Shown here: positions 1-26,467 of the stretch, in pieces | Layout of the letters: each line of letters opens with the position of its first letter | How positions within the stretch are numbered: position 1 is the first letter of the stretch | IMG/VR virus record: IMGVR_UViG_3300014838_000409 | Location: 1-26,467 of that record | DNA from: a virus | Length of the DNA: 26,467 bases | Reading direction: 5' to 3' (one strand) | Translations under genes and position numbers: made by a program | The notes under the pieces: generated by a model | Told to the model about the DNA's origin: nothing | The model's input: the letters and a program-made list of their open reading frames with translations, nothing else | Database searches by the model: none

Positions 1-4
1 ATAT

Positions 5-1354
5 TTACCAATTCTCCTCGAAGTCAAATGTCTTGGATGCAAGTTGTGAACCTCTGTTCGGGTATTTCCACGAAATTGCAGTATAAATGTCCAAAAGTTT
101 ACTTCTCAACTCACGGTCATACATCTTATTACGATCAATATGCTCGGTCATGAACTTCAATAGCTCATCGGGATCGGTATCATCACCCTTGATTGCTAAT
201 GATTCAATATAGAAATCATTGGGAAGCAGATAGACCCACTTGACCTTCTCCCCCGTGCGTATCTTCTCAAACTGTTTATCTAGTTTCCACACCTTCAACA
301 AATCATTGTAAGCTAATGCCGCACGAACTTGGGCGGGAGACTTCATAATAAACTGGAATAACTTGCGATGAGACGGATTGTAATCATTTTCTCCATCCTT
401 GGAGATGTAGCGAACCGAACTGGTCTTGGCAAGATTAACCATCTCAAGACTTTGGATGGTCTCCTCAAAATTCATGATGCGTTCATCAAGGTCGGATTGC
501 GGAGTTCCCCGCAATAAATCATCAATCATATTTGAGGCAAACTTGCGAAACGCTGTCGGGAAACTTGAACGAACTACGTCAATGCCTTTGACTTCCAGTT
601 TACCCTCCTTACCGTCCTTGGACTTGACAGCCTTGTTCTTCTCCATGTCATAGACCTTAAGCATAGCGTAACGCTTCTTAGATACCCACATTGCCTTTTT
701 AGCAATTACGTCCGCCATGATCTTTATACGATTATGGTCAGGTGCCACATTGAATATCTTGGGCACCATATAGTTATAGAAATTATTGATTCGGGTGGAT
801 ACTGCGGTCACCCAATCAATGGTGAACTTAGTCATGTCTTCTTCTTTTACATTCTGCAATTTGGCCACTGACAATGCTGACATATACAGAGAGTCGGTAT
901 CAATGTAGATAACAAAGTCCTGTGCAGGAGGAACCACGTTTGCTTCCTTGAACTTTGTGAGATACATGTCATTGACTAATCGCTCGGCAGAACGAATAAT
1001 TTCTTGTCCCGAAGTAGTAACGGCTTCAGCATTGTCACGATCATAGAATCGGAACACAGGTAATCCTAATGCACCATAAACCGAGTTAAGGAAAATCTTC
1101 TGCCTCTTCTGACGACGGTCGTAGAATGATTCCTTTTCCTTGTCACCCTTCTTACCATACTCACCGGCAAGCTTGCGATATTCAACACGTTCCTTGAACC
1201 ATACATCAAGAATAGTAGGAACTACTCCACGCCCTTCTTCCTCAAATATATTCCCATCGGCATCTATACCCAGTCCGAGAGGTTTTAAATATGCATCAAG
1301 CAATTCCCGAGTTTCAAACTCAAGTATTTTTTCTTCTATTTCTACTTTTATCAT
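5..1354 (-). CDS. DNA polymerase family B, C-terminal fragment (palm/fingers/thumb)
   Basis: This is the catalytic C-terminal part of a T4-gp43-like replicative DNA polymerase. Motif B (KIFLNSVYG, residues 86-94) binds the incoming nucleotide. Motif C (IDTDS, around 151-155) supplies the metal-binding aspartates. A KKRY element follows in MWVSKKRYAM. The exonuclease domain and motif A are absent; they are in the separate gene at 2078-3463. At 449 aa it cannot be a complete polymerase (T4 gp43 is about 900 aa), but 449 plus 461 aa makes a normal total. Its ATG overlaps the HNH endonuclease stop (ATGA), so translation is probably coupled. Residues 17-50, including DADGNIFEEEGRGVVP, cover the linker between motifs A and B, and a related segment also ends the N-terminal piece. 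The two proteins probably assemble into one enzyme, as reported for split gene 43 in some T4-like phages. Family assignment is firm; activity of the split form is inferred. Confidence 0.95.
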   Translation of the reverse strand: MIKVEIEEKILEFETRELLDAYLKPLGLGIDADGNIFEEEGRGVVPTILDVWFKERVEYRKLAGEYGKKGDKEKESFYDRRQKRQKIFLNSVYGALGLPVFRFYDRDNAEAVTTSGQEIIRSAERLVNDMYLTKFKEANVVPPAQDFVIYIDTDSLYMSALSVAKLQNVKEEDMTKFTIDWVTAVSTRINNFYNYMVPKIFNVAPDHNRIKIMADVIAKKAMWVSKKRYAMLKVYDMEKNKAVKSKDGKEGKLEVKGIDVVRSSFPTAFRKFASNMIDDLLRGTPQSDLDERIMNFEETIQSLEMVNLAKTSSVRYISKDGENDYNPSHRKLFQFIMKSPAQVRAALAYNDLLKVWKLDKQFEKIRTGEKVKWVYLLPNDFYIESLAIKGDDTDPDELLKFMTEHIDRNKMYDRELRSKLLDIYTAISWKYPNRGSQLASKTFDFEENW

Positions 1355-2046
1355 ATCTTACGATACTCCACAATTCTTTTGCACATTTTTAAAAATTCAT
1401 CATCGGAGAAATCTTGCTTCATCCAATTAACATTTTTATGAACCCATTGAACGTTTCCTTTTACATATCCCCTCGATGAATCAATACGATCTAACGAAGC
1501 GGTTTGCTCAATTTTATCAGAACATCCAAATTCTAAATCCATACCAGATAATGCACACTTTCGTTTTTGCGAATCAAATAGATTCGAAATATATTCCAAT
1601 GTAATATCAAAATCTTTGTGAGTACGGATAGCATGATGTTTTATTCTTGTAAAAACTATCTTTGGAACTTTACCGAATCCTTTCCATAAATGGTTTAAAT
1701 TTTGGATTAAACATTTTTGACATCCATCATTATTTTCACATAACAATCGGGCGGCTCGTTTTTTAAGCACATTGCCACAATCACACCTACAAGAAACCTG
1801 AGTACCACTTCCTATTCGATTAGATAAAACAGTTAATTTTCCAAACCGCTGTCCTCGTTTGATGAGACAATCATACTTCGATCTATCTACAGTATTCTTC
1901 CATCTTTTTCTAGTAGCACATGATCGGCACAAAGTTCGTCCAAGTCGTTTCGATTCATAATATCCTTCATACGTAGGATAAAATTTAACCGCTTTGCAAT
2001 CGTCACAAATTATAGTCCATTTCTTAGAGTTCATATTTTCCTTCAT
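1351..2046 (-). CDS. HNH homing endonuclease splitting the DNA polymerase gene
   Basis: A free-standing HNH endonuclease of 231 aa that presumably spreads by cutting polymerase genes lacking it. The N-terminus has a zinc-ribbon pair (C14/C17 and C40/C43). Next comes a phage-typical module, GQRFGKLTVL followed by CRCDCGN (86-91) and more cysteines at 109/112. The C-terminal nuclease domain starts near CALSGMDLEFG, with SLDRIDS (184-190), GNVQWVHKNVN (197-207) and a conserved tail. These match HNH/EndoVII-like phage nucleases. Its stop overlaps the start of the C-terminal polymerase fragment, and its start lies 31 bp after the stop of the N-terminal fragment. It has its own start and stop, so it is an intergenic insertion and not an intein. 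I see no intron structure around it. A degraded relative lies at 3465-3640. Confidence 0.9.
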   Translation of the reverse strand: MKENMNSKKWTIICDDCKAVKFYPTYEGYYESKRLGRTLCRSCATRKRWKNTVDRSKYDCLIKRGQRFGKLTVLSNRIGSGTQVSCRCDCGNVLKKRAARLLCENNDGCQKCLIQNLNHLWKGFGKVPKIVFTRIKHHAIRTHKDFDITLEYISNLFDSQKRKCALSGMDLEFGCSDKIEQTASLDRIDSSRGYVKGNVQWVHKNVNWMKQDFSDDEFLKMCKRIVEYRKI

Positions 2047-2077
2047 CTATCATGACTATAAATATTAACAAAAAACA

Positions 2078-3463
2078 CTAACCGTCATTTTGTATTATTT
2101 TTCCAACAATTTTCCGGGTAGGTTGTTTATAGACAACTCCATTACTCGCTATAGAAAAAGCGTGATTAGCAATTAATTTCTTAAAATCATTGGAAGAATA
2201 TCCACGCTCACCTAGCCTTACAATAGGCATTTCTCCACGCTGAAACGCCATCATGTTCCATCCTTCGACCCTCCCAATTTTTTTCTCGGGACTTATATTT
2301 AATGTCATGATTACACTGGGATACAGTGACGTTATGTCCGCTGAACAAACCCAGTCATATAGTCCACTGACAGGTTCTTTAACGAATGCTCCAACGAATC
2401 CATCCTCACCACTTTCCTGCATGTCTTCATACTCTTCACGTCCACCAATGGGTTTATTGGAAGCAATTTTTCCAGAGCGAGATAAATATGTTAATATAGC
2501 CCCATCAATAAAGCGACTGGACATTTGAACCCATTCGTAAGGAACGTGCCCTTTATGACACACAGCTTGGGCAAGGTGAATGAAATCGTATTTATGGTCC
2601 AACTCCACCACGATCTTAACGTCCACCAAGTTATATTCGATATAACGATTCAAGTCTTCATTATACAATTGAGTCAAACTGCCACGATAAGTAAGCTTTT
2701 GATGCTTCAGTTCTTCATCTTTGGCAACATTTCCAAGTGCCCATGATGGTTTCATGACACCAATGAACTTCTTGTAGAGTTCCATATAGTCAAGACAAGA
2801 GACTCCTGCCACAACCATTTTGCGATTAAACTTGTTTTGATATACAATTCCAATCGGTGATAGACGATAGGCGGCTTGCTTTCCGACGACATTACGAATA
2901 CGATTGAAGAGATAAGGAATATCAAATCCATTAGAATTCCATCCCGTGACGATGGTAGGTTTGATCTGTTCCCACAGTGTCAAGCACGCATCCAATAAAG
3001 TATCCTCGCACTTAAACGAACGAATGTCAACTTCATCCGTAGTGCTGTTTGGGATTTTACATTCGGGGTCAAGAACCAATGAATGGTACTTGTTAGCCAC
3101 TTGGTCATATAATGCAATTGCAGTAATGGCTTTATCACCAGTTTGAATGTCAGGAAACCCACCTTCCGATGAAACTTCAATATCGATCACGACTATTTTA
3201 TGACCAACTGATACCTCATCACTATCAATATATTTATCTATGAGAGTCCGCATAGCTGGGTCAACATCCGACTCAAATAATGATGGGTCACGGTCATCGA
3301 ATGCCGTTATCTTATCCAACTCATCCCCATAAAGTGACCTGTATTTACCACCCGCCATCTTACGATAGGCATATCGTATTGTAGGAAATGATGAATATCC
3401 CGACATATCATCCCACAAATGAGTAACGCCATTCTTTTTATCGCAGAAAATATTTTGAAACAT
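2078..3463 (-). CDS. DNA polymerase family B, N-terminal fragment (exonuclease domain to motif A)
   Basis: The N-terminal half of the split replicative polymerase. The 3'-5' proofreading exonuclease motifs are present: Exo I VVIDIEV (D94, E96), Exo II NGFDIPYL (D181) and Exo III YNLVDV (Y277, D281). The polymerase domain begins with motif A, SADITSLYPSVI (D376), and NISPEKKIG. The protein ends at residue 461, soon after HAFSIASNGVVY, a segment that in whole polymerases leads to motif B. The last part (TRKIVGKIIQNDG) looks like an abrupt, altered end. The beginning resembles complete relatives, so the ATG at 3463 is probably close to native. Its start lies one base after the stop of a decayed HNH gene. 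Proofreading and half of the palm come from this protein, while motifs B and C come from the gene at 5-1354. Confidence 0.95.
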   Translation of the reverse strand: MFQNIFCDKKNGVTHLWDDMSGYSSFPTIRYAYRKMAGGKYRSLYGDELDKITAFDDRDPSLFESDVDPAMRTLIDKYIDSDEVSVGHKIVVIDIEVSSEGGFPDIQTGDKAITAIALYDQVANKYHSLVLDPECKIPNSTTDEVDIRSFKCEDTLLDACLTLWEQIKPTIVTGWNSNGFDIPYLFNRIRNVVGKQAAYRLSPIGIVYQNKFNRKMVVAGVSCLDYMELYKKFIGVMKPSWALGNVAKDEELKHQKLTYRGSLTQLYNEDLNRYIEYNLVDVKIVVELDHKYDFIHLAQAVCHKGHVPYEWVQMSSRFIDGAILTYLSRSGKIASNKPIGGREEYEDMQESGEDGFVGAFVKEPVSGLYDWVCSADITSLYPSVIMTLNISPEKKIGRVEGWNMMAFQRGEMPIVRLGERGYSSNDFKKLIANHAFSIASNGVVYKQPTRKIVGKIIQNDG

Positions 3464-3464
3464 A

Positions 3465-3640
3465 TTACTTGTGAATGCTTGATATTTTTTTACACATATT
3501 TATGAAATATTCATTTGAGAAGTCAAGTTTCATTAAATTAACATCTTTATGAATCCATTGAATATTTCCCCATAACGTAATCTTTACTGGAATCTATTCG
3601 GTCAAGAGATGCCGTATTTCCGTCTTAAATCTCTTCATAT
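3465..3640 (-). pseudogene. HNH endonuclease relic (C-terminal part, frameshifted)
   Basis: Read on the minus strand, this stretch encodes ASLDRIDSSKDYV, then after a one-base insertion GNIQWIHKDVN and LMKLDFSNEYFINMCKKIS before a TAA at 3465-3467. This closely matches the last ~50 residues of the intact HNH endonuclease at 1351-2046 (ASLDRIDSSRGYV, GNVQWVHKNVN, MKQDFSDDEFLKMCKRI). At DNA level the two regions align well except for one extra base near 3570-3590, which shifts the frame. A TAA lies in frame just before the recognisable part and the N-terminal two thirds are missing. It separates the 82-aa gene from the polymerase N-terminal gene, an operon join that would otherwise probably be tight. 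It is probably the remnant of an earlier insertion next to the polymerase gene. Confidence 0.85.
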
Positions 3641-3641
3641 A

Positions 3642-3890
3642 TTATTTTACATCTTTCGGCATCTCGGAGGAAATCTGTAACAGTTGAGGCTGAAGAGGAT
3701 TATTGTGGGTCATAAGAGTGACCCATATCTTAGCTCCAAACATCAATCTGATCGCATCCCAAAATGTAAGCTTCCAACAAGAAGTCACCAATCCATCCGG
3801 AGTTTTTGTCTTATAACTCGGGAGTGGAAGATATTCCGGCTGGTTTTTTGCGTGGATACTATTAGCTTCTGGAAAGTTTATTATTTTCAT
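3642..3890 (-). CDS. small conserved phage-type protein (82 aa), function unknown
   Basis: An 82-aa protein with a central segment SCWKLTFWDAIRLMFGAKIW followed by VTLMTHNNPLQPQL. This pattern (a WKL-x-FW-x-R-x-MFGAKIW stretch, then a short strand and 'LQPQL') recurs, to my knowledge, in small uncharacterised phage proteins. The central stretch is amphipathic with several aromatics, but it is not long or hydrophobic enough to be a clear membrane helix. The start overlaps the stop of the DUF5662-like gene upstream (ATGA). Downstream it is followed by the HNH relic. It probably belongs to the early replication operon. No function can be assigned. Confidence 0.75.
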   Translation of the reverse strand: MKIINFPEANSIHAKNQPEYLPLPSYKTKTPDGLVTSCWKLTFWDAIRLMFGAKIWVTLMTHNNPLQPQLLQISSEMPKDVK

Positions 3891-4414
3891 AACATCTTAA
3901 AATCAATAGCCGTATTATACAGTATTTGGGCAAGCTGTGGCGATATTTTATATTTCTCACCCGCTAAGATAATGGATTTCTTCAAATCTCCGGGATGCTC
4001 AGGATGGTTTTGCGTAGCGGATTTCCAGTCACATAACATTTCCACTAGGTCCACTAAATTCATACTATCAATGCCGTTTAAGAAATGCTCGGGATGATGC
4101 CTATTACACTTGTAATGATGGTCAGTGGCTGGTTTAACGGCTTCCTTGGCTTTGTTATATCCCTCACTCGCATATGGATACTTTTCAAATTTATCCATCA
4201 TCGTAGCATAGATCGGAAATTCTTCCGGTCCAAACTTCGAATCATCATGCATTAGACCCCGTTGCAACACTTCCTGTGACATTCTTGACATCAGAGTCAA
4301 CACTCTGAGTTGATGGGCAGTCAATACTTTCTTTAACTTCTTCTCTCGGAGTCGTTGAACCTGCGCCTTCAATTTGGATGTTGGTGGGAGGTTGTGTATC
4401 GGGGTTGTTCTCAT
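3887..4414 (-). CDS. DUF5662-like phage protein
   Basis: The protein has MHDDSKFGPEEF (around residues 55-66), then DHHYKCNRHHPEH and GIDSMNLVDLVEMLCDWKSA. This combination of an HD-x-SK motif with a downstream HHPEH and a 'DLVEM-x-CDW' helix is what I know from DUF5662 proteins of phages and bacteria. The conserved histidines and aspartates suggest a metal-binding, HD-like helical fold, but no activity is established. The start is uncertain. The ATG at 4414 gives 175 aa but overlaps the upstream gene by 170 bp in another frame. A TTG at 4322-4324 (just before TAHQLRVL) would shorten the overlap and still keep the family-like N-terminus. The 3' end overlaps the 82-aa gene by 4 bp. Confidence 0.78.
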   Translation of the reverse strand: MRTTPIHNLPPTSKLKAQVQRLREKKLKKVLTAHQLRVLTLMSRMSQEVLQRGLMHDDSKFGPEEFPIYATMMDKFEKYPYASEGYNKAKEAVKPATDHHYKCNRHHPEHFLNGIDSMNLVDLVEMLCDWKSATQNHPEHPGDLKKSIILAGEKYKISPQLAQILYNTAIDFKML

Positions 4415-4691
4415 TAGGTGGAGGATTTTGATTTATTTGAACACAAACCCCAAGCTTTTGCATTAGGGAGGTATAAGTAGAATGACCCTCGGGTTTTAAG
4501 CTAGGAAACGCATCAATAAACTTTTTCACGAGCAGATCATGTTTAAACCAAGTTAAATGCCTTGGCTCGAAAGTCATTTTCGGTAAACCAGGTGGAGCTA
4601 CAACATTGACAATATGCAATGCGATCACAATTTCATCTTCAGACAATGTGTTGAATTGATTTAGAGTCATATCTACAGTCAATCCTTCCAT
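4245..4691 (-). CDS. hypothetical protein with disordered Ser/Thr/Pro-rich tail (148 aa)
   Basis: I do not recognise the family. The first ~85 residues look folded (mixed hydrophobic and charged, for example FEPRHLTWFKHDLLVKKFID). From about residue 90 the sequence turns low-complexity: NQNPPPNENNPDTQPPT, then Ser/Thr/Val-rich to the end. The tail's coding sequence overlaps the start of the DUF5662-like gene by up to 170 bp in a different frame, so one of the two boundaries may be wrong or the overlap may be genuine. It overlaps the upstream small Cys-rich gene by 13 bp, as expected for this compressed operon. Confidence 0.65.
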   Translation of the reverse strand: MEGLTVDMTLNQFNTLSEDEIVIALHIVNVVAPPGLPKMTFEPRHLTWFKHDLLVKKFIDAFPSLKPEGHSTYTSLMQKLGVCVQINQNPPPNENNPDTQPPTNIQIEGAGSTTPREEVKESIDCPSTQSVDSDVKNVTGSVATGSNA

Positions 4692-4906
4692 CTTAAGGGA
4701 GGTCCATCATAAATTCCAACTATACACCAAGCATCAAAAAGAACGGGAAGTTTGTGAGTATTAATTGCAGGTGAAGTCGGACATGGCAAAAACCTTTGTC
4801 CACATCCATCGGCACATTCCCAATAATCAGAACGAGTTCCATCGGGATGGTCTGTATGTTTTAAAATAACCTTACAATGAGCACAGCAGGCTTGAGAATC
4901 ACTCAT
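4679..4906 (-). CDS. small Cys-rich (zinc-ribbon-like) protein, 75 aa
   Basis: A 75-aa protein with CAHCKV near the N-terminus (C8, C11) and CADGCGQRFLPC further on, giving two CxxC-type pairs about 20 residues apart. That is the layout of a single treble-clef or zinc-ribbon domain. The second half has no recognisable motif. It overlaps the Tat-signal gene upstream by 4 bp (ATGA) and the following gene by 13 bp, so it is translated as part of the same operon. Zinc binding is inferred from cysteine spacing only. DNA, RNA or protein binding are all possible. Confidence 0.7.
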   Translation of the reverse strand: MSDSQACCAHCKVILKHTDHPDGTRSDYWECADGCGQRFLPCPTSPAINTHKLPVLFDAWCIVGIYDGPPLRWKD

Positions 4907-5343
4907 ATAATTCCTTTCGCATTAATACCACGAAAGAATCCCTTATATCTGTAATTACTATCAGGCGTAATAACATAACACGGATTAAATCCAACGACAT
5001 ACAGATGGGTTATTCCAAGCCGATGAATTTCAAATGCCGCTTCTTTTTGGCATTCTTTACGAAATGCCAAATTATTCATGTCAGGGATTCCATCACTATA
5101 CATCTTAAGCACATATGTTCGAACAGAGCATGGGTTTCCATCAATTAGACCACTTGGAAATGGAAAATGAATAAATCCATATGATGGCATCTCATGCGGC
5201 AACATAATAGGATAATAATCATACTGCATTGCGGGTAATGACGAAGGTTTGACCGGAGATTCTGGTAAAATACATGCTGCCTTCGCCACAACACCTATCA
5301 GTGGCAACGCAGCCATTGTCGTAATAAAACTTCTCCTATTCAT
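4903..5343 (-). CDS. exported protein with twin-arginine (Tat) signal peptide, function unknown
   Basis: The N-terminus MNRRSFITTMAALPLIGVVA has the twin-arginine motif (NRRSFI, close to S/TRRxFLK) and a hydrophobic core. AKA at 20-22 offers a signal peptidase I site. The cysteine after it does not fit a lipobox because lysine is in the -3 region. The mature part (~120 aa) has no domain I recognise; GITHLYVVGFNPCYVI is its most structured-looking part. It is the first gene of the leftward operon, and a predicted promoter would start transcription almost at its ATG. A Tat substrate in a phage replication operon is unusual. It may act in the host periplasm, for example in superinfection exclusion, but that is a guess. 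Confidence 0.75.
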   Translation of the reverse strand: MNRRSFITTMAALPLIGVVAKAACILPESPVKPSSLPAMQYDYYPIMLPHEMPSYGFIHFPFPSGLIDGNPCSVRTYVLKMYSDGIPDMNNLAFRKECQKEAAFEIHRLGITHLYVVGFNPCYVITPDSNYRYKGFFRGINAKGII

Positions 5344-5345
5344 TC

Positions 5346-5357
5346 TTTGATATTATC
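5346..5357 (+). repeat. direct repeat copy 1 (TTTGATATTATC) left of the GIY-YIG gene
   Basis: The 12-mer TTTGATATTATC occurs here and again at 6440-6451 in the same orientation, with partly matching bases after it (CTATAACATG here, ATACAACAATG there). The two copies bracket the GIY-YIG gene. The core GATATTATC is a perfect odd-centred palindrome (GATA-T-TATC) that overlaps a predicted -10 box in each copy. It could be a regulator site or a trace of insertion. Confidence 0.55.
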
Positions 5358-5378
5358 CTATAACATGGTATTAAGCAA
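5350..5378 (-). promoter_or_regulatory. putative sigma70-type promoter for the leftward operon
   Basis: Reading the minus strand, TTGCTT (5378-5373) is followed by a 17-bp spacer and TAATAT (5355-5350). Both boxes match the consensus only in part, but the spacing is ideal. Transcription would start near 5343, which is the A of the Tat-gene ATG, so the mRNA would be leaderless. The -10 region lies within the 12-bp element shared with the promoter at 6440-6451. Confidence 0.45.
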
Positions 5379-5450
5379 GTTTTTATAATCTTTTCGGTGG
5401 AGATGTCCACATTTATGGTATTTTGAAAGTTTAGCGGTATATTTATTGAT

Positions 5451-6425
5451 ATGAATACAGGAGTGTATAAAATAACAAATATGACAAATGGCAAGATTTA
5501 CGTCGGGTCCACATCAGCGTTAGGATTTAAGAAACGATGGTGGGGACACCGCACCAGATTACGGGCAAATACCCACTGGAACCAACATCTCCAAAACTCA
5601 TGGAACAAACACGGCGAACAGCAATTTCGGTTTGAAATCATTGAAGAATGTCTTCCCAACGACTGCATTCCCCGTGAACAGTATTATTTTGACACACTGC
5701 ACCCCCAATACAATATCCTGCAAACTGCGGGGTCTATGTTTGGGTATCGGCATACCACAGCAACAAAACAAAAAATAGGAGATGCGTGTCGAGGAGAAAA
5801 ACATCCACAATATGCTGGAAAACACATATTCTATCACCCCGAAGATGGATATTTTAACGGAGGTCTCACGGAACTATGCACCAAGTTTAAAATTCGTGAA
5901 AACACGGGGTATCGACTTAGAAGTGGAGAACTGGACAAATCTCACGGATGGATATACATTGGAAATGATAAAACTCCATTACCAGAAAATATAGATGAAT
6001 TTTATTACAGCCGAATTCATAACGACCGAACCATATATTCATTTTTTCATAAAATCCACGGAAGGTTTCAGGGCGTCATCCCCGATTTTATGAAAAAATA
6101 TAACATCTCATTTCAAAATCAATCGATAATTCGAAAACTAATAGATGGAAAACGAAAAATGGCTTGGGGATGGATATTCTTGGGCGAAGGAATTCAATAC
6201 ATAACGTCAGACATAGAAACTAAATATATGACTGCACTCAAACAAAATACTAAAGCAAATAATCATATGGACATTATCTACGAATTTTTCAATTTCAAAA
6301 CGACTGAAAATTTCCGAGGAACTTTGCGGGAGTTAATTCGAAATTATAATCTCAACGATAAATGTGCCCGTGAAATGCTCAGTCAAAGAAAACCCCACCT
6401 TAAAGGATGGACTATAAAAAGTTGA
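5451..6425 (+). CDS. GIY-YIG homing endonuclease with three C-terminal DNA-binding repeats
   Basis: The N-terminal GIY-YIG domain is complete: GVY (4-6) with YVG (17-19), the arginine region KKRWWGHR (27-34), the catalytic glutamate in PREQYYFD (E76), and the conserved asparagine in PQYNIL (N88). A NUMOD3-like segment follows (GYRHTTATKQKIGDACRG). The rest consists of three diverged ~48-residue repeats. Each runs 'IY-x-FF...G....L...Y.I......L..G.....GW': about residues 124-170 (ending HGWIYIG), 196-245 (ending AWGWIFLG) and 274-324 (ending LKGWTIKS). These probably read extended target DNA. The gene lies in the gap between the divergent Tat and Cas4-like genes and is bracketed by a 12-bp direct repeat. 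Its stop at 6425 runs into the promoter of the Cas4-like gene. Its start follows an AT-rich stretch without a clear ribosome site. Confidence 0.9.
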   Translation: MNTGVYKITNMTNGKIYVGSTSALGFKKRWWGHRTRLRANTHWNQHLQNSWNKHGEQQFRFEIIEECLPNDCIPREQYYFDTLHPQYNILQTAGSMFGYRHTTATKQKIGDACRGEKHPQYAGKHIFYHPEDGYFNGGLTELCTKFKIRENTGYRLRSGELDKSHGWIYIGNDKTPLPENIDEFYYSRIHNDRTIYSFFHKIHGRFQGVIPDFMKKYNISFQNQSIIRKLIDGKRKMAWGWIFLGEGIQYITSDIETKYMTALKQNTKANNHMDIIYEFFNFKTTENFRGTLRELIRNYNLNDKCAREMLSQRKPHLKGWTIKS

Positions 6426-6450
6426 CCGTGGGTTCTATGTTTGATATTAT
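6422..6450 (+). promoter_or_regulatory. strong putative sigma70-type promoter for the Cas4-like nuclease
   Basis: TTGACC (6422-6427), a 17-bp spacer and TATTAT (6445-6450) give five of six consensus matches in each box with optimal spacing. The start site would be near 6457, only about 3 bases before the ATG at 6460, so the transcript would be leaderless or nearly so. The -35 box overlaps the stop codon of the GIY-YIG gene. Confidence 0.7.
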
Positions 6451-6451
6451 C
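6440..6451 (+). repeat. direct repeat copy 2 (TTTGATATTATC) right of the GIY-YIG gene
   Basis: This is the second copy of the 12-mer at 5346-5357, in the same orientation. It contains the -10 box of the promoter for the Cas4-like gene. With copy 1 it brackets the GIY-YIG endonuclease gene. Confidence 0.55.
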
Positions 6452-6459
6452 ATACAACA

Positions 6460-7359
6460 ATGAAAAAGAAAACTGTCTCGTTCTCACAATTCTCAAATTT
6501 CTGGACTTGCCCTTACAAATGGTATAGGGATGTTTGCTTAAAAGAAAAAGTATTCGAGGAAAGTATTCACATGTCATTCGGAACCGCAATTCACGAAACC
6601 ATCCAAGCGTTTCTGACTGCGTATCTTAACGTATCCGAAGAAGAAGCTCGCAAAATTGATTTGATGACAATGTTTGTAACCGCCTTCAAAACTCAAGTGA
6701 ATGGTAAGGGAATCAAACACACTGCCGAAGACTTTGCCGAGTTCGTCGAAGATGGAAAGGCAATCTTGACTGAATTCTTGGCTCCCGAAAACGTGCGCTA
6801 TCATTTTCCTCGGGATAAGTGGCAACTTATTGGCATCGAAAAGAAATTCGTTTACCCCGTTCTAAATAACGTAAACTTGGATGCACGCCTCGACCTTGTG
6901 CTAAAAGACAAACAGACGGGTGACATTCGCATCGTTGATTTGAAGACTGCAACCAATGCTTGGTCCTCCTATCAGAAAGAAGACTTCACCAAGATTAGTC
7001 AATTGTTGCTTTACAAGGCAGTCTATAGCAAGGCAGAAAATATAAACCTCGGAAAAATCCACGTTGAATTCATAATCCTTAAACGTAAGTTCTACGATGA
7101 TTCCAAAGTAAAATTTGAACAGACTCACATTCAAGTCTTCAAACCTGCGGCATTCCAAGATAACATTGTCCAAGTCATAAAAGAGTTCCGCAACTTCATC
7201 GAATATAGTTTCACCCCCGATGGTGAACATAAACGTGACGCTCATTATCCCAAGCAACCCGGTAAAAACAAAGCAAATTGCAAATACTGTGCTTATGCCA
7301 AGAATGGTAAATGCGATCAAGTGCCCGAACCTCCAATCAAAGACCCAGAACCGAAATAA
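6460..7359 (+). CDS. Cas4/RecB-like PD-(D/E)XK exonuclease with Fe-S cysteines
   Basis: A 299-aa nuclease of the RecB/Cas4 superfamily. Visible motifs are SFGTAIHE (the superfamily histidine), LDARLDLVL (metal-binding aspartate), IVDLKTA (the D-x-K catalytic pair) and QLLLYKAVY (QxxxY motif). C17 in FWTCPYKWY, together with C274, C277 and C285 near the C-terminus (CKYCAYAKNGKC), gives the one-plus-three cysteine layout of Cas4 and AddB proteins, which hold a 4Fe-4S cluster. Phage versions probably process DNA ends in recombination or replication. No cas1, cas2 or CRISPR array is in the window, so a CRISPR role is not suggested. It has a strong promoter of its own and ends just before an intrinsic terminator, so it appears to be a single-gene transcription unit. 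Confidence 0.9.
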   Translation: MKKKTVSFSQFSNFWTCPYKWYRDVCLKEKVFEESIHMSFGTAIHETIQAFLTAYLNVSEEEARKIDLMTMFVTAFKTQVNGKGIKHTAEDFAEFVEDGKAILTEFLAPENVRYHFPRDKWQLIGIEKKFVYPVLNNVNLDARLDLVLKDKQTGDIRIVDLKTATNAWSSYQKEDFTKISQLLLYKAVYSKAENINLGKIHVEFIILKRKFYDDSKVKFEQTHIQVFKPAAFQDNIVQVIKEFRNFIEYSFTPDGEHKRDAHYPKQPGKNKANCKYCAYAKNGKCDQVPEPPIKDPEPK

Positions 7360-7375
7360 CCAACACTTCAATCTC

Positions 7376-7400
7376 AAGCCTCCCTTACGGGAGGTTTTTT
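7376..7400 (+). terminator. intrinsic (rho-independent) terminator after the Cas4-like gene
   Basis: A perfect 6-bp GC-rich stem (CCTCCC at 7379-7384 and GGGAGG at 7389-7394) with a TTAC loop can be extended by three weaker pairs. It is followed directly by six T residues. It lies 17 bp after the Cas4-like stop codon and before the next promoter. Confidence 0.9.
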
Positions 7401-7433
7401 GTTGTCCCTCAGTATAAAGATATTTATAAAAAC

Positions 7434-7461
7434 TTTACATAATAATTTTCAATTATATACT
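7434..7461 (+). promoter_or_regulatory. putative sigma70-type promoter for the NUMOD4/HNH endonuclease
   Basis: TTTACA (7434-7439), a 16-bp spacer and TATACT (7456-7461) match the consensus in five of six positions in each box. The predicted start, about 7468, coincides with the ATG of the endonuclease, so this transcript too would be leaderless. Confidence 0.55.
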
Positions 7462-7467
7462 TCAACC

Positions 7468-7995
7468 ATGAATGAAATATGGAAAGATATTACCGACTAT
7501 GTAGGAGTTTATCAGGCATCATCATTGGGACGCCTTCGACGAGTGAGTAAAACCGATTCAATCGGACGATGTTATAATTATTCCGACCTAAAAATTAGAA
7601 CGTTACCACGATATGATGCCGCAATATTTTGCCACAACGGAAAGCGTAAGATGATGTTGTTACATCAAGTGATTGCCCAAACATTTCTCCAATATCCAAC
7701 GTGCTGCCCAACATGTAAGACCCCATATGAAATAAATCACATAGATGGAAATCCACACAACAATGCAGCAGACAATTTAGAATATGTAACACATGTTGAA
7801 AACATTCAAAAGTCGAGAAATGCTCGACGTAAAAAACAATGGAAATCACTAGATGATACGAAAGTATTAAAAATCAAACACCTTCTCGCTCAAAAAATAA
7901 CTTCACAAGTCGAAATTTCTAAAATGTTTAATGTATCTAAAAGCACCATAAGTGAGATAGCACACAATAGAATATGGACGGATGTCTCACTATAA
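7468..7995 (+). CDS. NUMOD4/HNH homing endonuclease with C-terminal helix-turn-helix
   Basis: A 175-aa protein with the standard phage layout. A NUMOD4 motif comes first (IWKDITDYVGVYQASSLGRL, residues 4-23). The HNH domain follows, with LLHQVIAQTF (H66), a CCPTC knuckle (79-83), INHIDGNPHNNAADNLEYV (H91, N103) and the closing HVENIQKS. A helix-turn-helix at about 145-170 (SQVEISKMFNVSKSTISEIA) should bind DNA. The ATG at 7468 is preferred over an upstream in-frame extension to 7399. The NUMOD4 motif begins right there, and the extension would run through the terminator T-run and the promoter. The neighbours are a terminator on the left and the regulator gene on the right, so it sits in a transcriptionally quiet gap with its own promoter. 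Confidence 0.9.
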   Translation: MNEIWKDITDYVGVYQASSLGRLRRVSKTDSIGRCYNYSDLKIRTLPRYDAAIFCHNGKRKMMLLHQVIAQTFLQYPTCCPTCKTPYEINHIDGNPHNNAADNLEYVTHVENIQKSRNARRKKQWKSLDDTKVLKIKHLLAQKITSQVEISKMFNVSKSTISEIAHNRIWTDVSL

Positions 7996-8005
7996 ATTCA
8001 TAATT

Positions 8006-8033
8006 TTGACTGTTTGTTTTTTTTGGGTATAGT
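8006..8033 (+). promoter_or_regulatory. putative sigma70-type promoter for the RHH regulator and glycan cluster
   Basis: TTGACT (8006-8011), a 16-bp spacer containing a T-run and TATAGT (8028-8033) match the consensus in five of six positions in each box. Transcription would begin near 8040, giving a leader of about 30 bases. No other convincing promoter or terminator appears between here and the first glycosyltransferases, so this could drive them too. Confidence 0.6.
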
Positions 8034-8068
8034 TATAAGTGTTCAAGCAGATATGCATACACTTATAA
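8033..8068. promoter_or_regulatory. 10-bp inverted repeat, candidate operator of the RHH gene
   Basis: TTATAAGTGT (8033-8042) and ACACTTATAA (8059-8068) form a perfect 10-bp inverted repeat with a 16-bp spacer. It spans the end of the -10 box, the expected start site and the leader up to 3 bases before the ATG. Half-sites about two and a half helical turns apart suit a cooperative dimeric repressor. The first gene downstream encodes a ribbon-helix-helix protein, so autoregulation is likely. Confidence 0.6.
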
Positions 8069-8070
8069 AT

Positions 8071-8304
8071 ATGAGCACACCAAAAAAAGTTGCAACCACT
8101 GTTAAGGTCGATCCGACCTTGTATGACGAGTTCAAAGTCCTCGGCGTTCGTTATAAACTTACGCTTCAAGGTCTTATTGAAAAAACGGTCTATCGCTATG
8201 TAAAAGAAGAAGTCTTCCGCAATGACATCAATGGTTTTCATGTCCCCGTGGACCTATCATCATCTTTCTCAGCATCAGCATCAGCATCCTCGTCCCTCGC
8301 CTAA
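8071..8304 (+). CDS. ribbon-helix-helix (CopG/Arc-like) regulator
   Basis: A 77-aa protein. KVATTVKVDPTLYDEFKVLG supplies the short DNA-contacting strand and first helix, and YKLTLQGLIEKTVYRYVKEE the second helix, the ribbon-helix-helix pattern. The final ~15 residues are almost pure Ser/Ala and look disordered. The ATG at 8071 is preferred to an upstream in-frame ATG at 8014. The longer version would begin inside the promoter and adds a hydrophobic extension unrelated to the fold. The inverted repeat directly in front suggests the protein represses its own promoter, and perhaps the downstream glycan genes by read-through. The target is inferred from position only. Confidence 0.8.
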   Translation: MSTPKKVATTVKVDPTLYDEFKVLGVRYKLTLQGLIEKTVYRYVKEEVFRNDINGFHVPVDLSSSFSASASASSSLA

Positions 8305-8328
8305 ACCTCAACCCAAACGTTACAAACT

Positions 8329-9828
8329 ATGCCAGCAAATAACGGTAAACCCACAATTCTTCTCCTGTCCGACGACCTTCGTATGAATTCGGGCATCGCT
8401 ACGATGTCCCGAGAACTTGTCCTTAGCACAGTTCACAAATTCAACTGGGTCCAAATAGCCGGTGCTATTACACATCCCGATAAAGGAAATGCATATGATC
8501 TGTCTCAGTCTACCAACGATTTGAAGAAGATTAAAGATGCATATGTAAAACTGTATCCTACAGATGGTTACGGCAATGAACAAATGCTGTTCCAAATCAT
8601 CAACATCGAACGCCCGAATGCATTGCTTCATTTTACCGATCCTCGCTTTTGGGGATGGTTGTATGCATTGGAAAAACAGATAAGAGACTCAATACCAATA
8701 TGTTATTATAATATATGGGATTCGATCCCATACCCAATGTATAATCGTCCATTCTATGAATCATGCGATGGTTTGTTTTCTATTAGTAAACAAACCTATA
8801 ACATTAACAAATGGGTGTTAGGACCACAGAATTGCTGCCAAGTCAGTGATGGTCCAATGAAAGGTCGTTCATTGCTTCAATACTGCCCACATGGTATTGA
8901 TGACGAATGCTTTAAGCCAATTGAAAAGTCAAATCCCGATCTTATTGCCTTTAAAAAGCGATTGTTTGGTGAGAAGGATTATAAGTTTGCTTTGCTCTAC
9001 AATAGTCGTAACGTTCATCGTAAGCGAACCAGCAATATCTTGTTGGCGTACGCTCAGTTCTGCTCTAACCTCTCGAAGGAAGACGCCGATAAGTGTGTAT
9101 TGATTTTGCACACCGAGGTCATGCAAGAAGCGGGAACAAACTTAATGGCAGTTAAAGAAGCCTTCTGCCCAAACAACAACATCATATTCTCTCCGGGAAA
9201 ACTGTCTCCTCAAGATATGAACCTCATGTATAATGTTGCGGATGTCACCGTCAATGCTTCGTCTAACGAAGGATTCGGATTGTCTATCGCTGAAAGTATC
9301 ATGAGCGGAACACCCGTAACGGTTGCTGTCACTGGTGGATTGCAAGATCAAATCGGTCAAGTGACGGATGATGGAACCCCCGTTGAGTTTGACGCTGACT
9401 TTGGGTCAAACAACATTGGACGTTACAAGAAATGTGGTCCGTGGGCATATCCTGTGTGGCCAGTGACTCGTTTGGTCCAAGGCTCTATTCCAACGCCATA
9501 TATATTTGATGACCTCACTCGATGGGAAGACTTTGCTGAAGGCTTCATGTATTGGTATCTAATGGGAGACAAAAAACGCACCGCTTGTGGTGCTGAAGGT
9601 CGTCGTTGGGCACTCAACGAAGGTGGTATCAATTCCAAGAACATGGGACAAACATTCATTGATGGCATGGAATACATCTTTAAGAACTGGTCCAAACCTA
9701 AGAAGTTCAGTCTACATACGATTGCCGATCATGTTGGAAATAAGATGCCCGATGGTCACATGGGATTTACCTATGACAAGATTGATACTGCTCCTCTTCT
9801 TCAGAAAATCGAAACAATAAAAATATGA
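8329..9828 (+). CDS. glycosyltransferase, GT4-type (GT-B fold)
   Basis: A 499-aa GT-B glycosyltransferase. The first domain opens with ILLLSDDLRMNSGIATMSRE, a glycine-containing acceptor loop typical of GT4 enzymes. The linker contains YCPHGIDDECF, and the second domain has FALLYNSRNVHRKR and the donor-binding NASSNEGFGLSIAESIMSGT with an intact E-x7-E pair (E314, E322). It would transfer a sugar from a nucleotide donor to a protein or glycan acceptor; neither can be read from sequence. It is the first biosynthetic gene after the regulator and overlaps the next small gene by 4 bp (ATGA). A second, distantly similar GT4-type gene lies at 11359-12717. A cytoplasmic location is expected, as no membrane segment is visible. 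Confidence 0.9.
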   Translation: MPANNGKPTILLLSDDLRMNSGIATMSRELVLSTVHKFNWVQIAGAITHPDKGNAYDLSQSTNDLKKIKDAYVKLYPTDGYGNEQMLFQIINIERPNALLHFTDPRFWGWLYALEKQIRDSIPICYYNIWDSIPYPMYNRPFYESCDGLFSISKQTYNINKWVLGPQNCCQVSDGPMKGRSLLQYCPHGIDDECFKPIEKSNPDLIAFKKRLFGEKDYKFALLYNSRNVHRKRTSNILLAYAQFCSNLSKEDADKCVLILHTEVMQEAGTNLMAVKEAFCPNNNIIFSPGKLSPQDMNLMYNVADVTVNASSNEGFGLSIAESIMSGTPVTVAVTGGLQDQIGQVTDDGTPVEFDADFGSNNIGRYKKCGPWAYPVWPVTRLVQGSIPTPYIFDDLTRWEDFAEGFMYWYLMGDKKRTACGAEGRRWALNEGGINSKNMGQTFIDGMEYIFKNWSKPKKFSLHTIADHVGNKMPDGHMGFTYDKIDTAPLLQKIETIKI

Positions 9829-10028
9829 ATATAAACATAGTAGAATTACAACCCGGCGATGTTTTATTGACCACCGTAGACATCGGAAACCTTCCTCCAA
9901 ATGAAGTAGATGCGTATGTCAAAAAATGCGTTAAAACTGTAAAAAGTTTTTTTTGGAGGTCAAGTTGTCGCATTTCCAGTCCGAGGAGGAACATGGGATT
10001 TCACCATCGTTCGAAAGCCGAAGACTAA
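9825..10028 (+). CDS. small conserved protein, reading frame disrupted at a T8 run
   Basis: The open frame gives 67 aa, starting NIVELQPGDVLLTTVDIGNL and then losing character after KTVKSFF. The break falls in a run of eight T at 9947-9954. With seven T the frame would continue as FFGGQVVAFPVRGGTWDFTI and end at a TAA at 10048-10050, giving 74 aa. The '(E)L-PGDVL ... F-GG/V-V...TI' outline resembles a small protein type I have seen in phages and in bacterial gene clusters, so the restored frame is the more credible one. The cause could be a true mutation, transcriptional slippage or a homopolymer sequencing error. Function is unknown. It overlaps the GT4 stop by 4 bp, as expected for a real gene. 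Confidence 0.65.
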   Translation: MNINIVELQPGDVLLTTVDIGNLPPNEVDAYVKKCVKTVKSFFWRSSCRISSPRRNMGFHHRSKAED

Positions 10029-10040
10029 AAAGTTAAAAAA

Positions 10041-10061
10041 AGTTGCCTAATTATGGCAACT
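10041..10061. terminator. 7-bp hairpin between the small gene and dUTPase
   Basis: AGTTGCC (10041-10047) and GGCAACT (10055-10061) form a perfect 7-bp stem with a 7-base loop. On the plus strand no T-run follows. On the minus strand the stem is followed by a T-run (seen as A residues at 10034-10041), so it looks like an intrinsic terminator for leftward transcription. No leftward gene is evident here. It may limit antisense transcription, or stabilise or process the rightward mRNA. Confidence 0.45.
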
Positions 10062-10080
10062 CTGTTACAATCGCATCAAT

Positions 10081-10854
10081 ATGACCCAAATGGAAATAAA
10101 AGTAAAACGGAATGGTAACACCACACTACCGAGACAAGCCACGGACCAATCGGCAGGATACGATATAATTGCTACATCCGACCCTAAGATTGTTGGAGAA
10201 AAATTGGATAACAAATTTTTTCTTCCCGATGAACCAAAAATCGAATGGTGGAAACATGTATTTTACATCGAGTATGAAACGGGACTATTTATGTCCCCGT
10301 CAGATAAAAATATTCATACTCTAATTTATCCAAGAAGTAGTATCAGTTCTAAAACAAATATGGTATTGGCCAATAGCATTGGACTCGTAGATTGCGACTA
10401 TCGGGGGCAAATATTATGCCGTTTTCGATACATATGGCAACCGTTTGATATGGCATGGTTAAGCATCAAGGACCACTCAAACCCAGAAAATCCATACGTT
10501 CCAATGACGCTCGGAAACATCAATCCCGAACGCATATATAAAAAAGGAGACACTATTGCTCAACTCGTGTTTTCTCCCACAATAAATGTCGGGTTTCAAT
10601 TTGTGGATGAATTGGACCAAACAATTCGTAATGAGGGCGGATTTGGTTCTACGGATCAACAAGCAAACACGCCACCCCAAGCACAAGGAGACCCATTCTC
10701 ATTGGGCGACCGTTACAATCAAGCTGGAGGCATTCCTACACGTAAACGCTACAGCGATGAAATGAAGGAACGGGAACGTGTCGAAGGAACGCAAAAATCT
10801 ACAAACAAAATACATTTGCCTCCTCCCGGCATACACGAAAGAAAAGCCAAGTGA
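10081..10854 (+). CDS. dut: dUTPase (dUTP diphosphatase, trimeric type) with C-terminal extension
   Basis: It hydrolyses dUTP to dUMP and diphosphate, keeping uracil out of phage DNA and supplying the dTMP precursor. All five trimeric dUTPase motifs can be found: motif 1 SAGYDI, motif 2 YPRSSISS, motif 3 NSIGLVDCDYRGQI (the catalytic aspartate lies in VDCDYRG), motif 4 YKKGDTIAQLVF and motif 5 EGGFGSTD. At 257 aa it is much longer than the usual ~150. Insertions flank motif 2 and follow motif 3. After motif 5 there is a hydrophilic tail of ~60 residues, rich in Gln, Pro, Lys and Arg, with no recognised domain. Motif 3 has NSIG where NSPG or a close variant is commoner. It overlaps the next gene by 4 bp (GTGA). 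Confidence in the fold is high; I have no explanation for the tail. Confidence 0.9.
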   Translation: MTQMEIKVKRNGNTTLPRQATDQSAGYDIIATSDPKIVGEKLDNKFFLPDEPKIEWWKHVFYIEYETGLFMSPSDKNIHTLIYPRSSISSKTNMVLANSIGLVDCDYRGQILCRFRYIWQPFDMAWLSIKDHSNPENPYVPMTLGNINPERIYKKGDTIAQLVFSPTINVGFQFVDELDQTIRNEGGFGSTDQQANTPPQAQGDPFSLGDRYNQAGGIPTRKRYSDEMKERERVEGTQKSTNKIHLPPPGIHERKAK

Positions 10855-11072
10855 AACGAGTCATAACAGAAGAAGTCCTTGAGGACGCAAAATATTTCTG
10901 CGATAAGCATCCCGACCGTGAATGCTTCTCAGAAATAAAAACCGCTAGTTGGTATGGTAGCAACTTTGATATGATGGGCATAGAATTCCATCTTTGTGAT
11001 GAATGTATCGAAGAACTATATAAGGACTTGGAAACAAAATATGGAGTTAAACCCCAAAATATCGAAATATGA
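10851..11072 (+). CDS. small Cys-containing hypothetical protein (73 aa)
   Basis: The start is GTG, overlapping the dUTPase stop (GTGA), and the end overlaps the next gene by ATGA, so it is a real member of the operon. FCDKHPDREC and LCDECIEELY place cysteine/histidine pairs about 30 residues apart, suggesting a small zinc-binding domain with a helical C-terminus. I do not recognise the family. Confidence 0.7.
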   Translation: MKRVITEEVLEDAKYFCDKHPDRECFSEIKTASWYGSNFDMMGIEFHLCDECIEELYKDLETKYGVKPQNIEI

Positions 11073-11356
11073 AAACGACCAGTAAAGTAACCAAACTTCC
11101 CGATGGGTCTGCATTCTGGACAGCAGATATTATGTCCAAGGCAGAAGCCATGACTCTTCCACTTGAGAAACGTCCTATTTGTTACCGAATATCATCGGAA
11201 ATGTATCACGCTGTTTATGAAAGCATTGGTGCGGCGTCTATGTGTTGGAACCCAAGACCCGTCAACGAAGTATTCGATTCCGAAGCAGCATCGAATATTG
11301 CAATTGATCTCTGTTTCAAAATCGCAAACGAAATCGAAAAGAAAAATAAGAAATAA
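11069..11356 (+). CDS. conserved phage hypothetical protein (95 aa)
   Basis: A 95-aa protein with LPDGSAFWTADIMSK at the N-terminus and YESIGAASMCWNPRP followed by EVFDSEAASNIAIDLCFKIA at the C-terminus. The 'GAASMCW ... VFDS-x-A' combination is, to my knowledge, common in small uncharacterised phage proteins, often near nucleotide or DNA metabolism genes. It overlaps the previous gene by ATGA and is followed by the second GT4-type gene after 2 bp. No catalytic motif is visible and function is unknown. Confidence 0.75.
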   Translation: MKTTSKVTKLPDGSAFWTADIMSKAEAMTLPLEKRPICYRISSEMYHAVYESIGAASMCWNPRPVNEVFDSEAASNIAIDLCFKIANEIEKKNKK

Positions 11357-11358
11357 GT

Positions 11359-12717
11359 ATGAGCAAACCAATTTGTATTCTTCAATCGCCGGTGTGGACG
11401 AGAAGTGGCTACGGCGATTGGGCATTGGCTGTCGCCAAGAGCCTTCTTCGCTATGATAAATTCGATTTAAAAATTGTTCCCACGGTATGGGGCGCATGTA
11501 GCAAGAAGAACTTGGAATCCGAACTTATTGACCCCGAAGGTAAAGAATTATTAGGTCGAGTTCTACAAGGTAACCTATCACGCCAACCCGAATTGTTCAT
11601 TCAAATGAGCATTCCGAATGAATTTAATGCTCCAGCTAAATTCAACATTGGTATGACTGCGGGAATTGAGACTACTGTCCCTCGTGCAGAATGGATTGAA
11701 GGTCTCAATCGAATGCAATATAACATTGTAACTTCTCAACATGCAAAAGATGTGTTTGTTTCCGCCAACTTTACCAAGAAGAATCCAAATGGAACAACCG
11801 AACCATTGAAGGTAAAAACTCCTATGGACGTTCTATTCTGGGGTGCTAACACCGAACTATATGGGAAGACAAGTATTATTCCAAAAACAGTCAATGATAC
11901 CCTCGCAGGAGTCAAAGAAGAGTTTGCATTCCTATTTGTAGGTCAATGGACTGGCGGTAACATGAACGCTGATCGCAAGGCTATAGGATGGCTAATAAAG
12001 ACATTCTTGGAAACATTCCGAGACCTTCCCAATCCTCCAGCCCTTGTCCTCAAGACAAGCGGAGCACAACTCTGCATCATGGACAAGTATGATTGCTTGA
12101 ACAAGATCAATGATGTCACCGCCATGGTCCAGAATGCCCATCCAAAAGCCAAATTACCAAACGTGTATCTATTGCACGGCGAATTGTCTGATGTCGAGAT
12201 GAATGCATTGTATAACCATCCCAAAATCAAGGCACACGTTTCATTCACCCACGGTGAAGGATTCGGTCATCCGCTTTTGCTCGCTACATTGAGCGGAAAG
12301 CCAGTCATTACTCCTCATTGGAGTGGTCATCTCGACTTCCTAAATCCGAAGTATGCTACATTCTTCGAAGGTAAGTTGGTACCTATTCCCGGCGAAGCAA
12401 TCAATGATTGGTTCATAAAAGAAGCCCAATGGTTCGATGTGGATTATGATTTCGCAGGTCATCTCATGAAGAACATCTTCACTAACTACGATTCCACATT
12501 GGTTGAAAAGTATGAAAAGCTTCGGATTGAAAACATGGAGAAGTTCTCTCTTCAAGCAATGGACAAGACCTTCCATCCGTTATTGGAAAAATATGTTCCT
12601 AAGTTTGCAGTTGAGGAACAAATCAAGCTTCCTAAGCTTAAAAGAATTGCTCTCCCCACCTCACCTTCGCCCGCAGCCAAGGCTACCGAAGTAACGACCA
12701 GTCTGAGTAAGGCATGA
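11359..12717 (+). CDS. glycosyltransferase, GT4-type (GT-B fold), second copy
   Basis: A 452-aa GT-B enzyme. The N-terminal domain begins PICILQSPVWTRSGYGDWAL, with the glycine-rich acceptor loop. GMTAGIETTVPRAEWIEGLN and VTSQHAKDVF mark its end. The C-terminal domain has FLFVGQWTGG and SFTHGEGFGHPLLLATLSGK. Only the first glutamate of the usual E-x7-E donor motif is kept (E300); the second position is leucine. The last ~35 residues are Pro/Ala/Ser-rich. Like the 499-aa enzyme at 8329-9828 it has a 'GY/GIA' start and a compact second domain, so the two may be distant paralogues. Donor and acceptor cannot be read from the sequence. Confidence 0.85.
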   Translation: MSKPICILQSPVWTRSGYGDWALAVAKSLLRYDKFDLKIVPTVWGACSKKNLESELIDPEGKELLGRVLQGNLSRQPELFIQMSIPNEFNAPAKFNIGMTAGIETTVPRAEWIEGLNRMQYNIVTSQHAKDVFVSANFTKKNPNGTTEPLKVKTPMDVLFWGANTELYGKTSIIPKTVNDTLAGVKEEFAFLFVGQWTGGNMNADRKAIGWLIKTFLETFRDLPNPPALVLKTSGAQLCIMDKYDCLNKINDVTAMVQNAHPKAKLPNVYLLHGELSDVEMNALYNHPKIKAHVSFTHGEGFGHPLLLATLSGKPVITPHWSGHLDFLNPKYATFFEGKLVPIPGEAINDWFIKEAQWFDVDYDFAGHLMKNIFTNYDSTLVEKYEKLRIENMEKFSLQAMDKTFHPLLEKYVPKFAVEEQIKLPKLKRIALPTSPSPAAKATEVTTSLSKA

Positions 12718-12737
12718 AATATAATCTACAATGAGTT

Positions 12738-13454
12738 ATGTCAACCATATCATATCTAGTTACATGTTGCAATGAAACAAATTCATTAAAGAACTTACTT
12801 AAAACCATCTATGATTCCATTCAATACGATGACGTTCATTCTGGAGATGAAATAGTCATCATCGTAGATAGTGTCGATACTTATGGAGATGATGTACCAC
12901 CGGAAACGGCAGATATTTTGTATGAATATACAGGATATTCAAATGTAACATGGAACACCCATCCTCTAAATAAAGACTATGGCACACATAAAAACTTCGG
13001 TATTGAACAATGCAGTGGAAATTGGGTATGTCAAATTGATGGCGACGAATGTCTTCCAGAATCATTACTTGGAGAAAACCTACACGCATTGATTGATAGT
13101 AATCCTACAATTGAGGCGTATGCTGTCCCAAGAATCAATGCATGGGAAGGATTAACGCCAGAACACGCCAAACAATGGGGATGGTCTTTGGATATGTCTC
13201 CGACTTATAAGAGATTACGGGCAGCTTGGCCCGATTATCAGTTACGACTGTTCAAAAATACACCATCAATTCGTTTCAAAAATCGATTACATGAACGCAT
13301 CGAGGGATATAAATCCATTGCTGCTTTACCAGCGACGGAAGAGTGGGCATTATATCACGACAAGACAATAGAAACGCAAATTCAAACGAACCTCCGGTAT
13401 AACGAATGGTTCTCCGCCGCCGAGAATGCAGGAGTATCGAATAAAGTATCTTAA
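12738..13454 (+). CDS. glycosyltransferase family 2 (GT-A fold)
   Basis: A 238-aa single-domain GT2-type enzyme. It starts ISYLVTCCNETNSLKNLLKT, the first strand and helix of the family. EIVIIVDSVD carries the nucleotide-contacting aspartates, and WVCQIDGDECLP gives the DxD metal site (D101, D103). The later YQLRLFKNTPSIRFKNRLHE is typical of GT2 enzymes related to bacterial LPS and glycan hexosyltransferases. It is followed 2 bp later by the GT32-type gene and has no membrane segment. Confidence 0.85.
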   Translation: MSTISYLVTCCNETNSLKNLLKTIYDSIQYDDVHSGDEIVIIVDSVDTYGDDVPPETADILYEYTGYSNVTWNTHPLNKDYGTHKNFGIEQCSGNWVCQIDGDECLPESLLGENLHALIDSNPTIEAYAVPRINAWEGLTPEHAKQWGWSLDMSPTYKRLRAAWPDYQLRLFKNTPSIRFKNRLHERIEGYKSIAALPATEEWALYHDKTIETQIQTNLRYNEWFSAAENAGVSNKVS

Positions 13455-13456
13455 AT

Positions 13457-14263
13457 ATGACATTTGAAGAATCAATGGATCGATGCAATACGCAACGCAA
13501 TCCATCGGCAAATTGGAAGGTGATGGAAAAGGCGTATAACGATTATTATTTGAATTATCAAGGCGACCGAACTCCTAAGATACCAAAAATCATTCATCAA
13601 ATATGGCTTGGTTCTCCATTTCCCGATAAATACAAGATTCTGACTGACCGTTGGCAAGAAATGCATCCTGATTGGACGCTTATATTATGGGACGATGACA
13701 AGATTAAAAATTTCGGACTTACTAATCAATGGATGTATGATAATACTTACAACCCTGCGTCCAAATCAGATGTCGCTCGCTATGAGATTCTTTACAGTTA
13801 TGGTGGAGTTTATGTGGACACCGATTTTTATTGCTGTAAAAACTTGAACGACTTATTGTATCTCGATTTCTTTGGGTATGCCGCTGGTTCGTATGACAAA
13901 TCAGCAATTCCTGCCAGCCTTCCACAAAGTCTATTCGGATGCTCTCAAGGAAACGAACTACTCGCAAATGTAATCCGACATATCGCACAACAATCTAACG
14001 TTCCACATTCCATAGCAGATATAATACAAATAACTGGCCCAGATATGTTCACCCGGGAAATTCTAAAAGAGTTGGATAAACATCCAATGAGTGTGGTATT
14101 CCCCCCGAACTATTTCACTCCATTTCCGGGACAATTTCGTGAAAATATTCGCAACTTAAACTTTATCGATATACCACGATGCGTATCACATTACGCATAT
14201 CCCGAAACGTATGCCATTCATTTGCATTATTGTAGTTGGCAAAATCCCGATCTATTAAAATAA
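13457..14263 (+). CDS. GT32-type glycosyltransferase (sugar-binding region with DXD motif)
   Basis: A 268-aa enzyme with the Gly_transf_sug signature: IPKIIHQIWLGSPFPDKY (from about residue 42), WTLILWDDD, and SDVARYEILYSYGGVYVDTD (104-123), where D121 and D123 form the DXD metal site. This family includes Och1-like mannosyltransferases and bacterial capsule or toxin-type enzymes, and donors vary. The end overlaps the next gene by one base within TAATG, which suggests coupled translation. It is likely cytoplasmic. Confidence 0.88.
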   Translation: MTFEESMDRCNTQRNPSANWKVMEKAYNDYYLNYQGDRTPKIPKIIHQIWLGSPFPDKYKILTDRWQEMHPDWTLILWDDDKIKNFGLTNQWMYDNTYNPASKSDVARYEILYSYGGVYVDTDFYCCKNLNDLLYLDFFGYAAGSYDKSAIPASLPQSLFGCSQGNELLANVIRHIAQQSNVPHSIADIIQITGPDMFTREILKELDKHPMSVVFPPNYFTPFPGQFRENIRNLNFIDIPRCVSHYAYPETYAIHLHYCSWQNPDLLK

Positions 14264-15243
14264 TGAAAGACATTCAAATTTGTTTGTTTAACACTACCGA
14301 GAGAAGATTGCCGATTGCATTTGGAAATGTTGCCCAACTGTCCAAAATCAATCCATCAAATTTAGATCGACTAATATTAAAGATATTTTGCTATAGGTGT
14401 CACGAGCATCAATGGAAGAAACAAATGGAAGGTTCAGCCATACCGTTTCAAATTTATGCGATGCCAGCACCGGGCGAGATGTTGGGATACACCGGATATG
14501 ATTACAAAGAGCGAACACAGATTTGCATGGAAAGTGACCACAAGTATTCCATTCGTATTGACGACGACTTGTTCATATCAACTCCGCTGTGGAGCTTTAT
14601 GTTAAATACGATAGACGAAGTTTTATCGCAGGAAAGGGTTCATGCCTATTCCCCACTATTCAGCACCGCCGTTCCGCACGTTGATTTGTTCACGGACGAT
14701 TTCCTGTCAGAGACAGACAAAACCATCCTAGAATCAATTTACAAAAAAGATGGGGTTCCCGCAACACCGTGGTTTCCATATGATGATTATGTTCACGTCC
14801 AAAAAGTAATTTTAACGATGGATAAATGGGACAGAAATTTATTTTGGAAGGAAGTTCTAAACCACAGAACCGTATATCAAACTCTACACCCCATAAAATT
14901 TTCATCTGACGCAAACATCTTTCTGACAAATCAGATATTGTCCAACTTCCATAAAATATTGGAAGAACAAGAATATGAATGCGTAGCTATCGCAGGTATG
15001 CCCAATAGTCATTGGACATGCACTCGGACATCTAACTGGAAACGAGCATTCATGGAATTTGGTGGACCACATGATGCGTGGGATGAAATGCCGATGCAAT
15101 GCAACGAACGAAAATATGGAATGTCATCCGTGTTCATAAAACGGGGATTTGCCGTTCATCCATGTCATGCCAGCGTCCCAAACAGAGAAAAAATAGATGA
15201 GCAATATGCATTGTTTATTTCCAAAATAGGAGAAAATAAATGA
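14263..15243 (+). CDS. putative GT-A glycosyltransferase, family not recognised (326 aa)
   Basis: I do not recognise the family with certainty. YSIRIDDDLFIS (D100-D102) looks like the DxD metal site of a GT-A glycosyltransferase in a proper strand-turn-strand context, and the start IQICLFNTTERRLPIAFGNV fits a first strand and helix. The gene lies within a run of glycosyltransferases. The C-terminal half has several Trp/His/Cys-rich stretches (SHWTCTRTSNWKRAF, HPCHASVP). The ATG at 14263 overlaps the preceding stop (TAATG); an upstream in-frame start at 14236 would lie inside the previous gene. The stop overlaps the next ATG (ATGA). Confidence 0.6.
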   Translation: MKDIQICLFNTTERRLPIAFGNVAQLSKINPSNLDRLILKIFCYRCHEHQWKKQMEGSAIPFQIYAMPAPGEMLGYTGYDYKERTQICMESDHKYSIRIDDDLFISTPLWSFMLNTIDEVLSQERVHAYSPLFSTAVPHVDLFTDDFLSETDKTILESIYKKDGVPATPWFPYDDYVHVQKVILTMDKWDRNLFWKEVLNHRTVYQTLHPIKFSSDANIFLTNQILSNFHKILEEQEYECVAIAGMPNSHWTCTRTSNWKRAFMEFGGPHDAWDEMPMQCNERKYGMSSVFIKRGFAVHPCHASVPNREKIDEQYALFISKIGENK

Positions 15244-15953
15244 ACATCGCACCAAAATGGACAGAATTATCGAATGAACAACAATTGGAGTATTTACTTG
15301 GCGGGCAAATCAAACTCGAAGAGTGGTATATCGACGAGGCTCAGACCCGCAAGCAAGAGCCATACTCAATCGAGGAGTATTGCAGGCGTATTCGTAACCG
15401 TGAAGTCAATTACTATGGTGAGACTGACAAGTGGCTCTATGAAGCCCTCGAACTATGTCCGATTGAAGCCTTAAAGGTTGCCGTAATGGGTTCTACCCAA
15501 CCTTGGTATGAGAGCGTCGTTTTGGAATTTGGTGGAAAACCTACCACCATTGAATACAATCTCCCGGGGTATAACCATCCTGAAATGAAGGAGATGTTGA
15601 TTCAAGAGTATTGGAAGAATCCTATTCAGTTCGATGTCGCATTTTCCATATCCTCGTTTGAGCACGATGGTCTCGGACGCTATGGAGACCCGCTCAATCC
15701 ACACGGAGACCTTCGGGCAATGGCGGATATGAAGAAGATTATCAAGAAGGATGGTATCTTGTTTCTCGCCGTTCCAATTGGATTGGATAAAGTGGTATGG
15801 AATGCCCATAGAATCTATGGACCGGTCAGGTTTCCGCTACTTATCAACGGTTGGCAACTTGAGGGCTGTGTTGGGATGAATGATGATTACCTCACTCGGG
15901 ATACTGGACAGTCGGGTGCCTATCAACCGATTTTGGTTCTAAGAAATATCTAA
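15240..15953 (+). CDS. DUF268 (SAM-methyltransferase-like) protein
   Basis: A 237-aa protein whose core matches the DUF268 family as I know it: VMGSTQPWYESVVLEFG, TIEYNLPGYNHPEM, FSISSFEHDGLGRYGDPLNP, HGDLRAMADMKK and AVPIGLDKVVWNAHRIYGP. The overall order (a glycine-containing first loop, an acidic residue after strand 2, then FSISSFEH where methyltransferases have their fourth strand) is that of Rossmann methyltransferases, though activity has not been shown as far as I know. Such genes are common in bacterial polysaccharide clusters. It has one of the few good ribosome sites in the window, AGGAG at 15228-15232, 7 bases before the ATG, and its start overlaps the previous stop. Confidence 0.82.
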   Translation: MNIAPKWTELSNEQQLEYLLGGQIKLEEWYIDEAQTRKQEPYSIEEYCRRIRNREVNYYGETDKWLYEALELCPIEALKVAVMGSTQPWYESVVLEFGGKPTTIEYNLPGYNHPEMKEMLIQEYWKNPIQFDVAFSISSFEHDGLGRYGDPLNPHGDLRAMADMKKIIKKDGILFLAVPIGLDKVVWNAHRIYGPVRFPLLINGWQLEGCVGMNDDYLTRDTGQSGAYQPILVLRNI

Positions 15954-15988
15954 ATGGAAAATATTCTTGCGCCACAGCCAACTCAAAA

Positions 15989-17002
15989 TTGAAACATATT
16001 AGCATGACCACCGCATTTTTGACAGAAATGGGATTTACGGGAAAAGTTCCACTCAATCACCCCAACATGAGAACGGAGTTTTCATGGATGGCGACGTTAC
16101 AGTCAGACCACTTCAATATACATCAATACGAGATGGTCAAAAATTATGATGCGGTGTTCGTCATATTCCCAAAAGCCACAGTCAAACTGAATATGGTTGG
16201 AATGGAAATGACCACCACAGGAATAGACAAAGATATTACGATATATTCCAACCCCGTCATAGAAACACTCAAGAAAAATAATAGATTGGCATGTGTAGTT
16301 CAAGAAGGTCCATGTTATCTATTTAACGAGTATGATTTACCCAACCAGTTCAATTTCTATAATCAATTATCGGAATGCGACATCATATTTGCCCATAACG
16401 AATATGATACACATTTTTTCAAGGGATTATTCCCACGGACTAAAATAAAACGTATTCCAACCTTGATGATTGTCAATAAGGATACTTGTCCATCTGTATG
16501 GACCCCCGAGGAAAAAGCCATTATCAGTGGAAACTTTTGTAGATGGTATGGAGGATTTCAGAGCTATCTTGTAGCTACCGAGTTCCAATGCCCCATCTTT
16601 GTGCCTGCATCTCACTGCAAGCGTCCCGGTGAGGAGCAGGTGCCTAATTTGAATCATATGCCTTGGGTGTTTTGGACAGATTGGATGGAACACCTATCTC
16701 ATTTTAAATATGCCGCCAGTATGATGCCCACCATTGCAGCAGGAACATTCAGTGCCAACTGTGCTTATTATGGTATTCCATGCATCGGAAATGAAAAGGT
16801 AGATACACAGACGGAGTTTTTTCCCGACTTAAGTGTCGATGTTCACGATGTGTATGAAGCCCGTCATTTGGCGATTATGCTTCGTCAAGACAAACAGTTC
16901 TATGACAATTGTAGTAATCATGCCCGTCTCAAATTCAAAAATAGTGTCCACGGAAACCCAGACCTTTGGTTGGAAGAAATGAACGAATCTATCTATGGAT
17001 AA
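15989..17002 (+). CDS. glycosyltransferase-like protein, family not recognised
   Basis: A protein of up to 337 aa. There is no clear family signature. The second half has the feel of a GT-B donor domain: GGFQSYLVATEFQCPIFVPA, FKYAASMMPTIAAGTFSANC, YYGIPCIGNEKVDTQTEFFP and DVYEARHLAIML resemble the regions around the donor pocket of GT4 enzymes. It lacks an E-x7-E motif. The context within the glycan cluster supports a sugar-related role. The start is unclear: TTG at 15989 (TTGA with the end of a tiny upstream frame) or ATG at 16004. The end overlaps the GT2-GT11 fusion gene by 8 bp. Confidence 0.6.
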   Translation: MKHISMTTAFLTEMGFTGKVPLNHPNMRTEFSWMATLQSDHFNIHQYEMVKNYDAVFVIFPKATVKLNMVGMEMTTTGIDKDITIYSNPVIETLKKNNRLACVVQEGPCYLFNEYDLPNQFNFYNQLSECDIIFAHNEYDTHFFKGLFPRTKIKRIPTLMIVNKDTCPSVWTPEEKAIISGNFCRWYGGFQSYLVATEFQCPIFVPASHCKRPGEEQVPNLNHMPWVFWTDWMEHLSHFKYAASMMPTIAAGTFSANCAYYGIPCIGNEKVDTQTEFFPDLSVDVHDVYEARHLAIMLRQDKQFYDNCSNHARLKFKNSVHGNPDLWLEEMNESIYG

Positions 17003-18524
17003 CAACTTCGTTATTTTAATTGGAAGTCATAACAATGCCCAATGGGTTGAAAGTAACCTCAACTCTGTGCTTGTCCAAAACTATCCAAACTATAAGGTCG
17101 TTTATTTCGACGATGCTTCCACAGATGGAACCAAAGATGCCGTGGCAAGAAAGATTGAGGGCGACTCACGATTCACTATTGCTAATGTGGAAGAAAGAAA
17201 ATACAAGACGTGGTTCTTTTCCAACATTGAACATTTTAAGGAAATAAACGATAATGATATATTAGTATTCCTCGATGGCGATGACATGTTATATTGTGAA
17301 AACGTTCTTTCCTATCTGAATGAACTATACAACCAAACAAATTGTTGGATGACCTACGGTGGCATGGTGGTATGGAAGGGCGGGGAAGACCTTATTGAAC
17401 CATTTCCCCAAAATAGTGAAATTCCTCCACAAGTTTCAAAACAAAAACTATTTCGCAAGGATACATGGAGGACATCCCACCTAAAGACCATGCGAGCATT
17501 CGTATGGAAACGGATAGATAAAAATGACTTAATGCCCAATGGAATTCCATTGGTTGGACCCGATGATTTGGCAATCATGTTTGCCGCATTAGAACTGACG
17601 CCTGCCGACAAAATTCAAAGGGTCACCGAATCCATTTACCTTTACAACCATACCCAAGCGAATCAAAAGAGCCGAGCCTTCACGGACAATCAAGCGGTTG
17701 GTATTGACTATGAGTCTCCCATTAGAGCACGCAATCCGTACGATACTATCCAAATCATTTCTCCCACACTTGCGGGAGGACTCGGCAATCAGATGTTCGA
17801 GGTTGCTGCCGCCGCCTCTTTAGCCAAAGATAACAATGCGTTGCTCGTGATAAACCCTAATGAACACATTCTGCCGAACCAAGGTAGGAATATAAACATC
17901 TATTTATCCAATATATTTCGTAAAGTCGCCACTGATAGCAATCCTCCGTGTAAGCAGGAATATAAATGGGACCAAATGTCTTATGCCCCTATCCCATTTC
18001 AACCCGACACTAAACTCAAGAGTCATTTTCAATCGTTCAAGTATTTTGACCACAATCGGGACTATATCCGAGACCTGTTCGCCCCATCTAAAGATATTTT
18101 GGATAAAATAATAGACACATATCCAGATACATCCAATATTACCGCTATACAAGTAAGAAGAGGTGATTATATCAAATTTCCAAACCATCACCCTCTATTA
18201 TCATCAGAATATTATGCTAAAGCGGTAAATTCCCTTGCTTCTGAGAAGGTATGGGTGTTTAGTGATGATATTCAATGGTGTAAAGAAAACTTGCATTTCT
18301 ACTGTCCCGTCGAATACATAAAAGATGAGGACTACATCGAGTTATATCTCATGAGTCTATGCAAAAACATTGTTATATCAAATAGTTCTTTTGGGTGGTG
18401 GTCGAGCTATTTATCTAATGATTCTAACGTATATGTTCCTCCGATATGGTTTGGAAATGCCCTAATAAATAATGGATTTAAATATGAAGACTTGATATTG
18501 CCAGAATGGCATATAGTAAAATGA
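16995..18524 (+). CDS. GT2-GT11 fusion: glycosyltransferase plus alpha-1,2-fucosyltransferase domain
   Basis: A two-domain enzyme of 509 aa. Residues 1-240 are a GT2 domain: VILIGSHNNAQWVESNLNSV, FDDASTDG (D39/D40) and the metal site LDGDD (94-97). Residues ~255-509 are a GT11 domain: LAGGLGNQMFEVAAAASLA (GGLGNQ at 261-266), the GDP-fucose-binding VRRGDY (387-392) and SNSSFGWWSSYLS (around 462-474). The known GT11 family is alpha-1,2-fucosyltransferase (or galactoside 2-L-fucosyltransferase). The two active sites could add two successive sugars, the second being fucose. The linker at 225-255 has no motif. No frameshift is visible, so the fusion is real in this sequence. The stop overlaps the start of an inserted endonuclease gene (ATGA). 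Confidence 0.9.
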   Translation: MDNNFVILIGSHNNAQWVESNLNSVLVQNYPNYKVVYFDDASTDGTKDAVARKIEGDSRFTIANVEERKYKTWFFSNIEHFKEINDNDILVFLDGDDMLYCENVLSYLNELYNQTNCWMTYGGMVVWKGGEDLIEPFPQNSEIPPQVSKQKLFRKDTWRTSHLKTMRAFVWKRIDKNDLMPNGIPLVGPDDLAIMFAALELTPADKIQRVTESIYLYNHTQANQKSRAFTDNQAVGIDYESPIRARNPYDTIQIISPTLAGGLGNQMFEVAAAASLAKDNNALLVINPNEHILPNQGRNINIYLSNIFRKVATDSNPPCKQEYKWDQMSYAPIPFQPDTKLKSHFQSFKYFDHNRDYIRDLFAPSKDILDKIIDTYPDTSNITAIQVRRGDYIKFPNHHPLLSSEYYAKAVNSLASEKVWVFSDDIQWCKENLHFYCPVEYIKDEDYIELYLMSLCKNIVISNSSFGWWSSYLSNDSNVYVPPIWFGNALINNGFKYEDLILPEWHIVK

Positions 18525-19435
18525 AGAAAAAAACACAAGAAGAATTTATAAATGCTGCTTCGAAAAAACATAATAATAAATATGATTACTCAAAATCAAT
18601 TTATAATGGATGTAAGAAAAAAGTTATAATCATATGTAAGAAACACGGAGAATTTTTACAAGAAGCGTGGTCACATTTAAAAGGATTTGGATGCTCGGCA
18701 TGTAGTAATAATCTTAAATCTAATACTCCACAATTTATCTCTCAAGCGATTCAAAAACACGGGAATGAATATGATTATTCAAAATCAACATATAAAAATA
18801 AGAATAAAAAACTCGATATAATATGTAAAATTCACGGAGTTTTTTCTCAAACTCCAACGAACCACTTATCCGGACAAGGATGCCCTGCATGTTACGGCAC
18901 ATTTAAAAAATCGTCGGTAGAATTTATAGCAGACGCAATCAAAAAACACGGAAACATATATGATTATTCTCATATAAATTATTCGACGGCACATTCTCCT
19001 GTAAATATAATATGTAAAATTCATGGAAAGTTTTCCCAGACTCCACACAATCATCTAAAAGGACATGGATGTCCATCATGTTGTTCTTCATGGGGAGAAA
19101 CACGAATTGAACAGTGGTTGAAAATGAACAATATTCAATATGAACGACAAAAAACATTTTCCAATCTGAAAAATCCAAAAACCAGTTATCCATTAAAGTT
19201 TGATTTTTATGTTTCCTCGAAAAATTTACTAATTGAATATGATGGAGAACAACATTTCAAACTAGGAAGTATATTCGGAAAACATCAAATAACAATAAAA
19301 AATTTGAGAGATATAAAATATAGGGACAAAATAAAAACCAAATATGCAAAACACAATAAAATTCGACTATTAAGAATTCCATATACAGAATTCCCTAAAA
19401 TTCACGCAATACTAAATGAAAAAATAGTTCTATGA
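18521..19435 (+). CDS. homing-type endonuclease: three DUF723-like zinc repeats plus PD-(D/E)XK-like nuclease
   Basis: A 304-aa protein. Three ~58-residue repeats (about 5-62, 66-123 and 128-185) each follow 'F...A...HGN.YDYS...Y......V.IICK.HG.F.Q....HL.G.GCP.C', with paired Cys/His that should bind zinc and contact DNA. The last ~115 residues form a Vsr/DUF559-like nuclease: GETRIEQWLKMNN, then FDFYVSSKNLLIEYDGEQHF with its D...ExD/H catalytic set, and IRLLRIPY. ATGA overlaps join it to the fusion gene before and the GT10 gene after. It is clearly more AT-rich than they are (14 of 60 G/C at 18601-18660 against 22 of 60 at 19681-19740), consistent with transfer. The ATG at 18521 is chosen over an upstream in-frame start inside the previous gene. 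Confidence 0.88.
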   Translation: MKKKTQEEFINAASKKHNNKYDYSKSIYNGCKKKVIIICKKHGEFLQEAWSHLKGFGCSACSNNLKSNTPQFISQAIQKHGNEYDYSKSTYKNKNKKLDIICKIHGVFSQTPTNHLSGQGCPACYGTFKKSSVEFIADAIKKHGNIYDYSHINYSTAHSPVNIICKIHGKFSQTPHNHLKGHGCPSCCSSWGETRIEQWLKMNNIQYERQKTFSNLKNPKTSYPLKFDFYVSSKNLLIEYDGEQHFKLGSIFGKHQITIKNLRDIKYRDKIKTKYAKHNKIRLLRIPYTEFPKIHAILNEKIVL

Positions 19436-20301
19436 ATACGATTATATATCACACCAGTGAAACCCAAGCCAATTACGTAGAACAAATCCCACCTCGGGAT
19501 AACACATGGGCATGGGCTACCGGGCATCCAGATGGAAACATGCACTTCTTCGAGGATGATAAACTCCCAACCCACATTAATTATAAAGGAAAAAAAGTGG
19601 CGTGTCTTATCGAATGTCCTGCAATCATGGATTATTGCAAGGGAAATTATCCATCGGTGTTTCACCCTTACCAATGGATTATAGACAATCACCAATACTT
19701 TGATGTCATTATGAGTCCATTCACTTACTTGAAGGACGTGGTTGGTGACAAATACTGGTGGATTCCCGCCGGTGGAAACCGTATCGAATTTGAAAATTTT
19801 GGGTTGTGGGAGAAAGAACGAATCCTCTCTATAGTTGCCTCCGACAAGCAATGGATCACTGGACATAAACTACGTCATCAAATCATTCAGAAGTTCGGCA
19901 GTAAAATGGATGTTTATGGTCGTGGATATAATGACTTTGTTGACAAATATGATAACAATCGCCGTGGAAAAATTATTGCCTTGGGACCATATTATTACTC
20001 ATTAGCCATCATGAATGCTCAATATGATGATTATTTCACAGAAATCTTGACAGATGTCTTGGCATGTGGTACAATACCAATATTCTGGGGCACAAAGAAT
20101 ATAGGAAAATATTTCAATCCCAATGGTATCATTCAATTTAATACCATCGACGAATTTGAATCATTACTTCCTACCCTGACTCCCGAACTGTATAAATCGA
20201 AGATGCCTGCCATAATTGAGAACATAGAGAAGGCAAAATTGTATAACACACGATTTGATTGGATATACGATAATTATCGTTTTTTGCTCGAAACACTTTA
20301 A
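19432..20301 (+). CDS. GT10-type (alpha-1,3/4) fucosyltransferase-like glycosyltransferase
   Basis: A 289-aa enzyme. The C-terminal half follows the GT10 fucosyltransferase pattern: MDVYGRGYNDF, a Y-x-x-x-SLAIMNAQYDDYFTEILTD segment (family: 'FxLaFENs...dYvTEKl'), then CGTIPIFWGTKNIGKYFNP. In GT10 enzymes this region binds GDP-fucose. The first half is variable, as in that family. A second fucosyltransferase domain is present in the GT2-GT11 fusion upstream, so a glycan with more than one fucose-like residue is plausible. In the ancestral order this gene probably followed the fusion gene directly; an endonuclease now separates them. An 18-bp gap follows before the next endonuclease. Confidence 0.8.
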   Translation: MNTIIYHTSETQANYVEQIPPRDNTWAWATGHPDGNMHFFEDDKLPTHINYKGKKVACLIECPAIMDYCKGNYPSVFHPYQWIIDNHQYFDVIMSPFTYLKDVVGDKYWWIPAGGNRIEFENFGLWEKERILSIVASDKQWITGHKLRHQIIQKFGSKMDVYGRGYNDFVDKYDNNRRGKIIALGPYYYSLAIMNAQYDDYFTEILTDVLACGTIPIFWGTKNIGKYFNPNGIIQFNTIDEFESLLPTLTPELYKSKMPAIIENIEKAKLYNTRFDWIYDNYRFLLETL

Positions 20302-20319
20302 TTGGCAATATTTATTGGT

Positions 20320-21231
20320 ATGAGTCGAAAATTAACAATCGCACAATTTAAAGAAAACGCCATTAAAATTCATGGAAATGTTTATGATTATTCAGACTCC
20401 AACTATAACGGATATGAGGAGAAAATATTAATTAAATGCAAAAAGCATGGAAAGTTTTATCAGACCCCACACAATCATATAGGGAACGAGCAAGGGTGTC
20501 CTATCTGTCATAGGTTAACGAAAACGACAAACGAGTTTATAATTAATGCCAAAAAAATACATAAAAATAGATTCGACTATTCGGATACAAAATATATTAA
20601 TAATTACACCCCAGTTATTATCAAATGTCATGTTCATGGCAATTTTACACAATTACCAAAAAATCATCTGAATGGAACTCCCTGTCCAAAATGTTCAAAG
20701 GAAAAAGAAACACACACCACAGATGACTTTATAAAATCGGCTATACAAACTCATGGACAATTGTATAACTATGATGGGGTAGATTATAAAACGTCATATG
20801 ATAAAGTAAAAATTATTTGTCGAAAACACGGACCATTTTGGATAAGACCAAATAATCATTTGGCAAGTAAAAGTGGGTGTCCCAAATGCCGATGGTCTAA
20901 AGGAGAATTAAAAATTTTTAATTACCTAAATGGAAGAAAGATTGAGTTTGAACGGAATAAAACATTTCCGCTTTGCGTAGGTAAAACTGGATGGACTCTA
21001 AAATATGATTTTTATATTCCATCGGTCAAGTTATTAATAGAATACGATGGCGAACAACACTTCAAACCATCCATGATAGGATATTATAAGGTATCAAAGA
21101 ATGATGTCAAAAACAATCAATGTCGTGATAGAATAAAGGATAAATTCGCCAATGATAACGGTATTAAATTGTTGCGGATTCCGTATTGGAAAGAACGCCA
21201 CATCGAAAAAATATTGGAAGAAAATTTATGA
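20320..21231 (+). CDS. homing-type endonuclease, second DUF723-like/PD-(D/E)XK-like protein
   Basis: A 303-aa paralogue of the protein at 18521-19435 with the same plan. There are three Cys/His repeats, for example IKCKKHGKFYQTPHNHIG, IKCHVHGNFTQLPKNHLNG and IICRKHGPFWIRPNNHLAS, each closing with C-x-x-C. The same nuclease domain follows: KGELKIFNYLNG, YDFYIPSVKLLIEYDGEQHF and IKLLRIPYW. The nuclease domains are much more alike than the repeats, as expected if repeats diverge to read different targets. The ATG at 20320 is preferred over a TTG at 20302. It is preceded by ATATTTATTGGT, nearly the same as the bases before the GIY-YIG ATG. It overlaps the next gene by ATGA. Confidence 0.88.
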   Translation: MSRKLTIAQFKENAIKIHGNVYDYSDSNYNGYEEKILIKCKKHGKFYQTPHNHIGNEQGCPICHRLTKTTNEFIINAKKIHKNRFDYSDTKYINNYTPVIIKCHVHGNFTQLPKNHLNGTPCPKCSKEKETHTTDDFIKSAIQTHGQLYNYDGVDYKTSYDKVKIICRKHGPFWIRPNNHLASKSGCPKCRWSKGELKIFNYLNGRKIEFERNKTFPLCVGKTGWTLKYDFYIPSVKLLIEYDGEQHFKPSMIGYYKVSKNDVKNNQCRDRIKDKFANDNGIKLLRIPYWKERHIEKILEENL

Positions 21232-21578
21232 ATGGTGATTACATTAGGGTAATGTCTGATGGAAGTGAATGTTTTGTAAAAGATACGGAAGTATTTTTAT
21301 CTCTTTATACGGAAAAGCCTGATGTATATGTTCGTCCGACAATTCAACAATTTAATTATCTCATAGAAAATGGAATGGGGGATTTTTTAGGAAAACATAT
21401 TGTCGGACAATATGGAGACAACAAAGATTATTTTGTAGAAGAGCACAAAATAAGAAGCATTGAAAAAGGAACAGAAATATGGGATTTGGAATGGTGTGAA
21501 ATTGGAGAATTCTATTTTTTATATGATAACCAATCTCTCACACTAAACCGAGTCGGAACAAAAATAGAAAATTTATGA
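21228..21578 (+). CDS. hypothetical protein (116 aa)
   Basis: I do not recognise this 116-aa protein. It begins MNGDYIRVMSDGSECFVKD and has a mixed, strand-rich composition with VRPTIQQFNYLIENGMGDFL in the middle and no obvious catalytic or metal motif. It overlaps the endonuclease stop before it (ATGA) and the methyltransferase start after it (ATGA). It may be a native cluster gene or a passenger that came with the endonuclease. Confidence 0.6.
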   Translation: MNGDYIRVMSDGSECFVKDTEVFLSLYTEKPDVYVRPTIQQFNYLIENGMGDFLGKHIVGQYGDNKDYFVEEHKIRSIEKGTEIWDLEWCEIGEFYFLYDNQSLTLNRVGTKIENL

Positions 21579-22243
21579 TAACAATAAAAGATGCCATTCC
21601 AAATGGAATACACAATGTCAAGGAATATGTTGATTATACCGATGAATATTTTAAAACTAATGGCGGTTGCTTAAAACAATGGATGATAAATTGTACCCCT
21701 GGGTCTGCCAAGAATCAAAATTTTAATTATCGACTGTACAATCTTATCTCAAGCCGACCATTAACTATACTAGATATTGGATGCGGTGATGGAGCGTTCG
21801 TAGGAGATTGCATTGCGGACGGTTATAACGCCTATGGAATCGAAGGAAATCCATATTATAGAGAACTCGGAGTGCGGTCATGGGGTAAATTTCCATCTAA
21901 TTTCTTTATTACAGATATTGGAAAAGATTTTACTCTCATCGAAAACAATATTACAGTTGCGTTTGATGCCATAACAAGTTGGGAATTTTTTGAACATATT
22001 CACCCCGATGCCGTGCTAAAAATGGCAGAAAACATCAATAAACATTCTAAGGTAGGAACATGGCTTATATTTTCAGCCAGCCAACGATATGATCCACCTG
22101 GGCATCAGACCATAAAAAGTAAGCAGGAATGGATTGAAGTGTTTCAGCATTTAGGTTTTGAAAACACAAATGAAAACTTCGGTGGTGATGTCATTCGAAA
22201 TGAACCTGATAGCATCATCTGCTACATGAGAAAAGTCAAATAA
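21575..22243 (+). CDS. class I SAM-dependent methyltransferase
   Basis: A 222-aa Rossmann-fold methyltransferase. LTILDIGCGDGAFVGDCI (around 63-80) is motif I, binding S-adenosylmethionine. YNAYGIEGNPYY contains the acidic residue after strand 2, and AITSWEFFEHIHPDAVLKMA is the motif IV/post-IV region. YDPPGHQTIKSKQEWIEVFQ near the C-terminus is typical of the Methyltransf_23-type enzymes in polysaccharide clusters. The substrate is probably a sugar or nucleotide-sugar, by context. It is followed by an SDR and an RfbH-type dehydratase. Confidence 0.85.
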   Translation: MITIKDAIPNGIHNVKEYVDYTDEYFKTNGGCLKQWMINCTPGSAKNQNFNYRLYNLISSRPLTILDIGCGDGAFVGDCIADGYNAYGIEGNPYYRELGVRSWGKFPSNFFITDIGKDFTLIENNITVAFDAITSWEFFEHIHPDAVLKMAENINKHSKVGTWLIFSASQRYDPPGHQTIKSKQEWIEVFQHLGFENTNENFGGDVIRNEPDSIICYMRKVK

Positions 22244-22248
22244 CCATT

Positions 22249-23082
22249 ATGAAATACACTGTATTGGGTTCGGCAGGACAAATTGGGCGTCAGCTTACTC
22301 ATTTCCTGAAACAGAAGGGGCATCAAGTTACTGAATTCGACATTTATGATGCTCCATATCAAGACCTTCGGATTGAATATGCAGTTGATGCTTATATCAA
22401 GGACTCGGACTTTGTATTCTTTTTGGCATTCGACGTGGGTGGATCACAGTATTTGAAGAAATACCAATCCACATTTGATTTCGTGGACAACAACGTCCGC
22501 ATAATGGCTAATACATTCGCTTCATTGAAGAGTTTTAATAAGCCATTTCTATTCGCATCTACGCAGATGTCGAATATGCACTTTTCAAGCTATGGGTCAT
22601 TAAAGTCCGTCGGGGAACATTACTGTCGAGTTCTCAACAGCCCCATTATAAAGTTTTGGAATGTATATGGAATAGAATCTGACCCCGAGAAGACCCACGT
22701 CATTACTGACTTCGTAAAGATGGCACTAAAGGGTCAGATCAACATGAAGACGGATGGCTCTGAGGAGCGTCAGTTCTTATATTCTACCGATTGCTGTGAA
22801 TCACTTTACAACTTATCACAACAGTATGATAAGTTGTCACGAACTAATGAATACCACATTACAACTTTCGAATGGGTAACCGTCAATCGAATCGCTCTCG
22901 TCATATCCCAACTATGTAATGGGGCAACGATTGTTCCCTCGGAGGCACATGATACAGTTCAACGTGACCAACGAAACGAACCCAACAGGTTTATTTTAAC
23001 CGAAGGAATTTGGAAACCAAAAACTACCATCGAACAGGGAATCGCTCGAATCGTGGAATACGAAAAGTTACATGCCAACTAA
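22249..23082 (+). CDS. NAD(P)-dependent SDR sugar epimerase/dehydratase/reductase
   Basis: A 277-aa extended short-chain dehydrogenase. The dinucleotide-binding GxxGxxG is seen in YTVLGSAGQIGRQL (G7, G10, G13), and the catalytic Tyr-x3-Lys in SSYGSLKSVGE (Y115, K119). IIKFWNVYGIE is the usual NVYG-type segment of nucleotide-sugar epimerases. It overlaps the RfbH-type gene by 11 bp, so the two are probably used together. In the 3,6-dideoxyhexose pathways, SDR enzymes such as RfbJ or RfbS reduce the 4-keto product made by RfbH and its reductase. This gene could have that role, but the exact reaction cannot be told from the sequence. Confidence 0.8.
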   Translation: MKYTVLGSAGQIGRQLTHFLKQKGHQVTEFDIYDAPYQDLRIEYAVDAYIKDSDFVFFLAFDVGGSQYLKKYQSTFDFVDNNVRIMANTFASLKSFNKPFLFASTQMSNMHFSSYGSLKSVGEHYCRVLNSPIIKFWNVYGIESDPEKTHVITDFVKMALKGQINMKTDGSEERQFLYSTDCCESLYNLSQQYDKLSRTNEYHITTFEWVTVNRIALVISQLCNGATIVPSEAHDTVQRDQRNEPNRFILTEGIWKPKTTIEQGIARIVEYEKLHAN

Positions 23083-24409
23083 AGAATACATTCAAAGTCT
23101 CGTTGCTGAATACATCATAGACAAGCACAAAAACAAGACATGGACCGCAGGTAAGGATTGGGTTCAATATGCGGGTCCATATTTCGATGAGAAGGAATAC
23201 GTCAAAGCAATAGGCACCCTATTGGACGAATGGCTTGTCCTTGGAAACGATGCTATTGAGTTCGAGAAGAAATTTGCACCACTTTTGGGTAAAAAGTATG
23301 GCATCATTGTAAACAGTGGATCAAGTGCCAATCTAATAATGATGGCAACTGCCAAACAGTATTATGGGTGGAAGGATGGGGATAAAGTCATTGTGCCCGT
23401 GGCAGGATTTCCCACCACTGTCAATCCAATAATTCAATGTGGACTGATTCCTATGTTCGTTGATATTGAGTTAGATACACTCAATTTGAATTTGGACCAA
23501 ACGGAAAGGGCTTGCAAGAGTGGAGCGGTTGCCATTACCTTTGCCCATGTGTTGGGGAATCCTCCGGATATGGATCGAGTAATGGAGATTGTAAGGAAAT
23601 ATAACCTTATATTACTCGAAGATTGTTGTGATGCATTGGGGTCAACGTATGACGGTCGGCCAACAGGTCACGATGGTGTCATGGCAACATGTTCATTCTA
23701 TCCCGCCCACCACATTACAATGGGTGAAGGTGGATTTGTGGCATGTGCCAACCAAGAATTGGAAAAAATAGCCAGAAGTTTTCGGGAATGGGGACGCTCA
23801 TGTTATTGCGTTGGGAAGAAAGCCAATCTATCAACCAAAGGGTCGTGTGGATGTCGATTCAAGCAATGGTTGCCATCGTTACCGGGTGAAATTTTCGACC
23901 ATAAGTATGTTTACGATAATATCGGATACAATATGAAGCCACTTGAATTGCAAGCTTCGATTGGACTGATTCAATTAGAAAAGCTCCCAGAAATACACAA
24001 ACAACGTAAAGCCAATCATACGTATTTAATGGAAATATTCACTCCCCACGAAAAATATTTTCACATGCATAAAGCAACTCCAAAATCCGATCCCTCTTGG
24101 TTCGCATTCCCTCTCACAATAAAAGACAATGCTCCATTCAAACGGTTTGAATTTACAAAATATCTCGAAGACAATAAAATTCAAACTCGTAATTATTTCG
24201 GGGGAAATTTACTCCTACAACCACTTTACAAAGACATAAAGTTCCAATGTTGGATGGGGGGGGTAATTTCTGACCCCAAAATCCAATTTCCGATAGCAAC
24301 GAAAGTGACAACCAATACATTTTTTCTCGGGGTTAGTCCGGTGATTACACGAGACCAATTGGATTATGTCAGAGAAACGATAGAATTATTCTTCAAAAAA
24401 TACAAATAA
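23072..24409 (+). CDS. rfbH: RfbH/E1-type CDP-4-keto-6-deoxyglucose 3-dehydratase
   Basis: A PLP enzyme of the DegT/DnrJ aminotransferase fold in which the PLP lysine is replaced by histidine: SFYPAHHITMGEGGF, first His at residue 213. This is the hallmark of 3-dehydratases (RfbH/E1/AscC and ColD). Cysteines support the RfbH/E1 subtype, which holds a 2Fe-2S cluster. C186, C244 and C246 reproduce the C-x57-C-x-C spacing known for E1; the fourth, probably C259, is 12 rather than 7 residues further on. WGRSCYC and SCGCRF match the family context. The reaction removes the 3-OH of CDP-4-keto-6-deoxyglucose on the way to 3,6-dideoxyhexoses such as abequose, paratose or ascarylose. A partner reductase (RfbI-like) is not in the window. 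An 8-G run near 24250 does not break the frame. Confidence 0.88.
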   Translation: MPTKEYIQSLVAEYIIDKHKNKTWTAGKDWVQYAGPYFDEKEYVKAIGTLLDEWLVLGNDAIEFEKKFAPLLGKKYGIIVNSGSSANLIMMATAKQYYGWKDGDKVIVPVAGFPTTVNPIIQCGLIPMFVDIELDTLNLNLDQTERACKSGAVAITFAHVLGNPPDMDRVMEIVRKYNLILLEDCCDALGSTYDGRPTGHDGVMATCSFYPAHHITMGEGGFVACANQELEKIARSFREWGRSCYCVGKKANLSTKGSCGCRFKQWLPSLPGEIFDHKYVYDNIGYNMKPLELQASIGLIQLEKLPEIHKQRKANHTYLMEIFTPHEKYFHMHKATPKSDPSWFAFPLTIKDNAPFKRFEFTKYLEDNKIQTRNYFGGNLLLQPLYKDIKFQCWMGGVISDPKIQFPIATKVTTNTFFLGVSPVITRDQLDYVRETIELFFKKYK

Positions 24410-24449
24410 TTTATCTTTTTATCCTTATATCTTATATTTATATTGTGAC

Positions 24450-24578
24450 ATGAAGAATTTAAAAATATCCGAGGAAACCCACCGTAAACTTAAGATTTAT
24501 TGTGCAAAAAATAATTTGAAAATGAATGAGTGGGTAGATACTCTAATAAAACGCAATATTAAATCAAATGTCAAGTAA
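24450..24578 (+). CDS. tiny ribbon-helix-helix protein (42 aa)
   Basis: A 42-aa frame starting MKNLKISEETHRKLKIYCAK and continuing KMNEWVDTLIKR. This matches a minimal ribbon-helix-helix domain: the LKIS strand, a helix from EETHRKLKIYC, a turn, and a second helix from MNEWVDTLIKR. Its end overlaps the start of the repeat endonuclease at 24568 by 11 bp, so the two are probably co-translated. The protein may regulate the endonuclease or help it bind DNA. Upstream is an AT-rich gap of 40 bases with a possible TATATT -10 (24433-24438) but no good -35. Confidence 0.7.
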   Translation: MKNLKISEETHRKLKIYCAKNNLKMNEWVDTLIKRNIKSNVK

Positions 24579-25692
24579 ATTAACAACTGAAGAATTTATT
24601 AGACGTGCTCAGATTATTCATAATAACATTGTTTATGACAAAGTTATTTATAACGGCACACATTCCAAGGTCGTATTGCGATGCCCAATTCATGGACAAT
24701 TCCGACAAACTCCACATAACCATTTAATTGGATGTGGATGCCCCGGCTGTGGAGGAAAAGTTAAATTGGACAATAAATTATATATTAAACGTGCCAAGGA
24801 AATACATGGAAATTTTTATGATTATTCAGAATTAAATTATCAAACATCCAAGAGTAAAGTCAAAATAATATGCCCAATTCACGGACAATTCTTTCAGCTA
24901 CCATCTAGTCATCTCGAAGGGCATGGATGTTCTCATTGCGGCGGGTCAAATAAATGGACGACGAATCAATTCATAACAATTGCATCCGGGTTACATAAAA
25001 ATAAATATGATTATTCCGACACTGTTTACACCAACAATAATACAAAAATAACCATTATATGTCCTATACACGGGAAATTTCAACAACGAGCAGCAGATCA
25101 CATCAGAACAAAACATGGATGTACTAAATGCAGTGGAGTAAATAAAAAATCCAATTCTGACTTTATAATGGATGCCATCAAATTACATGGACATAAATAT
25201 GAGTATCCGAAAGCCAATTACAAAAACGATTATACAAAAATAGTCATTACATGTAAAAACCACGGTGATTTTTTACAGACGCCAAATCGCCACTTACAGG
25301 GCGATGGCTGTCCAAAATGCACTCATAAAATATCTGCCCCAGAAATAAAATTTTTGAATTATTGTAGAATCCCCGATAACATAAACCATAGACAAAAATA
25401 TATTGCTCCATATAAAGTAGATGCGGAACACAATGGTATTATCTATGAATTTCTCGGGGATTATTGGCACGGAAATCCATCCAAATATTCACATAAAAAT
25501 ATAAACCAATCAACACATAAAACTTTCGGAAAATTGTATGCTGATACAGTTCTCAAATTTCAAAGATTAAATCAATTGGGATATAAAATCAGATATATTT
25601 GGGAATCCGATTGGCTTCAATTCGAAAACGGCATAACATCAATCCCGAAAATAATAGAATACAATGGCAATATTCCGAGTCAAGCACAATAA
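24568..25692 (+). CDS. homing-type endonuclease: four DUF723-like repeats plus EDxHD (Vsr-like) nuclease
   Basis: A 374-aa protein. Four Cys/His repeats make up the first ~265 residues, such as LRCPIHGQFRQTPHNHLIG, IICPIHGQFFQLPSSHLEG, IICPIHGKFQQRAADHIRT and ITCKNHGDFLQTPNRHLQG, each closed by C-x-x-C. The nuclease domain differs from that of the two paralogues. KISAPEIKFLNY is followed by YKVDAEHNGIIYEFLGDYWH, GNPSKY, LKFQRLNQLGYKIRYIWESD. The acidic and histidine residues (E, D, then H in GDYWHGNP and D in ESDW) suggest the EDxHD type of phage homing endonuclease related to Vsr, as in I-Bth0305I. The same repeat module is thus joined to two nuclease types in one window. It overlaps a 42-aa RHH gene upstream and the methyltransferase start downstream (29 bp). 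Confidence 0.85.
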   Translation: MSSKLTTEEFIRRAQIIHNNIVYDKVIYNGTHSKVVLRCPIHGQFRQTPHNHLIGCGCPGCGGKVKLDNKLYIKRAKEIHGNFYDYSELNYQTSKSKVKIICPIHGQFFQLPSSHLEGHGCSHCGGSNKWTTNQFITIASGLHKNKYDYSDTVYTNNNTKITIICPIHGKFQQRAADHIRTKHGCTKCSGVNKKSNSDFIMDAIKLHGHKYEYPKANYKNDYTKIVITCKNHGDFLQTPNRHLQGDGCPKCTHKISAPEIKFLNYCRIPDNINHRQKYIAPYKVDAEHNGIIYEFLGDYWHGNPSKYSHKNINQSTHKTFGKLYADTVLKFQRLNQLGYKIRYIWESDWLQFENGITSIPKIIEYNGNIPSQAQ

Positions 25693-26365
25693 CTTCGAAG
25701 AGAACTTTGACGCATTTAAGATTGATACTCTCGAAGTCAATGAATGGGAGAATGCAAGTCGTCTCGCTGAAAGTGGTTGGGATAATCGCTATGACTACGA
25801 AGCCGAATTGGTTCGGGGAGTCATAGATGAATGTAATTCCAAAACTGTATTAGAGATTGGATCGGGTCCGGGAATACTTAGCCAAAAGATTCAGACACTT
25901 CTAAAAACTCCTCTCAACTATCATCTTGTAGACAAACCATTTGCGAAGAAATACTTTGATGAACACAAGTTCAAAGGACAGTTCTTTGTAAAAGACATCG
26001 CCATAGATTTAGACCCCGAGGGACTATTACCCAAGTATGATTTGGTTATTATCAATGACACATTGGAACATCTAATCGCCCCATCCAACATGGTTAAACG
26101 AATCCATGCATTAATGGATACGACTTCCACATTGTTTGTCAGCGTTCCTAACTGGCGCATGGCCCATCAGTTCTTATACCGTGGTCTATTCGACTATGAT
26201 AATTTTATTTATTTCATGCATATTCATGGATTTGAAATGGATTCTGTTTATCCATCCTGTCTAATGACTCCAGATTATCCTACGACCGACACCGAAGAAA
26301 CTATGCCCGAAGAACTCCGTAGAAGTTGGAACTGGTATTTCGTAATGAAGAAGAAATCAATATGA
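25664..26365 (+). CDS. class I SAM-dependent methyltransferase
   Basis: A 233-aa methyltransferase with motif I KTVLEIGSGPGILSQKI (from about residue 60), an acidic residue in YHLVDKPFAK, and motif IV YDLVIINDTLEHLIAP. SVPNWRMAHQFLYRGLFDY near the C-terminus is frequent in polysaccharide-cluster methyltransferases. The start at 25664 overlaps the end of the endonuclease gene by 29 bp. That may be an effect of the insertion, or the true start may be a little further in, since the fold begins only near residue 25. It overlaps the following SDR gene (ATGA). Confidence 0.85.
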   Translation: MAIFRVKHNNFEENFDAFKIDTLEVNEWENASRLAESGWDNRYDYEAELVRGVIDECNSKTVLEIGSGPGILSQKIQTLLKTPLNYHLVDKPFAKKYFDEHKFKGQFFVKDIAIDLDPEGLLPKYDLVIINDTLEHLIAPSNMVKRIHALMDTTSTLFVSVPNWRMAHQFLYRGLFDYDNFIYFMHIHGFEMDSVYPSCLMTPDYPTTDTEETMPEELRRSWNWYFVMKKKSI

Positions 26366-26467
26366 GTCTAACTGTATATGTAACTGGATGTCTTGGCTTC
26401 ATTGGAGCCTATGTAACTGAAGCTTGTCTTAATCAAGGATGGCACGTCATTGGCGTGGATAAGATGA
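26362..26467 (+). CDS. NAD-dependent epimerase/dehydratase, N-terminal part (runs off the window)
   Basis: Only 35 residues are present. The dinucleotide-binding strand-turn-helix VYVTGCLGFIGAYVTEACL, with its GxxGxxG pattern, and VIGVDK mark an extended SDR of the dTDP/CDP/GDP-glucose 4,6-dehydratase or 4-epimerase group. The start overlaps the methyltransferase stop (ATGA). It could supply a 4-keto-6-deoxy sugar for the RfbH-type enzyme, but this cannot be decided from the fragment. Confidence 0.8.
   Translation, partial: MSLTVYVTGCLGFIGAYVTEACLNQGWHVIGVDKM

Follow-up and report, generated by a model that had tools for sequence, protein, structure and literature searches.

A T4-type DNA polymerase in two proteins around an HNH gene: evidence for a mobile cassette that may supply docking segments at the break

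Gene organization of the split polymerase locus

The sequence analyzed here, hereafter the window, is the whole 26,467-base virus record IMGVR_UViG_3300014838_000409, itself a fragment. Three intact open reading frames lie at its beginning on the minus strand and are transcribed in the order N piece, HNH endonuclease gene and C piece. The N piece (2078–3463, 461 aa) starts at the native N-terminus of a family B DNA polymerase (PolB) and comprises the N-terminal domain, the 3'-5' exonuclease and palm motif A. The C piece (5–1354, 449 aa) has a body (5–1228) that holds the fingers, motif B, motif C (YIDTDS), the thumb and the native C-terminus. Pfam matches the N piece to DNA_pol_B_exo1 (1.5e-18) and to positions 16–89 of DNA_pol_B, and the C piece to positions 113–348 of the latter (2e-27). 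All catalytic motifs are kept (DIEV, DITSLYPS, KIFLNSVYG and YIDTDS were found), and the pieces match PHROG 262 at 1e-93 and 2e-73. With Exo1 and DNA_pol_B domains and motifs A to C in order across two proteins, the enzyme belongs to the T4-type (gp43) group of family B. A preliminary description of this DNA, which proposed a PolB divided into two proteins with an intact HNH gene between them, exonuclease and motif A on the first and motifs B and C on the second, is borne out by the frames, the domains and motifs, and three further contigs.

The intact homologues (L004, L005 and Microcystis phage Mel-JY01) have 849–860 aa; the N piece begins, and the C piece ends, at the same residue as they do, so that only the covalent link is missing. 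The same alignment, which the preliminary description had proposed as a check, also shows that the halves overlap, and it ruled out an initial idea, suggested by T4, that the N piece had lost its N-terminus. Mel-JY01 is the nearest isolate, at 36–41% identity, in agreement with the earlier view of a lineage distant from T4 gp43, though the fold is that of RB69 gp43. Between polymerase bodies dN is ~0.2 and dS is near or beyond saturation. As for the second, intact polymerase gene that the preliminary description had held out as the contrary case, no further PolB turned up in the four split records, all of which are fragments.

The HNH gene (1351–2046, minus strand, 231 aa) overlaps the start of the C piece with its stop codon, in the sequence ATGA at 1354–1351, and in all four split loci the end of the HNH gene meets or crosses the start of the C piece. 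Its protein matches PHROG 3322 endonucleases (4e-25) and PHROG 3118 HNH proteins (2e-12), and matched no family in Pfam. HNH-family sequence, relatives with an empty site and patchy occurrence at a single site are all seen here, as in a free-standing HNH homing endonuclease. Directly upstream of the N piece, tblastn revealed a feature beyond the preliminary description, what is left of another HNH gene from this family, disrupted by frameshift (~3468–3615, minus strand; four family members match at E 4e-10 to 8e-12 and a fifth at 5e-9); at its place intact HNH genes are found in L004:5080–5715 and L074:2284–2865. With these genes before the polymerase and those inside it, two sites of the polymerase locus have received members of this nuclease family. 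Relatives occur in the huge phages LR745208, LR756501 and LR756511 as well, with no recognisable polymerase gene adjacent in the stretches read.

Position of the break and structure of the junction

The break maps by alignment to RB69 residues 465–469, at the border between palm and fingers by the domain limits of the RB69 structure. The earlier placement between motifs A and B in the palm/fingers region thus holds for the motifs, and the site is refined to this border. Known split gp43s are interrupted ~40 residues away, near RB69 512/513 in phage 44RR and at 504–513 in Acinetobacter phages, both in the fingers and without overlap. The window has neither a fingers break near residue 512 nor non-overlapping halves, and the different site together with the overlap marks this as an independent split.

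In the alignment to intact relatives, a palm element (..DFKKLIANHAFSIASNGVVYKQ) is still contained in the N piece, whose last residues are PTRKIVGKIIQNDG. This native beta-beta-alpha-beta-beta element is retained at 2126–2224 (minus strand; residues 414–446, ..IVRLGERGYSSNDFKKLIANHAFSIASNGVVYK), as seen both in the alignment and in an AlphaFold model, which places its strands and helix at 414–417, 420–423, 424–430, 436–438 and 443–446. It is followed by a tail, QPTRKIVGKIIQNDG, and a stop codon (2078–2125, minus strand), which replace the native QDxxGVVPTIL and are predicted to add an extra strand at 450–458. The C piece starts with MIKVEIEEKILEFETRELLDAYLKPLGLGIDADGNIFEEEGR before joining the native GVVPTILDVWF. 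Its first 42 residues (1229–1354, minus strand), here called the cap, are a diverged second palm element according to alignment, hhalign and AlphaFold, so that a copy of the element, which the preliminary description had not recorded, is present in both pieces. That the extension of the C piece is foreign or random sequence is ruled out by this homology.

Tail and cap are conserved among the four split loci. The tails read QPTRKIVGKII, QPHRKIIGKVL, QPEKKIVGKII and QPEKKIVGKII, with the motif QPxxKIxGK in 4/4. The caps have in common D-x-[DN]-[GD]-N-I where matched native elements read S-x-[SAG]-x-[NSA]-G, the window's cap carrying GIDADGNIF at the place of the native SIASNGVVY. A profile of the four caps matches the native element of 70 polymerases in hhalign with a probability of 92 (E 6e-7); compared singly with the native profile, three caps score above every one of 500 shuffles, and the window's own cap does not. 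For the L018/L025 pair the cap has a dN/dS of ~0.27, a value which indicates that it is under purifying selection. Conserved new termini thus stand at the break on both halves, as in insertion-derived assembly tails of the Aeh1 NrdA type.

AlphaFold models the C piece (34-row alignment) with a mean pLDDT of 86, and of 83–89 over the first 20 residues of the cap. The predicted cap elements (E2–6, E9–13, H16–26, E28–30, E36–38) follow the strand-strand-helix-strand-strand order that the N piece's native element shows. Since the N and C pieces happen to share one reading frame in the window, a read-through of that frame was modelled as a single chain, which is not a prediction of a complex, with intact relatives as the alignment. 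Both halves form one PolB of the gp43 fold (RB69 gp43, TM 0.80 by target, E 1e-46), the filler between them is unfolded and the tail appears as the extra strand. The native fold is favoured in this model because the alignment was made of intact relatives, and the result is compatible with assembly of the halves.

Recurrence and phylogenetic distribution

A scan with the relatives' alignment found the same split residue, overlap, tail, cap and HNH family in three further IMG/VR contigs (L009, L018 and L025), which excludes an accident of assembly. The break is spanned by one frame in 156 of 168 loci. The other 12 include the window itself (2) and these three contigs; the remainder comprise contig ends, an intact fragment present in duplicate (L003/L010), the split of Acinetobacter phages and a single frame carrying a deletion. 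Genome contigs searched with the tail peptide, a DNA pattern of the tail and the cap yielded only L009, L018 and L025 again, and among isolated phages none convincingly carries the tail. The broken polymerase frames of L101, L111 and L066 were set aside, as they look like frameshifts or deletions and not like the HNH cassette. The PolB of L101 (L101:4501–7139) breaks between motifs B and C into two frames that overlap at ATGA, with a run of A close by, and could be a frameshift, an error or a third type of split. In L018 the frame of the N piece extends upstream (L018:2040–2210) without ATG, GTG or TTG, through either a non-standard start codon or a sequencing error.

Trees were built from the N and C bodies, leaving out the overlap. 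The split alleles are scattered on both, with a minimum of four changes between split and intact states, as expected of a mobile cassette. AU tests reject a single clade of all four split alleles (p 4e-61 for N, 1e-10 for C) and a clade of L018 and L025 (4e-81 and 4e-17); a sister pair of the window and L009 is rejected by the C tree (p 0.009) and not by the N tree (p 0.20). L025 is sister to the intact L050 with 100% support and ~90% amino acid identity. Their DNA identity is 62–96% along the N piece, falls to 36% at the tail and 38–52% in the cap, and is back to 73–89% in the C body ~60 columns past the cap start. The close intact relatives of L009 are L003 and L015. L009 and L003 are mostly 78–100% identical in DNA over codons 60–320 after the break and 52–67% over the first 60 codons, which resemble the intact L015 instead; a co-conversion tract was considered for these codons and dropped, as no single donor is picked out.

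Cap similarity follows the clades, with 54% between the window and L009, 60% between L018 and L025, and 31–40% across clades. The split polymerases are ~50% identical between the two clades; those of the window and L009 are 74–77% identical, and their HNH proteins only 40%. As cap divergence tracks the polymerase clades, one old origin with losses also fits, and recent transfer between clades is unsupported. The safest reading of these sequences would be exchange within clades from one old origin.

Small genes additional to those of the window lie between the N piece and the HNH gene in L018 (3492–3890, YopX-like), L025 (3579–3881) and L009 (~3673–3885). With such differing small cargo, it is as if the split had opened a new intergenic site.

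Proposed mechanism and alternative explanations

The model proposed here, with a probability of roughly two in three, is that of a functional two-subunit PolB split by a mobile HNH cassette, which supplies a docking tail and cap together with a homing nuclease. The HNH insertion assumed in the preliminary description is present, but not as a bare gene: the cassette would consist of the tail with its stop codon, the HNH gene, and an ATG followed by the duplicated cap. It would have entered an intact gp43-type gene where, at a conserved position, the palm hairpin (NGVxYxQ) gives way to the first fingers helix (GVxPxIL), leaving the N piece to end in the cassette's strand-forming tail and the C piece to be translated, probably by coupling, from the ATGA overlap. 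Tail and cap would be docking surfaces, through which the exonuclease/palm and fingers/palm/thumb parts may assemble non-covalently. The nuclease would cut intact alleles at the junction, and repair would copy the cassette, whose insertion destroys the cut site, so that the carrier would be protected. That the HNH protein is an active nuclease is inferred from its family, and the cassette is presumed to move from split to intact alleles. A further view, put forward tentatively and as a serious possibility rather than the expected outcome, is that of a homing element with its own protein-level repair kit, in which the duplicate cap and strand-forming tail re-dock the enzyme it breaks, gained or lost at least four times.

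The polymerase could be functional with tail and cap as passive by-products of an old imprecise insertion that duplicated the target segment, fold complementation alone holding the halves together. The split gp43s of 44RR and Acinetobacter phages have neither overlap nor shared tail, yet split gp43 is reported to be active (PMC2988022), so that in 44RR fold complementation alone must suffice; the AlphaFold model, too, completes the fold from native parts. Passive remnants would hardly keep a tail motif in four loci whose polymerases are ~50% identical between clades, nor a derived cap signature absent from the matched natives, and the selection on the L018/L025 cap points the same way, which makes this explanation unlikely. 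An old, vertically inherited split, in which recombination repeatedly restored the intact gene and the HNH gene settled later in a gap that already existed, would account for the clade-wise divergence of the caps, for HNH proteins far more divergent than the polymerases around them and for the variable extra genes in the gap. It is nevertheless improbable, given one HNH family in all four loci, the nesting of L025 as sister to the intact L050 and the rejection of the L018 and L025 clade.

Splicing of RNA or protein that reunites the halves, through a group I or II intron or a split intein, has precedents in phage MIJ3, where a split intein surrounds a polymerase-internal HNH gene (PMC6892783), and in the related L004, which has one in its clamp-loader gene. 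No Rfam family matched the first 4.5 kb of the window (E up to 5) or L009, L018 and L025 (E up to 0.5), and the conserved ribozyme core of a group I intron is thus missing. Tail and cap, with ~57 residues in total, cannot accommodate a Hint domain, nor do they have the N-terminal Cys/Ser and C-terminal His-Asn, so that a split intein, with Hint-domain halves flanking the break, has neither room nor motifs here; the cap, besides, is homologous to the polymerase. Splicing is therefore scarcely credible. It is also very improbable that the polymerase is dead or an assembly chimera and another enzyme replicates the genome: all split records are fragments and the window also holds one HNH remnant, but the arrangement is found in four independent contigs with open frames, catalytic motifs and signs of constraint, and a second PolB was not found in these records.

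Relation to known split enzymes

Aeromonas phage Aeh1 offers the closest functional parallel to the proposed cassette, as a homing endonuclease gene splits an essential enzyme there too. Crona et al. in 2011 are said to have found that its nrdA is split by mobE, and that the insertion-derived tails are interaction domains with an essential role; an assembly role of the window's tail and cap would be analogous. The enzyme is a different one, the N-terminal addition in the window can be recognised as a duplicate of a structural element of the host enzyme itself, and the cassette recurs in four loci.

In Aeromonas phages 44RR and 25 (NC_005135; PMC2988022), a gp43-type PolB is likewise encoded in two cistrons, with a nuclease gene associated in phage 25, and the split 43A/43B proteins are reported to co-purify with polymerase activity (review PMC2988022). 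The principle of a split gp43 with a mobile nuclease was therefore known, as the preliminary description stated, but the site in the window differs, the Aeromonas halves have no overlap and no shared tail or cap, and the nuclease of phage 25 is of the seg type and not HNH. Acinetobacter Lazarusvirus and ZZ1 (PMC4177764) also make PolB as two proteins, with a break at RB69 ~504/513 and no nuclease between the halves, which in vB_AbaM_DLP2 lie ~30 kb apart. MIJ3 and PA5oct (PMC6892783) resemble the window in having an HNH gene between two polymerase genes, but there intein halves, which the window lacks, are reported to splice the protein.

If true, the repair-kit element would be a non-covalent counterpart of the intein in phage polymerases, and insertion-derived assembly tails would be known from a replicative polymerase as well as from the one case studied so far, Aeh1 NrdA. 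The break at the palm/fingers border also offers a new place, found in nature, to split PolB enzymes. With replicates provided by nature and with intact alleles close to the split ones (L050/L025 and L003/L009), the splitting of an essential enzyme by a selfish gene, without death of the host, can be tested directly.

Other observations

In L004 the clamp-loader gene (L004:10747–13107) is fractured, with the halves of a split intein (PF14890, 6.5e-7) flanking a TnsA-like nuclease ORF; this is another replisome gene of the same phage group with a different solution to fragmentation. A TnpB-like ORF with a Cas12f1-like TNB domain (L005:4326–5471) lies directly upstream of the intact polymerase of L005. 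The window holds five more free-standing homing-type nucleases (18506–19435, 20302–21231, 24568–25692, 5451–6425 and 7399–7995), of which three have repeated treble-clef CxxHG units, one is of the GIY-YIG/NUMOD3 type and one is a NUMOD4-HNH protein; three of the five sit among the sugar-transfer genes of the window. That gene cluster also encodes, at 16995–18524, a family 2 glycosyltransferase fused to a family 11 (fucosyltransferase-type) domain.

Follow-up and report, generated by a model that had tools for sequence, protein, structure and literature searches.

Three free-standing genes of an uncultured tailed phage that join zinc-repeat arrays to Vsr/EDxHD-like nucleases are probably homing endonuclease genes

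The window analysed here, a stretch of 26,467 nucleotides (positions 1 to 26,467 of the IMG/VR record IMGVR_UViG_3300014838_000409), codes on its + strand for three proteins in which an array of zinc-type repeats precedes a C-terminal nuclease-like domain. The locus thus raises the question of what such proteins do for a phage, and whether the array might specify the DNA target in the manner suggested by an earlier note, one repeat per few bases. Our reading, to which we assign a probability of about 0.9, is that an uncultured tailed phage carries all three as free-standing homing endonuclease genes (HEGs); homing, a form of selfish mobility and the main biological point of the locus, was missing from the earlier note. 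The genes are named HEG1 (18521-19435), HEG2 (20302-21231) and HEG3 (24568-25692), and both the ORFs themselves and their three, three and four repeat copies were recovered as first described, as were the quoted nuclease motifs. The features are as follows.

18521..19435, + strand: HEG1, three zinc repeats and an A-type Vsr/EDxHD-like nuclease (FDFY...IEYDGEQHF), between a GT2/GT11 gene and a GT10 gene, with a 4-base ATGA overlap with each
18527..18706, + strand: HEG1 repeat 1
18716..18895, + strand: HEG1 repeat 2
18905..19084, + strand: HEG1 repeat 3
19085..19432, + strand: HEG1 nuclease domain, residues 189-304, with conserved E193, D228, E239, H245 and D269
20302..21231, + strand: HEG2, three zinc repeats and an A-type nuclease, between the GT10 gene and an epimerase gene, followed by two more genes without counterpart in relatives
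20329..20511, + strand: HEG2 repeat 1
20518..20697, + strand: HEG2 repeat 2
20710..20892, + strand: HEG2 repeat 3
20893..21228, + strand: HEG2 nuclease domain, A-type
21228..22243, + strand: the two genes 3' of HEG2, a 116-aa ORF and a SAM methyltransferase
24450..24578, + strand: 42-aa ribbon-helix-helix-like ORF, directly upstream of HEG3 and overlapping it
24568..25692, + strand: HEG3, four zinc repeats and a B-type Vsr/EDxHD-like nuclease (VD...YEFLGDYWHGNP), between a DegT aminotransferase gene and a methyltransferase gene
24574..24753, + strand: HEG3 repeat 1
24763..24942, + strand: HEG3 repeat 2
24952..25134, + strand: HEG3 repeat 3
25144..25323, + strand: HEG3 repeat 4
25324..25689, + strand: HEG3 nuclease domain, residues 253-374, with conserved E259, D285, E294 and H301

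The TTG start of HEG2 is doubtful, and the in-frame ATG at 20320 is the likelier start. All three HEGs are intact and co-oriented, and the ATGA overlaps of HEG1 leave the operon intact. Homologues of the 42-aa ORF also occur upstream of three further B-type HEGs.

The repeat is a treble-clef-like C2HC domain of about 60 aa, which recurs in HEG1-3 with a period of 63-64 aa rather than the ~58 residues first proposed. Its core reads C-x2-H-G...H...C-x2-C, the zinc-type Cys and His residues being invariant in all ten repeats of the three proteins, which have in common A11, H15, Y21, Y26, C37, H40, G41, F43, H50, C56 and C59. A profile built from the four HEG3 repeats scores 230 bits on HEG1 and 205 bits on HEG2, compared to 10 for the best of 2000 shuffled sequences. 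Across the 394 repeats collected from relatives, C37, C56 and C59 are Cys in every case; His accounts for 92% of the residues at position 40 and Cys for a further 5%, the pattern expected for a zinc ligand; from these sequences we infer that the repeats of HEG1-3 bind zinc. In Pfam, DUF4379, described as a “probable treble clef zinc finger”, exceeds its cut-off of 24.5 in all three proteins (29.3, 28.7 and 41.8 across HEG1-3), and DUF723 (cut-off 20.9) does so in HEG2 and HEG3 (40.5 and 37.6), HEG1 falling below at 16.6. The cut-off of CapR (PF21817), 24.2, is not reached by any of the three (best score 20.8), and by sequence the repeats are related to CapR and lie outside the CapR family proper. 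A search of PDB sequences with the repeat profile gave no solved structure for the repeat, and nothing significant came from such searches with the repeat profile, the two nuclease profiles or the complete HEG proteins.

The nuclease domains were compared through AlphaFold2 models built from alignments of the fetched loci, with mean pLDDT values of 92.7 for HEG1 and 89.4 for HEG3; the low pTM values (0.57 and 0.45, respectively) fit proteins made of separate beads. The HEG1 nuclease model matches Vsr (1cw0) at Z 11.0 and the I-Bth0305I catalytic domain (3r3p_B) at Z 10.8, with an rmsd of 2.3 Å over 91 residues for the latter. For the HEG3 nuclease model the corresponding matches are middling (Z 8.1 to 1cw0 and 6.5 to 3r3p_B), with Vsr-like chains among the top rows. 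In the A-type nuclease of HEG1 and HEG2, E193, D228, E239, H245 and D269, matched by pattern and fold, are invariant in 38 sequences and resemble the EDxHD pattern. D285 and H301 of the B-type nuclease of HEG3, matched in the same way, are likewise invariant, and E259 is almost so; no clear counterpart of the last EDxHD Asp was seen in the HEG3-type nuclease.

The two nucleases had been called unrelated-looking, and a direct hhalign comparison between them does fail (probability 0.3%). Nevertheless, the nuclease of a further locus (L084), which stands behind five repeats, matches the A-type at 94.8% and the B-type at 82.6% in single-pair profile comparisons. Since this nuclease bridges both profiles and both models match Vsr and I-Bth0305I, the A- and B-type nucleases are most likely diverged versions of one predicted Vsr/EDxHD fold. 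The HEG proteins also match PHROGs 559 and 681, both labelled endonuclease. For HEG1-3 the “HNH” label of PHROG 559 misleads, since the same family search detects HNH_3 in another ORF of the window (7399-7995) and gives no HNH family match in HEG1-3 at E<=1; with a Vsr-like predicted fold, an HNH identity was rejected.

The evidence for mobility is derived from the junctions at which the genes lie. A related phage (L087) has the gene order GT11-GT10-epimerase-DegT-methyltransferase, as in the window, with neighbouring proteins 54-75% identical, yet HEG1, HEG2 and HEG3 are all absent from its conserved junctions, as is the 42-aa ORF before HEG3. The two genes after HEG2 are absent both from L087 and from the GT10/epimerase junction of a second relative (L091), and may possibly be cargo exchanged together with HEG2. 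At its GT11/GT10 junction, as in the window, L091 carries a HEG1 relative with 61% identity along the full protein, and it has nothing between GT10 and the epimerase, and thus no HEG2. In a third relative (L032), a B-type HEG lies between two transketolase genes, which abut in L087. Gain in the window and loss in L087 look alike for each gene, because these relatives are about 70% identical; patchy presence between the conserved genes of related phages is, however, how free-standing HEGs are known to be distributed (PMC2988022), and it is the pattern found here. HEG1-3 thus show features by which such genes are recognised: they are intergenic, their junctions are empty in one or more related phages, and, judged by predicted folds and families, each joins a nuclease to putative DNA-binding domains.

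In the proposed mechanism, three or four zinc-binding treble-clef-like beads (DUF4379/DUF723, CapR-related) would anchor the protein to an extended DNA site, where the tethered Vsr/EDxHD-type (PD-(D/E)XK-like) nuclease would cut. Cleavage would probably be directed at the corresponding gene junction of a co-infecting relative without the HEG, and repair of the cut from the HEG-bearing copy would spread the HEG and its flanks. For this reading the ORFs, the repeats, the metal-ligand pattern and the presence or absence at junctions are observed, and the folds are predicted; zinc binding, DNA binding, cleavage and homing we infer from the named families.

Much of this design has been described. 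HEGs of phage introns carry three to five CapR/DUF4379/DUF723-like domains of about 60 aa, which are proposed to bind DNA, followed by an EDxHD/Vsr-like nuclease of about 100 aa, and form a large, mostly unannotated group with thousands of relatives (PMC12350094, 2025). They have the same architecture of array and C-terminal nuclease as HEG1-3, but are carried by introns of groups I and II, whereas HEG1-3 are free-standing between genes; compared to their EDxHD/Vsr-like nucleases, two of the three HEGs of the window carry the A-type. An intron-borne reading of the window itself was rejected, no Rfam match at gathering score being found within it. The T5orf172 HEGs likewise combine repeated, swapping CapR/DUF723 domains as “beads on a string”, for which emergent specificity has been proposed (PMC10448857, 2023). 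They resemble HEG1-3 in having related zinc fingers repeated in variable number, with evidence for repeat recombination and domain swapping, yet their nuclease is of the GIY-YIG type rather than Vsr/EDxHD-like. I-Bth0305I, an EDxHD homing endonuclease (PDB 3r3p), has its nuclease fold in common with HEG1 and HEG3, the comparison being one of nuclease domains; PDB sequence-profile searches with the nuclease profiles did not retrieve it. The seg and mob genes of T4 and hef of phage U5 are intergenic, free-standing and patchy between related phages, like HEG1-3 (PMC2988022), although seg and mob code for GIY-YIG or HNH nucleases. The earlier view that the system was undescribed thus does not stand for its architecture and modularity (PMC10448857, PMC12350094): the architecture and the exchangeable zinc-finger arrays are already published, and HEG1-3 are new free-standing examples.

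The proteins might alternatively serve mainly as weapons against competing phages or satellites, by marker exclusion, with homing secondary. HEG-related nucleases are reported to take part in conflicts between phages and satellites, and CapR, which is related to HEG DNA-binding domains, to act as a repressor in satellites (PMC10448857); the intact, co-oriented state of the genes and the 4-base overlaps of HEG1 with both neighbours would also suit such a role. Patchy presence at several junctions is nevertheless what simple homing predicts, and the data examined hold no pointer to a satellite or particular competitor, so that we regard a primary role as weapons as rather unlikely. A defence-system reading was rejected, as PADLOC gave only weak matches (E of at least 0.0013). 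There is, in addition, a very slight chance that the arrays bind RNA or scaffold proteins, with the nuclease domain providing most of the specificity. Foldseek ranks a ribosome-associated protein, an assembly factor of the trypanosome mitoribosome (6yxx_E2; E 3.5e-4, probability 0.99), as the top match for the HEG3 model, which would be in keeping with this, but the alignment has an rmsd of 18 Å over 300 columns, which indicates similar beads rather than a common arrangement. DNA binding is moreover reported for CapR, the closest relative that has been studied (PMC10448857), and the arrays are joined to several types of nuclease, as expected for a DNA-binding module.

The proteins and their relatives also show modularity. 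Relatives of HEG1 and HEG3 occur in 992 and 1145, respectively, of 50,697 phage records, all less than 60% identical, and many of them are annotated “homing endonuclease” or “Hef-like”. Among 126 distinct ORFs from the fetched loci, repeat number ranges from 1 to 8, with A-type nucleases behind 1-8 repeats and B-type behind 1-5. Other partners of the array are the L084 nuclease and, by sequence reading, a GIY-YIG-like domain in L085. The A- and B-type repeats belong to a common pool, since many B-type repeats have an A-type repeat as best match and identity between types (45%) is close to that within the A-type (47%). Array position carries little signal, the likeness of last to last repeats (0.47) equalling that of last to other repeats (0.47). 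In one locus (L116), two HEGs lie side by side whose nucleases are identical over about 110 residues, while their repeats are 81%, 33% and 71% identical. Variable repeat number, a single A/B pool and this tandem pair bear out the proposal of modular arrays with interchangeable nucleases; a modular system is supported, and it very probably targets DNA.

Whether the modules amount to a programmable collinear array, in which each repeat would read a few bases through variable hairpin residues and repeat number would set target length, is a separate matter. The spread of repeat number among relatives speaks for such a code, and in the zinc hairpin the polar, highly variable positions 42, 44, 46, 48, 49, 52 and 54 alternate with fixed ones, an arrangement that suits base reading and would equally fit any exposed hairpin. 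HEG1 and its same-site relative in L091 are 38% identical at the variable hairpin positions, the 99th percentile of 671 control pairs, but the remaining variable positions show an equal elevation (40%), as plain orthology would give. Against a code, L101 and L135 share a junction with three and four repeats, respectively (the best hit of L101 is L135, whose second best, by a narrow margin, is L101). L112 and L152 also have three and four at one junction; they are not closest relatives, and may thus be separate arrivals. At the repeat positions that vary most, the same-site pair L023 and L026 shows 7% identity, compared to a control mean of 14%. Conservation at the variable positions across five same-site pairs gives no consistent signal for a code, and these same-junction comparisons lend no support to a rigid collinear code; they concern insertion junctions, from which cleavage sites may lie away. 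We consider such a code very improbable; target specificity is probably spread across several domains acting jointly. The remaining part of the novelty claim holds to the extent that no description of a repeat-to-base code for this array family was found among open-licence papers. Such a DUF4379/DUF723 code, if true, would let array and nuclease be recombined to yield a compact programmable nuclease platform of natural origin.

The HEG family is large and mostly mis-annotated, as “HNH” or “hypothetical”, and the searches made found neither a solved repeat structure nor a mapped target for it. The window, together with L087 and L091, supplies matched pairs of occupied and empty sites for three of its proteins, and the tandem enzymes of L116, near-identical cutters with different arrays, offer material for establishing whether DNA specificity is set by the arrays, and in what way.

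Variation in the zinc-repeat array beside a conserved nuclease is seen in one relative of the window's probable free-standing homing endonuclease genes (HEGs), a phage locus with two such genes in tandem.

L116, 3097-4879: two HEGs in tandem, nucleases near-identical

Only 33% identity is retained between their second repeats, and by its sequence the pair is a natural array-swap pair. L084 holds another relative.

L084, 1379-3310: 643-aa protein combining five repeats with a nuclease of Vsr-like type, plus extra C-terminal sequence

In profile comparison, its nuclease bridges the A-type (HEG1, HEG2) and B-type (HEG3) nucleases. Its extra C-terminal region looks similar to the end of a protein in phage locus L085. 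For the whole AlphaFold2 model of HEG3 (repeats at 24574-25323), the top Foldseek match was the trypanosome mitoribosome assembly factor 6yxx_E2, with a large rmsd, hinting that ribosome-associated proteins may carry zinc arrays resembling these repeats.

Two of the HEGs have further ORFs next to them in the window.

21228-22243, plus strand: 116-aa ORF, then a methyltransferase gene, directly after HEG2
24450-24578, plus strand: 42-aa ribbon-helix-helix-like ORF, overlapping the HEG3 start

Phage locus L087, and the same junction in L091, lack HEG2 together with the 116-aa ORF and methyltransferase gene, which are possibly passengers of the same exchange. Homologues of the 42-aa ORF precede three other B-type HEGs (L008, L011, L025), which suggests a recurrent companion of this type, perhaps acting as a regulator of the nuclease gene.

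Elsewhere in the window lie an interrupted gene and, from domain matches, two further HEG-like ORFs.

5-3463, minus strand: family B DNA polymerase gene in two pieces, interrupted by ORF 1351-2046
5451-6425: HEG-like ORF, GIY-YIG and NUMOD3
7399-7995: HEG-like ORF, HNH and NUMOD4

The polymerase relative in phage locus L097 is a single unbroken 862-aa ORF, and the interrupting ORF has a relative near a HEG in L094; an Rfam search of the window gave no intron match at gathering score. With the two further HEG-like ORFs, the 26-kb fragment would therefore carry about six homing-type genes.
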